NCBI RefSeq assembly: GCF_015644585.1
Contig: NZ_JADOBI010000003.1
Location: 124,001 to 188,000 of the forward strand
Source of the DNA: Rahnella laticis
Lineage (GTDB): Bacteria > Pseudomonadota > Gammaproteobacteria > Enterobacterales > Enterobacteriaceae
DNA: 64,000 bases
Reading direction: 5' to 3'
The notes beneath the pieces are model-generated. The model had not been told where the DNA came from. It was given only the letters and a program-made list of their open reading frames with translations, and searched no databases. Both the position numbers and the translations under genes were made by a program. This document shows positions 1 through 64,000 of the stretch, piece by piece. Position 1 is the stretch's first letter, and every line of letters begins with the position of its first letter.

Positions 1-612
1 CCGTGCGACAGACTGGTGCGGCTCTTCGGTGCGAATGGTCGCAACCAGTGCATGATGGCGATAATCCCAGAACGTCAGCGGGATATCGGCATGCTGACGC
101 AGCCACGACTGTGCGCCGTCAGCGCCGACCACTAAACGCGCGCTGAGCTGGCGGTCATCGCTGAGAGTCACGAACGCATCGTTTTCGCCCCACGCGACAT
201 TTTTCAGCGTCGCAGGTGCGAGCAGCGTGATGTCAGAAGAATTTTCTGCCCGCTGCCACAGGGCGCGGTGAATGACATGATTTTCGATGATATGACCAAG
301 GTGGCTGAAACCGTATTCTTCGCCACGAAATGCAATTTTACCGAAGCTGTCGCGATCCCAGACTTCCATTCCCTGATACGCATTCGCGCGCTGGGCGATG
401 ATGTTGTCCCAGACGCCGATATATTTGAGCAGACGCTCGCTGGCGGCATTGATTGCAGAAACGCGCAGGCCCGGCTGTTCCGGCAAAGGTGAATCGAGAT
501 CCGGCAGCTGGTTTTCCAGCACAGCAACGCGCAGGCCGCTGCCCTGTAATCCGCATGCCAGCGCCAGACCGACCATTCCGCCACCGGCGATAACCACATC
601 AAAAGATTGCAT
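1..612 (-). CDS. ubiI: 2-octaprenylphenol hydroxylase UbiI, N-terminal part (cut by window edge)
   Basis: FAD-dependent monooxygenase that hydroxylates the ring at C5 in ubiquinone biosynthesis. Reading the minus strand from the ATG at 612 gives 204 uninterrupted codons up to the window edge, beginning MQSFDVVIAGGGMVGLALA. This contains the FAD-binding GxGxxG-type motif near residues 9-14. A DG motif (VVGADGAQSWLRQ) near residues 168-180 is typical of aromatic-ring hydroxylases. The C-terminal half lies outside the window. It is followed upstream, 28 nt away on the same strand, by ubiH, the related enzyme of the same pathway, and pepP, the arrangement known from E. coli (pepP-ubiH-ubiI). Assignment as ubiI rather than ubiF rests on this context. 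Confidence 0.93.
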   Translation of the reverse strand, partial: MQSFDVVIAGGGMVGLALACGLQGSGLRVAVLENQLPDLDSPLPEQPGLRVSAINAASERLLKYIGVWDNIIAQRANAYQGMEVWDRDSFGKIAFRGEEYGFSHLGHIIENHVIHRALWQRAENSSDITLLAPATLKNVAWGENDAFVTLSDDRQLSARLVVGADGAQSWLRQHADIPLTFWDYRHHALVATIRTEEPHQSVAR

Positions 613-640
613 AATTTTTCCTGTAAGGCCCGGAACGGAA

Positions 641-1819
641 TTAACGGTCAACCCAGCCGAGCGTCCGTCGGATAAACGCATCGCGCAACGGCGTGATGCC
701 TTCCATCGCCAGTAAACCCAGATTGCGGCCGACCATTAATGGCAGATAACGGTTGGCAAAGAGGTGGATCAGGCCGTCGGTAACGCCGACGGTCGCCTGC
801 TGATCGGGCTGACGGCGGTTCTGATAACCGCAAAGTACGCGATAACTGCCGACGTCGTTGCCCTGCTTTGCGGCGCCTGCCAGCGTTTCCGCCAGCGTCA
901 TCACATCGCGCAGGCCGAGGTTAAATCCCTGACCGGCAATCGGATGCAGGGTTTGCGCCGCGTTGCCCACCAGCGCCAGACGATGGCTGATATGGCTGTT
1001 GGCTTTTTGTAATTGCAGCGGATAACTGAAGCGTTTACCGGCCTGTTTCATGGTACCCAGACGCCAGCCAAAGGCCTTTTGCAGTTCGCTGAGGAACTTC
1101 GCCTCGCTCCAGTGATCAATTTCTTCACGGGCTTCGCGCGGGTGGCACCAGACCAGCGAGCTGCGCCCGTCGGACATCGGCAATAAAGCCAGCGGTCCGT
1201 TTTGGGTGAAGCGTTCGAACGCGCGGCCGTTATGCGGTTCGCTGGTGGCGATGTTGGCGATGACGGCAATCTGCCCGTAATCCTCGCGCTGCCAGCTGAT
1301 ATTGCAGGCTTTCGCCAGCGACGAATGAGAACCGTCAGCAGCGACCAGCAACTGCGCGGTGAGAGTTTCACCGCTGTCGAGCGTGACACTCGCGTTGTCA
1401 GTTTGTCTTTGAACATCAACCACTTTTGCCGGGCAATGCACCGTCACACCAGGCGCCTTGCTGAGCATGGCAAACAAACGGTTGCCGACTTCATGCAGCT
1501 CAACAACGTGACCAAGCGCTTCGACACGGTAATGCGCCGCAGTGAGATTCACAAAAGCCGCATGACCGCGATCGCTGACGTGAATGTCACGGATAGGCGT
1601 CGCGATTTTTGCCAGTGCCGGCCAGATCCCGACGCGCGCCAGTTGCTGGCAGGTTCCCTGCGCGAGCGCTATCGAACGGGCATCAAAACCCGGATGCCCG
1701 TGTTCTTGCGGCGCGGTCGCTTCCACCAGATGCACCGGCAGACGCCCCTGCGTCAGCGAGGAAATCGCCAGCGCCAGCGTGGCACCGGTCATTCCGCCGC
1801 CAACAATCACTATGCTCAT
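641..1819 (-). CDS. ubiH: 2-octaprenyl-6-methoxyphenol hydroxylase UbiH
   Basis: FAD monooxygenase of ubiquinone biosynthesis (C1 hydroxylation), 392 aa, the usual family length. The FAD-binding motif VGGGMTGA is at residues 6-13. The second FAD motif (LVAADGSHSSLA) lies mid-protein, and the third (GNAAQTLHPIAGQGFNLGLRD) is in the C-terminal third, typical of the UbiH/UbiF/VisC family. It lies between pepP (18 nt upstream) and ubiI (28 nt downstream), all on the minus strand, so the three are probably co-transcribed. ATG at 1819 was chosen because the FAD motif begins directly after it. Confidence 0.95.
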   Translation of the reverse strand: MSIVIVGGGMTGATLALAISSLTQGRLPVHLVEATAPQEHGHPGFDARSIALAQGTCQQLARVGIWPALAKIATPIRDIHVSDRGHAAFVNLTAAHYRVEALGHVVELHEVGNRLFAMLSKAPGVTVHCPAKVVDVQRQTDNASVTLDSGETLTAQLLVAADGSHSSLAKACNISWQREDYGQIAVIANIATSEPHNGRAFERFTQNGPLALLPMSDGRSSLVWCHPREAREEIDHWSEAKFLSELQKAFGWRLGTMKQAGKRFSYPLQLQKANSHISHRLALVGNAAQTLHPIAGQGFNLGLRDVMTLAETLAGAAKQGNDVGSYRVLCGYQNRRQPDQQATVGVTDGLIHLFANRYLPLMVGRNLGLLAMEGITPLRDAFIRRTLGWVDR

Positions 1820-1837
1820 AGAGAAACAATGCTCATA

Positions 1838-3154
1838 TTATTTACGTGCCGCCGCCATTAAGGCTTCGATATCATCGGCTTCTTTCACCACGTCGCCGGT
1901 CAGAATTTCGATGCCGGTCGCAGTGATCAGAATGTCGTCTTCGATGCGAATACCGATGCCGCGATACGCTTCCGGAACGTCGGCGTCCGGCGCGATGTAC
2001 AGACCCGGTTCAACGGTCAGCACCATGCCCGGTTCCAGCGTACGGCTGCGTTCTGCCGAGCCATAATGGCCAACGTCATGAACGTCCAGACCCAGCCAGT
2101 GAGACAGACCGTGCATGAAGAACTGACGGTGCGCCTGTTCGGCATACAGCGTGTCGACATCGCCTTTCATCACGCCCAGTTTCACCAGACCTTCAATCAT
2201 CACGCGCACGGCCGCTTCGGTCGCCGCCTGAATGCTGCTGCCCGGCTTTAAAATCTCCAGCGCTTTGTATTCTGACGCCAGCACGATGTCGTAGATTTCG
2301 CGCTGCGCTTTGCTGAATTTGCCGTTCACCGGGAAGGTGCGGGTGATATCGCCCGCATAACCTTTATATTCGCAACCGGCGTCGATCAGCACTAAATCGC
2401 CGTCACGCATTTCACATTCGTTTTCGGTGTAATGCAGAATACAGCCATTTTCACCGCTGCCGACAATCGTGTTGTAGGAAGGATAACGCGCGCCGTGGCG
2501 GTTGAATTCGTGATGAATTTCGCCTTCGAGCTGATATTCGAACATCCCCGGACGGCATTTTTCCATGGCGCGGGTGTGTGCCAGCGCGGTGATTTGCCCG
2601 GCACGGCGCATAACCGCGATTTCTTCGGCGGATTTGAACAGACGCATATCGTGAACCCACGGGCGCCAGTCAGTGACGGTCGCGGGCGCGGCGAAGTTCT
2701 GACGAAAACCTTTACGCAGTTTTTCCATCGCACGGTTAACGATTTCATCGGCATAGGCATATTCGCCCTGCGCGTGATAGACCACGTCAAGGCCGTTGAG
2801 CAGTAAATGAAGCTGGTCGTTGATGTCGCCGAAAGGCAAGGCTTTTGTCACGCCCAGCTTAGCCGGTGCTGCTTCCTGCCCCAGACGACGCCCGAACCAG
2901 ATTTCAGCGGTGAGATCACGCACGCGGTTAAACAGCACGCTGTGGTTATGATTTTCATCACTTTTGACCAGAATCAGCACGGCTTCCGGTTCGTTGAAAC
3001 CGGTGAAATACCAGAAGTCACTGTTCTGACGATATGGGTATTCACTGTCGGCGCTGCGCGGGGCTTCGGGGGCCGCAAAAATTATCGCAGCACTTCCCGG
3101 TACCATTTTCGCTAACAGCGCCTGGCGACGGTTCTCGATCTCTTGCTGAGTCAT
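1838..3154 (-). CDS. pepP: Xaa-Pro aminopeptidase PepP
   Basis: Dinuclear manganese aminopeptidase releasing N-terminal residues that precede proline; cytoplasmic. 438 aa from the ATG at 3154, which has AGGAG six bases upstream; a GTG one codon earlier is possible but less well placed. The N-terminal half is the creatinase-like domain (YPYRQNSDFWYFTGFNEPEAV). The C-terminal half is the pita-bread fold with the expected metal ligands: the Asp of LIDAGCEY, the Asp of GDITRTF, the His of HGLSHWLGLDVHD, the Glu of VEPG and the Glu of GIRIEDD. First gene before ubiH and ubiI on the same strand. Very close to E. coli PepP. Confidence 0.97.
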   Translation of the reverse strand: MTQQEIENRRQALLAKMVPGSAAIIFAAPEAPRSADSEYPYRQNSDFWYFTGFNEPEAVLILVKSDENHNHSVLFNRVRDLTAEIWFGRRLGQEAAPAKLGVTKALPFGDINDQLHLLLNGLDVVYHAQGEYAYADEIVNRAMEKLRKGFRQNFAAPATVTDWRPWVHDMRLFKSAEEIAVMRRAGQITALAHTRAMEKCRPGMFEYQLEGEIHHEFNRHGARYPSYNTIVGSGENGCILHYTENECEMRDGDLVLIDAGCEYKGYAGDITRTFPVNGKFSKAQREIYDIVLASEYKALEILKPGSSIQAATEAAVRVMIEGLVKLGVMKGDVDTLYAEQAHRQFFMHGLSHWLGLDVHDVGHYGSAERSRTLEPGMVLTVEPGLYIAPDADVPEAYRGIGIRIEDDILITATGIEILTGDVVKEADDIEALMAAARK

Positions 3155-3208
3155 CACTTTCTCCTGAAATCGTTTTAGTTCGTTGTTATTAAATGTGTTC
3201 TCAAATAA

Positions 3209-3781
3209 TCAGTGCAACGTGCGGGTGTTTTCAGGTGCAGACGGCAGGCTGTGGCCAAATTCGCCAAAGCACAAAATGGCTGCCACGCGGACGTACTCCA
3301 CCACTTCCTCTAAAGATTGCGCCAGTTGTTCCTGATCTTCATCTTCGTCGTAGCCAAGTTGCGCGATGCTACGCAAATCATCGATGGCTTCGCCGACTTC
3401 GCCTTTCACTTTCGCAAGTTTAGGCTGCATCATGCCAAGGCCGAGCAGGAAATGGTTGACCCAACCGGCGAGCGCGTCGGCACGTTCGAAGACGCTTTTG
3501 TCGTCATCGGGCATCATCATTTTAAATTCGAAGCTGTCATCTTCGAGCGTATCGGAGGTGACTTTACGTAGCTGTTGCAGCAAATCCGCCAGCGTATGCG
3601 GGAAGGCCATGCCTTCATTGGTCAGATCATGCACCATCGTCAGCCAGCTGCCGTCGCGGTTGCCGCCACACAGTAAGCCACTGATCAGACCGTGCATTTC
3701 TGCTGCGGTCAAAGCAACCGATTGTTGTTTCAGGTTTTGATCCAACGAATCGTAAGTAGGGTAAGTATTATCAATAGACAT
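3209..3781 (-). CDS. ygfB: YgfB (UPF0149) family protein
   Basis: Small acidic cytoplasmic protein of the UPF0149/YecA family, 190 aa from the ATG at 3781. An ATG two codons upstream is in frame but its spacing to a GGCGA sequence is poor. Conserved segments [40 protein letters not shown] and [19 protein letters not shown] match E. coli YgfB. No enzymatic motif is visible and the biochemical role in this species is not evident from sequence. It lies directly upstream of pepP (54 nt) and divergent from zapA, as in E. coli, and may be the first gene of the pepP-ubiH-ubiI unit. Confidence 0.94.
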
Positions 3782-4034
3782 GCGCATTCGCCATCGTTGG
3801 CAGGTTAAGTTCGTGTTATGCTACCACCAAGGTCTGTCGTAGTACCAGATTAGCAGCCCGCAATCAGGCTCACTTTGGCCTGAATGGCACGCCCTGAACA
3901 ATCGGGCAGCAGTCAGCCGGTCATGGGGTTGTAACCTGGTATTGAGATAGTTATAGTGGCGCCCGCTTCCAACATCCTGCGCCAGGTCGTAGTGGTCACG
4001 TTGGGGCGGACGAATAAATCAGCAGGAAGGTGGC

Positions 4035-4364
4035 ATGTCTGCACAACCGGTAGATATTCAAATTTTTGGTCGCTCGTTACGGGTGAATTGTCCGCCAGAA
4101 CAACAGGAAGCACTGAATCTGGCAGCTGAAGATCTTAATCAGCGGTTGCAAGATCTTAAAGTTCGCACTAGAGTCACCAATACAGAGCAACTGGTTTTCA
4201 TCGCGGCATTGAACGTATGTCACGAACTTGCTCAGGAAAGGTTGAAAACGCGCGATTACGCATCCAATATGGAACAACGTATCCGGATGCTGCAACAAAC
4301 CATCGAGCAGGCATTGCTCGAACAAGGCCGGATCTCTGAACGTGAAGGGGCGCCTTTCGAATAA
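4035..4364 (+). CDS. zapA: Cell division protein ZapA
   Basis: Z-ring associated protein that bundles FtsZ protofilaments at midcell. 109 aa, family length. The N-terminal globular domain ([26 protein letters not shown]) is followed by a long helix (about residues 45-100, [22 protein letters not shown] onwards) that forms the dimer coiled coil. An AGGAAGG ribosome-binding site lies just upstream of the ATG. Divergent from ygfB; 6S RNA begins 49 nt downstream on the same strand, the conserved zapA-ssrS-fau order of gamma-proteobacteria. Confidence 0.97.
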
Positions 4365-4413
4365 CACACGTTGCTGATGTGGCTCGTCACAGGCCAGTCA
4401 GAAGCGGTAAAAA

Positions 4414-4597
4414 ATTTCTCTGAGATGTTCGCCAGCGGGCCCGTCCCCTGAGCCGATAATTAGTACCAACAGAATGTGATGATCCGTAATCGGTGCGCAT
4501 GCTCGGTCCGTCCGAGAAGCCTAAAGATTGCGACAGCACGTTCACCTTGAACCATGGGTTCAAGGGTTACAGCCTGCGACGGCATCTCGGAGATTCC
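4414..4597 (+). ncRNA. ssrS: 6S RNA
   Basis: Regulatory RNA that binds sigma70 RNA polymerase holoenzyme by mimicking an open promoter. The 184-nt segment has exactly the length of E. coli 6S RNA. It begins ATTTCTCTGAGATGTTCG and ends GGCATCTCGGAGATTCC, the two ends pairing as the closing stem. Internal landmarks are conserved: GTCCCCTGAGCCGAT, GCATGCTCGGTCCGTCCGAG, CCTTGAACC and GGTTCAAGGGTTACAGCC. It lies between zapA and fau, as expected, and is probably co-transcribed with fau. Any open reading frame across it is incidental. Confidence 0.97.
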
Positions 4598-4636
4598 CCT
4601 TTCTTTTCGGTACATCCCTTTCTGGTGTTTGTATCT

Positions 4637-5233
4637 ATGTCGCACACTCCTCTTTTTGCTTCTGCCCGACAAAATATCCGTACTGAAATTCGCCAGCGTA
4701 GAAAAAATCTAACTGCCGGTCAGCAAACACAGTTTGCCCTTCAGGCCGCTGATCGCGTTGCCGCACACCCTAAAATTCAGTCTGCCAGCACGATTTCAGT
4801 TTTTCTGTCCTTCGACGGAGAGCTTGATACCACACCGTTGATTCAGCGCCTGTGGCAGGAAGGAAAAGAGCTTTGTCTGCCTGTGCTGCATCCGTTTTCA
4901 CCTCACCATCTGTTGTTCCTGCGCTATACGCCTGAAACACCACTGGTGCGCAATCGTCTTAAAATCCTCGAACCACAACTCGATGTCACACAGGTTTTGC
5001 CTTTATCTCAGCTGGATATCATCCTGACGCCGCTGGTCGCGTTTGACAGCCACGGACAACGTCTGGGTATGGGCGGCGGATTCTACGACCGCACGCTGGA
5101 GCACTGGCAGGATGGCGGGCCGTATCCGATAGGCTTAGCGCATGATTGCCAGCAAGTGGATGCCTTGCCCGTGGAACACTGGGATGTGCCTTTGCCGCAA
5201 GTGATCACGCCGGGCAAAGTATGGACATGGTAA
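4637..5233 (+). CDS. fau: 5-formyltetrahydrofolate cyclo-ligase (YgfA/Fau)
   Basis: Converts 5-formyl-THF to 5,10-methenyl-THF with ATP; implicated in persister formation in E. coli. 198 aa from the ATG at 4637, which is 39 nt after the 6S RNA end; an open frame extends further upstream but runs through 6S RNA, so the internal start is preferred. The N-terminal RTEIRQRRKNLTAGQQ helix, ISVFLSFDGELDTTPLIQRLW and the signature GQRLGMGGGFYDRTL near residue 140 are characteristic of the family. The ssrS-fau tandem is conserved widely. Confidence 0.95.
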   Translation: MSHTPLFASARQNIRTEIRQRRKNLTAGQQTQFALQAADRVAAHPKIQSASTISVFLSFDGELDTTPLIQRLWQEGKELCLPVLHPFSPHHLLFLRYTPETPLVRNRLKILEPQLDVTQVLPLSQLDIILTPLVAFDSHGQRLGMGGGFYDRTLEHWQDGGPYPIGLAHDCQQVDALPVEHWDVPLPQVITPGKVWTW

Positions 5234-5293
5234 AGACCGGCTGACTGTTAATACTTCTCTCCGATAATACTCTCCCTCAGAAAATTGCCCTTA

Positions 5294-5307
5294 TACATAC
5301 CGTTACA
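5294..5307 (+). promoter_or_regulatory. RstA-box-like operator of the asr promoter
   Basis: TACATACCGTTACA matches the RstA consensus TACATNTNGTTACA at all but one fixed position (C for T at position 7). In E. coli such a box drives acid induction of asr by the RstB/RstA two-component system. It is 108 nt upstream of the asr ATG, a reasonable promoter distance. The match was read by eye; binding is inferred. Confidence 0.6.
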
Positions 5308-5414
5308 CGCCGAAACCAATCCCTCACGGACAATAAAATCCGTCATGTCTATTATCTTCTCAACGGCCCCGCAGTGGGGCAGACACATAAACCGATATCT
5401 CTGAGGAATTAAAC

Positions 5415-5837
5415 ATGAAAAAAGTATTAGCTCTGGTTGTAGCCGCTGCAATGGGTCTGTCTTCTGTCGCTTTCGCTGCTGAAACAACCGCAACGCCGGC
5501 ACCTGCTGCTGCAGCAACAACCGCTGCACCTGCTGCCAAGCACATAACCAAACACAAGACTCATAAGAAAGTCGCCCAGAAAGCCCAGGCTGCTAAAAAA
5601 CACAAAAAATCCGCTAAGAAAGCTGCTCCGGTAGCCCAGAAAGCGCAGGCTGCTAAGAAACACGTAAAACACGCTAAGAAAGCGGCTCCGGTAGCTCAGA
5701 AAGCGCAGGCTGCTAAGAAACATGTGAAACACGCTAAAAAAGCGGCTCCGGTCGCTCAGAAAGCGCAGGCTGCTAAAAAACACGTGAAACATGCTAAGAA
5801 AGCTGCACCAGCTGCAAAAGCAACACCAGCAGCATAA
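5415..5837 (+). CDS. asr: Acid shock protein Asr (Ala/Lys-rich periplasmic)
   Basis: 140 aa. The signal peptide [20 protein letters not shown] is nearly identical to that of E. coli Asr, with predicted cleavage after AFA near residue 21. The mature protein is almost entirely Ala, Lys, His, Gln, Pro and Thr, is strongly basic, and carries four 20-residue repeats beginning [11 protein letters not shown] at residues 53, 73, 93 and 113. Asr is a disordered periplasmic protein made at low pH and thought to shield envelope proteins. GAGGAATTAA precedes the ATG. Longer than E. coli Asr (about 102 aa) because of the extra repeats. Regulation by RstA is suggested by the upstream box; ydgU follows. Confidence 0.92.
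5571..5810 (+). repeat. Four tandem 60-bp coding repeats inside asr
   Basis: Each 60-bp unit encodes [11 protein letters not shown](V/K)K(H/S)AKKAAP. The last three units encode identical peptides with only synonymous changes (for example aaacacgta, aaacatgtg, aaacacgtg); the first is divergent. Near-identity of three units points to recent expansion, and copy number probably varies between strains. Confidence 0.9.
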
Positions 5838-5896
5838 GAAGTCACCAAGAAGTTTTTGTGAGGTGTTAACTCGCAATAACCAGGACTGCTAAATTT

Positions 5897-5922
5897 ACAC
5901 CCCGTTCGCCGGGTGTTTTTTT
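5897..5922 (+). terminator. Rho-independent terminator after asr
   Basis: ACACCC, a GC-rich loop and GGGTGT are followed by seven T residues, 60 nt beyond the asr stop. It lies between asr and ydgU, so ydgU would be read by partial read-through or from its own promoter. Confidence 0.75.
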
Positions 5923-5950
5923 CTCCAGTTTTTATCCTGAGGTACTGTGG

Positions 5951-6034
5951 ATGATGCTGCGCCGCTTCCAGTTCGAAATCACCCTGTCTTCACTGATCCT
6001 CTGTGGTCTGGTCAGTCTGTTCTTTTACTTCTGA
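5951..6034 (+). CDS. ydgU: YdgU-like small membrane protein (27 aa)
   Basis: A 27-codon ORF, MMLRRFQFEI then a hydrophobic stretch ending in LVSLFFYF, predicted as one membrane helix with a basic N-terminus. A TGAGGT sequence lies about 8 nt before the ATG. In E. coli the 27-aa acid-inducible membrane protein YdgU is encoded directly downstream of asr; size, position and single helix agree here. The identification is from context and properties, since I cannot align to the reference sequence. Function is unknown. Confidence 0.7.
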   Translation: MMLRRFQFEITLSSLILCGLVSLFFYF

Positions 6035-6141
6035 CATTTTCATGAAATGCCCTGAGATGGCGCCCGTCATCGGCTCAACGCCTTGAGCAATCTGGCAAAC
6101 GACTCATCCGGTAAGATCTTCCTGTCTGCGGGAAATGACAT

Positions 6142-6165
6142 AAAAAAACCGCCTTTCGGCGGTTT
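6142..6165 (-). terminator. Rho-independent terminator of serA
   Basis: On the minus strand AACCGCC-GAAA-GGCGGTT is followed by a run of seven T, 25 nt past the serA stop. Confidence 0.85.
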
Positions 6166-6189
6166 ATGTTCTGTTACTGCGCAGATCTG

Positions 6190-7428
6190 TCAGTAAAGCA
6201 AGCGCGCACGGATCGTGCCCGGAATTGCTTTCATCAGTTGCAGCGCGGTGTTCAGCGTGGTGACATCCGTTTCAGCATCGATAACCACATAACCGACTTC
6301 CGGGCTGGTTTGCAGATACTGCGCCGCAATGTTGATGCCCTGCTCCGCGAAAATCTGGTTGATGCTGGTCAGCACGCCCGGACGGTTTTCGTGGATATGC
6401 AGCAAACGGCTGGCTTTCTCGGTATGCGCTGGCAAAGAGGCTTCCGGGAAGTTAACCGCAGACAAGGTTGAACCGTTGTCAGAGTATTTCGCCAGTTTAC
6501 CTGCCACTTCCAGGCCAATGCCTTCCTGCGCTTCCATGGTAGAACCGCCGATGTGTGGCGTCAGCAGAACGTTGTCGAATTCACACAGCGGAGAATTGAA
6601 CGGATCGCTGTTGGTCGCCGGTTCTTCCGGGAAGACGTCGATAGCCGCACCGGACAGATGTTTACTGCGCAGCGCATTGCACAGGGCAGGAATGTCGATC
6701 ACCGTGCCGCGTGAGGCGTTGATCAGCAATGCGCCCGGCTTGATTTGTGCAAGCTGCACTTCGGAAATCATGTTTTTGGTGCCTGGCGTTTCAGGAACGT
6801 GCAGGGTTACGACGTCGCTGGTGCTGAGCAGTTCTTCCAGAGTCGCAATCGGCTGCGCATTACCCAGCGGCAATTTGCTTTCGATGTCGTAATAGAAAAC
6901 GCGCATCCCCAGGCTTTCCGCCAGAATACCCAGCTGTGTACCGATGTGGCCGTAGCCGACAATACCCAGACGTTTTCCGCGCGCTTCAAAAGAGCCGACG
7001 GCCAGTTTGTTCCAGATCCCGCGGTGCGCTTTGGCGTTGGCCTCAGGAATACCGCGCATCATCAGCAACATTTCTCCCAGCACCATTTCGGCGACAGAAC
7101 GGGTATTGGAGAACGGTGCATTAAAGACCGGAATACCGCGACGGGTTGCCGCTTTCAGGTCAACCTGATTGGTACCGATACAGAAACACCCTACAGCTAC
7201 CAGTTTTTCTGCTGCCTGGAACACTTCTTCGGTCAGCTGAGTACGCGATCGGAGTCCAACAAAGTGCGCATCACGGATCGATTCTTTCAGCGATTCCGTA
7301 TCTAAAGCACCTTTGTGAAATTCAATATTGGTGTAACCCGCGGCACGGAGTGTATCAACCGCACTTTGGTGGACGCCTTCCACTAACAAAAATTTAATCT
7401 TGTCTTTCTCAAGTGATACTTTTGCCAT
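6190..7428 (-). CDS. serA: D-3-phosphoglycerate dehydrogenase SerA
   Basis: First committed step of serine biosynthesis: oxidises 3-phosphoglycerate to phosphohydroxypyruvate with NAD. 412 aa (E. coli 410). The NAD-binding Rossmann motif LGIVGYGHIGTQLG lies near residue 155. The active-site His is in LTPHIGGSTMEAQ, and the catalytic Arg is in INASRGTVIDI. The C-terminal ACT domain (LLHIHENRPGVLTSINQIF) carries allosteric serine control. It has its own terminator and is divergent from the asr/ydgU side; rpiA lies upstream on the same strand, separated by a 340-bp gap. Confidence 0.97.
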   Translation of the reverse strand: MAKVSLEKDKIKFLLVEGVHQSAVDTLRAAGYTNIEFHKGALDTESLKESIRDAHFVGLRSRTQLTEEVFQAAEKLVAVGCFCIGTNQVDLKAATRRGIPVFNAPFSNTRSVAEMVLGEMLLMMRGIPEANAKAHRGIWNKLAVGSFEARGKRLGIVGYGHIGTQLGILAESLGMRVFYYDIESKLPLGNAQPIATLEELLSTSDVVTLHVPETPGTKNMISEVQLAQIKPGALLINASRGTVIDIPALCNALRSKHLSGAAIDVFPEEPATNSDPFNSPLCEFDNVLLTPHIGGSTMEAQEGIGLEVAGKLAKYSDNGSTLSAVNFPEASLPAHTEKASRLLHIHENRPGVLTSINQIFAEQGINIAAQYLQTSPEVGYVVIDAETDVTTLNTALQLMKAIPGTIRARLLY

Positions 7429-7768
7429 TTCCCGACCCTATATTTTTTCTGGCTGAATTCGAACTGCTAGGTGACTGCTCACAGTCAACATAACAAAAAA
7501 TACGCCATCATCAATACAAACGATTGCCTGCCAGACAGCAGAAGGCTCACCGCGCCTGTTGGTTTTCAGCATTTCCTGCTGGTTAGATTTTGCAGAGCAA
7601 GACGTTCAGGAGGCGTTAGTGAGAAATGTGACATAAGTCACCAAATTAAGGCTTTTGAAGAAAAGATGATTCAGTCAGAAAATTATCATCTTCATAACAT
7701 TGTGTTATGACAGGGGGATGACTGGCTGCTTTCAGCAAAAGCAGCCAGATCTTCTGCTTATTGATGGG
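7429..7768. other. Intergenic region serA-rpiA with a long hairpin at 7722-7748
   Basis: No convincing gene. CTGGCTGCTTT, a five-base CAGCA loop, and AAAGCAGCCAG form a perfect 11-bp stem 21 nt beyond the rpiA stop. It lacks a clear T tract on either strand (weak A/T run only), so it is either an atypical rpiA terminator or a 3' stabilising hairpin. The serA promoter should lie in 7429-7700; no clear operator was identified. Confidence 0.5.
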
Positions 7769-8431
7769 TTACTTCAGCGTGACAGTTTTTACGCCTTCAG
7801 AAGTGCCTACCAGCGCAACGTCGGCGCCACGGTTGGCGAACAGCCCTACCGTCACCACGCCCGCAATTCCGTTGATCTTATTTTCCATCGCGACGGCATC
7901 CAGAATGCTCAGATTATGGACGTCGAGAATGATGTTGCCGTTGTCAGTCAGAACGTTCTGGCGGTATTCTGGCAAACCACCGAGTTTCACCAGTTCACGC
8001 GCAACGTAAGAACGCGCCATCGGGATGACTTCTACCGGCAGCGGGAATTTACCCAGCACATCGACTTGCTTGGACGCGTCCACAATACAGACGAATTTTT
8101 TGGCGATCGCGGCAATGATTTTTTCGCGGGTCAGCGCAGCGCCGCCGCCTTTGATCATCTGCATGAAACCGTTGATTTCATCCGCGCCGTCAACGTAAAC
8201 GTCCAGCGAGTCCACTTCGTTGCTGTCGAAAACGTGAATGCCTAAGCTTTTCAGTTTTGCCGTTGAAGCGTCAGAACTGGAAACGGCACCTTCAATCTGA
8301 CCTTTGATCGAACCCAGTGCATCGATGAAATGGGCGGCGGTGGATCCGGTTCCGACACCGACAATGGTGCCCGGGGTCACGTAATCCAGTGCGGCCCAGC
8401 CGACTGCTTTTTTCAATTCTTCCTGCGTCAT
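7769..8431 (-). CDS. rpiA: Ribose-5-phosphate isomerase A
   Basis: Interconverts ribose-5-phosphate and ribulose-5-phosphate in the non-oxidative pentose phosphate pathway. 220 aa from the ATG at 8431 ([17 protein letters not shown]), one residue longer than E. coli RpiA; the open frame extends 22 codons further without family similarity. Phosphate-binding [14 protein letters not shown], the [12 protein letters not shown] loop and VDGADEI are present. Divergent from argP, the same pairing as in E. coli, and functionally linked with tktA at 22.5 kb. Confidence 0.97.
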
Positions 8432-8646
8432 AATGGCTTCTCTGTCTGATAACGTAAGTGGCGTGAATACGGAAAAGTGTCGGTGATTATAAAGCATGTG
8501 CCGGCAGATTGGGCAGACAAGAGCGTGACCAGATCACACTTATTAAGTGCAATTGGGTTGTAAACGCCCCGATTTTCCTCACCACAAAACCTGACAATCT
8601 GTGGCATAGTATTCGGATAAAATTAAATCCAAGGGACAGAACTCCG

Positions 8647-9549
8647 ATGAAACGCCCGGACTATAGAACGCTACAGGCACTGGACGCGGTGATCCGTGAG
8701 CGCGGTTTTGAGCGCGCCGCACAAAAGCTTTGCATCACCCAATCGGCGGTCTCTCAGCGCATTAAACAACTGGAAAATTTGTTCGGCCAGCCTCTGCTGG
8801 TGCGTACCGTGCCGCCTCGTCCGACGGAGCAGGGGCAGAAATTACTGGCCCTGTTACATCAGGTGGAATTGCTGGAAGAAGAGTGGCTCGGCAGTGACAG
8901 TAACAGCGACAGTAATGATACGCCGCTGCTGCTTTCGCTGGCGGTTAACGCCGACAGTCTGGCAACCTGGCTGTTACCGGCGCTGAAATCTGTGCTGGTC
9001 GATTCACCTATCCGCCTGAATTTGCAGGTTGAAGATGAAACCCGGACGCAGGAACGTCTGCGCCGCGGTGAAGTGGTCGGGGCGGTGAGTATTCAGCCGC
9101 AGCCGCTTCCGAGCTGTCTGGTCGATCAACTTGGCGCACTGGATTACCTGTTTGTCGCTTCCAAACCCTTTGCCGATCGGTATTTCCCGAACGGCGTCAC
9201 CCGTTCCGCGCTGCTGAAAGCGCCGGCGGTTGCGTTTGACCATCTCGATGATATGCACCAGGCGTTCCTGCAACAAAACTTCGATTTGTCACCGGGAAGC
9301 GTGCCGTGTCATATCGTTAACTCGTCGGAAGCCTTCGTGCAGCTGGCCCGTCAGGGCACGACCTGTTGTATGATCCCGCATCTGCAAATTGAGAAAGAAC
9401 TGGAAAGCGGCGAGCTTATCGACCTGACGCCCGGCCTGTTCCAGCGCCGGATGCTCTACTGGCACCGCTTTGCGCCGGAAAGCCGCATGATGCGTAAAGT
9501 CACCGACGCCCTGCTGGCACACGGGCATCAGGTATTGCGTCAGGACTGA
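8647..9549 (+). CDS. argP: LysR-type regulator ArgP (IciA)
   Basis: Transcription activator of the arginine exporter gene argO, sensing Arg/Lys. 300 aa from the ATG at 8647 ([20 protein letters not shown]); the frame is open further upstream but the start fits the family. The N-terminal winged HTH ([22 protein letters not shown]) is at about residues 18-40, followed by a linker helix and a periplasmic-binding-like effector domain. Two genes away, argO lies on the opposite strand, consistent with the known circuit. Confidence 0.95.
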
Positions 9550-9570
9550 TTTCCCCCCGCAGAAAACAAA

Positions 9571-9590
9571 AAACCCGCCGAGGCGGGTTT
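9571..9590. terminator. Bidirectional terminator between argP and yggE
   Basis: AAACCCGCC-GA-GGCGGGTTT is a perfect stem with A-rich and T-rich flanks, placed between the convergent ends of argP (9549) and yggE (9633). Confidence 0.85.
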
Positions 9591-9632
9591 TACATGGACG
9601 TCTGTCCCTGAATATCTGAAATATGAAAGATA

Positions 9633-10352
9633 TTAACGCTGGAGTTCGAACACCACATCCACCTGATCATCAAAGTGAATGCTTTGCTGTTCGTAAGTTT
9701 CAGCGGCATCATTTTGCGTTGGTGCCGCGGCGGCTTTAAACATCCGCGCAACCGGCATTGGCTGGTAGTTAGCGACGTGATAACGAATGCTGTAAACCGG
9801 CCCCAGCTTGGTGTGGAAACCTTCTGCCAAAGATTTTGCCTGCTGTGTGGCGTTATCAATGGCTTTCTGACGCGCTTCGTCACGGAAACGATCAGGATTT
9901 GCCACACCCAGTTCGATAGAACGGATTTCATTCAGGCCGGATTTTAACGCGCCATCCAGCAAATCGTTCAGTTTATCCAGCTGACGCAATGTCACCTGAA
10001 CCTGACGCACCGCACGGTAGCCTTTCAGCTCTGAACTGCCGTCTTTCAGGTAGTTATATTCCGGCTGCGTGCTGAGATTCGCGGCATTGATGTCTTTCTT
10101 TTCAATTCCGTTTTTCTGCAGGAAACCAAAATATTCCGCCACACGATCGTCGGCTTGTTTCTTGGCGCTCGCGGAATCTTTTGCCGATACGCTCACTTCA
10201 ATGGCCAGCGTCGCGATATCCGGTGTGGCGTCAACGCTTGCCGTACCTGATGTCACCACGTGCGGCCCGGCAGGAACTTCTGCCGCGTGCAACGCCAAAG
10301 GTAAAGTCCCTAATCCCAACATCGCTGCTACAGCCAATGCTTTCAGTTTCAC
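9633..10352 (-). CDS. yggE: SIMPL-domain periplasmic protein YggE
   Basis: Periplasmic protein with a SIMPL (DUF541) domain, linked in E. coli to lowered oxidative stress. The start is a GTG at 10352 preceded by GGAGG at good spacing, giving 239 aa that begin with signal peptide VKLKALAVAAMLGLGTLPLALHA. The frame is open further upstream without a better start. Conserved PHVVTSGTASVDATPDIATLAIEV and YRAVRQVQVTLRQLDKLNDLLDGAL match the family. It lies between argP and argO, as in E. coli. Confidence 0.94.
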   Translation of the reverse strand: MKLKALAVAAMLGLGTLPLALHAAEVPAGPHVVTSGTASVDATPDIATLAIEVSVSAKDSASAKKQADDRVAEYFGFLQKNGIEKKDINAANLSTQPEYNYLKDGSSELKGYRAVRQVQVTLRQLDKLNDLLDGALKSGLNEIRSIELGVANPDRFRDEARQKAIDNATQQAKSLAEGFHTKLGPVYSIRYHVANYQPMPVARMFKAAAAPTQNDAAETYEQQSIHFDDQVDVVFELQR

Positions 10353-10474
10353 AGTGCCTCCATTAATCATCAAAGATCTGGCAATAGTTAATTCAATCAA
10401 TCCGCAAAACCGTAGCATAAACCGTTACAACTGAAACTAAGATTAGTGACAAAAACCTGTTTTCGGGCAAAAAC

Positions 10475-11092
10475 TCAAAATACGCCGGTCTGACGCGCGA
10501 GTTGAATCGCGATCCCCCACATGATGGTGCCGACGAAAAAATTGATGACGCGCTGCACTTTCCCGGTGTTTAACCAGGGCGCGAGTAATGCCGCGAGAAT
10601 GGCCAGCCCGAAGAACCACAGCACAGAAGCACTGATCGCGCCGAGCGCAAACCACGAACGTTCATCGTGGCTCAGGCTTCCGCCCAGGCTGCCCAATACG
10701 ACAAATGTATCGAGATAAACGTGCGGATTGAGCCAGGTCACCGCCAGCATGCTGACGACAATCTTCCAGCGACTTTGCTTCGCTACTTCGGCCTGCGCCA
10801 GTTCAGGATTTTTGCTGAACGCCGTACGGAATGCGCCCCAGCCATACCACAGCAAAAATGCCACGCCGCCCCAGCTCACCAGCGCCAGCAACAACGGCGA
10901 TTTACTCAGCAGCGCGCTGCCGCCAAATATGCCGCCGCAAATCAGCACGATATCGCTCAGCGCGCATAAAGACGCAATCATCAGATGATACTGGCGGCGA
11001 ATACCCTGATTCATCACAAACGCATTCTGCGGCCCGAGGGGTAAAATCATTGCGGCGCTCATCGCCAGTCCTTGCAGGAAAATAGCCAGCAC
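10475..11092 (-). CDS. argO: L-arginine exporter ArgO (LysE family)
   Basis: Inner-membrane exporter of arginine and canavanine, 205 aa with about six hydrophobic helices. The LysE-family signature [19 protein letters not shown] is near the N-terminus, and [17 protein letters not shown] lies mid-protein. The start codon is GTG at 11092, with AAGGA seven bases upstream. The ArgP target promoter should lie in 11093-11270. Neighbouring argP supports the assignment. Confidence 0.95.
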
Positions 11093-11222
11093 GTGAATAT
11101 CCTTAAAGAGTTAATAACAGAGATTGCGCGCAGTGTAAGGGCTTTGGTGTCATTAGAGGAAATGGATATTTCTTATCGGTCATTAGCCTGGCTTATTTGT
11201 GAGGGATCCGATTTTCAGACAC

Positions 11223-11242
11223 AAAAAAGCGCCCGCAGGCGC
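11223..11242 (-). terminator. Rho-independent terminator of mscS
   Basis: On the minus strand GCGCC-TGCG-GGCGC is followed by TTTTTTG, 36 nt past the mscS stop. Confidence 0.8.
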
Positions 11243-11277
11243 CCGAACAGTAAAAATCTGTAATGCGGTTTATTCAA

Positions 11278-12153
11278 TCACGCCCGCTGTTCTGCCTCTT
11301 GGCTGGCATCTGCCACACGGTGCAAATGCACATCCAGTTGTGGGTACGCGATGTTGATATTGTTCTCATCCAGCGCGCGTTTGAACGCTTCCAGCAAATC
11401 CCAGTAAACTTCCTGAGCATCGCCGTTGGTGCTCCAGACGCGTACCACAAAATTCAGTGTTGATGCGGCCATTTCGTTCAGACGGATGGTCACCCCTCGC
11501 TCATGCTGAATGCGCTTGTCAGCGGCAATAATATCGCCCAGCACTTTCTTCACGACATCAATATCAGAATCATAGCCAACGCCCACGATGATTTCGGTAC
11601 GACGATTCGGCTCACGCGAGGTATTGATGATGTTACCGGCGATGATTTTACCGTTCGGCACGACGATCATTTTATCATCAGGGGTTAACAGCGTGGTGGA
11701 GAAAATCTGCACCTGCGTGACAGTACCGGCCACGCCACCCAGATCCACATACTCGCCCGCGCGGAACGGACGGAAGATCACCAGCAGAACGCCTGCGGCA
11801 AAGTTGGACAGCGAGCCCTGCAATGCCAGGCCGACGGCTAAACCGGCGGCACCGATAACAGCAATCACCGACGTGGTTTGCACGCCCACTTTACCCAGCA
11901 CGGCAATCAGCGTAAACGCGATAATCGCATAACGCACCATGGCGGAAAGGAAGTCGGAAACCGTAATATCAATACCACGAACTTTTAAGACCCGGCTGAC
12001 ACCGCCTGAAACAACGCGGGCGATGATCATGCCTACAATCAGAATAAAGATAGCCGCCACAATATTCACAGCGTACTGAATCAGTAAAGCCTGGTTTCTC
12101 ACCAACCAGTTGCTGGCATTGTTAATGCCGTCCACAACGTTCAAATCATCCAT
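11278..12153 (-). CDS. mscS: Small-conductance mechanosensitive channel MscS
   Basis: Inner-membrane channel opened by membrane tension that releases solutes on hypo-osmotic shock. 291 aa (E. coli 286). Three transmembrane helices are seen: [37 protein letters not shown] and the pore-lining TM3, with the Gly/Ala pattern [22 protein letters not shown]. The cytoplasmic beta and C-terminal cage domains follow ([21 protein letters not shown]). In E. coli this gene neighbours fbaA; here the lac block separates them. Confidence 0.96.
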
Positions 12154-12199
12154 TTAGCGTACCCCAAAATAAAACCCTGTCGGGCTGAAAGAAACCAAA

Positions 12200-12221
12200 G
12201 CTGCCCGATATAACGGGCAGC
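12200..12221 (-). terminator. Probable lac operon terminator
   Basis: GCTGCCCG-6-CGGGCAGC is a perfect 8-bp stem between lacY and mscS. On the minus strand it is followed by TTTGGTTTC, a moderate T-rich tail, 67 nt after the lacY stop. The mscS promoter must lie in the same gap. Confidence 0.5.
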
Positions 12222-12288
12222 AAGTGCTCTTTAAGGTTAACGAACAATGTGATGAAGTGCCAACCGCCCGATGAGAAAGGCGATCAGA

Positions 12289-13557
12289 TTAGGAATTTAC
12301 GCGGCTGTTGTTAAGCGTTTCGGGCGTTTTGAAAGCCTGCAACGGCCCTCTTCCGCTCAGCGTGAAGGCCGAAATCACCGTAAACGTCAGCGCCACTAAT
12401 CCGAGAATGAGGTATGTACCGTGGAAACCGATACGGTCATACATATTCCCGGCGAAGACGGACATAAACATGATCGCCACCTGTTTGAAGAAGCAGAACG
12501 TCACCAGATAAATCGTCGCGGAGAAGCGCACCTCAAACACTGAAGTGATGTATTTGAAGCAGCCGACAATCAGGAACGGCACCTCAAACATGTGCAGCGT
12601 TTTGAGCACCACGACTTCCAGCGGCGATGAGGCAAACGACGAGCCGATGATACGGATCGACATAATCGTCCCGGCCAGCAGCAGCGCATTTTTCCCGCCA
12701 ATACGGTTCACGATAAGCGGTGCGAAGAACATGATGCAGGCGTTCAGCAGCTCGCCCATGGTGGTGACGTAACCGAACACGCGCGTACCTTCGGATGACG
12801 AATCAAAGAACGAGGTAAAGAAGTTGGCGAACTGCTGGTCGAAGACGTCGTAGGTGCAGGACACGCCGATTACGTAAAGCGCCAGGAACCAGAGTTTGCG
12901 GTCTTTGAGCAGCTCAAGGGCAATCTTCAGGCTGAACGGTTTGGTGTTCGCGCCCAGTTCATTCACTACGCGCGCGGTAGGCGTCACTTCCGGTTTGGCA
13001 ATCAGCAAAAGGATGGCCAGAATGACCGCACAGCCTGAACCAAGCCAGAAAACAAATTCGTTGTTGATGGTGAACATGATGCCGACCACCGACGCGCAAA
13101 GCGCCCAGCCGACACAGCCGAACATCCGCGCACGGCCAAATTCAAAGCTGCTGCGGCGACTGACTTTTTCGATATACGCTTCAATCGCAGGCGCACCGGC
13201 GTTGTAAATCAGCCCGAGATAAATCCCGCCGACCACCGAACCGAGATAAATATTAATTTTCAACAGCGGGCCGAACACGTAAATAAAGAACGGCGCGAAG
13301 AGAACCAGCATGCCGGTGATCACCCAGAGCAAATGCTTTTTCAGCCCCAGCTTATCGGCCAGCAACCCAAAGACCGGCTGGAAGAGCAGGGAGAACAGCG
13401 AAATGCTGGCAAATATTATGCCGGTGTCGCTTTTACTGATCTGATTGATGTCATGCAGCCAGATCGGGAAGAACGGAAAATACGCCCCCATGATGAAAAA
13501 ATAGAAGAAGAAGAACAGCCCGAACATCCAAAAGTTAGTATTTTTCAGGTAATACAT
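12289..13557 (-). CDS. lacY: Lactose permease LacY
   Basis: Proton-coupled lactose symporter of the major facilitator superfamily, inner membrane, 422 aa with 12 hydrophobic helices. Functional residues of E. coli LacY fall at the same numbers: Glu126 ([10 protein letters not shown]), Arg144 and Cys148 (GRARMFGC). The GELLNA (Glu269 region) and LHMFEVPF (His322/Glu325 region) motifs are also present. It follows lacZ by 59 nt on the same strand; no lacA thiogalactoside acetyltransferase follows, the next gene being mscS. Confidence 0.96.
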
Positions 13558-13616
13558 AATCAGTTTCCTTACGACTGAACGCTGCGCCGCAGCGGGTTAC
13601 GCCACGGCGCGGGATG

Positions 13617-16752
<3,136 letters not shown>

Positions 16753-16757
16753 ATATA

Positions 16758-16786
16758 AACATGCGTAACGGGAGCCATTAAGTAAA
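16758..16786 (-). promoter_or_regulatory. lacZY promoter
   Basis: -35 TTTACT (E. coli TTTACA), a 17-bp spacer and -10 CATGTT (E. coli TATGTT) lie immediately upstream of the operator, the same order as in E. coli. Both hexamers are weak, consistent with an activator-dependent promoter. Confidence 0.7.
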
Positions 16787-16803
16787 GCAAGGGAGTACGG
16801 GAA

Positions 16804-16819
16804 AGGGACGCGGATCACA
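16804..16819 (-). promoter_or_regulatory. Partly degraded CRP site of the lac promoter
   Basis: TGTGATCCGCGTCCCT on the minus strand has an intact left half (TGTGA) and a poor right half (TCCCT for TCACT). It is exactly 17 bp from the -35 box, the same spacing as in E. coli, where CRP binds around -61.5. Whether CRP still binds is inference. Confidence 0.55.
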
Positions 16820-16851
16820 GATCCCGCGCCGGAGAAGCAAAAAAAAGTGAA

Positions 16852-17934
16852 TCAGCGCGGGCTGAGCTGGCGGGCGATGCGGAGAAGCTCCTGCGACAGT
16901 GCTTCCTGAGAAACAGCAGATTCGCCGGGTTTCGACGTTGTGTGGCGCTCCACCAGAGAGGTCGGCAATAACAGCGACGACTGCTTCTTATCGCCATGAT
17001 GATGCAGATGATCAACCAGCCGGTTGACGCTTTCATGCCCGAGCAGGCGGAAATCCTGCTTTATGGTGGTCAGCGGCGGGAAGAAAAACGCGCTGTCTTC
17101 GGTATCGTCATAGCCGATCACCGAAATCTGTTCCGGTACGCGCAGGCCAAATTCATGCACCGCACGCAGCACACCGAGCGCCATCTGATCATTGGCAATC
17201 AGGATCGCCGTAGGCCGCACCGGCTGGTTGAGCAGCAATAATGCCTGCTGATAGCCGGACGCCGCGCTCCAGTCGCCGTGGTGTACGGCACAGGGCGTAA
17301 TCTGGTGCTTTGCCAGCGTACTCAGCCAGCCTTCGTAGCGCAGCCGCGCGGAGATGGATTCCAGCGGGCCGGTCAGCACCGCAATTTTCTGATGCCCCAG
17401 CGCCAGAAGATGTTCAACGCCCTGCTCTGCCCCGCAATGCGGATCGAACAGAATTTTAAAGACTTCTGCCTGCGGATCGACATCCAGGAACAGCACTGGT
17501 AAATCACCACACAGCTGCGCAATGGCGCCCGCATCATCGTTCGATAGCGGCACGTTAATCAGCACGCCATCAACGCGCTGCGACATCAGCTCATTCACCG
17601 CCGTGCGGCAGGCCAGAAGGCTCAGGTTATCAATCATCGAAATAACGACGTTAAAACCTAACTGATTGGCGCGGGTTTTCATTGCGGAAGCAATTTGTGA
17701 CGGCGCATGAAGCGCGAGTTCGGTGGTCGCCAGCCCCAGCGTATAACTTTGTTTCCCGGCCAGCTGCTGGGCAACGCGATTCGGCACGTAGTTCAGCGCC
17801 GCCATGGCCTGCTCGACTTTATCCCGCGTCTTTGCCGAGACGTGTGCCGCCTGATTCAGCACACGCGATACGGTCTGATAAGAAACGCCCGCCTGACGCG
17901 CGACGTCATCGAGGGTGACAGATTTTGGCTTCAT
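16852..17934 (-). CDS. lacI: Lactose operon repressor LacI
   Basis: 360 aa, exactly the E. coli length, from the ATG at 17934 with AAGG upstream. The N-terminal HTH VTLDDVARQAGVSYQTVSRVL is followed by the hinge helix NRVAQQLAGKQ, with the recognition-helix residues Tyr-Gln of E. coli LacI retained. The core has inducer-binding features such as VLFLDV, HGDWSAASGYQQ, LIANDQMALG and GYDDTEDS. The C-terminal leucine heptads (ALSQELLRIARQL) suggest tetramer formation. Upstream of and on the same strand as lacZ; the first gene of the block is the DUF1311 gene. Confidence 0.96.
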   Translation of the reverse strand: MKPKSVTLDDVARQAGVSYQTVSRVLNQAAHVSAKTRDKVEQAMAALNYVPNRVAQQLAGKQSYTLGLATTELALHAPSQIASAMKTRANQLGFNVVISMIDNLSLLACRTAVNELMSQRVDGVLINVPLSNDDAGAIAQLCGDLPVLFLDVDPQAEVFKILFDPHCGAEQGVEHLLALGHQKIAVLTGPLESISARLRYEGWLSTLAKHQITPCAVHHGDWSAASGYQQALLLLNQPVRPTAILIANDQMALGVLRAVHEFGLRVPEQISVIGYDDTEDSAFFFPPLTTIKQDFRLLGHESVNRLVDHLHHHGDKKQSSLLLPTSLVERHTTSKPGESAVSQEALSQELLRIARQLSPR

Positions 17935-17970
17935 GGCTCTACCTTCAGGCTTCATGCAAAAACAATGCAA

Positions 17971-18351
17971 TTACGGGCAACTCAGATCGCCTTCTTCACA
18001 ATGCAGGATGGCATTAATTTCTTTCGTGCGTTGTTCGGTTTTTTGTTGCAGACAACCTGAATAGATCATCGGCTGTACGGAACCGCCCTCCACGCCCGAA
18101 GACATAAAATCACAGTCTTTGTCACGATACGCAATCCAGCTGCGCTGCGCGGCTTTGAATTTGGTTTGCTGTTCCGGCGCAAGTTGCGCCATCTTCTGTT
18201 TGTAAGCCTGATTAAGTAACGCATCGCTGCGCTGAAAATCCTGCCCGGCGCAGATGTTCAGCTCCATTTGCGTAGAGGCATTTTTACAGTCGACCTCTGC
18301 GGCCTGGGCGAAAGAGGTCAGGGCAAGTAACGTAAGCAAGACAAGACGCAT
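17971..18351 (-). CDS. DUF1311 / LprI-family secreted protein
   Basis: 126 aa with signal peptide MRLVLLTLLALTSFAQAA and six cysteines in the mature part. The pattern DCKNASTQMELNICAGQDFQRSDALLNQAYKQ, AAQRSWIAYRDKDCDF and YSGCLQQKTEQRTKEI is the LprI (DUF1311) signature. Members are periplasmic; some inhibit lysozyme, but no activity can be assigned here. It ends 36 nt before the lacI ATG on the same strand, so lacI may be read from its promoter. It seems to belong to the block inserted between mscS and fbaA, although DUF1311 genes are common alone. Confidence 0.85.
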   Translation of the reverse strand: MRLVLLTLLALTSFAQAAEVDCKNASTQMELNICAGQDFQRSDALLNQAYKQKMAQLAPEQQTKFKAAQRSWIAYRDKDCDFMSSGVEGGSVQPMIYSGCLQQKTEQRTKEINAILHCEEGDLSCP

Positions 18352-18433
18352 ATTTTTCTCCGGCAGAGATAGTTTTCAATAAGATAGCAGAGAATGAGAC
18401 AGGACGATTGTGAAGGTAAAACGGGCAATAAAA

Positions 18434-18452
18434 AAGGGGCCGAAGCCCCTTT
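18434..18452 (-). terminator. Rho-independent terminator of fbaA
   Basis: Minus-strand AAGGGGC-TTCG-GCCCCTT followed by TTTTATTG, 48 nt past the fbaA stop. Confidence 0.85.
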
Positions 18453-18499
18453 GACGATTATCCTCACATTCCGGTGGTCAAGCACCGGAAGGGTAAGAA

Positions 18500-19579
18500 T
18501 TACAGTACGTCGATTGCGTTCAGTTCTTTGAATGCCAGTTCCAGGCGAGTCACCATGGAAGACTGAGCAGAACGCAGCCATACGCGCGGGTCATAGAATT
18601 TCTTGTTAGGTTTGTCCGCGCCTTCCGGGTTACCCAACTGACCTTGCAGGTAAGCTTCGTTTTTCTTGTAGAACTGCAGAATACCGTCCCAGTTTGCCCA
18701 TTGGGTATCGGTATCGATGTTCATTTTGATAACACCGTAGCCTACAGATTCTTTGATTTCTGCTGCAGTAGAACCGGAACCGCCGTGGAATACGAAGTTC
18801 AGGCTGTTGTGTGGCAGGTTGTGTTTCTTGCAAACGTATTCCTGAGAATCGCGCAGAATCGTTGGAGTCAGTTTAACGTTACCTGGTTTGTACACGCCGT
18901 GTACGTTACCGAATGACGCAGCGATAGTGAAACGCGGGCTGATTGCGTTCAGTTTTTCGTATGCGTAATCAACGTCTTGTGGCTGAGTGTACAGTGCAGA
19001 TGCGTCCATATGGCTGTTGTCCACGCCATCTTCTTCACCACCAGTACAACCCAGTTCGATTTCCAGAGTCATATCGAGTTTTGCCATGCGAGCTAAATAC
19101 TTGCTGCAAATTTCGATGTTTTCTTCCAGAGATTCTTCAGACAGGTCGATCATGTGAGAAGAGAACAGTGGTTTACCGGTTTTCGCGAAGTGAGCTTCAC
19201 CCGCGTCCAGCAGACCGTCGATCCATGGCAGCAGTTTTTTCGCGCAGTGGTCGGTGTGCAGGATGACTGGCACGCCGTAATGTTCTGCCATCTGATGTAC
19301 GTGGTGTGCGCCAGAGATTGCACCCAGTATTGCCGCGCCTTGTGGCACGTCAGTTTTCAGGCCTTTACCTGCGATGAACGCAGCGCCACCGTTAGAGAAC
19401 TGAACGATAACCGGTGAACGGACTTTCGCAGCAGCTTCGAGAACGGCGTTGATTGAGTCGGTGCCTACGCAGTTAACCGCTGGCAGTGCAAATTTGTTTT
19501 CTTTAGCGATAGCGAAAACTTTCTGTACATCATCACCAGTGATAACGCCTGGTTTTACGAAATCAAAAATTTTAGACAT
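18500..19579 (-). CDS. fbaA: Fructose-bisphosphate aldolase class II
   Basis: Zinc-dependent aldolase of glycolysis and gluconeogenesis, 359 aa as in E. coli. Zinc ligands are in VILHTDHCAKK and in FGNVHGVYKPGNV and NFVFHGGSGSTAAEI. The NMNIDTDTQW-type segment (IKMNIDTDTQWANWDG) binds the substrate phosphate. It is last of the epd-pgk-fbaA run on the minus strand, 130 nt after pgk. Confidence 0.97.
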   Translation of the reverse strand: MSKIFDFVKPGVITGDDVQKVFAIAKENKFALPAVNCVGTDSINAVLEAAAKVRSPVIVQFSNGGAAFIAGKGLKTDVPQGAAILGAISGAHHVHQMAEHYGVPVILHTDHCAKKLLPWIDGLLDAGEAHFAKTGKPLFSSHMIDLSEESLEENIEICSKYLARMAKLDMTLEIELGCTGGEEDGVDNSHMDASALYTQPQDVDYAYEKLNAISPRFTIAASFGNVHGVYKPGNVKLTPTILRDSQEYVCKKHNLPHNSLNFVFHGGSGSTAAEIKESVGYGVIKMNIDTDTQWANWDGILQFYKKNEAYLQGQLGNPEGADKPNKKFYDPRVWLRSAQSSMVTRLELAFKELNAIDVL

Positions 19580-19709
19580 AGTTCTTTGTCCTGTATTCGT
19601 CGGCCGTAGATGGATTGAATCGGTTTGCTATGTCGCGCGAGTTCCACTGTGCAGCCCCTCGCGCGGCAAAGAAGAACGAGCAGCCTTACTGCTGCTCATT
19701 CAGGGTTCA

Positions 19710-20873
19710 TTACTTCTTAGCACGCTCTTCCAGCATCACAACCGCTGGCAGTGCTTTCCCTTCAACGAATTCCAGGAATGCGCCACCGCCAGTGGAGATA
19801 TAGGAAATTTTGTCAGCGATACCGAACAGGTCGATAGCTGCCAGAGTGTCGCCGCCGCCTGCGATAGAGAATGCTTCGCTGTCAGCAATGGCCTGCGCCA
19901 CAATTTCGGTCCCTTTACGGAAGTTAGGGAACTCGAACACGCCTACAGGACCATTCCACAGAATGGTTTTAGCGTTTTTAATGATCTCAGCCAGACGGTT
20001 TGCAGACTCATCGCCCATGTCGAGAATTTGTTCGTCATCTTTGATGTCTTTAACAGACTTCACGGTAGCAACCGCAGTTTCAGAGAACTCGGTAGCAACG
20101 CGAACGTCAGTTGGGACAGGAATGTCGCAGGTTTCCAGCAGTTTGCTTGCAGTACCGACCAGGTCTGCTTCGTACAGAGATTTACCGACGTTGTTGCCTT
20201 GTGCTGCAACGAAGGTGTTCGCAATACCACCGCCAACAATCAGCTGGTCAGCGATTTTGGACAGGGAATCCAGAACGGTCAGTTTGGTAGAAACTTTAGA
20301 ACCACCCACGATAGCAACCATCGGACGCGCCGGGTTACCCAGAGCTTTACCCAGTGCTTCCAGTTCAGCTGACAGCAGCGGACCGGCACACGCGATAGGA
20401 GCAAATTTGCCTACACCGTGGGTAGAAGCTTGCGCGCGGTGCGCAGTACCGAATGCGTCCATCACATAGATGTCACACAGGGCAGCATATTTTTTGGACA
20501 GGGCTTCGTCGTCTTTCTTTTCGCCTTTGTTGAAGCGAACGTTTTCCAGAACAACCAGCTCGCCTTCGGCAACTTCAACGCCATCCAGATAGTCTTTAGC
20601 CAGACGAACAGGAGAAGACAGCTTGTCTTTCAGGTAGTTAACAACTGGCAGCAGAGAAAACTCTTCGTTATATTCGCCTTCAGTCGGACGACCCAGATGC
20701 GAGGTAACCATCACGCGTGCGCCTTGTTTCAGGGCAATTTCGATGGTTGGCAAAGAAGCGCGGATACGTGCATCTGAAGTTACTTTGCCATCTTTAACTG
20801 GCACGTTCAGATCGGCACGGATCAGTACGCGTTTACCCGCTAAATCCAGATCGCTCATCTTAATAACAGACAT
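19710..20873 (-). CDS. pgk: Phosphoglycerate kinase
   Basis: Makes ATP from 1,3-bisphosphoglycerate, 387 aa as in E. coli. N-terminal substrate-binding [11 protein letters not shown], the basic-patch [23 protein letters not shown], the nucleotide-binding [12 protein letters not shown] and the C-terminal [13 protein letters not shown] and [10 protein letters not shown] are all seen. It lies 72 nt after epd on the same strand; epd and pgk are co-transcribed in E. coli and probably so here. Confidence 0.97.
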
Positions 20874-20945
20874 GGTGAATCCTCTCGTTGATTCTCTTTA
20901 AAGTTGCTTGAAGGCAATTTCGGCCAGAAGGCCGGAACAGCCGTA

Positions 20946-21962
20946 CTAGAAACCGCTCGCGGACATTGCCAATGTTGTATCTAACATTCGGTTGGCAAAA
21001 CCCCACTCGTTATCGCACCAGACCAGTGTTTTTATCAGGTGCTGCCCACTTACCCGCGTCTGCGTTCCATCTACGATGGCGCTGTGGGGATCATGGTTAA
21101 AATCTGTCGAGACTAATGGTAGTTCGGTATAGTCAACTATACCACGAAAAGCGCCTGTTGCGGCCTTTTGCAGCAGCTGGTTCACCTCGTCTACCGTCAC
21201 AGAACCCTCGACAAACACGCTCAGATCAATGGCTGTGACATTGATGGTTGGCACCCGCACGGAGATCGCTTCAAAGCGATCGCAGAACTTCGGCATGATG
21301 CGCGTGATCCCTGCGGCAAGTTTGGTATCGACCGGAATAATGGACTGGCTGGCGGCGCGCGTGCGGCGTAAATCCGCATGATAGGCGTCGATAACCGGCT
21401 GGTCATTCATTGAAGAATGGATGGTCGTTACCGTGCCGGACTCAATGCCAAAGGCATCGTCGAGCAGCTTGATCACAGGGATAATACAGTTGGTGGTGCA
21501 GGACGCATTGGACACAATGCGGTGCTGGCGTTCGAGCAACTCGTGGTTCACACCGTAAACCACTGTGGCGTCTAAATCATGACCGCCCGGATGCGCGAAC
21601 AGAATCTTTTTGGCTCCCGCCGCAAGCTGCGTTTCACCGTCTTCCCGGCTGCCGTAAACGCCGGTGCAATCGAGCACCACGTCAATGCTCAGTTCGCCCC
21701 AGGGCAACTGGCTGGCATCAGGCTGATGGAGTAAACGGATGGAGTCATCGCCGACGTAAAGGTTTTCACCTTCCTGGCGGACATCCCAGGCAAAGCGCCC
21801 GTGGCTGGAGTCGTATTTGAGCAGATGAGCCATGCCTTCCGGGCTGGCAATTTCATTGATGGCAATGACGGAAATTTCCGCCCGACGCCCGGATTCGTAT
21901 AACGCGCGCAATACGCTACGGCCAATGCGACCAAAGCCATTAATTGCAATACGTATTGGCAT
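20946..21962 (-). CDS. epd: Erythrose-4-phosphate dehydrogenase Epd
   Basis: NAD-dependent oxidation of erythrose-4-phosphate to 4-phosphoerythronate for pyridoxal phosphate synthesis; GAPDH fold. 338 aa from the ATG at 21962 with GGGAG upstream. The Rossmann motif [21 protein letters not shown], catalytic Cys in [13 protein letters not shown] and the C-terminal [15 protein letters not shown] identify it. ESGRRAEI and [14 protein letters not shown] are closer to Epd than to GapA. It is followed by pgk and fbaA; a Cra-type palindrome lies about 170 nt upstream. Confidence 0.96.
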
Positions 21963-22133
21963 ACATCTCCCTGTTACACGGTTGTTACTTAATATCAGTA
22001 ACACCTATAGTAATGCAGCGTGCGTTTACGGTGAATCACCATCGTCATCTGCCCGCACGTTCAGTGCAGTAGAAAAATTTCAGTTTGCGGCACGTTAACA
22101 ACCTGGTGACGATGTTAAGCTCAAATAGCCTGA

Positions 22134-22147
22134 CTGAAACGGTTCAG
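22134..22147. promoter_or_regulatory. Cra (FruR)-type operator upstream of epd
   Basis: The palindrome CTGAAACGGTTCAG contains TGAAACGGTTCA, which fits the Cra consensus TGAAWCSNTHHW at every position. Cra represses epd-pgk in E. coli. It is 172 nt from the epd start. The rest of 22005-22412 is non-coding and shows no other recognised site. Confidence 0.55.
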
Positions 22148-22412
22148 CTGAGAATAAACCAAACTATGAACAAAAGGAATAATTCCCGGAATTTCGACGC
22201 GTTAATCTCGCCGATCGCTGAAAAAAACACCAGTAAATTCCGTGTGTTCACAGTGATTTTACTTTTTCATCACCTTTTCGACAGTGATTTTTCGCAAAAA
22301 CTGACGGAATGAAACAGTTTCAGAATGCAGGAGTGTAGCGGAGAGCGGCGCAAAAGGGTTTGACCTGCGTCATTTCACGCGAAAATCAGAACAGAGCCCG
22401 AATTCAGGGCGA

Positions 22413-22439
22413 AAAAAAAGCACCCGAAGGTGCTTTTTT
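22413..22439. terminator. Bidirectional terminator after tktA
   Basis: AAAAAAGCACC-CGAA-GGTGCTTTTTT with A and T tracts on both sides, 20 nt past the tktA stop on the minus strand. Confidence 0.88.
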
Positions 22440-22459
22440 GAGATGACATCAGGGGCAGA

Positions 22460-24454
22460 TTACTTCAGTAATGCCTGTGCCTGAGCCACAACGTTATCAA
22501 CCGTGAAGCCGAACTCTTTGAACAGCAGCTCTGCCGGAGCAGATTCGCCGAAGCTGTGCATGCCCACGATAGCGCCGTTCAGGCCAACGTATTTGAACCA
22601 GTAATCAGCGATACCCGCTTCAACTGCCACGCGTGCAGAAACGGCTTTCGGCAATACAGATTCACGGTAAGCCGCGTCCTGTTTGTCGAAGGCGTCAGTA
22701 GAAGGCATGGAAACCACGCGCACTTTGGTGCCCACTGCGGCCAGTTTGTCTGCGGCTTCAACGGTGATCCCCACTTCAGAACCGGTCGCGATCAGAATCA
22801 CTTCTGGCGTGCCGTCGCAATCTTTCAGGACATAACCACCACGTGCCACGTTCGCCAGTTGCTCAGCGGTACGCGGTTGTTGGGTCAGGTTCTGACGGGA
22901 GAAGATCAGGGTAACCGGGCCGTCATTACGTTCGATGGCGTATTTCCATGCCACCGCAGATTCGACCTGGTCAGCCGGACGCCATGTGCTCATGTTTGGC
23001 GTTACGCGCAGGCTGGCGATTTGCTCAACCGGCTGGTGCGTCGGGCCGTCTTCGCCCAGACCGATGGAGTCATGGGTGTAAACGAACACGTTACGGATCT
23101 TCATCAGTGCTGCCATACGCACGGCGTTACGCGCGTATTCAACAAACATCAGGAAGGTTGCGGAGTACGGCAGGAAACCACCGTGCAACGCGATACCGTT
23201 GGTGATCGCGGTCATACCGAATTCGCGCACACCGTAATGGATGTAGTTACCCGCCTGATCGTCGCCGATAGACTTAGAACCGGACCACATGGTCAGGTTG
23301 CTTGGCGCCAGGTCAGCGGAGCCGCCCAGGAATTCTGGCAACACTTTACCGAAAGCTTCCAGCGCGTTCTGAGACGCTTTACGGCTGGCGATGTTGGCAG
23401 GTTTTGCCTGCAACTCTTCGATAAATTTCTGTGCGTCGGTTTCCCAGTTAGCAGGCAATTCGCCGTTGATACGACGTTTGAACTCATTTGCCAGCTCAGG
23501 GTGCGCTTTAGCGTAAGCGGCGAATTTCTCATCCCATGCGGATTCTTTCGCTTTGCCGGCTTCTTTAGCATCCCACTGTGCGTAGATGTCTTGCGGGATT
23601 TCAAACGCAGCATATTTCCAGCCAAGAGCTTCGCGGGTGGCGGCCACTTCGGCTGCGCCCAGCGCTGCGCCGTGCACATCGTGAGTACCGGCTTTGTTCG
23701 GAGAACCGAAACCGATCACGGTTTTGCACATCAGCAGAGAAGGTTTGTCGGTGACTTTGTGCGCTTCTTCGATAGCCGCTTTGATGGAATCAGGGTTGTG
23801 ACCATCAACGTGACGCACAACGTGCCAGCCGTAAGCTTCGAAACGGGCAGCGGTATCATCGGTGAACCAGCCTTCTACGTGGCCGTCGATGGAGATGCCG
23901 TTGTCATCATAAAACGCGGTCAGTTTGCCGAGTTTCATGGTACCGGCCAGAGAACACACTTCGTGAGAAATGCCTTCCATCATGCAGCCGTCGCCCAGGA
24001 ACGCGTAAGTCTGGTGATCGACGATGTCATGACCTGGTTTGTTGAACTGCGCGCCCAGTGTACGTTCAGCAATCGCCATACCCACTGCGTTCGCAATGCC
24101 CTGACCCAGCGGGCCAGTGGTAGTTTCTACGCCAGGGGTATAACCGTATTCCGGGTGACCCGGAGTTTTGGAATGCAACTGACGGAAGTTCGCCAGCTCG
24201 CTGATTGGCAGGTCATAACCGGTGAGGTGCAGCAGGCTATAAATCAGCATAGAACCATGGCCATTGGACAGCACGAAGCGGTCGCGGTCAGCCCAGTTCG
24301 GGTTTGACGGGTTGTGGTTCAGGTAATCACGCCACAAGACTTCGGCAATGTCTGCCATGCCCATAGGGGCGCCAGGGTGGCCGGAATTCGCTTTCTGCAC
24401 GGCGTCCATACTAAGTGCGCGGATAGCGTTCGCAAGCTCTTTACGAGAGGACAT
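22460..24454 (-). CDS. tktA: Transketolase TktA
   Basis: Thiamine-diphosphate enzyme moving two-carbon units in the pentose phosphate pathway, 664 aa. The thiamine-binding motif begins [13 protein letters not shown] and includes the following [16 protein letters not shown]. The catalytic His is in [10 protein letters not shown] near residue 25; the pyrimidine domain carries [19 protein letters not shown], and the C-terminal domain [15 protein letters not shown]. The E. coli order epd-tktA-loiP is conserved. It makes the erythrose-4-phosphate used by Epd. Confidence 0.97.
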
Positions 24455-24702
24455 GTTCTACTCCAGGTCGGATTAAAAAAGCAGTCAAGAAAGTCATTTT
24501 CTCAGACTCGGCATTAAAACGGCAATCCTTAATCACTCTCGTGACTAAGTTCACAGAATTCGCTTTTAAATCAGTGCGTTTTTTCAGACTTACACTATAG
24601 ATCGGGCGATCCCAAAAACCTATCTTAACGCTATTCTTACAATCAGAGCCTTTTTGAGGCTGTACTGACTTTATTATTAACGTTCTCCGGGAACCCAAAC
24701 TG

Positions 24703-25455
24703 ATGAAATTCCACCCCGTTTTGCTGAGTCTTTGCGCGGCCGCACTGGTCAGCGGTTGTTCAACCCTTAATACCGATACCTTAATGCAATCCGGCGCGCA
24801 GGCTTATCAGGCTTATACACTGAGCGACGCCGATGTAAAAACCCTGAGTGTTCAGTCCTGCGAAGAAATGGATAAAAAAGCGCAAATAGCACCAGAAAGC
24901 AGCGAATACGCGCAACGTCTGAAAAAAATCTCGGCGGCGCTGGGAGACAACATCAACGGCACGCCAGCCAACTACAAGGTGTATCTGACGAAAGACGTCA
25001 ACGCCTGGGCGATGGCGAACGGCTGCATCCGCGTTTACAGCGGCCTGATGGATATGATGAACGACAACGAGGTTGAAGGCGTACTCGGCCACGAAATGGG
25101 CCACGTCGCGCTGGGGCACACCCGCAAAGCGATGCAGGTTGCCTACAGCGCCACGGCGGCGCGGACGGCAGTGGCGTCGCTGGGCGGCGTCAGCACCACG
25201 CTTTCGCAATCCCAGCTGGCCGATCTCGGTGAGAAATACGTTAACGCGCAGTTCTCGCAGAAACAGGAATCAGAAGCCGACGATTACTCTTTCGATCTGC
25301 TGAAGAAACGCGGGATAGATCCGACCGGGCTGGCGACCAGTTTTGAAAAACTGGCAAAACTGGATCAGGGAAGCAGCATTGGCTGGTTTGACGATCATCC
25401 GTCATCCGAAGCGCGTGCCAAACATATCCGCGATCGCATAGCTGCCGGTAATTAA
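24703..25455 (+). CDS. loiP: M48 metallopeptidase lipoprotein LoiP
   Basis: Outer-membrane zinc protease lipoprotein, 250 aa. The signal peptide MKFHPVLLSLCAAALVSGC ends in a lipobox with Cys19. The HExxH motif is in VEGVLGHEMGHVALGH, the third ligand Glu is in QKQESEADDYSFDLLKKRG, and ANGCIRVYSGLMDMM is typical of the YggG/LoiP group. In E. coli LoiP cleaves between Phe residues under low osmolarity and works with BepA. Divergent from tktA as in E. coli. A close paralogue follows 216 nt downstream. Confidence 0.93.
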   Translation: MKFHPVLLSLCAAALVSGCSTLNTDTLMQSGAQAYQAYTLSDADVKTLSVQSCEEMDKKAQIAPESSEYAQRLKKISAALGDNINGTPANYKVYLTKDVNAWAMANGCIRVYSGLMDMMNDNEVEGVLGHEMGHVALGHTRKAMQVAYSATAARTAVASLGGVSTTLSQSQLADLGEKYVNAQFSQKQESEADDYSFDLLKKRGIDPTGLATSFEKLAKLDQGSSIGWFDDHPSSEARAKHIRDRIAAGN

Positions 25456-25472
25456 TTCCTTCCTGCATACAG

Positions 25473-25499
25473 ATGCGCCCGCTAAAGGGCGCATTTTTT
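25473..25499 (+). terminator. Terminator after loiP
   Basis: ATGCGCCC-GCTAA-A-GGGCGCAT followed by TTTTTT, 18 nt past the loiP stop; the two loiP copies are thus separate transcription units. Confidence 0.85.
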
Positions 25500-25671
25500 A
25501 TTATCGGTATAAATGAAGCTTCCTAATTTTATTAAAAATCCATTATTCAGAAATTAATATCGCACAAAATCTGAAAATAACCTTTCATGAAGACTTTTCC
25601 TCGCTAAGTAAAAACGTTTCGTTATTCTTCCTGCGTTTTTATTTAATTTAACTATCAAAGGAAGATGGATT

Positions 25672-26430
25672 ATGAATTTTCGCATAACTGCAATTGCATT
25701 AGGGATCACCGTATTATTAAGTGGTTGTCAGAACGGCGCGCTCAATACCGATGCCTTAATGAAATCCGGCTCAGATGCTTACAAAGCGGCCACGCTGACC
25801 GATCAGGATGTCATCAATATGACGGAAGGTTCCTGTAAAGCGATCGATGCAGAATCCCAAATTGCTTCATCAAAAAGCAAATACACAAAACGCCTGAATA
25901 AAATTGCCAAAAACCTCGGTAAAGACATCAATGGCAGACCGGCTAACTACAAAGTCTATCTCACCAGCGACGTCAACGCCTGGGCGATGGCAAACGGCTG
26001 CATCCGCGTGTACAGCGGCCTGATGGACATGATGACCGACGATGAAGTCGAAGGCGTACTGGGCCACGAAATAGGTCACGTCGCACTGGGTCACAGTAAA
26101 AAAGCCATGCAGGTGGCGTACAGCACTTCCGCCGCGCACAATGCAGCGGGTGCAGCCGGTGGCATTGCCGGACAACTTTCCAGCACACAGCTGGCCGATC
26201 TGGGTGAAGACCTGATTAACGCGCAGTTCTCTCAGAAACAGGAATCTGATGCTGATAATTATTCCTACGACTTGCTGAAAAAACGCAGCCTGCCGACCAA
26301 AGGGCTGGTTACTGCCTTTGAGAAACTGGCAAAAATGAGCGGTGGCAGTGAGAAGAGTTTATTCAGCTCTCATCCACCTTCTCAGGAGCGCGCAGATAAT
26401 ATTAAAAAGCGTATCGCTGAAGATAAATAA
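25672..26430 (+). CDS. LoiP paralogue, M48 metallopeptidase lipoprotein
   Basis: 252 aa, similar to the preceding gene along its whole length, including LNTDALMKSGSDAY, INGRPANYKVYL, DVNAWAMANGCIRVYSGLMD, the zinc motif VEGVLGHEIGHVALGH and QFSQKQESDADNYSYDLLKKR. The lipobox is LLSGC (Cys19). AAAGGAAG precedes the start. The protein is more Lys/Ser-rich than copy one and its upstream region is AT-rich. It is probably a second outer-membrane protease, with its own promoter in 25500-25671. E. coli has only one copy here, so this is a tandem duplication; the partition of function is unknown. Confidence 0.9.
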   Translation: MNFRITAIALGITVLLSGCQNGALNTDALMKSGSDAYKAATLTDQDVINMTEGSCKAIDAESQIASSKSKYTKRLNKIAKNLGKDINGRPANYKVYLTSDVNAWAMANGCIRVYSGLMDMMTDDEVEGVLGHEIGHVALGHSKKAMQVAYSTSAAHNAAGAAGGIAGQLSSTQLADLGEDLINAQFSQKQESDADNYSYDLLKKRSLPTKGLVTAFEKLAKMSGGSEKSLFSSHPPSQERADNIKKRIAEDK

Positions 26431-26489
26431 TCGCGAGATAAATTCGTTATTTATATTCCCAACAATAGAATATTCATAACCTAAATAAT

Positions 26490-26512
26490 AAAGGCACCCG
26501 AAGGTGCCTTTA
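26490..26512. terminator. Bidirectional terminator between loiP paralogue and speA
   Basis: AAAGGCACC-CGAA-GGTGCCTTT stem with AT flanks, between convergent gene ends at 26430 and 26548. Confidence 0.85.
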
Positions 26513-26547
26513 TTTTATCTGTCATTCAGGGCTAAAAACCGGCGCCC

Positions 26548-28530
26548 TTATTCGTCTTCTTCCAGATACGTATAACCGTATAAACCGGATTCAAACTCTT
26601 CCACAAACTGAGCCTGCAGTTCCGCATCCAGATCGGTTTCTTTTACCTGATCACGGAAACGGGTCAGCAGCACATTCGGGTCAAGCTGCACGTATTCGAG
26701 CATATCGGCCACGGTGTCGCCTTCGTCAGACTGCTGCACTTCAATGCTGCCGTCAGGGAACACAAACACGTCCACTGCCGCGGTATCGCCGAACAGGTTG
26801 TGCATGTTGCCGAGAATTTCCTGATACGCGCCAACCATGAAGAAGCCCAGCACCGGCGGGTTCTCAGGATCATACGGAGGCATCGGCATGGTGGTCGCCA
26901 CGCCGTCACCGTCGATGTAGTGATCGATAGTCCCGTCGGAATCACAGGTAATATCCAGCAGCACCGCACGGCCAACCGGCGGTTTGTCCAGCCCTTCCAG
27001 CGGCAGAACCGGGAACAGCTGATCGATACCCCACGCATCAGGCATGGACTGGAACAGCGAGAAGTTCACGTACAGCTTATCGGCCATACGTTCCTGCAAT
27101 TCGTCGATGATCGGACGGTGCGCGCGGTTGCTTGGATCCAGCTGATCCTGAATTTTATTACAAATATTCAGGTAGATATCTTCCGCCCAGGCGCGCTGAG
27201 TCAGATCCAGAATACCGTGTGCGTAGGCCGAATGGACGTCGTGCAAGTCCATCTGGCTATCGTGCAACCATTCGCGCAGTGAGCGGCGGTTTTCCGGATC
27301 GTGCATTTCATTCCAGGTATCCCACATGCTGCCAAGCGCGCGTGGTGCATCATCTTCCGGCGCAACCGGCTCTTTGAACTCGTTGCGCTCAACGCCAATC
27401 ACGTTGGAGACCAGCACGGTGTGATGCGCCGTGACGGCGCGGCCGGATTCCGTGATCACCGTCGGGTGCGGAAGACCGTGCTCATTACAGGCATCACCGA
27501 TACCCCAGATGACGTTGTTAGCGTATTCGTTCAGGCCGTAGTTCACGGAGCAATCGGACTGAGAACGCGTCCCTTCGTAATCCACGCCCAGACCGCCGCC
27601 TACGTCGAAGCACTGAATATTGACGCCCAGTTTGTGCAGCTCAACATAGAAGCGCGCCGATTCACGCACACCGGTTGAGATGTCGCGGATATTCGCCAGC
27701 TGCGAACCGAGGTGGAAATGCAGAAGTTGCAGGCTTTCCAGACGCCCTGCTTCACGCAGCATTTCGACCAGTTGCAGAACCTGAGAAGCCGCCAGACCAA
27801 ACTTGGACTTTTCGCCACCGCTGGACTGCCATTTACCGGAACCCTGCGAAGACAGGCGCGCACGCACACCCAGACGCGGGATGACGTTCAGACGTTCAGC
27901 TTCTTCCAGCACCAGTTTAATCTCGGTCATTTTCTCGATAACCAGATAAACCTTGTGACCGAGTTTCTCGCCGATCAGCGCCAGGCGAATGTATTCGCGG
28001 TCTTTATAACCGTTACAGACGATAACGGAACGGGTCATTCCGGCGTGAGCCAGAACCGCCATCAGTTCCGCTTTTGAACCCGCTTCCAGGCCCAGCGGTT
28101 CGCCGGACTCGACCAGAGACTCAATCACGCGGCGATGCTGGTTAACCTTGATCGGATAAACCAGGAAATAGTCACCCTCATAACCGAACGATTCACGTGC
28201 GCGCTTGAACGCGGCGTTAATCGAACGCAGACGGTGTTGCAGAATTTGTGGGAAACAGAACAAGGCTGGCAGACGCTGACCGTCCTGCTCGCGCATGTCT
28301 TTCACCAGTTGCGCCAAATCGACACGGGCAGAAGGCTCGTCTGGATCCGGGCAAACACTGATGTGGCCCAGTTCATTGACGTCAAAATAGTTGTTACCCC
28401 AATAGGCAACGTTGTAAGTGCGCAGCATTTTGCTGGCATCACGATCGTTCACGGCAACCTCCTGCATGGAGCGCAAAGAAACAGTATCGCCCGGTTGTGA
28501 CGGACGGTGGGACTGGATGTCATCAGACAT
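26548..28530 (-). CDS. speA: Biosynthetic arginine decarboxylase SpeA
   Basis: PLP and magnesium-dependent enzyme producing agmatine for putrescine synthesis, 660 aa (E. coli 658). PLP lysine is Lys128 in [16 protein letters not shown]. The TIM barrel carries [31 protein letters not shown] and the phosphate-binding [11 protein letters not shown]. The C-terminal beta domain has [16 protein letters not shown] and [19 protein letters not shown]. speB does not follow; the downstream neighbour is the loiP paralogue. A candidate yqgB-like ORF overlaps the start. Together with speC at 48 kb, both putrescine routes are represented. Confidence 0.97.
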
Positions 28531-28666
28531 AGGTAAATCCTCTTTCTATACTGACAACATGGCCAGCCACTATCGCAGTAACAACAGGTGAGAACAACCC
28601 GCAAGGCTGGCTTTCAGACAGGATAAAACCCTGCGAGCCACAGCCATGGGACTGTTTTTCACTCAT
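28523..28666 (-). CDS. yqgB: YqgB-like small protein upstream of speA (47 aa)
   Basis: A 47-codon ORF on the minus strand, starting [14 protein letters not shown] and containing [19 protein letters not shown], whose stop overlaps the speA start by 8 nt. In E. coli the 43-aa acid-stress protein YqgB lies at exactly this place. From memory it contains a similar GLLSQFQAAIVVNCF segment, giving a partial match (GL-S----AIV). The ORF has a weak ribosome-binding site. The overlap suggests translational coupling to speA. It may instead be an untranslated leader. Confidence 0.5.
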
Positions 28667-29217
28667 ATCATTGTAAAACACGTTTTTAGACTCCGTGTAA
28701 CGAGTCGGAAGAAATCAGGGGAAATCACCCCGGAAGTCGCAGGCTACATCAGTTATATGTCGGGAATACGATCCCGGTTTTACTGAGTAGCGTACAGATG
28801 TCGGCGACTGACCTGTCTGTAGTCAGGCTGTCTGTAACATCGCAGAGAGGGCAGACATTTCTCTGAAAGAAGGTCCGCTGAAAGAAGTGCTGCAAGGCGC
28901 ATTAAAGGCTGCAGGGGATGCTGTTGAAATGTAACAACCGGTAAAAAGTGGGTCATTAACCTAACCACCTCCACACGTGCCACGCATCACCCGCGGGCAT
29001 TCGAGCTGAGAAAACAGTAATCACTGGAATACGCTGGGATCTACAGTCTCTATAAATATGTACAGCGCGCGCCGTTTATACCGGCAACCTGCTGAAATTG
29101 CAAAATGAAAATGACGTCCGGATTGTTTCTATGCGTGAATATCACTGCAAACCCGCACAATAACGCCATGTTCGTCACAAAAATGACTGGCTTTCAGCAC
29201 AGGTGCTATCCTAAAAT
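28667..29217. other. Intergenic region speA-metK
   Basis: About 550 bp without a supported gene. It should hold the speA promoter on its left. A short coding-like stretch at 28851-28934 (plus strand, ISLKEGPLKEVLQGALKAA) ends in a stop but has no start codon, so it was not called. Confidence 0.6.
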
Positions 29218-29241
29218 AGCCGTCCAGATGTTAATCCGTCC
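29218..29241 (+). promoter_or_regulatory. Candidate tandem MetJ boxes upstream of metK
   Basis: Three adjacent octamers AGCCGTCC, AGATGTTA and ATCCGTCC resemble the met box AGACGTCT (6, 5 and 5 of 8 matches). They lie just after a TAAAAT sequence that could be a -10 box. MetJ with S-adenosylmethionine represses metK in E. coli. The ATG is 161 nt downstream. Read by eye; not decisive. Confidence 0.4.
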
Positions 29242-29401
29242 GTAGCAATTTTAGGGATTAATGCGCAAACTGCTTTAAGGCTTTGCCTAATGGGGACATG
29301 CAGGACGCATTGTGACAATGACGAGCTGTGCTCCTCATCTGCCCGTCTCCCCGGTGCTATGCAGTGATATCTAACCCGTCGTATGTAAGGTAAAGAACAT
29401 A

Positions 29402-30556
29402 ATGGCTAAACACCTCTTCACGTCCGAATCTGTTTCAGAAGGACATCCTGATAAAATTGCAGACCAGATTTCTGACGCAGTACTGGACGCAATTTTAGAG
29501 CAAGACCCGAAAGCACGTGTTGCATGTGAAACTTATGTCAAAACCGGCATGGTCCTGGTTGGCGGTGAAATCACCACCAGCGCATGGGTCGACGTTGAAG
29601 AAATCACGCGTCAGACCGTTCGCGAAATTGGCTATATCCATTCTGACATGGGTTTCGATGCCAACTCTTGTGCCGTTCTGAGCGCTATTGGTAAGCAATC
29701 TCCGGATATCAATCAGGGCGTTGACCGCACTGACCCGCTGGAACAAGGCGCGGGCGACCAGGGTCTGATGTTTGGTTATGCTACCAACGAAACCAGCGTT
29801 CTGATGCCAGCTCCGATCACTTACGCACACCGTCTGGTGCAGCGTCAGGCTGAAGTACGTAAATCAGGCACCCTGCCATGGCTGCGTCCTGATGCGAAAA
29901 GCCAGGTCACTTTCCAGTATGACGAAGGCAAAATCGTTGGCATCGATGCCGTTGTGCTGTCCACTCAGCACGCTGAAGACATTGCGCTGAAAGATTTGCA
30001 GGAAGCGGTGATGGAAGAAATCATCAAACCTGTACTGCCAGCAGAATGGCTGAACGCCAGCACCAAATACCACATCAACCCGACTGGCCGTTTCGTTATC
30101 GGTGGCCCGATGGGCGACTGCGGTCTGACCGGACGTAAAATCATCGTTGATACCTACGGCGGCATGGCCCGTCACGGCGGCGGCGCGTTCTCAGGCAAAG
30201 ATCCGTCGAAAGTTGACCGCTCTGCTGCTTACGCTGCACGTTATGTGGCGAAAAACATCGTGGCAGCCGGTCTGGCTGACCGTTGTGAAATCCAGGTGTC
30301 TTACGCCATCGGCGTGGCTGAACCGACTTCCATCATGGTGGAAACCTTCGGTACGGGTAAAGTTTCTAACGAACAGCTCACCCTGCTGGTGCGCGAGTTC
30401 TTCGACCTGCGTCCATACGGCCTGATTCAGATGATGGATCTGCTGCACCCGATCTACAAAGAAACCGCTGCATACGGTCACTTTGGTCGCGAACATTTCC
30501 CATGGGAAAAAACCGACAAAGCGGCTCAGCTGCGCGAAGCTGCCGGCCTGAAATAA
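29402..30556 (+). CDS. metK: S-adenosylmethionine synthase MetK
   Basis: Forms S-adenosylmethionine from ATP and methionine, 384 aa as in E. coli. Signatures are [23 protein letters not shown] at the N-terminus, the [12 protein letters not shown] hexapeptide region and the glycine-rich [21 protein letters not shown] phosphate loop. AAGGTAAAGAAC precedes the ATG. S-adenosylmethionine also feeds spermidine synthesis, so metK near speA and speC is functionally coherent. A strong terminator follows. Confidence 0.97.
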
Positions 30557-30580
30557 GTTTTTCAGACTGTTCTGCACTGA

Positions 30581-30607
30581 AACCCTGCCCTTGCGGCGGG
30601 GTTTTTT
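30581..30607 (+). terminator. Terminator of metK
   Basis: AACCCTGCC-CTTGC-GGCGGGGTT followed by TTTTTT, 25 nt past the metK stop. Confidence 0.85.
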
Positions 30608-30670
30608 ATTGCCTGTTTTTAGGGGATTAGCAGGGAATGAATAGGGATGGAATCTGATTTTTGAATACTA

Positions 30671-30686
30671 GTGAAAACGGTTACAG
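30671..30686. promoter_or_regulatory. GalR/GalS-type operator 1 (distal)
   Basis: GTGAAAACGGTTACAG matches the gal operator consensus GTGKAANCGNTTMCAC at 14 of 16 positions. It is 300 nt upstream of the galP ATG and 184 bp centre-to-centre from operator 2. Confidence 0.6.
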
Positions 30687-30854
30687 ATAATAACTTGTTA
30701 TAAATTAATAGATTATTTTAATTATTAAAAATGTGTCACATAATTTTGATTGATATAAATCAATTTATGGGCTATTACTCTGCATGAAAGCCCCTTCCCT
30801 GCTGCATATCTCATTGAAACCCTTACCGAACAACATTCCCGATGACACCTATAA

Positions 30855-30870
30855 GTGTAAACGATTACAA
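30855..30870. promoter_or_regulatory. GalR/GalS-type operator 2
   Basis: GTGTAAACGATTACAA matches GTGKAANCGNTTMCAC at 15 of 16 positions, the best of the three. It is four bases from a CRP site, as in gal regulon promoters. Confidence 0.75.
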
Positions 30871-30873
30871 CAC

Positions 30874-30889
30874 TGTGACCGGGTTCACG
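30874..30889. promoter_or_regulatory. CRP site upstream of galP
   Basis: TGTGACCGGGTTCACG matches TGTGA-N6-TCACA at 9 of 10 conserved positions, directly beside GalR operator 2, consistent with cAMP-CRP activation of galP. Confidence 0.65.
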
Positions 30890-30939
30890 TTAAGCTGTGT
30901 ACAGGGTAAATAACATAACAGCCTAAGCATTATTACAAA

Positions 30940-30955
30940 CTCAAAACGATTGCAT
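30940..30955. promoter_or_regulatory. Weak GalR/GalS-type operator 3
   Basis: CTCAAAACGATTGCAT keeps the central AANCGNTT core but has poor ends. It is 85 bp from operator 2 and directly before the galP ribosome-binding site; a possible internal operator for looping. Confidence 0.4.
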
Positions 30956-30970
30956 TATTTTGGAGACCGG

Positions 30971-32365
30971 ATGAACAACTCAACTTCGACCAAAGGAAAA
31001 CGCTCAAACAAAAGCGTCACTTTCTTTGTGTGTTTTCTCGCTGCGCTTGCCGGACTGTTGTTCGGTTTAGATATCGGCGTCATCGCTGGTGCCCTTCCGT
31101 TTATCAGCCATGATTTTCAAATCACCAGCCACCAGCAGGAATGGGTCGTCAGCTCCATGATGTTTGGTGCCGCCGTCGGTGCTGTCGGCAGTGGCTGGAT
31201 GAACTTCCGCATTGGCCGTAAATACAGCCTGATGATTGGCGCGATCCTGTTCGTTGTCGGTTCCCTGTGCTCCGCCTTTGCGCCAAACACAGAAATTCTG
31301 ATTATTGCCCGCGTCCTGCTGGGTCTGGCGGTCGGCGTCGCGTCTTACACGGCGCCAATCTATCTGTCAGAAATTGCACCGGAAAAAATCCGCGGCAGCA
31401 TGATTTCCATGTACCAGCTGATGATCACCATCGGTATTCTGGCGGCGTACCTGTCTGATACCGCATTCAGCTACACCGGCGAATGGCGCTGGATGCTGGG
31501 CGTTATCATCATCCCCGCCCTGCTGCTGCTGATTGGCGTGTTCTTCCTGCCGGACAGCCCGCGCTGGCTGGCCGCACGCGGTGACGATGGCAAAGCCCGC
31601 CGGGTTCTGGAAAAACTGCGTGATTCCAGCGAACAGGCGAAACGTGAGCTGGATGAAATCCGTGAAAGCCTGAAAGTAAAACAAAGCGGCTGGGGTCTGT
31701 TCACTAACAACAAAAACTTCCGCCGTGCGGTTTATCTCGGCATCCTGTTGCAGGTCATGCAACAATTCACCGGCATGAACGTCATCATGTATTACGCACC
31801 GAAAATCTTCGGCATTGCCGGTTTCGCCAGCACTTCTCAGCAGATGTGGGGCACGGTCATTGTTGGTCTGGTTAACGTTCTGGCGACCTTCATCGCCATC
31901 GGTCTGGTTGACCGCTGGGGCCGTAAACCGACCCTGAAACTGGGCTTCCTGGTTATGGCCGTCGGTATGGGCGTGCTCGGAACAATGCTGCACATTGGCG
32001 TTGTATCAGATGCCGCGAAATACTTCTCTATCGCGATGCTGCTGATGTTCATCGTCGGTTTTGCGATGAGTGCCGGTCCGCTGATCTGGGTTCTGTGTTC
32101 TGAAATTCAGCCGCTGAAAGGCCGTGATTTCGGTATCACCGTTTCCACCGCGACCAACTGGATTGCCAACATGATCGTGGGCGCAACCTTCCTGACCATG
32201 CTCGACAGCCTCGGCAACGCCAACACCTTCTGGGTATACGCAGCGCTGAACGTTGTGTTCATCTTCATCACCATTGCGCTGATCCCTGAGACCAAAAACG
32301 TCTCCCTGGAACACATCGAACGCAACCTGATGAAAGGTGAAGCACTGCGCGACATCGGTAAGTAA
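30971..32365 (+). CDS. galP: Galactose:proton symporter GalP
   Basis: Major facilitator superfamily sugar porter, 464 aa as in E. coli, from the ATG at 30971 preceded by GGAG; an upstream in-frame start lacks one. Twelve hydrophobic helices. Sugar-porter motifs are [38 protein letters not shown] and the C-terminal [28 protein letters not shown] in helix 7 is the hexose-binding motif. Upstream GalR and CRP sites support galactose control. Imported galactose ties in with the lac operon at 12-18 kb. Confidence 0.96.
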
Positions 32366-32375
32366 GCCCGCCATT

Positions 32376-32395
32376 CCTCCCCTGCAAAGGGGAGG
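32376..32395 (+). terminator. Hairpin after galP
   Basis: CCTCCCC-TGCAAA-GGGGAGG perfect stem 10 nt past the stop; the following TATTCAATATT is only moderately T-rich. Confidence 0.55.
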
Positions 32396-32440
32396 TATTC
32401 AATATTGCATCTCGCTTCCCACAGATTTATCCTTCGCCTG

Positions 32441-32962
32441 ATGAAAACCTCACGCCTTCCCATCGCCCTGCAACAAGCCGTCATGCGCTGCCTGCGGGAA
32501 AAACTCCAGATGGCAAATCAGTTTTTTGGCACCGATTACGCGGAGCCGGAAATCACATATCAGCAACGCGGCACCAGCGCGGGCAGCGCGTACCTCCAGC
32601 ACTGGCAAATCCGTCTTAACCCCGTCTTGCTGATGGAAAACCAGCAACCTTTTATTGATGAAGTGGTTCCGCACGAGCTGGCACATTTGCTGGTTTACCG
32701 GCGTTTCGGGCGGGCACCGGCTCCGCACGGTAAAGAATGGCGCTGGATGATGGAGCACGTGCTGGGCGTTTCGGCCAGCCGGACGCACAAGTTCGAAGTC
32801 GCCTCCGTGCAAAGTAAAACGTACCCGTATCTGTGCGCCTGCCGTGACCATCAGCTGACGGTTCGCCGCCACAATAAGGTGATGCGTAAAGAGTCGGAAT
32901 ACCGCTGCCGGCATTGCGGCGAGTTGTTACGCTTTAACGCTAAAGGCACCGCTAACTGCTGA
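32441..32962 (+). CDS. sprT: SprT-family zinc metalloprotease
   Basis: 173 aa from the ATG at 32441 ([20 protein letters not shown]), matching the E. coli SprT start; an upstream in-frame start adds twelve residues without similarity. The zinc motif is [16 protein letters not shown] with further HGKEWRWMM. The C-terminal zinc ribbon has CACRDHQ and CRHCGELL. Relatives of eukaryotic Spartan act on DNA-protein crosslinks, but the bacterial role is unproven. It lies between galP and endA, as in E. coli. Confidence 0.93.
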
Positions 32963-33055
32963 TTTTTCAATCACTAAATAGCCATATTGTCTGATTGTCA
33001 CACCGCTTCGCATCCGTTACCCTTGCGACCTTTTACACTCGGGCTATTCGGAAAC

Positions 33056-33769
33056 ATGTTTCGTAAAACACTTTTATCCTTTCTGTTTATCGGTGCTCTG
33101 GCACCGCTGAGCGCTGTCAGCCAGTCTGGCAACGCCATCAATAACTTCACTCAGGCCAAAGCGGCAGCAATCAAAATCAATCAGGGTGCGCCGACGTTTT
33201 ACTGCGGCTGTGACATCAGCTGGCAGGGAAAAAAAGGGACACCGGATCTGAAATCCTGCGGCTATGAAGTCCGCAAAAGCGAGCAACGTGCCAACCGTAT
33301 TGAATGGGAACACGTTGTGCCCGCCTGGCAATTTGGTCACCAGATGCAATGCTGGCAGGATGGCGGACGTAAAAACTGTGCGAAAAGCGCCGACTATCGC
33401 CAGATAGAAACGGATTTGCACAACCTCGAACCGGCTATCGGCGAAGTGAACGGCGATCGCAACAACTTCATGTACAGCCAGTGGAACGGCGGTGAAGGCC
33501 AGTACGGCAAATGCGGGATGAAAATCGACTTCAAAGCCAAAGCCGCCGAGCCGCCAGCCCGTGCGCGCGGCGCCATCGCCCGCACCTATTTCTACATGCG
33601 CGATCAGTACAAACTGAATCTGTCACGCCAGCAAACTCAGCTGTTTACCGCCTGGGATCGCCAGTATCCGGTCACCGCCTGGGAATGCGAACGCGACAAC
33701 CGTATTGCGAGTGTGCAGGGAAATCATAATCCGTACGTTCAGCAGGCTTGCGCGCAAAGAAAAAGCTAA
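33056..33769 (+). CDS. endA: Endonuclease I (periplasmic DNase EndA)
   Basis: 237 aa from the ATG at 33056 with GGAAAC upstream; signal peptide [21 protein letters not shown]. The nuclease core [17 protein letters not shown] carries the catalytic His, with [22 protein letters not shown] as the metal-binding region. Eight cysteines in the mature part suit a disulfide-stabilised periplasmic enzyme. Cleaves double-stranded DNA non-specifically. Order sprT-endA-rsmE-gshB is the E. coli order. Confidence 0.95.
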
Positions 33770-33869
33770 CTTAGTATTAAACTCATCATCAGAGCACATT
33801 AGTTCGCGACAATGCGGGCTAATGTCGCCAAAATAACCCCTCTCAAGACTTTAAGGACAGCAGCCTCAC

Positions 33870-34601
33870 ATGCGCATACCTCGCATTTATCACCCTGAAC
33901 CGTTAACCGCGCACAGCGAAATTGCGCTCAGTGAAGATGCCGCGAATCACGTCGGGCGCGTTCTGCGCATGCAGCCTGGTCAGGTCATTCAGCTTTTTGA
34001 CGGCAGTAATCAGATCTTCGACGCCAGCATTACGCAGGTGGATAAGAAGAACGTGCGCGTCAGCCTGGGCGAAGGCGTGCTGTCAGACAATGAATCGCCG
34101 CTGAATCTGCATCTCGGCCAGGTGATTTCACGCGGCGAGAAGATGGAATTCACCATTCAGAAATCCATCGAGCTGGGCGTGAATACGATTACGCCGCTGT
34201 TTTCCGAACGCTGTGGCGTGAAACTGGACGGTGAGCGTCTGGAAAAGAAATTGCAGCAGTGGCAGAAAATCGCCATTGCCGCCTGCGAGCAGTGTGGCCG
34301 AAACCGCATTCCGGAAATTCGTCCGGTCATGCAGCTGGAAGCCTGGTGCGCCGAGCAGGACGACAGCCTGAAGCTGAACCTGCATCCTCGCGCCAGCCAC
34401 AGCATCAATACCCTGCCGCTGCCGGTGAATCATGTTCGCCTGCTGATCGGTCCGGAAGGCGGTTTATCCGCCGACGAAATTGCAATGACCTCCGGTTACG
34501 GATTTACTGATATCCTGCTGGGACCCCGTGTTCTGCGTACAGAAACTACAGCACTCACCGCGATAACGGCCTTACAGGTCCGTTTCGGCGATCTGGGTTA
34601 A
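33870..34601 (+). CDS. rsmE: 16S rRNA m3U1498 methyltransferase RsmE
   Basis: SPOUT-family methyltransferase acting on assembled 30S subunits, 243 aa. N-terminal PUA-like domain ([22 protein letters not shown]) and C-terminal trefoil knot with [15 protein letters not shown] and [15 protein letters not shown] binding S-adenosylmethionine. CTTTAAGGACAG precedes the start region. Eleven nt upstream of gshB, so probably co-transcribed. Confidence 0.95.
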
Positions 34602-34612
34602 GAGGAGACCAA

Positions 34613-35563
34613 ATGATCAAGCTTGGCATCGTGATGGACCCGATTTCTTCCATCAACATCAAAAAAGACACCAGTTTCGCAATGTTGCTCGAAGCGCAGA
34701 GTCGTGGCTACGAGCTGCATTACATGGAAATGAATTCCCTGTATCTGCGCGGCGGCGAAGGCCGTGCGACCACCAAAAAGCTCAGCGTGAAGCAAGATTA
34801 CGACGGCTGGTATGAATTCGGCACCGAACAGGATATCGCCCTGCAGGAGCTCGACGTGATCCTGATGCGTAAAGATCCGCCGTTCGATACCGAATTTATT
34901 TATGCCACTTACATCCTTGAACGCGCCGAAGAAAAAGGCACGCTGATCGTTAACAAACCGCAGAGCCTGCGCGACTGTAACGAAAAGCTGTTCACCGCCT
35001 GGTTCCCGGAACTGACGCCGGACACGCTGGTAACACGCAACGCGGCGCAGCTGAAAGCGTTCCATAAAGAACATACCGATGTGATCCTCAAGCCGCTCGA
35101 CGGCATGGGCGGCGCATCAATCTTCCGCCTGAAACCGGAAGACGCGAACGTTTCCGTTGTCATCGAAACGCTGACCGAGCACGGCAGCCGTTTCTGTATG
35201 GCGCAGAACTATCTGCCTGCCATTAAAGACGGCGACAAACGCGTTCTGGTTGTCGACGGCGAACCCGTGCCTTACTGCCTGGCGCGTATTCCTGCACAAG
35301 GTGAAACCCGTGGCAATCTGGCTGCCGGTGGCCGCGGTGAAGCACGTCCGCTGAGCGAAAGCGACTGGGCGATTGCCCGCACCGTGGCACCAATCCTCAA
35401 GCAAAAAGGCCTGATTTTTGTCGGTCTGGATATCATCGGCGATCGCCTGACCGAAATTAACGTCACCAGCCCGACCTGTGCGCGTGAAATCGAAGCCGCA
35501 TTCCCGATTTCCATCACCGGTATGCTGATGGACGCTATCGAAAAGCGTCTGGCTGCACGCTGA
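34613..35563 (+). CDS. gshB: Glutathione synthetase GshB
   Basis: ATP-grasp ligase joining gamma-glutamylcysteine and glycine, 316 aa as in E. coli. N-terminal LGIVMDPISSINIKKDTSFAML, the DVILMRKDPPFDTEF loop, ATP-grasp lysine in VILKPLDGMGGASIF and metal-binding Asn/Glu in ITEINVTSPTCAREI type sequence (LTEINVTSPTCARE). AGAGGAGACC is a strong ribosome-binding site. A terminator follows before yqgE. Confidence 0.97.
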   Translation: MIKLGIVMDPISSINIKKDTSFAMLLEAQSRGYELHYMEMNSLYLRGGEGRATTKKLSVKQDYDGWYEFGTEQDIALQELDVILMRKDPPFDTEFIYATYILERAEEKGTLIVNKPQSLRDCNEKLFTAWFPELTPDTLVTRNAAQLKAFHKEHTDVILKPLDGMGGASIFRLKPEDANVSVVIETLTEHGSRFCMAQNYLPAIKDGDKRVLVVDGEPVPYCLARIPAQGETRGNLAAGGRGEARPLSESDWAIARTVAPILKQKGLIFVGLDIIGDRLTEINVTSPTCAREIEAAFPISITGMLMDAIEKRLAAR

Positions 35564-35584
35564 TCACACAATACCGTCATTAAC

Positions 35585-35619
35585 GGGTTATCCGCTCTGC
35601 CGGATAGCCCGCTTTTTTT
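35585..35619 (+). terminator. Terminator of gshB
   Basis: GGGTTATCCG-CTCTGC-CGGATAGCCC (one wobble pair) then GC and seven T, 22 nt past the stop. Confidence 0.85.
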
Positions 35620-35689
35620 GATGACGCTGCCGTAATAAACTGGCTTGTCTGATTTTGTTTCTATTTTGAGGTTAAACATCCTACATACC

Positions 35690-36253
35690 ATGAATCTACA
35701 ACATCACTTTCTTATTGCGATGCCCGGACTGGACGAACCCCAGTTCAAACGTTCGGTCGTGTATATCTGCGAACATAATGAAGACGGCGCAATGGGTCTG
35801 GTGATTAATAAACTGGTCGAAGATTTCACCGTCGAAAATGTGCTCGATAAACTCGATATCAGCCCTGAGCCACGCGATCCGACGATCCGCCTCGACCGTC
35901 CGGTATTTTCCGGCGGCCCTCTGGCAGACGATCGTGGTTTTATTTTGCATACGCCGCGTGAAGGTTTTGGTTCCAGTATCCGGATTTCAGACTGCACCAT
36001 GATCACCACCTCCAAAGACGTTCTCGAAACGCTGGGCACGCCTGACCAGCCGAAAAATGTGCTGGTGGCGCTAGGGTATGCGGCCTGGGAACAGGGGCAG
36101 CTGGAGCAGGAATTGCTGGAAAACTCATGGCTGACCATTGAAGCGAGCAGCGACATTCTGTTCCACACTCCGATTGCAGACCGCTGGCGTGAAGCCGCGA
36201 AAATGATCGGCGTGGATGTCAGCCAGCTCGCCACCCACGCAGGGCACGCATAA
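35690..36253 (+). CDS. yqgE: YqgE (UPF0301/DUF179) family protein
   Basis: 187 aa from the ATG at 35690 ([19 protein letters not shown]), the E. coli length; the upstream frame extension lacks similarity. Conserved [35 protein letters not shown] and [24 protein letters not shown] cytoplasmic protein of unknown biochemical role. Its stop overlaps the ruvX start, so the two are translationally coupled. Confidence 0.94.
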
Positions 36254-36681
36254 TGGGTAACCGCACAGTCTTCGCCTTCGACTTCGGCACGAAAAGCATC
36301 GGCCTTGCGATCGGTCAGGAAGTCACCGGCACGGCGCGCCCGCTGACGTCGTTTAAAGCGCAGGACGGCACGCCGGACTGGCAGAAGATCGAAAAGCTGC
36401 TGAAAGAATGGCTTCCGGATCTCGTCGTGGTTGGCCTGCCGCTGAACATGGACGGCACAGAACAGCCGCTGACGGCGCGTGCGCGAAAGTTTGCCAACCG
36501 TCTGCATGGCCGTTTTGGCGTTCAGGTGGAGCTGCATGATGAACGTCTGAGCACCGTTGAAGCCCGCGCGGATTTGTTTGACCGTGGCGGTTTTCGCGCG
36601 CTGGACAAAGGCAGCGTGGACGCGGCTTCGGCGGTCATCATTCTGGAAAGCTGGTTCGAGAAACAATGGAGTCAGTCCTGA
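36253..36681 (+). CDS. ruvX: RuvX/YqgF, RNase H-like Holliday-junction resolvase family
   Basis: 142 aa. RNase H-fold nuclease family implicated in 16S rRNA 5' maturation. The first catalytic Asp is in [16 protein letters not shown], a Glu in [14 protein letters not shown], and the last Asp in [15 protein letters not shown]. Starts at the A of the yqgE TAATG overlap. Its last 10 nt overlap the convergent 3' end of yggR. Confidence 0.95.
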
Positions 36682-37694
36682 TCCGCAGCCAGTAACCCGG
36701 CGCTTTGCCGCTGCTGGCGGCTCTGCGCAAATGTCTGCATTCCGGCCTGTGCGCCGGTTTGCAGCACATCCGCCAGCTGATGCGTTTTCCCCTCGCGGAT
36801 CAGATTGCACACGCCCGGCGTTGATGTCAGCACTTCAAACAATGCCACCCTTCCGCCCTGCTGTGCCTCCGTCGCTTTCGTTACCGCCAGCTTTTGGGCA
36901 ATCACCGCCCGCAAACTGCCTGCCAGCTGTGCCCGGACAAACGCCTTTTCTTCTGCGGGAAAAACATCGACCAGCCGGTCAATCGCCTGCGTGGCATTGC
37001 GCGTATGCAAGGTTGCCAGCACCAGATGCCCGGTTTCTGCCGCGGTCAGCGCCAGCCGGATACTTTCGGTATCACGCAGTTCACCCAGCAGCAACACATC
37101 CGGATCCTCACGCAGGGCACCGCGCACGGCCTCAGAGAAAGAACGCGTATGCTGCCCCAGCTCACGCTGCTGGATCAGGCAACGACGGCTGGTATGAATT
37201 AGTTCAATGGGATCCTCAAGCGTAATGATGTGCCGCGCCGTATGCAGGTTGAGATGATCAATCAGCGCCGCCAGCGTGGTGGATTTCCCGCTGCCGGTCG
37301 CGCCGGTAACCAGAATCAAGCCATCCTCCTGCATAATCAGCCGCTGCAAAACGTCAGGCGCGTGAAGCGTGGTCAGATCCGGGCAATGCGCCGGAATGGG
37401 TCTCAGCGCCGCGGAAAGCCCGTGCCATTGCTGAAAAATGTTGAGACGCATCCGCACGCCCGCCCCGAGCGTCAGCGCTTTATCCACCTGTCCGGCCTGA
37501 TGCAGACAGGCAAGCTGCGCGGTATCCAGCCACTGCTGGCTGAGTGCCTGCATCACCGACGCCTTCACAACCGGCATATCTTCACAGCGGCATAATTCGC
37601 CATCAATGCGTAACATTGGCGGATAGCCGGTACAAAGGTGCAGATCAGAGGCATTTTGCTTTACACTACGCCCCACTAATCCATCAATATCCAT
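36672..37694 (-). CDS. yggR: PilT-like type IV pilus ATPase YggR
   Basis: 340 aa secretion-superfamily ATPase. N-terminal domain with [20 protein letters not shown]; Walker [15 protein letters not shown]; Asp box [12 protein letters not shown]; Walker [17 protein letters not shown]; His box [18 protein letters not shown]. PilT proteins retract type IV pili, but no pilus genes are seen nearby and the role of this copy is unknown, as for E. coli YggR. It overlaps ruvX at its 3' end and its start faces yggS. Confidence 0.92.
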
Positions 37695-37716
37695 GTTGAA
37701 ATCCTCCCGAGTCCTT

Positions 37717-38436
37717 ATGAGCCTGAGTCAGCAAAACGCTATTGAGCAGAACTTACAGAATGTCCGCGAGAAAATCGCAGCCGCTGCACAGCTTTGCGGC
37801 AGGTCTCCAGAAGAAGTTACTTTGCTTGCAGTCAGCAAAACGAAACCTGCGAGCGCTGTCGAAGAAGCTATCGCCGCCGGGCAGTTTGCCTTCGGTGAAA
37901 ACTACGTGCAGGAAGGCGTAGATAAAATTGCCCACTTAGCCGGGCATCAGCCTGCGCTCACCTGGCATTTCATCGGGCCATTGCAATCAAACAAAAGCCG
38001 CCTGGTGGCCGAGAATTTCGACTGGTGCCATACGATTGACCGTCTGAAAATCGCCCAGCGCCTCAATGAACAGCGCCCGGCTGATTTAGCGCCATTGCAG
38101 GTTTTGATTCAGGTGAATATCAGCGATGAAGCCAGTAAATCCGGTATTGCGCTGGAAGACGTTGCGGAGCTGGCGGCGCAAATCATGGCGATGCCTAACC
38201 TGAATCTGCGCGGCCTGATGGCAATTCCGGCGGCAGAAACCGACTACGCGCGCCAGCTGGACGTTTTCAGCCAGATGCGCGACGCACTGAAGGCATTGCA
38301 GGTCATTTGCCCGCAGGCGGATACGCTTTCAATGGGCATGACTGACGATATGCCGGCAGCCATTGCGGCGGGCAGCACCATGGTGCGTATCGGGACGGCG
38401 ATTTTTGGTGCCCGCGATTACAGCGCCAAACAGTAA
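37717..38436 (+). CDS. yggS: PLP homeostasis protein YggS
   Basis: 239 aa, start ATG at 37717 (MSLSQQNAIEQNLQNVREKI); an in-frame ATG eight codons earlier overlaps the divergent yggR start. Single-domain alanine-racemase-like fold; PLP lysine in VTLLAVSKTKPASAVEEA, with GQFAFGENYVQEGVDKI, WHFIGPLQSNK and SMGMTDDMPAAIAAGSTMVRIG. Regulates cellular PLP and amino-acid balance. It is the first gene of a run yggS-proC-yggT-yggU-rdgB-hemW. Confidence 0.95.
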   Translation: MSLSQQNAIEQNLQNVREKIAAAAQLCGRSPEEVTLLAVSKTKPASAVEEAIAAGQFAFGENYVQEGVDKIAHLAGHQPALTWHFIGPLQSNKSRLVAENFDWCHTIDRLKIAQRLNEQRPADLAPLQVLIQVNISDEASKSGIALEDVAELAAQIMAMPNLNLRGLMAIPAAETDYARQLDVFSQMRDALKALQVICPQADTLSMGMTDDMPAAIAAGSTMVRIGTAIFGARDYSAKQ

Positions 38437-38514
38437 CCTCTGCGATGCAGTAAACTGTTTTAAATCATCAATAAATGACTTACTTATCCCCTGTTCTGAC
38501 AGCAAGGAGCACCA

Positions 38515-39336
38515 ATGCAACATCGTAAACTCTGTTTTATCGGCGCCGGTAACATGGCAGGCGCGATTATTGCGGGTCTGGTCGAAAGCGGCTATCCGGC
38601 AAATCTGGTCAGCGTTTGTGCCCCTTCCACCACGCACCGCGACGCGCTGGCTGAAAAATATGGCGTAAAAAGCAGCAGCGATAACAGCGACTGCGCAAAA
38701 GACGCTGATGTGGTGGTACTTTCTGTAAAACCACAAATGATGGCCGATGTATGTAAAGCACTGCAAAAAGACGTGGATTTTAGCGGCAAGCTGGTACTGT
38801 CGATTGCCGCAGGCGTCAGCGTGGCGCGTTTCTGCGAGCTGCTGGGCGATAATCTGAACATTGTGCGTATTATGCCTAACACGCCGTCTCTGGTCGGAAA
38901 AGGCATGAGCGGTTTGTTCGCGCCAGAACAGGTTTCACAGGCTGACCGCGATTACAGCGGCGAGCTGATGACTGCCGTCGGCAAAGTGTGCTGGGTCGAT
39001 ACCGAAGAAGGCATCAACCATATTATTGCAGCCGCGGGCAGCGCACCGGCGTATTTCTTCCTGTTTATGGAAGCGATGCAGGCTGAAGCGCAGCGTTTAG
39101 GCTTTAGTGCAGAAGCGGCGCGGATGCTGGTGGAACAGGCTGCAAGCGGGGCGACTGCGCTGGTCGCCGCCAGCCCGGACACGCCATTGTCACAACTTCG
39201 TGAGAATGTGACGTCCAAAGGCGGCACGACGTTTGAAGCACTGAAAGTTTTCACCGATCGTAAATTACCGGAGATTGTCTCCGAAGCCATGCAGGCCGCC
39301 ATTACCCGCGCACAGGAAATGGAAAAACAGTTTTAA
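38515..39336 (+). CDS. proC: Pyrroline-5-carboxylate reductase ProC
   Basis: Last step of proline synthesis, 273 aa. NAD(P)-binding FIGAGNMAGAIIAGLVESGYP at the N-terminus, VVVLSVKPQMMADVC, VRIMPNTPSLVGKGMSG and the C-terminal family signature around ENVTSKGGTTFEALKVF. AGCAAGGAGC precedes the start. In E. coli proC is elsewhere; the yggS-proC-yggT order is found in Yersinia and Serratia and helps place the organism. Confidence 0.96.
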   Translation: MQHRKLCFIGAGNMAGAIIAGLVESGYPANLVSVCAPSTTHRDALAEKYGVKSSSDNSDCAKDADVVVLSVKPQMMADVCKALQKDVDFSGKLVLSIAAGVSVARFCELLGDNLNIVRIMPNTPSLVGKGMSGLFAPEQVSQADRDYSGELMTAVGKVCWVDTEEGINHIIAAAGSAPAYFFLFMEAMQAEAQRLGFSAEAARMLVEQAASGATALVAASPDTPLSQLRENVTSKGGTTFEALKVFTDRKLPEIVSEAMQAAITRAQEMEKQF

Positions 39337-39357
39337 CATACTTAGATAAGGCAATTT

Positions 39358-39912
39358 ATGCTGACCAATTTGTTAGTCATGGTAATTAATACTTACGCAA
39401 TGATTTTGCTTCTCCGCATCTGGATGCAGTGGGCGCGGACAGATTTTTATAATCCGTTATCCCAGTTTGTCGTGAAAGTGACACAGCCGGTTATCCGTCC
39501 GCTTCGCCGGGTGATCCCGCCGCTGGGGCCGATTGACAGCGCGTCATTGCTGATTGCGTTCCTGCTGCTGACGCTCAAATACCCGCTGATGGAGCTGATT
39601 ATCAGCGGCGGGATTTCACTGAGCCTGGTGAATTTGCTGGCGGGTCTGGTTTCGTTAATCAAAACCGCAGGCTCGCTGATTTTCTGGGTTGTGATTATCC
39701 GCTCCCTGCTGAGCTGGGTGACTCAGGGTCGTGGCCCGATGGATTATCTGCTGATGCAGTTAACCGAACCGCTGATGGGGCCGATTCGCCGCATCTTACC
39801 CGCGCTGGGTGGCATCGATTTTTCAGGCATGATTATCGTGATTATTCTTTATATTCTCGATAATTTCTTCGCGAACTTAAATTACATCGGAACATTATGG
39901 CAGTTGCCGTAA
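39358..39912 (+). CDS. yggT: YggT family membrane protein
   Basis: 184 aa inner-membrane protein with two YGGT repeats: [21 protein letters not shown] and [22 protein letters not shown], each followed by a P-x-x-PxRRxxPxxG motif ([10 protein letters not shown] and [11 protein letters not shown]). Linked to osmotic shock tolerance in other species; exact role unknown. 21 nt after proC; its end overlaps yggU by 16 nt, suggesting coupling. Confidence 0.93.
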
Positions 39913-40202
39913 ATCCGGTGAGCTGGCAGTCCGACGCGCTGGTTTTGCGGTTGATTATTCAGCCCAAAGCCAGCCGCGACAGCCTGGTCGGTTTGCATGG
40001 CGACGAATTCAAAGTCGCCATCACCGCGCCACCGGTGGACGGTCAGGCCAACACGCATCTGGTGAAATTTCTCGCCAAACAGTTTAAAGTCGCCAAAAGT
40101 CAGATAAGCATTGAAAAGGGCGCGCTGGGCCGCCATAAACAAGTCCGCATTATGAATCCGCAAAATATCCCGACCGAGGTCGCGGTACTGCTCGCTGAAT
40201 AA
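39897..40202 (+). CDS. yggU: YggU (DUF167/UPF0235) family protein
   Basis: 101 aa. [39 protein letters not shown] and [15 protein letters not shown] are diagnostic of DUF167. Function unknown; structured alpha/beta protein. Overlaps yggT and is 33 nt before rdgB. Confidence 0.93.
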
Positions 40203-40235
40203 ACTCATTTCAGATGGTCTTCAGGACGTTATTTT

Positions 40236-40844
40236 ATGCAAAAAGTCGTATTGGCTACCGGCAACGCCGGTAAAGTCCGTGAACTCGCACATCTTCTGGC
40301 CGATTTCGGGCTGGACGTCGTCGCACAAACCGAACTCGGCGTTGAATCCGCTGACGAAACCGGCCTGACGTTCATTGAGAACGCCATTCTCAAAGCCCGC
40401 CACGCGGCGGCAGAAACCGGTTTACCGGCTGTGGCCGATGACTCCGGCCTGGCCGTTGATTTTCTGGGCGGCGCGCCGGGGATTTATTCCGCGCGTTATG
40501 CGGGTGTTGATGCCAGCGATCAGCAAAATCTCGACAAACTGCTCGTTGCGTTGAAAGACGTGCCGCAGGGCCAGCGCAACGCACAATTCCATTGCGTTCT
40601 GGTTTACATGCGCCACGCAGAAGACCCGACGCCGCAGGTATGTCACGGCAGCTGGCCAGGTGAAATTGCCTTTGCAGAAGCCGGTGAAGGCGGTTTTGGC
40701 TACGACCCGATTTTCTTCGTTCCGGAACTGGGCAAAACAGCCGCAGAGCTGACGCGTGAAGAAAAAAGCGCGGTATCGCACCGTGGTCAGGCGTTGAAAC
40801 TGCTGCTGGCGGCGATGAAAGAGGCTGTACAGAAGAATGCGTAA
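40236..40844 (+). CDS. rdgB: dITP/XTP pyrophosphatase RdgB
   Basis: House-cleaning pyrophosphatase that removes non-canonical purine triphosphates (Ham1 family), 202 aa. [18 protein letters not shown] at the N-terminus, [28 protein letters not shown] in the middle, [19 protein letters not shown] and [12 protein letters not shown] at the C-terminus. Stop overlaps hemW by 8 nt. Confidence 0.96.
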
Positions 40845-41973
40845 GTTGCCGCCGCTGAGTCTCTACATTCATATTCCGTGGTGCGTGCAAAAATGCCCTT
40901 ACTGCGATTTCAACTCGCATGCGTTAAAGGGAGAAGTGCCGCACGACGACTATGTCGCGCATCTGCTGGCCGATTTGGATGCAGATTTGCATCTGGCCGC
41001 TGGCCGTAGCGTAGGGACAATTTTTATCGGCGGCGGAACCCCAAGTCTGCTGAGCAGCGAAGCGATGCAAAACCTGCTCGACGGCGTACGCGCGCGTTTA
41101 CCTCTCGATGCCAGTGCGGAAATCACCATGGAAGCCAATCCGGGTACCGTCGAAGCAGACCGCTTCAGCGGCTATCAGCGCGCCGGTGTGAACCGCATTT
41201 CAATTGGTGTGCAAAGTTTCGATGCGCAAAAACTGGAGCGTCTGGGGCGTATTCACGGGCCGGAAGAAGCAAAACGCGCCGCCCATCTGGCGACCGGCCT
41301 GAATTTGCGCAGTTTTAATCTGGATCTGATGCACGGTTTACCGGATCAGACACTCGAAGAAGCGCTGGACGATTTGCGTCAGGCTATCGCACTGAATCCG
41401 CCGCATTTATCGTGGTATCAGCTGACTATCGAGCCTAATACGATGTACGCCTCACGTCCGCCAACGTTGCCGGATGACGACGCGTTGTGGGATATCTTTG
41501 AGCAAGGCGATCAACTGCTGACGGCCGCCGGTTATCAGCAATACGAAACGTCTGCCTATGCTAAACCCGGCTATCAGTGCCAGCATAATCTCAACTACTG
41601 GCGCTTCGGGGATTATCTCGGCATCGGTTGCGGCGCGCACGGCAAGCTGACACAGCCCGACGGGCAGATCCTGCGCACGGTCAAAACCAAGCATCCGCGG
41701 GGTTATATGCAGGGACGTTACATGGATAAACAGCATCCGGTGGAAACTGTAGATTTGCCGTTTGAATTCTTCATGAACCGCTTTCGTCTGCTCGAAGCCG
41801 CACCACGCGAAGAGTTTGGGTTGTATACCGGGCTGGATGAATCGGTTATCCGCGCGCAGCTCGATGAAGCTATCAGCAAAGAATATCTGCTGGAAACCGA
41901 AACGCACTGGCAGATCACCCGCAAAGGCAAACTGTTCCTGAATTCACTGCTGGAATTGTTTTTGGGTGAGTAA
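40837..41973 (+). CDS. hemW: Radical SAM heme chaperone HemW
   Basis: 378 aa. The radical SAM cluster motif CVQKCPYC (CxxxCxxC) lies near residue 18, as in [44 protein letters not shown] and [10 protein letters not shown] follow. HemW inserts heme into respiratory enzymes and is distinct from coproporphyrinogen oxidase HemN, with which it is often confused; the single short N-terminal cluster region and rdgB-hemW context favour HemW. Last gene of the yggS run. Confidence 0.95.
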
Positions 41974-41987
41974 ATCGGATAGCAAAA

Positions 41988-42007
41988 AGCCGCCCCGAAG
42001 GGCGGCT
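41988..42007. terminator. Hairpin after hemW
   Basis: AGCCGCC-CCGAAG-GGCGGCT, 14 nt past the hemW stop. The T-rich tail lies on the minus-strand side (AGCAAAAAG on plus), so as a terminator it would act leftward; on the plus strand it may only protect the hemW message. Confidence 0.5.
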
Positions 42008-42063
42008 CCTGAAGTGCTCAGTACTGGCCTATGCAGCGAGGCTAAATTGGGTATAATATCGCC

Positions 42064-42168
42064 GCTGTTGGAGTGCTGGCTTTCGCGATATTCACGAAAG
42101 TAGAATCCTGGGAGATGTAGCGCTAACTGCTTTTCCCAACAAAAAAACCGCTTAATTGCGGTTTTTTT
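42064..42168 (+). ncRNA. Candidate small RNA between hemW and yggN
   Basis: A good -10 box TATAAT at 42052-42057 (GGGTATAATAT) is followed by about 105 nt. The stretch contains the stem-loop CTTTCG-CGATATTCA-CGAAAG and ends in a strong terminator, ACCGC-TTAATT-GCGGT followed by seven T (42146-42168). No ORF with a ribosome-binding site lies in it. The long T tract is typical of Hfq-bound sRNAs. The -35 region is poor. The terminator is symmetrical and also serves yggN from the other side. I do not recognise the RNA family. Confidence 0.5.
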
Positions 42169-42192
42169 GTTTCTGAATTTTGAGGAAGGAAA

Positions 42193-42927
42193 TTACTGCT
42201 TCAAATCCGCCAGCAAGGTTTTGTGCTGAGTATCCAGCGCGGTGACGCGTTTACAGACATCGTCGCCGAAGGCTTTGAATTCTTTTTCCTGTTTGTTCCA
42301 CTCTTCCTGTACGGCCTGTTGCAGACCGCCAAGATTGCCCATCATTGCCTGCAACGGATTGCCGCCGCTTGTGGCTTGTTTCAGGCCCATCTCGTTGATG
42401 CTGTCTTGCATCACGCCGCCCATGGTTTGTTCCATCAGCTTCTGACCGTTCTGTTTCACCTGTTCTACGGCTTTATGGTGGAAGGTCAGGCCATCCTGGC
42501 GATGCTCGATGATGAGATTCATCTGCTCTTTAAGCTGCTTGTCGAGCGTCACCAGACGGTTACGAACATTGCTGTCGCTGCCCAGTTTGTTAACGATCAC
42601 ACGGTCCACGGCGACGCGGCCTTTTTCCAGATGCGCGGTGGCACCCTGATCAATCCACGGCAAATCGCGACGCAGCGAGGCCTGATAATCGATCGCTTCC
42701 TGGCGCTGTTTCGCGCTCAGGGTGAGGTCTTTTCCATTGAGAGTCACGTTGCCGTTTGGCGTGATCAACAAGTCACCGCTGTTACCTACAACCTGCACGG
42801 TCTGCGGTTTGATGATCACATCTTCTTTCGGCTGCACGGCGCACTGATAATCCGCCTGCGCACTCCACGCTGTCAGCGCCAGCAAGGCCGCTACGGATGC
42901 TTTAACAAATCCAGTTTTTACTAACAT
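42193..42927 (-). CDS. yggN: YggN (DUF2884) periplasmic protein
   Basis: 244 aa with signal peptide MLVKTGFVKASVAALLALTAWSAQA. Matches E. coli YggN: DVIIKPQTVQVVGNSGDLLITPNGNVTLNGK, DLPWIDQGATAHLEKGRVAVDRVI, RQDGLTFHHKAVEQV and MGGVMQDSINEMG. Function unknown. Downstream of glsB on the same strand (24 nt), so the two may be co-transcribed, unlike in E. coli where glsB is elsewhere. Confidence 0.92.
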   Translation of the reverse strand: MLVKTGFVKASVAALLALTAWSAQADYQCAVQPKEDVIIKPQTVQVVGNSGDLLITPNGNVTLNGKDLTLSAKQRQEAIDYQASLRRDLPWIDQGATAHLEKGRVAVDRVIVNKLGSDSNVRNRLVTLDKQLKEQMNLIIEHRQDGLTFHHKAVEQVKQNGQKLMEQTMGGVMQDSINEMGLKQATSGGNPLQAMMGNLGGLQQAVQEEWNKQEKEFKAFGDDVCKRVTALDTQHKTLLADLKQ

Positions 42928-42951
42928 GTACTCTCCCTTAAGACAGCAAAC

Positions 42952-43878
42952 TCAAAAAATTGAACGGCCAATACGTTGCGCCAGTAATTCTAAGGCAGCG
43001 ATACCTGCCAAAGAGTTCCCTGCCGCATCAAGTTCCGGCGACCAGACAGCGATACACATCTCTCCCGGCACGATAGCAATAATGCCGCCACCGACACCGG
43101 ACTTGCCTGGCATGCCGACGCGGTATGCGAATTCACCGGCACCGTCGTACATGCCGCTGGTTACCATCATTGCGTTAATCTGTCGCGCCTGACGGGCATC
43201 AATCAGCGGCTGCTCATTGCCCAGCGGATGGCCCTTGTTCGCAAGATAAACGAACGTCCGCGCCAGTTCCTCACAACTCATGCGCAATGCGCAATAGTGG
43301 AAATAGGTGTGCAACACAGTGATGACGTCGTTATCGAAATTGCCGAAAGATTTCATCAGGTAAGCGATGGCGGCGTTGCGATCGGAATGATCGAATTCAG
43401 AACGCGCAACGTGCCGATCGTAGTTGAGATCGGCCGAACCGGCCAGCTGACGCACCACTTCCAGCATTCTTTGCTTGGGCGCAGTCAGACGAGTTTGCAG
43501 CATATCGCAAACCACCAGAGCACCGGGGTTAATAAACGGATTGCGCGGTTTCCCCTGTTCCAGCTCAAGCTGAACCAGCGAGTTAAACGGCTGGCCGGAA
43601 GGCTCTTTGCCCACGCGTTGCCAGATTTCGCTTTCCTGATAGCGGGTCAGCGCCAGCGTCAGGCTGAGCACTTTAGAAATCGACTGGATTGAGAACCGGG
43701 TATTGGCATCACCGGCACGAAAGATTTCCCCTTTCGTGGTACACACGGCAATCCCCAGATGATCAGGGCTGACTTCTGCCAGTGCGGGAATATAGTCGGC
43801 GACTTTGCCGCGGCCAATCAGCGGCCTGACCTGCGCAAGAATATCTTCCAGCAAACTGTTATCGAGCTCGGTACCCAA
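42952..43878 (-). CDS. glsB: Glutaminase GlsB
   Basis: Beta-lactamase-like glutaminase converting glutamine to glutamate and ammonia, 308 aa, the length of E. coli GlsB. Active Ser66-x-x-Lys69 in [60 protein letters not shown]. The start is a TTG at 43878, with GGAGG seven bases upstream; no ATG gives a full-length protein. Confidence 0.94.
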
Positions 43879-43899
43879 CGTCCTTCCTCCAGATGTAAC

Positions 43900-43922
43900 A
43901 AAGGTGCCGGAAAGGCACCTTT
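43900..43922. terminator. Hairpin between yggL and glsB
   Basis: AAAGGTGCC-GGAAA-GGCACCTTT, a 9-bp stem 30 nt past the yggL stop; both tails are short, so termination may be partial. Confidence 0.5.
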
Positions 43923-43952
43923 AAAAGATTCAGTGTTCAACTGCTGGCAGAA

Positions 43953-44279
43953 TCAATCCCACCAGATATCGAACAGGTCTGAAACCTCAACGTCTTCCAT
44001 TTTCTGGTCTTCTAACCATTTTTTCACCTGCGCACGATGGTCGTCGGTGCAGTGACCGATTTCCTGCAGGCAAACCAGGCCTTCCCATTGCAGATAGCCA
44101 CTGCCGTCAAAGGCCAGTTTGTTTGGCTCTATCACACCGTCAATGAACTTATCCAGTGATTCGTCGATGGTTTCAACCGGAGTACCTTCCGGGAAACGCC
44201 ATTTTACAGAGAAGCCCAGTTCCTGGAACTCTGCAATGTGTAACTTCTTACGTAAACGACGACTGCGATTCTTAGCCAT
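43953..44279 (-). CDS. yggL: YggL (DUF469) 50S ribosome-associated protein
   Basis: 108 aa. Basic start [25 protein letters not shown], then acidic FPEGTPVETIDESLDKFIDGVIEPN and C-terminal EDVEVSDLFDIWWD, all typical of YggL. It overlaps trmB by one base (TAATG), as in E. coli. Confidence 0.94.
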   Translation of the reverse strand: MAKNRSRRLRKKLHIAEFQELGFSVKWRFPEGTPVETIDESLDKFIDGVIEPNKLAFDGSGYLQWEGLVCLQEIGHCTDDHRAQVKKWLEDQKMEDVEVSDLFDIWWD

Positions 44280-44998
44280 TATTGCTTCCTCTCAAACATC
44301 AGATCCCATACGCCGTGGCCTAAACGCTGGCCACGCATTTCGAACTTGGTTACCGGGCGCGATTCCGGGCGCGGTACATAGTTGTTTTCCTGCGACAGGT
44401 TTGCCCAGCTTTCGAGACTGGTCATCACCTCAAGCATGTGTTCTGCATACGGCTCCCAGTCGGTTGCCATATGGAATACGCCACCCACTTTCAGCTTCCT
44501 GCGCAGTTTCTCAACGAATTCAGGCTGCACGATACGGCGCTTATTATGACGCGCTTTATGCCACGGGTCAGGAAAGAATAGCTGCACCATGTCGAGCGAG
44601 CCATCCGGAATCATTTTTTCCAGCACTTCGACCGCATCGTGACACATCACGCGCAGGTTGCTGACGCCCTCTTCGTGCGCGGTCGCCAGACAGGCACCGA
44701 CGCCCGGTGAGTGGACTTCAATGCCGATAAAGTTCTGGTCCGGGTTCTGTTTCGCCATCGTGACCAGCGAGGTGCCCATCCCGAAACCGATTTCCAGCAC
44801 AACAGGTGCGGAACGACCGAATAAGGTATCAATTGCCAGAGTTTCCGGCTGAAACTCCACGCCCATCACCGGCCAGAAGTTGTCCAGCGCAAACTGCTGG
44901 CCTTTGGTCAGACGGCCCTGACGGCGGACAAAGCTGCGGATACGGCGCATCGCGCGACCGTTCTCATCGAACTCCGGAGAAATGACGTCGTTTTTCAT
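44279..44998 (-). CDS. trmB: tRNA (guanine-46-N7) methyltransferase TrmB
   Basis: 239 aa class I methyltransferase. S-adenosylmethionine motif [47 protein letters not shown] with the conserved FPDPW; C-terminal specificity region [19 protein letters not shown]. Followed by yggL; divergent from mutY with about 220 bp between. Confidence 0.96.
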
Positions 44999-45217
44999 GG
45001 TGTTTCCACTCCGTTACGCAAGACGCGGTATTCGGTCACTGCTGTATTTTGGTCATTAACTGTTAAGAATGGCGCATTATCCAAACTTACTCCCGATTAG
45101 CAAGGCTTGCGGGCAGGAAATCCGTCAATACAGTGCGGAAAGTTCCGGTTTACAGCCAGACGGGAACTGTGATGTGATCAGCCCCGTCTTTTAACCCTGC
45201 CGGACTGTAATTCACCC

Positions 45218-46312
45218 ATGATGGAAGCCTCCACTTTTTCGCCGCTGGTGCTCGACTGGTATCAGCGCTATGGCCGTAAAACGCTGCCGTGGCAAATCGC
45301 CAAAACGCCTTATAAAGTCTGGCTTTCAGAAGTGATGTTGCAGCAAACGCAGGTCGCGACCGTTATTCCTTATTTCGAACGGTTTATGGAACGCTTCCCG
45401 ACGGTGTCCGATCTCGCCGCCGCCCCGCTCGATGAAGTGCTGCATCTGTGGACCGGCCTGGGTTATTACGCCCGCGCGCGTAACCTGCACAAAGCGGCGC
45501 AAACTATTGCCACTCAGCACAATGGCGTGTTTCCGACTACTTTTGATGAAATTCTCGCGCTGCCGGGCATTGGTCGTTCGACCGCAGGCGCCGTATTGTC
45601 GCTGGCGCTGAACCAGCACTTTCCCATTTTAGACGGTAACGTGAAGCGCGTGCTGGCCCGGTGTTATGCCGTTGACGGCTGGCCGGGCGAGAAGAAAACT
45701 GAAAACCGTTTGTGGAAGATAAGCGAAGACGTCACGCCCGCTGAAGGCGTCGCGCAGTTTAATCAGGCGATGATGGATTTAGGCGCGATGGTCTGCACCC
45801 GCAGCAAACCAAAATGCGAACTTTGCCCGGTGAAATCCGGTTGCGAAGCCTACGCACATCACAGCTGGGCAAAATATCCGGGTAAAAAACCCAAGACGAC
45901 GCTGCCGGAAAAAACTGCCTTTATGCTGATGATTCAGCAGGACGATAAAGTCTGGCTGGAGCAGAGGCCTCCGGTGGGCCTGTGGGGCGGTTTATTCTGC
46001 TTCCCGCAATTCGCGACAGAAGAAGAACTGGCGCAGGGGCTTCAAAAATACGGTGTTACGCAAAATCAGTTGCAGCAGCAGACCGCTTTTCGCCACACTT
46101 TCAGCCATTTCCATCTGGATATCGTCCCGATGTGGTTAAATCTGCGAACGACAGCGGGTTGCATGGATGAAGGTGCGGGTCTCTGGTATAACTTAGCGCA
46201 ACCACAACAGGTCGGGCTGGCCGCGCCGGTCGAGCGTTTGCTGACCTCTCTGGCAAAACAGGCCGATGGCAAAAAACCGTCCCAACAGAATGATCATAAG
46301 GAATTAGCATGA
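45218..46312 (+). CDS. mutY: Adenine DNA glycosylase MutY
   Basis: Removes adenine mispaired with 8-oxoguanine, 364 aa. Catalytic Glu in [15 protein letters not shown]; helix-hairpin-helix [17 protein letters not shown] with the following Asp in [10 protein letters not shown] and MMDLGAM. The [4Fe-4S] cluster motif C-x6-C-x2-C-x5-C is in [17 protein letters not shown]. The C-terminal Nudix-like domain senses 8-oxoG ([17 protein letters not shown]). Two adjacent ATGs (45218, 45221) are equally possible starts. Overlaps yggX. Confidence 0.96.
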
Positions 46313-46581
46313 GCAGAACGATTTTTTGTACTTTTCTGAAACGCGATGCCGAAGGACAGGACTTCCAGCTTTATCCGGGTGAGATCGGCAAACGTATTTT
46401 CAACGAAATTTCGAAAGAAGCCTGGTCACAGTGGATGACCAAACAAACCATGCTGATCAATGAAAAGAAACTCAGCATGATGAACCCGGACGACCGCAAA
46501 CTGCTGGAACAGGAAATGATTAATTTCCTGTTTGAAGGTCAGGATGTTCATATTGAAGGCTATACCCCGCCTTCAAAATAA
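46309..46581 (+). CDS. yggX: Fe(II)-trafficking protein YggX
   Basis: 90 aa. [25 protein letters not shown]-type start with one conserved Cys, [21 protein letters not shown] and the C-terminal [23 protein letters not shown]. Protects iron-sulfur clusters from oxidation, suitable next to the cluster enzyme MutY, with which it overlaps by four bases. Confidence 0.95.
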
Positions 46582-46648
46582 CGTTCAGGAACAGAAATTT
46601 AGGCAGGCTCGTGCGCGGCCTGCTTCTTTCACCAGAAATGGTTTTCAG

Positions 46649-47728
46649 ATGAAGAAAATTTTAGCTTTGCTGGTTATCGCACCGATGCTGATTTCCTGCT
46701 CCGGCAGTAAAAAAAACCAGTTCGACGAAGCTTTCGTAAAAGACACCAACGGATTCGATATTCTGATGGGGCAGTTCGCTCATAACATCGAAAATATCTG
46801 GGGTATGAATGAAGTCCTGATTGCGGGTCCGAAGGACTACGTAAAGTATAGCGATCAGTATTACACCCGCAGCCACATCAACTTTGATGCGGGTACCATC
46901 ACGATTGAAACCATTTCCGGCACCGATCCGGCCGCGAGCCTGCGTCAGGCGATCGTCAGCACCTTACTGGTGGGCGATGATCCGGGCAATGTTGACCTCT
47001 ATTCCGACGCCAACGATATCCAGATCAGCCGTGAGCCGATGCTTTACGGGCAGGTTCTCGACAACACCGGGCAGCCTATCCGCTGGGTCGGCCGTGCCAA
47101 CAGCTTTGCCGATTATCTGGTGCAAAACAAACTGATGCGCCGCCAGTCCGGCATGCATATCATTTATTCCGTCACGATCCAGATGGTGCCCAACCACCTG
47201 AATCAGCGTGCGCATAAATATCTGCCGATGATCCGCGAAGCCTCCGCCAAATACGGCGTCGATCAGTCGCTGATCCTGGCAATCATGCAAACCGAATCCG
47301 CCTTTAACCCGTATGCGGTCAGTAACGCCGATGCGCTGGGCCTGATGCAGGTTGTGCAGCATTCCGCCGGGGTTGACGTCTTTAAATCCGAAGGCAAGTG
47401 GGGCAAACCGAGCCGAAGCTATCTGTTTGATCCGCAGAACAATATCAATACCGGCACCGCGTATCTGGCGATGCTGCAAACGACGTATCTCGGGAACATC
47501 AGTAACCCGACGTCGCGCCGTTACGCCGTGATCACGGCCTACAATGGCGGTGCAGGCAGCGTGCTGCGCGTGTTCTCACAGAACAAAACGCAGGCGTTCA
47601 ACATCATCAACAACATGGCACCGGGCGATGTCTATACCACGCTGACCACCAAACATCCGTCAGCCGAATCGCGCCGCTATCTGTACAAAGTGAATAACAC
47701 GCAGCGCAGCTATCGTCGCGTAGACTGA
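46649..47728 (+). CDS. mltC: Membrane-bound lytic murein transglycosylase C
   Basis: 359 aa as in E. coli, from the ATG at 46649. Lipoprotein signal [17 protein letters not shown] with Cys17. DUF3393-type N-domain, then SLT domain with catalytic Glu in [26 protein letters not shown] and [17 protein letters not shown]. Outer-membrane enzyme that cleaves peptidoglycan. The open frame upstream overlaps yggX but has no leader-like start. Confidence 0.96.
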
Positions 47729-47748
47729 TGTGATTGCAGTACAAAAAA

Positions 47749-47770
47749 ACGGAGGCCAGCTGGCCTCCGT
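47749..47770 (-). terminator. Terminator of speC
   Basis: A perfect 22-bp palindrome, ACGGAGGCCAG with its complement, followed on the minus strand by TTTTTTTG, 34 nt past the speC stop. It lies just beyond mltC and may also stop that message weakly. Confidence 0.88.
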
Positions 47771-47803
47771 TCTCATTTCTGCGTGAGCGTAAAAACGTGC
47801 AGA

Positions 47804-49966
47804 TTACTCCGCGACGACGTAGCCCATAATGCGCTTCCAGCCGACTGGTTTTTTCTCGATATAAACGCCCTGAAGTTCAGGTGAGAAGCCCGGCAACAGG
47901 TTAATCCCCTCTTCCAGTGCCATAAAGTAACGCTGCACAGCCCCGCCCCAAAGCTCGCCCGGCACGACGCACAGAACGCCCGGCGGATACGGCAACGCAC
48001 CTTCCGCCGCGATACGGCCTTCGGCTTCACCGATCGGCACCAGTTCAATATTGTCGCGAATAAACTCGTTGTGAGCGTCCTGCGCGTTCATCACCACTTT
48101 CGGGAAACTTTTCTCGCGGAACATCTCTTTTTGCAGCTCTTTCACATCAAAACTGACGTACAGGTTATGCATTTCCTGGCACAGCTGGCGGATGGTGTAG
48201 TTGCGGTATCTGTCTTCGTTTTTACGGTAAACGGTCGGCAGCACCTCGCTCAGCGGCGCGTCTTCTTCGATGTACTGCTCAAAGCGAACCAGCTCTTCCA
48301 CCAGCAACTGCATTTTGGCCGGCGTTTCGGCTGGCGTCAGCAGGAAAAGAATTGAGTTGAGATCGCATTTCTCCGGCACGATGCCGTTCTCACGCAGGTA
48401 GTTCGCCAGTATCGTCGCGGGAATACCAAACTCGGTATATTTCCCGCTGGACGCATCAATGCCCGGCGTGGTCAGCAGCAGCTTGCACGGATCAACAAAA
48501 TACTGTTTTTCCGCGTAACCCGAGAAGGCATGCCAGCGCTCGCCCGGCACAAAATCGAAGAAACGCACATCGTTCGCCATCTCAGCGGTTTCATGATCCT
48601 GCCAGCGCTTTCCACCGACCACCGGTGGAACAAACGGCAGAATCATCGAACACTGATCGAGCAGCATTTTGCGGGTTTCGATACCCAGCTTCACGCACTC
48701 CATCCACATATGTTTACCGCTGCCACCGGCATGAATACGCGCATTAACATCAAGCGCGGCAAAAAGCGGATAAAACGGGCTGGTCGAAGCGTGCATCATG
48801 AATGCGTTATTCAGCTTCTTATGGCTGCAATGACGCTTCTGGCCTTTGATGTGATTGTCTTTTTTGTGGATCTGCGACGTCTGCGAGAACCCGGCCTGCT
48901 GCTTATGCACGGATTGCGTGACGATAATGCCCGGATCGTTTTCGGTGAGTTCCAGCAGCAGCGGCGAGCACTCTTTCATCATCGGGATGAATTGCTCATA
49001 ACCGACCCATGCAGAATCAAACAGAATGTAGTCGCACAGATGCCCGATTTTATCGACCACCTGACGCGCGTTATACACGGTGCCGTCATACGTGCCGAGC
49101 TGGATAATCGCCAGGCGGAACGGACGTTTTTCCGCAGCACGGTGCGGCGCCACTTCTTTGATTTGCTTACGAAGATACGTTTCATCGAAACAGGCTGCGT
49201 CAATGCCGCCGATAAAACCAAACGGGTTGCGCGCGGTTTCAAGATACACCGGCGTCGCGCCCGCCTGAAGCAGTGCGCCGTGGTGGTTGGATTTATGGTT
49301 GTTACGGTCGAACAGCACCAGATCGTCGCGCGTCAGCAGCGCGTTGGTCACAACTTTGTTCGCCGCAGAAGTCCCGTTGAGCACAAAATAGGTTTTATCC
49401 GCGCTGAAGACTTTCGCCGCATACTTTTGCGCATCTTTCGCCGAGCCTTCGTGGATCAGCAAATCGCCCAGTTTGACGTCAGCGTTGCACATATCGGAGC
49501 GGAAAATGTTCGGGCCGTAAAAATCATAGAACTGACGCCCTGCCGGATGGCGACGGAAAAACTCACCGCCCTGATGCCCCGGACAGGCAAAGGTCGCGTT
49601 CTCCATCTCGACATACTTTTTCAGCGTGTCGAAAAACGGCGGGAATAAGGCTTCTTCATAGCCCTGCGCAGCCGATTCAATCTGCGCCGCATAGAATGCC
49701 TGATTGGCATCGGACAGCGTAATCACACCTTTCAGCGACGGCAAAAACTCCGGCGAAATCTGCTCCGTTCCCTGCACTGCAACAAACGCAGGGATCCCGA
49801 ATCCCAGCGTTTCTATCTCCGCCAGCCTGCCGTGATTCAGATCCCCGACAGAAATAATGATGGCCGCCACATCGGCATAATCGGCACGACGCAGATCGAC
49901 GACCAGGCGAGATGTCTGGAGATAAGGGGCGACAGAAGCGCTTGCTGCAAGTTTTAAGTGTTTCAT
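47804..49966 (-). CDS. speC: Constitutive ornithine decarboxylase SpeC
   Basis: PLP enzyme making putrescine, 720 aa from the ATG at 49966; a TTG four codons earlier is also in frame. N-terminal wing domain; PLP-lysine motif FVTQSVHKQQAGFSQTSQIHKKD (here IVTQSVHKQQ); ADVKLGDLLIHEGSAKDAQ, YFVLNGTSAANKVV and DRNNHKSNHHGALLQAGATPVY. C-terminal GELWGGAVQRYFMALEEG. Biosynthetic SpeC rather than inducible SpeF, as no potE or leader peptide gene is seen. Together with speA it gives two routes to putrescine. Confidence 0.94.
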   Translation of the reverse strand: MKHLKLAASASVAPYLQTSRLVVDLRRADYADVAAIIISVGDLNHGRLAEIETLGFGIPAFVAVQGTEQISPEFLPSLKGVITLSDANQAFYAAQIESAAQGYEEALFPPFFDTLKKYVEMENATFACPGHQGGEFFRRHPAGRQFYDFYGPNIFRSDMCNADVKLGDLLIHEGSAKDAQKYAAKVFSADKTYFVLNGTSAANKVVTNALLTRDDLVLFDRNNHKSNHHGALLQAGATPVYLETARNPFGFIGGIDAACFDETYLRKQIKEVAPHRAAEKRPFRLAIIQLGTYDGTVYNARQVVDKIGHLCDYILFDSAWVGYEQFIPMMKECSPLLLELTENDPGIIVTQSVHKQQAGFSQTSQIHKKDNHIKGQKRHCSHKKLNNAFMMHASTSPFYPLFAALDVNARIHAGGSGKHMWMECVKLGIETRKMLLDQCSMILPFVPPVVGGKRWQDHETAEMANDVRFFDFVPGERWHAFSGYAEKQYFVDPCKLLLTTPGIDASSGKYTEFGIPATILANYLRENGIVPEKCDLNSILFLLTPAETPAKMQLLVEELVRFEQYIEEDAPLSEVLPTVYRKNEDRYRNYTIRQLCQEMHNLYVSFDVKELQKEMFREKSFPKVVMNAQDAHNEFIRDNIELVPIGEAEGRIAAEGALPYPPGVLCVVPGELWGGAVQRYFMALEEGINLLPGFSPELQGVYIEKKPVGWKRIMGYVVAE

Positions 49967-50609
49967 TAAGACTCTCAAACGGTTAAGTAAGAGGGTGTGC
50001 CACAGGGCACGGCAATGAGCTGGTTCTTACGTCTTAAAGGTATAGTGCGCAGAGTCCAGCCCGGCAAATGACGTTGGCTTGAGCGCGAGGTCGAGTATGA
50101 TGAAACGATGCCAGAGGGGCAAAGTGGTAACAGATCGACGTTCAGGCCCGGCCACGTCTGATAGACAACAGTAAAATCAGAGGTGCGCTCTGTTTTTACT
50201 AATATCTAACAGCAGGCAAACGGTAGCCTTACCGCATGAAAGGATCTGCAAAAGGAGGAAAACTGAAATCGTGGTGTTTACAGCACCCGGAGATCATCAT
50301 CAGATTTTTTCTGCACTTATGAAAAGCGCGATGTGATAAACCAGCCATGCCGCAACCCTCTTGAGCTGTCGCGTGAAAACGGGATCAGAGTTGTTTAATA
50401 AATCGGCGCAATAATGGCATCTTTTATTCCCCTGTTCAACCCTGAACATTGCGGGAAATTCTTACAGAATGCGACATCACAAAACGCGAAAATTCACCCC
50501 ATCACACCCTGTTTTGACGGACACTTTCCCGGTATCGTAAGTTAAATCGCCAAAACGCGGTAAAAAGCATCAGTCGGGTGACGAACCCCACCGATGTTAC
50601 AAAAAGCCG
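49967..50609. other. Intergenic region speC - tRNA-Phe
   Basis: About 640 bp with no supported gene. It should hold the speC promoter and leader. A short hairpin CGGTA-GCCT-TACCG lies at 50221-50234. E. coli carries yqgA at the corresponding place; it is absent here. Confidence 0.55.
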
Positions 50610-50638
50610 TTGACGGCACATGCCCAATACGGTTTAAT
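50610..50638 (+). promoter_or_regulatory. tRNA-Phe promoter
   Basis: -35 TTGACG, 17-bp spacer, -10 TTTAAT, followed by the GC-rich discriminator GCGCC typical of stable-RNA promoters; the mature tRNA begins 11 nt after the -10 box. Confidence 0.8.
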
Positions 50639-50648
50639 GCGCCCCGTT

Positions 50649-50724
50649 GCCCGGATAGCTCAGTCGGTAGAGCAAGGGATTGAAAATCCCTGTGTCCTTG
50701 GTTCGATTCCGAGTCCGGGCACCA
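50649..50724 (+). tRNA. pheV: tRNA-Phe (GAA)
   Basis: 76 nt with CCA encoded. Acceptor stem GCCCGGA/TCCGGGC, D arm TAGCTCAGTCGGTAGAGCA, anticodon loop with TTGAAAA (anticodon GAA), T arm TTGGTTCGATTCCGA. Differs from E. coli tRNA-Phe only in one anticodon-stem pair. In E. coli pheV sits at the equivalent place and is a frequent island insertion site; the symbol is by position. Confidence 0.96.
50702..50724 (+). other. Probable attL of the island (tRNA-Phe 3' end)
   Basis: P4-type integrases usually recombine at the 3' end of a tRNA, here the T-arm and acceptor sequence ending GAGTCCGGGCACCA. A P4-type integrase gene begins 196 nt away. No second copy of this sequence was found to the right, so the other boundary is outside the window. 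Confidence 0.5.
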
Positions 50725-50735
50725 AATTCATATCA

Positions 50736-50763
50736 ACGGACCTCCACGGAGGTCCGTTTTTGT
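50736..50763 (+). terminator. Terminator of tRNA-Phe
   Basis: ACGGACCTC-CACG-GAGGTCCGT then TTTTGTTT, 11 nt past the tRNA. Confidence 0.85.
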
Positions 50764-50919
50764 TTGGTTTTCTCGCTAGAATCAACGCCTCGCCTCTAAT
50801 TCAATTCCACTGAACTCAATCTAACTCTCCCCACATCAAGCCGCTTGTGCGGGTACAAATGAGGGTATAGTCTGATTCGATAATATTTATACCCCTTAAT
50901 ACAATCAGGAGACCTTTCC

Positions 50920-52176
50920 ATGGCACTCACTGACGCAAAGATCCGAGCGGCTAAGCCGGATGAAAAACCCTATAAACTCGCCGACAGCGGCAACATGTTT
51001 TTACTGGTGCATCCCAACGGCTCTCGGTACTGGCGACTCCGCTATCGGTTTTTGGGTAAGGAGAAAACTCTCGCTCTGGGGGTTTACCCCGAGGTTTCTT
51101 TATCTGAAGCACGTGAAAAGCGTGATGAAGCCAGAAAGCTGATTGCAACAGGCATTGATCCCTGCCAACAAAAACGCGTTAAGAAATCCGTACCAGATGT
51201 TGCTCATACGTTTGAAGCTGTTGCCCGCCAATGGCACAGTAGCAATAAAAAGTGGTCTGATTCACATAGCGAGAAAACCCTAAAAAGCCTTGAAAGTCAT
51301 GTTTTTCCATTTATTGGCGCACGAGATATCACCACGCTGCAAACGCCCGACCTTTTAGTCCCTGTTAAAGCGGCTGAAGCAAGAGAGATTTACGAAATTG
51401 CCTCCCGCCTGCAACAACGCATCTCGGCAATCATGCGATATGCAGCACAGTCCGGTATCATCAATTACAATCCGGCGGCAGATATGGCTGGTGCGCTGAC
51501 TACCGTAAAACGTCAGCACCGCCCTGCCCTTGCCCTCAGTCGCACTACTGAGCTTATCAACCGCATTGCGACCTACAAAGGACAGCCGCTGACCAGCCTT
51601 GCCACAAAACTGACGCTGCTGGTTTTCATTCGCTCCAGTGAACTGCGTTTTGCGAGGTGGCCTGAAATTGACTTTGAAAAATCAATGTGGACCATCCCTC
51701 CTGAACGTGAACCTCTCCCTGGCGTTAAACATTCACACAGAGGCTCTAAAATGCGTACGCCGCACCTGGTCCCTTTGTCGCGGCAGGCTCTGGATATATT
51801 ACGGCAAATCCACACTATCAGTGGCGAGCATACGTTGGTCTTTACGGGCGACCATAATCCCTGGAAACCAATGAGTGAAAACACCGTCAATAATGCATTA
51901 CGCCTCATGGGCTACGATACAAAAGTGGATGTTTGCGGCCATGGCTTCCGGGCGATGGCCTGCAGCTCATTAATTGAGTCAGGGCTGTGGTCGAAAGATG
52001 CCGTGGAGCGACAAATGAGCCATCAGGAACGTAACGGTGTGCGTGCGGCGTATATTCATAAGGCAGAGTTTCTGGATGAACGCAGGCTGATGTTGCAATG
52101 GTGGGCTGATTTTCTGGATGCAAACGCTAAAATAACTGTGAGCCCGTTTGAATTTGCAAAACTACACTCTGGATAG
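50920..52176 (+). CDS. P4-type tyrosine recombinase (island integrase)
   Basis: 418 aa. N-terminal arm-binding DUF4102 domain: MALTDAKIRAAKPDEKPYKLAD, then YWRLRYRFLGKEKTLALGVYPEVSLSEAREKR. Central SAM-like domain from residue 95. The C-terminal catalytic domain has Arg238 (FIRSSELRFARW), His341-x-x-Arg344 (CGHGFRAMA), His368 (MSHQE) and the nucleophile Tyr378 (AAYIHKAEF). The catalytic set is complete, so the enzyme may be active. It lies directly after tRNA-Phe and points into the island. Confidence 0.95.
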   Translation: MALTDAKIRAAKPDEKPYKLADSGNMFLLVHPNGSRYWRLRYRFLGKEKTLALGVYPEVSLSEAREKRDEARKLIATGIDPCQQKRVKKSVPDVAHTFEAVARQWHSSNKKWSDSHSEKTLKSLESHVFPFIGARDITTLQTPDLLVPVKAAEAREIYEIASRLQQRISAIMRYAAQSGIINYNPAADMAGALTTVKRQHRPALALSRTTELINRIATYKGQPLTSLATKLTLLVFIRSSELRFARWPEIDFEKSMWTIPPEREPLPGVKHSHRGSKMRTPHLVPLSRQALDILRQIHTISGEHTLVFTGDHNPWKPMSENTVNNALRLMGYDTKVDVCGHGFRAMACSSLIESGLWSKDAVERQMSHQERNGVRAAYIHKAEFLDERRLMLQWWADFLDANAKITVSPFEFAKLHSG

Positions 52177-52381
52177 TTGCTCGATGTATTAGCAATCAGG
52201 GCGATATAGGAACTCAAGACTGGGATCCCAGATGAATCTGGCTCACATGGATAAGAATGGTCTCGCGGCAAGTATAAACACACCTAGTTTTTGTGAAATT
52301 CAGTTGGGAAATAATGCTGGGGGTACCATTCTCATAGACCCGTAAAGATGCACGATAGGCAGTAGAAACTCATGAAGAAAT

Positions 52382-52406
52382 ACAGCTCAGCCAAAGGCTG
52401 AGCTGT
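52382..52406 (+). terminator. Terminator downstream of the integrase
   Basis: ACAGCTCAGCC-AAA-GGCTGAGCTGT, a perfect 11-bp stem, then a T-rich tail CCTATTCTTTATTTTTT. It is 205 nt past the integrase stop; 52177-52541 holds no gene. Confidence 0.75.
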
Positions 52407-52478
52407 CCTATTCTTTATTTTTTCTGCAAACGATCGTTAGTGCAGACTTTTTTCGGAACACAGCAAGGTCGGGCACAT

Positions 52479-52773
52479 TGAATCGCCACGGATTTAACAG
52501 ACACCTCAAAGTCATTTAAGGTGACTTAAAGAGAGGTGCCCATGAGCGGTAAACGTTATCCCGAAGAGTTCAAAATTGAAGCGGTTAAACAGGTTGTCGA
52601 TCGCGGCCATTCCATCGCAATCGTCGCTACCCGTTTTGATATCACCACGCATAGCTTTTAAGCTCGGGTAAAAGTACAGTCCTGATTCATCAACCAATAA
52701 AACTCAGTCTGATGCCCAGCCTGAGAGCCGGCGACGCCAGACTGAACTTAAGCGCATTACGCGGTATTTCTGA
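52479..52773 (+). mobile_element. Decayed IS3-family remnant (5' end and orfA fragment)
   Basis: An ORF at 52542 reads MSGKRYPEEFKIEAVKQVVD, RGHSIAIVATRFDITTHSF, the N-terminus of an IS3-family OrfA with its HTH, then hits a stop. After a frameshift near 52660 the family continues as KYSPDSSTNKTQSDAQPES and RRRQTELKRIT up to a stop at 52773. Upstream, TGAATCGCCACGG at 52479 resembles an IS terminal repeat. No OrfB or right end is present; inactive. Confidence 0.75.
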
Positions 52774-53004
52774 ATATCGCAAAATTCAATTTTCCAGACC
52801 GCCTCACCGATGCCCGGCGTGACAGGCTATAAGTCCGGCGCTAACTTTTACACATACGCTCCCCGCCCTTCAACGCACAGGACCACATTTCACCAGGCCT
52901 GAGCACAGCGAGCGGATCCTCCATCTTTTGCACCGCCGCACCCTCTACAAAATCAGTAGCCTGTTTTTTTTGGTCAAGCTTGACCGCCTGGTATGAAGGC
53001 CGCG

Positions 53005-53334
53005 TCATGTTTTCCGCGTCTTATCCGGCAGGGACGCTTTGCTGTCCGTCTGCATTTTGTACGTATCCCTAGTCGGTGAAGCATCGCTACCTGAAAGCAA
53101 CCCCATACGGCGCAGTGCAGCATTCGCCGCCTGATTTACCTCCCTGAAGTGCAGGTCGTCCCGGCCTTTTTTTATCCTCGTCACCCGTCGCAGGCAGGCA
53201 TTCCTGCGTTGGCGCAGCCAGTCCCGCTCCCCCTCGTCTATGCGCGAGTCAAACACCTCCAGCCAGCGCCGCGCCGCCCGGCGGTACAAACCTGCGGCCT
53301 CGAGCACCTCCGCCCGCGCATCCCTCACCTTCAT
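53005..53334 (-). CDS. PerC-like transcriptional regulator
   Basis: 109 aa from the ATG at 53334 with GGAG seven bases upstream (a GTG one codon earlier is possible). The segment VLEAAGLYRRAARRWLEVFDSRIDEGERDWLRQRRNACLRRV is the PerC-family pattern: a helix, an AARRWLEV helix and an RRxxCL helix. PerC proteins control virulence genes and often lie on islands with fimbriae. The C-terminus is basic and probably disordered. Last of a minus-strand run with two small genes and a LuxR-type regulator. Confidence 0.65.
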   Translation of the reverse strand: MKVRDARAEVLEAAGLYRRAARRWLEVFDSRIDEGERDWLRQRRNACLRRVTRIKKGRDDLHFREVNQAANAALRRMGLLSGSDASPTRDTYKMQTDSKASLPDKTRKT

Positions 53335-53349
53335 CACCTTGCTCCTTCC

Positions 53350-53559
53350 TCAATATCGTGCAATATCCTGGCGAGCGGGCTGAGCACCCACGCCCTGGGC
53401 GGAGTCCCTGCGCGCCGACATGTGCGACAGGAGGCACGAGGTGCCTTTTTTAAAGGCGTGCTGTACATGGCACACCGATGCGAGCAGGACGAAGGTGCAG
53501 GCCAGGATGAGTATGCATAACAGAAGCAGTCGGCCAGCGCGTGTTGGATTAATCGGCAT
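53350..53559 (-). CDS. Small single-pass membrane protein, unknown function (69 aa)
   Basis: From the ATG at 53559: MPINPTRAGRLLLLCILILA then CTFVLLASVC, one clear membrane helix at about residues 8-30 after a basic start, and a polar tail with several Cys and Arg. A GTG twelve codons earlier is an alternative. It sits between the lipoprotein ORF and the PerC-like gene with short gaps, which favours a real gene. No family recognised. Confidence 0.45.
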   Translation of the reverse strand: MPINPTRAGRLLLLCILILACTFVLLASVCHVQHAFKKGTSCLLSHMSARRDSAQGVGAQPARQDIARY

Positions 53560-53591
53560 AGATTTCTCAAGGGGGTGGAACTGCCTGCAGG

Positions 53592-53825
53592 TCACCCATT
53601 GCTAGGTAGGTTTTCACTGCGGCATCGGCGTCGCAACGCCTCGTTAACTGCGGTCAGGTGTTTGGCCTCCTGCACGCCAAGCGGGCTGCGGCTGATGACG
53701 GCGCTCAGCTCTGCCGTGCCGCAGGCTGTCGCAGGACTGCAATCCCCAGTATCGGCGTGGCAGGCGCTGAAAAGCAGCGCGGATACCAAAATGAGGAATG
53801 AGCTGCCTTGAGTAGGACAAGGCAT
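53592..53825 (-). CDS. Small putative lipoprotein, unknown function (77 aa)
   Basis: From the ATG at 53825 with GAGG six bases upstream: MPCPTQGSSFLILVSALLFSAC gives a signal sequence with lipobox FSAC (Cys22). The rest has four cysteines (GDC, TAC, RRC type) and AVISRSPLGVQEAKHLTAVNEALRRRC. An ATG four codons earlier is possible. Same strand as the regulator upstream and the membrane ORF downstream. No family recognised. Confidence 0.5.
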   Translation of the reverse strand: MPCPTQGSSFLILVSALLFSACHADTGDCSPATACGTAELSAVISRSPLGVQEAKHLTAVNEALRRRCRSENLPSNG

Positions 53826-53911
53826 AGTACGCCTCATTTTTCAGTTTGCATTCTGCAGCGGGCCTGGTAAATGTGAAGTCCGGCCCTCGCGCCGCCTCAC
53901 TTGCCAAGGCA

Positions 53912-54433
53912 TCATGCGGAGGCCATCGCAAGGTAGTGAAGCTGCCGCACCCCTAATTTTCTGGCGATGTTCTTACGCCATCTATAGAGGGTTTTCGCGT
54001 CCCTGTGGTAGTAGAGGGTCAGAAGGGTAAAAGGTATACCCTCGAGAGACTGTTCGAGTAAGACAGCCTCTCTGTAAGAAATGGCCGCCTTTTTTGCCAG
54101 AGGGGAGAGGTTCATTTTTTCGCCATTACCGAGGCGGCGTAGCCTGGAGACCATCATCTGAAGGGGGGTATCGCTTTTGAACACGCCCAAAATGGTGCCA
54201 ATGTGCTGGTGGTAGCACATTGCCAGAGGGTAAAGGTGCACGTCAGCAATCAGCACCACATCCTGCAGGTGTCCCAGAGCAGAAATAAATCTGGTTGGCA
54301 GCAGCGCCGCAATGTTAGTTCTGCTGAAGTTCACAAACAGCGGAGACACTTTTCCGCCCCGCTCAATCTCACGGACCAAACCGGCGGAGCCGAGCGTAAA
54401 GTACGGATTATCTGTCACGTTCCCTTGAAGCAT
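53912..54433 (-). CDS. LuxR-type HTH regulator of the fimbrial island (downstream copy)
   Basis: 173 aa, ATG at 54433 with GGAG seven bases upstream. The N-terminal domain (residues 1-105) is not a recognised sensor. The C-terminal part (about 108-170) has the LuxR/FixJ HTH outline: LSPLAKKAAISYREAVLLEQSLEG, then KTLYRWRKNIARKLGVRQL, where the second segment is the recognition helix with the typical KLGV ending. It is likely a regulator of the adjacent fimbrial operon, but direction of control is unknown. A second such protein lies at the far end of the operon. Confidence 0.7.
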   Translation of the reverse strand: MLQGNVTDNPYFTLGSAGLVREIERGGKVSPLFVNFSRTNIAALLPTRFISALGHLQDVVLIADVHLYPLAMCYHQHIGTILGVFKSDTPLQMMVSRLRRLGNGEKMNLSPLAKKAAISYREAVLLEQSLEGIPFTLLTLYYHRDAKTLYRWRKNIARKLGVRQLHYLAMASA

Positions 54434-54989
54434 CTGTTATCTCCATAAAATCGAAACCCGGCAGACCTCGGTTAAAAGCCGGAAATGTCCTATTCACCCC
54501 AGAAGGGGCATTAAACCGTCCAAAAAAGTACGTTTGAATTACATCGTCACATAAAAGTAATACACTACTTACTCTGAAAAGAAACACCTTTGCGCACGAG
54601 AAAATATCGTTATTGGGGAAATCTAGCGGGCCTTTTGAACCAAACTATGGAGCGGTAAGAGTATCACTGCATGAGTGAACTTTTATCCACTAAACATAAA
54701 CCTCCTGATATGGAGTTCTATAGCCTGGCTTAAATACCGGCTACCCAAGACAGTAATATTTCTCAAGGGCATATTCAGTTAATATAATGATATACTGCAT
54801 TACCATTACTCAACTGCCACCCCAAGATAATAAAAAGTTCATCTAACTCTACTTTATCTACTGATAACCAACGCAACAGCAAGATATTCGAAGAAACAAA
54901 TCTTTTATTACATCGGCACTAAAAAAAATAGGATAGTAATGATAATTAACTCACTAAGGGAATTCGTTAAAAACAAAGTTCAATTAGCA
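54434..54989. other. AT-rich non-coding region after the fimbrial operon
   Basis: 556 bp, markedly AT-rich, with many stops in all frames. It separates the candidate tip gene (ends 54990) from the regulator at 54433 and should hold the regulator promoter. I see no clear terminator or operator. Confidence 0.6.
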
Positions 54990-55793
54990 TCACGAACAGG
55001 TCAGACTTACAAGAAGCGAAGTGCTCCATACGCCCCTGACGCCGGAGGTGGCATCCACGGTCAGCGGAAGCGTCCCCGATGAGGGCATTTCCCATACCCC
55101 CCCCGCTGATATATTGTTGCTATCCGTAGGATAAACTTTTACCTGACTGCCAACCCCCCCTAACGCTAAATTACCGCTCGAGGAGATATTATCCGAGTTT
55201 ATGGTCATGGCTTTGGAGCTGGCTGTGCCTGTGAAACTGGCCTTAATCGATGATGACGTTCTGACACCCGCTTTGACCGTACCCAGGTCGACATTATCAA
55301 CCGTTGCGGAACAGGTCGAATTGGCTGGGATTGTGATATACGCTATGTCTGCATTATCAGAGTTACCGCCGGAGAGCAGCCAGACCACGTATACTTGCAA
55401 GGTTTGTTCCTGAAGTGTCTTGTTGGTTAAAGACCAATTTACTGTAAAGGCAGAATGTTGAGAAAAAACTTTCGTTACTTTTTTGCAAGTCCCCCTTGAT
55501 TCAAACATTTGTGTAGTTCCAACTATACTTGGGACAGGTGGAATATCAAATGCATTGGCAGTAAAAATATTGATGGGGCAATCATAACTATAGTTTTGGT
55601 CCTCTACCCCACTAGCACTTCCGCCATTTGCAGGACGAAGTGTAACTATAATTGTCGTATTCCCATTAACGCGGGAGAATGCTCTGCTTCCGCTCACCGT
55701 CTGAGTTGTATCAGCGCTAATGGTGACGGCGCTTGAGAATGCACAGTAAAATACCACCACAGTATAAATGGCGTATCGTGATAAGAATTTCAT
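54990..55793 (-). CDS. Candidate two-domain fimbrial tip adhesin
   Basis: 267 aa, last gene of the operon. Signal peptide to about residue 22 (MKFLSRYAIYTVVVFYCAFSSA). The N-domain (23-155) has one Cys pair (Cys72, Cys103). The C-domain (156-267) looks like a pilin fold, starting with CSATVDNVDLGTVKAG, with Cys161 and Cys266 as a second pair. The final residues SLTCS lack the usual penultimate Tyr. Size and position fit a tip protein that binds a receptor, but no known lectin domain is recognised. The gene has a G8 and a G7 tract in the C-domain. More AT-rich than the usher gene. Confidence 0.65.
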   Translation of the reverse strand: MKFLSRYAIYTVVVFYCAFSSAVTISADTTQTVSGSRAFSRVNGNTTIIVTLRPANGGSASGVEDQNYSYDCPINIFTANAFDIPPVPSIVGTTQMFESRGTCKKVTKVFSQHSAFTVNWSLTNKTLQEQTLQVYVVWLLSGGNSDNADIAYITIPANSTCSATVDNVDLGTVKAGVRTSSSIKASFTGTASSKAMTINSDNISSSGNLALGGVGSQVKVYPTDSNNISAGGVWEMPSSGTLPLTVDATSGVRGVWSTSLLVSLTCS

Positions 55794-55890
55794 GCTTCGA
55801 CCTTTTGATAAGAGTTAGCGTTAACTGATAACAGCTGTACTTATTATTTTATCGTTATCAACCTCAATAAGCCTTAATATTGAATATGCT

Positions 55891-56409
55891 TTAGCTGTAG
55901 CTGAAGGTTATCGACAGGGGGATTTGTATAGAACCCGCTTGCATTTGAGCGCTTTCTTTTGAGGGGAGCAATTGCACATCAACCTCAAATGTGACGGCTT
56001 TATTCAGAACGTTAAGCCCCCAGGAAGTCCCGTTCGATAATTGCGTCACCGTCCCCGCTTTATAAGCACGGGCAGAGACTGTTGCTGTTCCCGCGTTTTT
56101 AAATAATCGGGTATTGGCATCTGGCGTACCCGTCAGCGTCGCCGTTACCCTCGTGGTGGTGTCCGGACACGTTAACTTTATAGTAGCCCGTTTATATTCA
56201 CCTCCCTCCGTGCGGAAACCTGTCATATCTACTTTCCCGAAATCCAGAGTGGTACTCGCACCTGACTCAATGGTGCATGTATCATCCCGGATAGTGATAC
56301 TCATCGTTATCCTGCCACTCCCCGAACCGCTCAACGCTGAGAATAACGGGCATATGCAGAGAACCGTACCCAGTAAAGCCTGTCGAAGGAAAACGCTAAT
56401 ATTTTTCAT
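55891..56409 (-). CDS. Minor fimbrial subunit
   Basis: 172 aa with signal peptide MKNISVFLRQALLGTVLCICPLFSALS. Mature part has the pilin pattern: CTIESGASTTLDFGKVDMTGF, second Cys in KLTCPD, RVTATLTGTPDAN and the C-terminal PLSITFSYS with penultimate Tyr for donor-strand exchange. 197 nt after the preceding minor pilin; probably part of the tip fibrillum. Closest to FimF/FimG-type proteins. Confidence 0.82.
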   Translation of the reverse strand: MKNISVFLRQALLGTVLCICPLFSALSGSGSGRITMSITIRDDTCTIESGASTTLDFGKVDMTGFRTEGGEYKRATIKLTCPDTTTRVTATLTGTPDANTRLFKNAGTATVSARAYKAGTVTQLSNGTSWGLNVLNKAVTFEVDVQLLPSKESAQMQAGSIQIPLSITFSYS

Positions 56410-56606
56410 TATCCCTCTGATTTATATATTTACAATACATAGGATTATTGAGGTAACCATGATTAAAATAGACTTCTTGAAAAATTAACATGTTTCAGCC
56501 AGTATTATTCCCATGCTTAAAATACATCGTGTTACCCCTAGTATTATTTCCTGCGAAAACATCAGAGCATGATGGATTCATTTTCAGGGGCTGTGATAAA
56601 AAACTG

Positions 56607-57143
56607 TTAACTGTAAGAATATGACACGGAGATTACAGCCAATACGGTTCCAGACGTCATAGCGACATAACGTGGATTATTCGATGCAACATACTTTCTC
56701 ACGAGTGTGAAAACAGTAGGGAAAGTGACGCTGTGCGACGTAGCATCCACGTTTTTAGTCCATTGGTGACCGTTACTCACGGTTTGCCCGGCACCAGAGT
56801 TTCTATAGGCTCGCACCCCCACCCCTGTCGCCGACCCCATGTTTGTAAAAATTACTGTGCCGGCATCCAAAGTGCCGCTGAACGTTGCCGTGGCTGTTAC
56901 CGTCGTGTTAGAACAATTCGTTAATGTTAGATTTATCAGGCGGGCAGATAGGGTGGAAGAGGAAACCTTGTCAATATAAACCTCCCCAAAATCCTCCTGG
57001 TAAGCACCACTAACCGTACAGGTCGGGTTGACAAGACTGCCCGTCACGTTTATTGAGGCATTTTGCGCACAGGCTGCCGGCATGCCAGCCGCGCTCAGCG
57101 CAGTCAGGATAAGAGCCATACTGCAGGTTTTTTTGGCATTCAT
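56607..57143 (-). CDS. Minor fimbrial subunit
   Basis: 178 aa from the ATG at 57143 with AAAGG upstream. Signal peptide MNAKKTCSMALILTALSAAG to about residue 26 (ACA). Pilin pattern ASINVTGSLVNPTCTVSGAYQEDFGEVYIDK with Cys pair closed by LTLTNCSN, then TATFSGTLDAG and the C-terminal VISVSYSYS. EDFGEVYIDKV parallels LGEYYVDKI of the next gene, so the two probably arose by duplication. Confidence 0.85.
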   Translation of the reverse strand: MNAKKTCSMALILTALSAAGMPAACAQNASINVTGSLVNPTCTVSGAYQEDFGEVYIDKVSSSTLSARLINLTLTNCSNTTVTATATFSGTLDAGTVIFTNMGSATGVGVRAYRNSGAGQTVSNGHQWTKNVDATSHSVTFPTVFTLVRKYVASNNPRYVAMTSGTVLAVISVSYSYS

Positions 57144-57193
57144 TAACCTTTCCTTTTTATTATCAACCGGTCTGCCTGTCAGCCAACTGCGCA

Positions 57194-57703
57194 TCAACTG
57201 TAGGTAAAAGCTACATTCACCGTCGCCAGTATGGTTCCGGGGGCAGGAGTTAGGCTGTCATCCTTATTGACCCTGGCTTTCATTTTGAATTCAACCGCTT
57301 TGGAGGTGCCGTTCACGGAAGCATTCATGGACTTTCCGTTACCTAACCCAGCCGGCGTGGTCGCATCCGTGGCCAGCTCTATATGGATATTTTTAGCGGT
57401 TCCAGCGTTGGCGTAATACCAAACTGGCGATGTCGTATCCGGCGTCCCGCTGAACGTTGCGGTCACGGTTGAGGTGCCGGTCGGACAACTGCTCAGGGAG
57501 AGGGAAAACGGAATATAATCCCCGCTCGCTTTTATTTTATCCACGTAATACTCCCCCAAATTGACCGGCTTTGTGGCCGAGTCCACCGTACAGGGGCTGG
57601 CCTTAATCGTGCCGGTGAGCGTAATCACCGTGTCCGCCGCACACGATAAACCGGGTAAAAACAGCAGCACTGTCACCATCAGGGCCTGATATCTCGAACG
57701 CAT
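57194..57703 (-). CDS. Minor fimbrial subunit
   Basis: 169 aa from the ATG at 57703, which follows GGAAGGAG; starts further upstream in frame lie inside the usher gene. Signal peptide MRSRYQALMVTVLLFLPGLS. Pilin pattern VITLTGTIKASPCTVDSATKPVNLGEYYVDKI, LSLSSCPTGTSTVTATFSGTPD, C-terminal TVNVAFTYS. 17 nt after the usher stop; probably a tip adaptor. Confidence 0.86.
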   Translation of the reverse strand: MRSRYQALMVTVLLFLPGLSCAADTVITLTGTIKASPCTVDSATKPVNLGEYYVDKIKASGDYIPFSLSLSSCPTGTSTVTATFSGTPDTTSPVWYYANAGTAKNIHIELATDATTPAGLGNGKSMNASVNGTSKAVEFKMKARVNKDDSLTPAPGTILATVNVAFTYS

Positions 57704-57720
57704 AGCTCCTTCCTCACTTA

Positions 57721-60345
57721 TCACTGACCGCGACATTGCGTAACCAGCCGGTAAACGGATGGCGCACTCTTTTCTTCGGGCAGACGCCAGCGCGCCGTGC
57801 AAGACTGGTCCTTTTCCTCCCCCCATTTAGCCTGGAGAACCCCCTCTTGCTGCATCCCCGACAGGTAAACCTGCCCGTCATCTCCGACGATGCTGCCCCG
57901 GTCGCCCACCCTGACGATGGCGCCAAACGGCAGGGGTTTTTGATTCATCATCAGCTTCATCAACACGCGGGCCCCCTTGTTGCCTTTGTAGGAAGCCCTG
58001 ACAATCGCGCCTCTGGTAGGAACCACCGTACGCACCATGTCTTCCAGCTCAACATCTTCCGCCAGGGAGGCGGGGTTGAGCCCCACCCTGTTTTCACGAT
58101 AGGCCGTGGCGTAGGGTTTAATGGCGTACCCCCGCCAGTCGGTCCTCACCCCGGTCTCATTTTCCACTTCGGTACCCGACACGCCCGGAGCCGCGACGAG
58201 CACGCCGGTCTCGCCAAGTTGCTGACCAAACGTCAGGCCGTTGCGGTGCAGAACGGCCCCTCCGCTCACGCCATAGTTTATCTGCCGGTTCGTGGGGCTG
58301 TAGCTGTATCCGGCATTACCAGCGCCGTATGTCCCCTGATAGCCGGCAAAAAGGCTGCCGTTATTTCCCGCATCGCGTGCGTACTGTTGGGAAACGTTCC
58401 AGCTGAGGCGGTTATCTTCCAGCGCCGTTCCGCTGAGCCCGGCGCTGTGCGTAAGGGCGCCGTTCGTATCGCGGGCTGCGCTATAGTTCGCATACAACGT
58501 ACCGGATGAGGAGGCGCCTGCCGGTGACATAAACGCCGACAGCGGCACAGAGATATTCAGAAACGCCGTGCGGTCAGCACCTCCCCGCCCCGCATTTTTG
58601 CTGTACCCGTAGCTCAGGCTGTAAGAGACGCTCCCCACCGAGCTGCTAAAACCGGTCTGTAACGAACTGCTGGCCCCGCTCAGCCCCCAGTAGGTCTGAT
58701 GTACCCCGGAAAGATACACTGACCCCAGGTCGCCCAGGCGCTGCGTTACCGTAGCCTGAAACTTCGAACGTTTGTTGTTATACAGGTTGAAGTAATCCGC
58801 TGAGGTCAGCTGTATCAGCTTCCCATCGGCATCCCGCTCTTGCGGGTCCCTGAGCCAGCCGCTCATCCTCTTCAGCGCCGTCTCGTCCAGCGTATGAAAC
58901 CCCTGCGTGGAGTAGCGGTAACCCGTAAGCTGAAAGGTGGTGCCAAGCGCATTCAGCGAGCGCGCATAAAGAAACCGCGCGGACTGCCCTTCCTGCCGGC
59001 TTCCGTCAGGCAGCGTACTGTCGGCATGCGTCACATCCACGGACACTGCCCCCAACAATCCCAGGTTCAGCCCGCCTCCGAGAAGCGCCGAGCGGTAGTT
59101 TCTCGCGTACTGCATACCGGCATACGCCGTGGTGTTGTAGGGAAGCCCCCATATGAACGCCCCCTGAACGAACTGCGGGCGGTTGTAGTTATTCCCCGAC
59201 GGCCGGTACGTACCCGCGGTGAGCGAGTACTGCACGTTCCCTTCCCGCTGCAGGACCGGTACCGCGGAGTAGGGCACCACGAATTTACTGACCGCGCCAT
59301 CCGCCTCTGTCACCGTGACCTCCAGGTCACCGCTGGTGGTCACGGAATACAAGTCATTAATGGCGAAAGCCCCCGGGGGCACAAACGCCTGATAGACTGA
59401 GTATCCGTTCTGGCGGATGTCCACGCGGGCGTTGGTGCGGGCCACCCCTTTTATCACGGGGGCATACCCCCGCAGGCTGTCGGGATACATATTGATATCA
59501 CTGCCCATCTGTACCCCCCGAAATCCCAGGGGGTCAAATACGTCGCCGGGAGTGGTGCTGTCACCTACCACCAGCTCACTGCGCAGCGGGATGACGGCCC
59601 GGCTGACCTGAGACTGTACATGCTGCCACTGTCGGGTGTGCCCCAGAGGGCCGGAATAATCATTCATCGTCCAGTAGTCTCTGGCACGCCAGGGTCCCAG
59701 ATTTACCCCGCCGTTCAGGTAGGCATAGAGCGTCTTTCCGCTTTGTCCGTTATTGCTGCTGTTACTCCCGCTGATGCTGTAGTTGAGCATGGCCGCATTA
59801 ATCCCCTCATCCCAGCGCGCCGGTGAGATATAACCGCGGGCCACGCTCTTCATGGCCACCTGGGGAACGCTGATATCCAGGCGCATCTGTTGAAAGTCGA
59901 AGCGGGTAAACGCCCCGGTGATGTAGTGGCCCGGCGAGATACACCCCCCGGGCTTCACTTCTCGCATATCAGGAAACAGGGAAACATTCACGCCGGAGCT
60001 CTCCAGCTCTTCCATCGTCAGGCAGGCCATTAAGCCGGTTTCATCCCTGATAGCATCCGCCAGTACGGCGGACTCTTCATTTATCCCGCTTTTGTCAACA
60101 AACACGATATCCCGGCTGGCGGAGAGGACGTTGTTGATATAGACATCCACACGGTAACTCCCCGGCAGCTGTGCTCCTTCTTTTTCAAATCGCTGAAGGT
60201 CAGCCACCATGTCCGGGTCTGACGAAATAAGCGCCGGGGCGAAATAAAGCTCAGCGTTGGCGGCAGGCAGGAATAACGCCGTGGCAATCAACGCCGCTAT
60301 CAATGTCGGCACCGACCTGGCTCGTTGACCCAAATAGACGTCCAT
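57721..60345 (-). CDS. Fimbrial outer-membrane usher protein (FimD family)
   Basis: 874 aa, intact. Signal peptide to about residue 31 (LFLPAANA). N-terminal periplasmic domain with AELYFAPALISSDPDMVADLQRFEK and GSYRVDVYINN; the 24-strand barrel with the plug (SLRGYAPVIKGVARTNARVDIRQNGYSVY and VPPGAFAINDLYS). C-terminal domains end with VVPTRGAIVRA, PLPFGAIV and Cys pairs. Exports and assembles pilins delivered by the adjacent chaperone. Reads GC-richer than the pilin genes after it. Confidence 0.95.
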   Translation of the reverse strand: MDVYLGQRARSVPTLIAALIATALFLPAANAELYFAPALISSDPDMVADLQRFEKEGAQLPGSYRVDVYINNVLSASRDIVFVDKSGINEESAVLADAIRDETGLMACLTMEELESSGVNVSLFPDMREVKPGGCISPGHYITGAFTRFDFQQMRLDISVPQVAMKSVARGYISPARWDEGINAAMLNYSISGSNSSNNGQSGKTLYAYLNGGVNLGPWRARDYWTMNDYSGPLGHTRQWQHVQSQVSRAVIPLRSELVVGDSTTPGDVFDPLGFRGVQMGSDINMYPDSLRGYAPVIKGVARTNARVDIRQNGYSVYQAFVPPGAFAINDLYSVTTSGDLEVTVTEADGAVSKFVVPYSAVPVLQREGNVQYSLTAGTYRPSGNNYNRPQFVQGAFIWGLPYNTTAYAGMQYARNYRSALLGGGLNLGLLGAVSVDVTHADSTLPDGSRQEGQSARFLYARSLNALGTTFQLTGYRYSTQGFHTLDETALKRMSGWLRDPQERDADGKLIQLTSADYFNLYNNKRSKFQATVTQRLGDLGSVYLSGVHQTYWGLSGASSSLQTGFSSSVGSVSYSLSYGYSKNAGRGGADRTAFLNISVPLSAFMSPAGASSSGTLYANYSAARDTNGALTHSAGLSGTALEDNRLSWNVSQQYARDAGNNGSLFAGYQGTYGAGNAGYSYSPTNRQINYGVSGGAVLHRNGLTFGQQLGETGVLVAAPGVSGTEVENETGVRTDWRGYAIKPYATAYRENRVGLNPASLAEDVELEDMVRTVVPTRGAIVRASYKGNKGARVLMKLMMNQKPLPFGAIVRVGDRGSIVGDDGQVYLSGMQQEGVLQAKWGEEKDQSCTARWRLPEEKSAPSVYRLVTQCRGQ

Positions 60346-60377
60346 TTCTCACTCCATCCGCGTCTGCACTGAAAAAA

Positions 60378-61082
60378 CTATTGAACTGGCACGCGCTGAA
60401 CCGGCGTGACGGCGCCATAATCGTTGATGGTGCGAAAGCTGATGGTATTGCCCGGCGAGCCGGCCGCAGAAATCAGCGCCGTTCCACGCGGGGGAACCAT
60501 GGTGTCCTCTGGCTTTTGCGCACCGGTCATAATTTGCGCCATCGTAATGTAGTAGGGGGACGGGTTAGTGACCTCTGTCTGGTTCCCCTTACGCCGGAAC
60601 GTCAGCATCCCGGGGGCTTTTTCAATCGACGGTTTTAGCCCTGACGGTCGCAGAAACAGCTTGACGCGCGTAATGGCGGCAAGGATAAGCATGTTTTTGC
60701 CTTCAATTTCTTTTTTATCCATGGAAGGGATAGACTTTACGTTGAAATAATAAAGTGACTCCTGGTCCTTCTTTTGCGCGTCGCCCACATACATTATTCT
60801 GAGGGTATTTTCATTTCGCGGGCCGCTGACAAATAAAGGCGGGGTGACAATAAAGTCCGGCGTTTTCTTACCGTCCGGGGACTCCACCCAGCTCTGGATC
60901 ATAAAGCTGGTTTCTGCCGACGTATTACGTACGGACATGCCGACTTCTTTCTGACCTGCCGGATAAATAACGCGGGTCCCCCCGATGGCAATTCCCCCCT
61001 CAGCACTGGCAGTGGATGCTGCTAATAAACACAAGGGAATTAATAGCGTGTGTAATGCCGCCCTGAATGGAATAGAAAACAT
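60378..61082 (-). CDS. Periplasmic fimbrial chaperone
   Basis: 234 aa from the ATG at 61082 with GGAGGGAA upstream. Signal peptide MFSIPFRAALHTLLIPLCLLAAS. PapD-like: GIAIGGTRVIYPAGQKEVGMSVRNTS, then G1 strand RNENTLRIMYVG, SLYYFNVKSIPSM and AAITRVKLFLRPSGLKP. Short F1-G1 loop as in FGS chaperones that assemble rod-like fimbriae. It folds the pilins by donor-strand complementation. 32 nt before the usher. Confidence 0.94.
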   Translation of the reverse strand: MFSIPFRAALHTLLIPLCLLAASTASAEGGIAIGGTRVIYPAGQKEVGMSVRNTSAETSFMIQSWVESPDGKKTPDFIVTPPLFVSGPRNENTLRIMYVGDAQKKDQESLYYFNVKSIPSMDKKEIEGKNMLILAAITRVKLFLRPSGLKPSIEKAPGMLTFRRKGNQTEVTNPSPYYITMAQIMTGAQKPEDTMVPPRGTALISAAGSPGNTISFRTINDYGAVTPVQRVPVQ

Positions 61083-61114
61083 AATTCCCTCCAAAAATGA
61101 AAAGCAGAATGAAT

Positions 61115-61135
61115 AGGCAGAGGGTGAGTCTGCCT
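61115..61135 (-). terminator. Hairpin between major pilin and chaperone genes
   Basis: AGGCAGA-7-TCTGCCT stem 13 nt past the pilin stop, with no real T tract. It may stabilise the pilin message or terminate part of the transcripts, a common way to make the major subunit in excess. Confidence 0.45.
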
Positions 61136-61147
61136 TTCAGATGATAA

Positions 61148-61741
61148 TTACTTATAGGTAACGGTAAAGTTCACCATCGCATTTGCAGCACCCGCGGTTG
61201 GGTTAGCCGCGGTGGAGACAAGGTTCGCCGTAAAGGGGATGGTGGAGCCGTTGGCGTTAAGAGTCTGCGCAGCTGCATCCGCCGAACCATCCAGGGCAAG
61301 GGCTGTGCCGTTTTGGGCAATCTCCACGCCCACGTTCGTTGCGGAATTATCCGCAGCGCCGAGTGCCAGGGCTTTAGTGTTTCCGGATACGGTGGTCCCC
61401 GTGAATTTAACGGTTGCTGTTGAATAATTGGCAGCGGCAGCCCCGGCCGCTGTCACGCCGGTAAGGTCACAATCGACCAGTTGAATATTAAACCCTTTTG
61501 AAGGGCCCTTGGCCCCCGAGGTTTTGAGCGCTTTAGCCGTCACATCCCCCAGGAGAACGGTCTGCGACTTACTGTCTGACTGAATAATGCAGGGGGTATT
61601 AACCACACTCCCTTCAAAGTTGATCACTCCCCCGGTAGAGCTTGCAGTCACCGGTGCATCTGTCTCAGCGGCAAAGGAAGGGCTCGTTATTCCTGCCAGC
61701 GTAATGATAACCAGGCTTTTTTTAATCCAAGCGTTTTTCAT
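61148..61741 (-). CDS. Major fimbrial subunit (FimA-type pilin)
   Basis: 197 aa, first gene of the operon, AAGGAT before the ATG. Signal peptide MKNAWIKKSLVIITLAGITS to about residue 24 (SFAA). Mature pilin with GGVINFEGSVVNTPCII (Cys51) and QLVDCDL (Cys91). Very Ala-, Thr- and Gly-rich, as is typical for rod pilins, ending VNFTVTYK with penultimate Tyr. Strong candidate for the rod subunit. Confidence 0.92.
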   Translation of the reverse strand: MKNAWIKKSLVIITLAGITSPSFAAETDAPVTASSTGGVINFEGSVVNTPCIIQSDSKSQTVLLGDVTAKALKTSGAKGPSKGFNIQLVDCDLTGVTAAGAAAANYSTATVKFTGTTVSGNTKALALGAADNSATNVGVEIAQNGTALALDGSADAAAQTLNANGSTIPFTANLVSTAANPTAGAANAMVNFTVTYK

Positions 61742-61847
61742 ATTTCATCCTTATATAAGTAACATCCGCACAACACAGGTTGTCCATTCACTACAAGCCT
61801 ATGCCGCAGCAAAATGGATACATCCCGTAAAATAAAATTCCGCATCA

Positions 61848-61876
61848 CGTAAATAACGCAAATAACGCAAATAACG
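61848..61876. repeat. 9-bp tandem repeat upstream of the major pilin
   Basis: CGTAAATAA, CGCAAATAA, CGCAAATAA and a partial CGTA follow one another, about 107-135 bp upstream of the pilin ATG, near where a promoter would be. Confidence 0.8.
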
Positions 61877-62049
61877 TAGTTTAGGTTTATTCCTCGATTT
61901 CAATCCATAGCTGACCACCATCAATCCTTGATGTAAAAAATATCGAAAATCACGTCATCCAGCCGTCGAACTAGAGCCTTTAAATAAATCAAGTCACTCT
62001 ATGTTTAAAATCAAAAAACCATTGCCAGGCCTATTATCCACAATTTCCA

Positions 62050-62104
62050 TTGATCGTCAATTCCGATCAAGATCTTTTTATTGATAGCCACAAACTATCA
62101 ATAA
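62050..62104. promoter_or_regulatory. Two related palindromes, candidate operator pair
   Basis: TTGATCG-N7-CGATCAA (62050-62070) and TTATTGATAG-N7-CTATCAATAA (62078-62104) are perfect inverted repeats with the same 7-bp spacer and the shared half-site TTGAT(C/A)G. Their centres are 31 bp apart, about three helical turns. They lie about 310-365 bp before the pilin ATG. Confidence 0.6.
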
Positions 62105-62901
62105 GACATTATTGATCGATGCATCATTTATTATTTAAATATCACCCCTGTTATCTGCAACCTTTCCTTAAAATACCTTGATACTTGTTTACAAGAGCCA
62201 GGTAGTCACAGGGAAAACAATTAACGGACTAACTTAAAACATGGCGAAATCATTAATAGAAGAGATAAAAAAAAAGCACATTTTTTTCTGCCAAATAAAA
62301 AATTAATAATTATTACCTTAAAGGAGATCTCATTACCCCCACAAAAAAAGGATTAAAAGAATATTTACAAAACAGCCTATTCCCAGCAAGACTGACTTAA
62401 TGGATTTAAGAAATAAATTAATTAGATACCATTTCAACCTACATGATACTTTCCCTGCCTGAACAACCAATTTTTACATGTCAACATGAAGACTGGACAG
62501 GTATTTTTCAAAGAAAACCAGCCCGATAAATTCATAATTACCTGTCAGACTGGTTATTTTACTCACAGCATCTGGAGGGGAGGACTTATTGATAGCAGAC
62601 CATGAGGGCACTAGGGGGGGGTAAAATAAGACACTCTTTAACGCCTTGATATTCTGTCAGGCAGCGCAGAAATGATTGATATGTTCAGTCATGGAGTTAT
62701 TGATAATCAAAATGGAAACCCGTCAAGCTTCCTCAACGTAATATTAAATGTCCGGCAGCTTAACTGGGACATCGCAGATACGCCAGGCTCTTCCAAATAT
62801 AGCACTATCACCGTCATAATTTGTATTACCTGCATACCACCTGATGTCGTGCCCCCGCCTCCTACAAGGGCAACAGGAAGTATGATCACGCCATCATTTA
62901 T

Positions 62902-63570
62902 TTAATATTTACCGCCATCTTTCTCAACCCTGGTCGCGGTGGAATGTTGTGAAAAGGTACCGCATAAAAATGCATGCTGGCTCGAAACGCCTAACTGCTT
63001 TAGCAATAAAGTACGATGATTATAGACAGATTTAATCGGACAATTTTGCATGCGTGCCTGTTGGCTCTGATGCAGCCCGCATATCATTGACCAGAGAGCG
63101 TGCAAGCGAGGAGGTAACAGCTGGATTTCATGCTGCGCAACCGGTGTTAAGGTCGTCGTACCTTCCAGAATACTCCTGAGGGTATACTGCATGTCCTCAC
63201 AAATGAGCCGTGTAGGAACCATGTAGATATTATTCCCCCTGCCCTCGGTAAGCCCGGCAATACGGAGTAATATACTGGCGCATCTCGGCGGCATATCAGA
63301 AATGATAGCCACCCGCCCTTTGCCCATCTTCTTTGCATAAAAATCAACGAGGGACCTGAGAGAAGTAATTTGCTCCGACAGCGTGCCTCGCAAATACAAA
63401 ATTATCCCAGTAGGCATTTTCTCCGGCAAAATGACAGATTGAGTTTCTTTATAATGAGAAATAGAAGACACCAGACAGCTGAGTGCGGCGCGGCTGTAAT
63501 GACAAGTGTCTGTGATAAGGACATGTATACCTGACGGTGTCATGACTAATGTTGAATTATGCTGTTTCAT
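62902..63570 (-). CDS. LuxR-type HTH regulator of the fimbrial island (upstream copy)
   Basis: 222 aa, ATG at 63570. The N-terminal part (GIHVLITDTCHYSRAALSCLV, ... GRVAIISDMPP) resembles a receiver-like fold, but no full phosphorylation site set is evident. The C-terminal region (about 150-204) LLPPRLHALWSMICGLHQSQQ then KSVYNHRTLLLKQLGVSSQHAF has the LuxR HTH outline ending KQLGV, like the regulator at 53912. It lies directly upstream of the operon on the same strand, so it is likely to control it. Confidence 0.72.
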   Translation of the reverse strand: MKQHNSTLVMTPSGIHVLITDTCHYSRAALSCLVSSISHYKETQSVILPEKMPTGIILYLRGTLSEQITSLRSLVDFYAKKMGKGRVAIISDMPPRCASILLRIAGLTEGRGNNIYMVPTRLICEDMQYTLRSILEGTTTLTPVAQHEIQLLPPRLHALWSMICGLHQSQQARMQNCPIKSVYNHRTLLLKQLGVSSQHAFLCGTFSQHSTATRVEKDGGKY

Positions 63571-64000
63571 ATTTCTTCAATGCTGCGATCATCCAGTTAT
63601 TCCAGGCTCTTTGTTAGAGATATAATCATCAACGCTGACCACGCCGAAGTATCCCTGATAGCTAATAGCAAAGAGATGAAGGTCTGCTTCAGTAATGCGC
63701 ACCACGCTGTGATGCCACCGTATTTGGGGAATAATCACGGCCTGACAGTAACCCCCCAACCTTGACCGTGTTGAATCCTATAAATATACCTGCCTGGCAG
63801 ATATCATGGCTAAGTGCGGCGATACCGACATAATGGTTTCCTGATAAGGCCATGCGTATGGCAGTGAGCCTGTTGTTTTGGCAGTACTGAATAATCACGA
63901 TGTGTGACATAACGGTGTGACAAAGGGGCCACCTGAAACGCCCACATTGCCACACGTGGTTTCAGGTGCACGTCAAGAGGTGCTGGGCGTGTAAGTGACG
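63571..64000. other. Region right of the second regulator, possible truncated regulator ORF
   Basis: An ORF on the minus strand from 63910 to 63689 reads MSHIVIIQYCQNNRLTAIRMALSG and on to RGAHY. The start is like the receiver-type N-terminus of the regulator next door (hydrophobic strand, then R-x-A helix), but there is no HTH. It may be a broken third regulator or chance. The rest shows nothing clear. Confidence 0.3.

Follow-up and report, generated by a model that had tools for sequence, protein, structure and literature searches.

OxyR/Dam memory switches are known at a handful of loci, mainly those for LPS modification and one autotransporter. The gtrABC operon of Salmonella phage P22 is a proven switch of this type (Broadbent 2010, passages of PMC2909390). 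The same passages summarise agn43 of E. coli as a locus at which OxyR only represses, and describe pap-type switches as depending on Lrp and PapI, the distance between the GATC boxes being 102 bp. For opvAB of Salmonella, four GATCs, OxyR sites and heritable ON and OFF states have been described (parts of PMC3350482 and PMC12902445). With respect to fimbriae, OxyR was reported to bind and activate the ucl promoter of E. coli (passages of PMC9236248); the main text of that paper contains no occurrence of GATC, of methylation or of phase variation. Effects of OxyR on fimbriae have also been published for fim of S. Typhi and for Xenorhabdus (excerpts), and portions of a review on fimbrial regulation mention Dam together with Lrp and contain no occurrence of OxyR. 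Among the open-literature matches listed, as judged by titles and the starts of abstracts, no OxyR/Dam switch at a chaperone-usher operon or a mobilizable element was found; an earlier description is possible.

The window, meaning the whole stretch of 64 kb that was analysed, contains a fimbrial operon on the minus strand. Its first gene encodes the major pilin (61148-61741, Pfam Fimbrial, 3.1e-23). The further genes are those for a periplasmic chaperone (60378-61094, from the ORF list and used as phmmer seed in the set that finds chaperone-like ORFs) and an outer-membrane usher (57721-60345, tblastn against annotated ushers with up to 61.5% identity), and several ORFs at 54990-57826 that encode probable minor pilins and the tip adhesin (ORF list, labels by eye). 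Upstream of the pilin gene lies an arrangement of dyads which probably represents an epigenetic switch for phase variation by OxyR and Dam, of the gtr/ucl type and in this case for fimbriae. It is best read as a known mechanism in a new place and with a shifted promoter.

The first-pass annotation had reported two perfect inverted repeats with 7-bp spacers, 31 bp apart and on the same helix face, and both repeats are present as described. The promoter-proximal dyad, TTGATCG-N7-CGATCAA at 62050-62070, comprises GATCs at 62052 and 62065, 13 bp apart, and is predicted to be a low-affinity, methylation-sensitive site for an OxyR dimer. The central dyad, TTGATAG-N7-CTATCAA at 62081-62101, comprises no GATC and is the predicted anchor site of OxyR; its core ATAG-N7-CTAT (62084-62098) occurs a single time in the 64 kb. 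Both dyads are built as 7-7-7 with a gap of 10 bp between them, and their start-to-start distance of 31 bp corresponds to about three helical turns, in agreement with a common helix face. This distance also falls in the range of about 31-32 bp that is typical of neighbouring dyads occupied by reduced OxyR. One more step of 31 bp past the central dyad leads to the promoter-distal site (62112-62132), which consists of a half-site TTGATCG (62112-62118, GATC at 62114) and a degenerate right half. None of the three sites is assigned to a strand. The weaker dyad that had been noted here (62113-62126) is only partly right as a dyad, but it coincides with this third half-site, which keeps the 31-bp register and whose GATC is conserved at that offset at other loci. 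A further dyad noted at 61919-61933 is present in the sequence, but with its arms in reversed order (ATCAA..TTGAT) and at a position that the shared module does not include. The only GATCs of the region 61881-62160 are those at 62052, 62065, 62071 and 62114. Besides the one at 62071, which lies in the linker, they all fall in register inside OxyR-like half-sites. These Dam sites had been missed before and are likely the key to the mechanism.

For scoring, the OxyR consensus ATAG n T nnn A n CTAT with 10 informative positions was used, which corresponds to the consensus given in PMC2909390, where it is printed slightly differently. The central dyad matched 9 of the 10 positions and is the sole 15-mer with at least 9 matches in the window, and the central site of ucl matched all 10. 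For the proximal dyad 6 positions matched, compared to 8 for its counterpart in gtr and 7 for that in ucl. A loose dyad search with two mismatches allowed gave four matches, all exact and all originating from the two palindromes on both strands. Since 4.16 matches were expected from shuffles at the same looseness, the counting of loose dyads alone is not significant. An arrangement score, calculated as the OxyR-consensus matches plus the GATCs in register and designed post hoc with the window, gtr and ucl already seen, amounted to 15 at the module, and no other value of at least 11 occurred in the window. A score of 15 was never reached when the region was simulated 3000 times with a first-order Markov model; 17 simulations gave at least 11, and the maximum was 13. 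The excess over chance lies in the whole arrangement and not in loose dyads. When sequence from UTI89 (95 kb), MG1655 (8 kb) and P22 (41 kb) was scored in this way, a value of at least 11 recovered ucl, agn43 and gtr, together with one weaker extra place with a score of 11.

A predicted sigma-70 promoter of the pilin operon lies at 62033-62060 on the minus strand, with the -35 hexamer TTGACG (62060-62055), a spacing of 16 bp and the -10 hexamer GATAAT (62038-62033). The predicted -35 sits inside the proximal GATC dyad, and the promoter is directed toward the pilin gene, with an expected start site near 62026 and a leader of approximately 285 nt to the pilin start. In a promoter scan of 61742-62900 this site was the sole match, yet 4.2 matches were expected in shuffles, so that the scan alone proves nothing. 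When ten modules were aligned on the central site, a -35 hexamer TTGAC(G/T) was located at the identical base, 38 bp from the central site (B+38), in eight of them. These comprise the window, a CS1-type operon of the same genome, its counterpart in P. stewartii and five plasmid loci, and in all of them the -35 lies within the proximal dyad. A -10-like box follows after 16-17 bp in the eight modules, the weakest being that of L153, while the -35 at B+38 is absent from L156 and L159. At the level of sequence, nothing supports the promoter and the direction in which it points as strongly as this shared -35. The genome also encodes both proteins of the proposed switch: its OxyR shows 89% identity to that of E. 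coli with a single change (H15F) in the first 61 residues, and its Dam shows 71% identity. The sequence layout, its conservation, the position of the promoter and the genes for OxyR and Dam are direct observations at this locus.

Binding, competition by methylation, the polarity of ON and OFF and heritability we infer from gtr and ucl. An OxyR tetramer would take the central ATAG dyad and one neighbouring site. If this were the proximal dyad, the -35 would be covered, both GATCs would be kept unmethylated and the operon would be OFF. Methylation of the proximal pair by Dam would displace OxyR to the central dyad and the distal half-site, which would leave the promoter free, perhaps activated, and the operon ON. 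The methylation state would be inherited by daughter cells with rare flips, and the maintenance of the methylation pattern would make the ON/OFF state heritable. By analogy, sister cells probably alternate between a piliated and a non-piliated state. Due to the single distal GATC and the degenerate right half, the two-way switching of gtr is possibly weakened to a simple repression like that of agn43; judged by its sequence, the distal site may activate as in gtr or the locus may be simply repressed as in agn43.

The motif had been expected upstream of homologous fimbrial operons as well. This holds for seven of ten sampled loci (scores of 11-16) and fails for three, L151, L155 and L158, where the module is absent upstream with scores below 11. 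The sample comprised 10 of 20 listed plasmid loci, from 2251 plasmid records with usher matches; the skipped rows were the apparent duplicates H45 and H47 and eight others (H53, H55-H61). The ushers of the ten loci showed 47-62% identity to that of the window. For L157 and L159, where the annotation of the operon begins with the chaperone gene, upstream means upstream of the operon. None of 200 shuffled upstream regions scored at least 11, and no further place with such a score was found in the 144 kb of the ten loci. In five of the seven positive loci the central site matched only 7-8 of the 10 positions of the OxyR consensus. As a side observation, the fimbrial chaperone genes L152:5131-5832 and L153:5152-5847 are labelled OXA-239 beta-lactamase with 100% identity in PLSDB, which is evidently a mislabelled prediction.

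A search of the own genome revealed a second copy of 62033-62105 with 80% identity at a distance of 7.9 kb. It precedes a CS1/Tcf/cable-pilus-like operon, a fimbrial type unrelated to the operon of the window. Since the match starts where the predicted -10 hexamer ends, the promoter, the proximal dyad and the central dyad are common to both copies. The counterpart of the CS1-type operon in P. stewartii likewise carries the module. The interval from the second module to the chaperone gene of the CS1-type operon encodes a 113-aa protein without family (L005:5444-5785, minus strand), possibly an operon leader gene or a regulator. About 11 kb from the dyads upstream of the pilin gene, a tRNA-Phe followed by an integrase-like ORF (50920-52176) was noticed at 50649-52176 of the window, and this is a possible left end of a genomic island with both fimbrial operons. 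A third copy, found by pattern search (G000:C10:55383-55434, equal to L027:10383-10434, minus strand), is located directly after a mobA relaxase gene and ahead of a small lipoprotein-like gene. Near it, three large ORFs in a row resemble recombinases, and the 657-aa one among them gave a Phage_integrase match of 3.6e-5, just under the family cut-off.

The spread of the module was determined with the exact pattern of the GATC pair and the central dyad, which matched 64 stretches of the GTDB genome collection, 63 of them with enterobacterial titles, and four contigs of a viral collection, in all of which a MobA gene adjoins the module. One match (L047) overlaps long ORFs of a Bacteroidetes MAG; it was taken as chance and excluded. 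With L049 and L073 dropped as well, where the module is too near to the contig end, 65 of 68 loci were usable. A MobA relaxase stands beside the module in 31 of the 68 loci according to local protein comparison, and in 13 of the 68 the retrieved sequence includes genes for a chaperone, an usher or a pilin. An autotransporter downstream of the module was identified by Pfam in L053 and L095; L082 and L092 resemble these autotransporters by the start of their sequences, as judged by eye. In Providencia (L042) and Proteus (L071) a gene for a small XRE-type regulator (HTH_3) was observed between the module and the fimbrial genes. In L058, L060, L078, L081 and L097 the module stands ahead of two uncharacterised secreted-looking proteins in settings that resemble integrated mobile elements; the protein pair of L058 gave no Pfam match over the cut-off. 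Thinning of the 65 loci at 75% identity left 31 nonredundant ones, in which position 2 of the central spacer is T in 16 and C in 13 loci and position 6 is A in 22. The OxyR consensus has T and A at these positions, and neither base had played a part in the selection of the loci.

In a family-level scan, 46 of 295 genomes had the motif, at 59 places in total, and the reversed control gave no match; the spacing was 31 bp in 49 and 32 bp in 10 of these places. The order-wide scan, with limits that included spacings of 30 and 31 bp and left out the 32 bp of gtr, gave 7 places in 5 of 394 genomes, compared to 1+1 in one genome for the control. A BLAST of the 93-bp region against E. coli genomes found no match, although ucl carries the module, because the identity is too low, and a pattern search is needed. 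In a DNA search with a region of 401 bp, the 59 genomes including the own one gave the two own copies and one match of 36 bp. The latter (L003, G026:C2:185384-185419; 83%, E 7e-4) corresponds to 62108-62143 over the distal half-site and stands in a small genome of the family (1.1 Mb). For the second copy, BLAST against phages returned 42 records, and among the matches listed only short ones with E values of 0.3-0.9 were found.

These distributions bear on the question whether the GATCs have a function. OxyR could also act here as a plain activator or repressor of the pilin operon, at an operator whose GATCs have no regulatory effect. In the passages of PMC9236248 the ucl data are explained by OxyR, with other cofactors left open, and the published effects in S. 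Typhi and Xenorhabdus are in line with this as well. Against it, the GATCs lie exactly in register, and ucl itself has three of them in register. Furthermore, 56 of the 65 usable loci (all 31 MobA loci and 25 of 34 others) have a third GATC at a distance of 62-63 bp from the first. Since this third GATC lies outside the search pattern, its conservation is independent of the selection of the loci. A plain OxyR operator is therefore unlikely and retains a small probability, compared to the OxyR/Dam switch.

The first-pass annotation had attributed the dyads to LuxR-type regulators flanking the operon, as parts of a cooperative operator. The idea of a cooperative operator for the pilin operon is sound in kind, but the proposed binders are unsupported: the central dyad fits 9 of 10 OxyR positions, and the same module occurs at the OxyR-responsive gtr and ucl. 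Two regulator-like genes are indeed nearby. The one at the 3' end of the pilin operon (53912-54433, minus strand) is TviA/EcpR-like according to NCBIfam NF011730 (1.1e-12), a weak match of 48 bits compared to a cut-off of 303, and also matched a LuxR-HTH profile weakly (E 0.0045). The other (62902-63570, minus strand) has no Pfam match and no similarity to the K. variicola regulator. Of 295 genomes of the family, the own one alone contains it, and it was also detected on three Pantoea plasmids. It shows 38-39% identity to the hypothetical protein that ends the CS1-type operon of P. stewartii, which makes it the likely last gene of the neighbouring operon; it is probably the end of the neighbouring CS1-type operon, so that this regulator fits another operon type.

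LuxR-type genes were also seen near other copies of the module, by Pfam near the fimbrial copies L032 and L072 and by the LuxR-HTH profile, among the 68 loci, in L072, L091 and weakly L065 only. The profile, built from three seeds and applied to ORFs of at least 80 aa at E≤1, is weak and misses the window protein 62902-63570. With this weak profile and stretches of up to approximately 12 kb each, none of the 31 MobA loci gave a match, which makes a LuxR operator less probable. A single weak match in P22 (E 0.0006) is separated from gtr by about 6 kb. Taken together with half-sites that fit the OxyR consensus, a LuxR operator is very improbable. Both regulators of the window may act on these fimbrial operons, and as defining ligands of the dyads they are unlikely.

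The T-N11-A geometry is general for LysR proteins, and HdfR at Salmonella std is an example of a LysR-type, Dam-sensitive regulator. Another protein of this class could in principle bind here, and of the 85 OxyR matches in the genome at E≤0.001, 84 besides OxyR itself are available, each with only 19-38% identity. On the other hand, the half-site sequence is that of OxyR, and ucl, gtr and agn43, which have such sites, respond to OxyR, so that a different LysR protein appears slightly less probable again than a LuxR operator. A role of the plus strand in transcription termination or in the formation of RNA hairpins has next to no probability: 62050-62070 and the T run behind it were marked in a scan, and three terminator-like sites were found in the region with 1.0 expected, but the stem has 3 G-C pairs, and its arms are found again elsewhere as DNA half-sites that face either way with respect to the genes.

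With the OxyR/Dam switch as the preferred reading, two of the three copies in this genome belong to fimbrial operons of unrelated type and the third to a mobilizable element. Whether this reflects a general principle is about evenly balanced. The module would then be a portable OxyR/Dam memory cassette common to horizontally acquired surface genes and mobile elements across enterobacteria, present here in three independent copies per cell; chaperone-usher fimbriae would have OxyR, in addition to Lrp, as a general epigenetic regulator, and ucl and other fimbriae published as OxyR-controlled would be phase-variable through Dam. If this is true, the three copies would give a combinatorial, heritable repertoire of surface states. 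The reading as an OxyR/Dam switch, if right, would mean that the same switch controls many fimbriae, some autotransporters and mobilizable elements. It would also be findable by sequence alone, while the passages of Broadbent et al. describe a novel epigenetic system not readily identified by sequence (PMC2909390). Moreover, the GATC sites would be unmethylated in a fraction of the cells, and a Dam effect on ucl, unreported in the passages of PMC9236248, would be expected.

Compared to the known systems, the locus shares with pap-type switches the proposed Dam-dependent control of fimbriae. It differs in the GATC distances, which are 13 and 49-62 bp, and in the OxyR-like sites. A pap-type Lrp/Dam switch was considered and rejected, as no 102-bp GATC pair occurs in 61881-62160; the PapI/PapB family is absent among the matches of the eight proteins scanned. 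To opvAB, which has four OxyR sites, the locus can be likened by parts of the published descriptions. The agn43 (flu) locus of E. coli, with a score of 12, is likewise an OxyR/Dam switch with OxyR-like dyads bearing three GATCs, but these are distributed over two dyads 32 bp apart, and the cargo is an autotransporter.

The ucl promoter of E. coli UTI89 (L142:9910-10070) also serves a fimbrial operon. Its three sites correspond to those of the window and follow each other in steps of 31 bp; they hold three GATCs in register, among them the same pair at a distance of 13 bp. The register of these GATCs with the OxyR sites suggests a control of ucl by Dam, a dependence not reported in the passages of PMC9236248. 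In contrast to the window, the GATC pair of ucl is distal and the single GATC proximal, and the -35 is about 8 bp further away (hand count). The GATC pair is also on the far side in most loci whose gene follows the third site.

The sequence of gtr from P22 comprises TTGATCG-7-CGATCAA, TATAG-7-CTATCAA and again TTGATCG-7-CGATCAA at 32-bp steps. It agrees with the window in the dyad TTGATCG-7-CGATCAA with GATCs 13 bp apart (GATC1/GATC2), in the central ATAG-N7-CTAT without GATC, and in the order of three dyads with the promoter at one end. The differences concern the steps of 32 bp instead of 31 bp, the two GATC pairs instead of one pair and one single GATC, and the predicted -35, which in the window lies within the proximal dyad. 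Finally, the cargo of the switch is LPS enzymes in gtr, whereas in the window it would be fimbriae.
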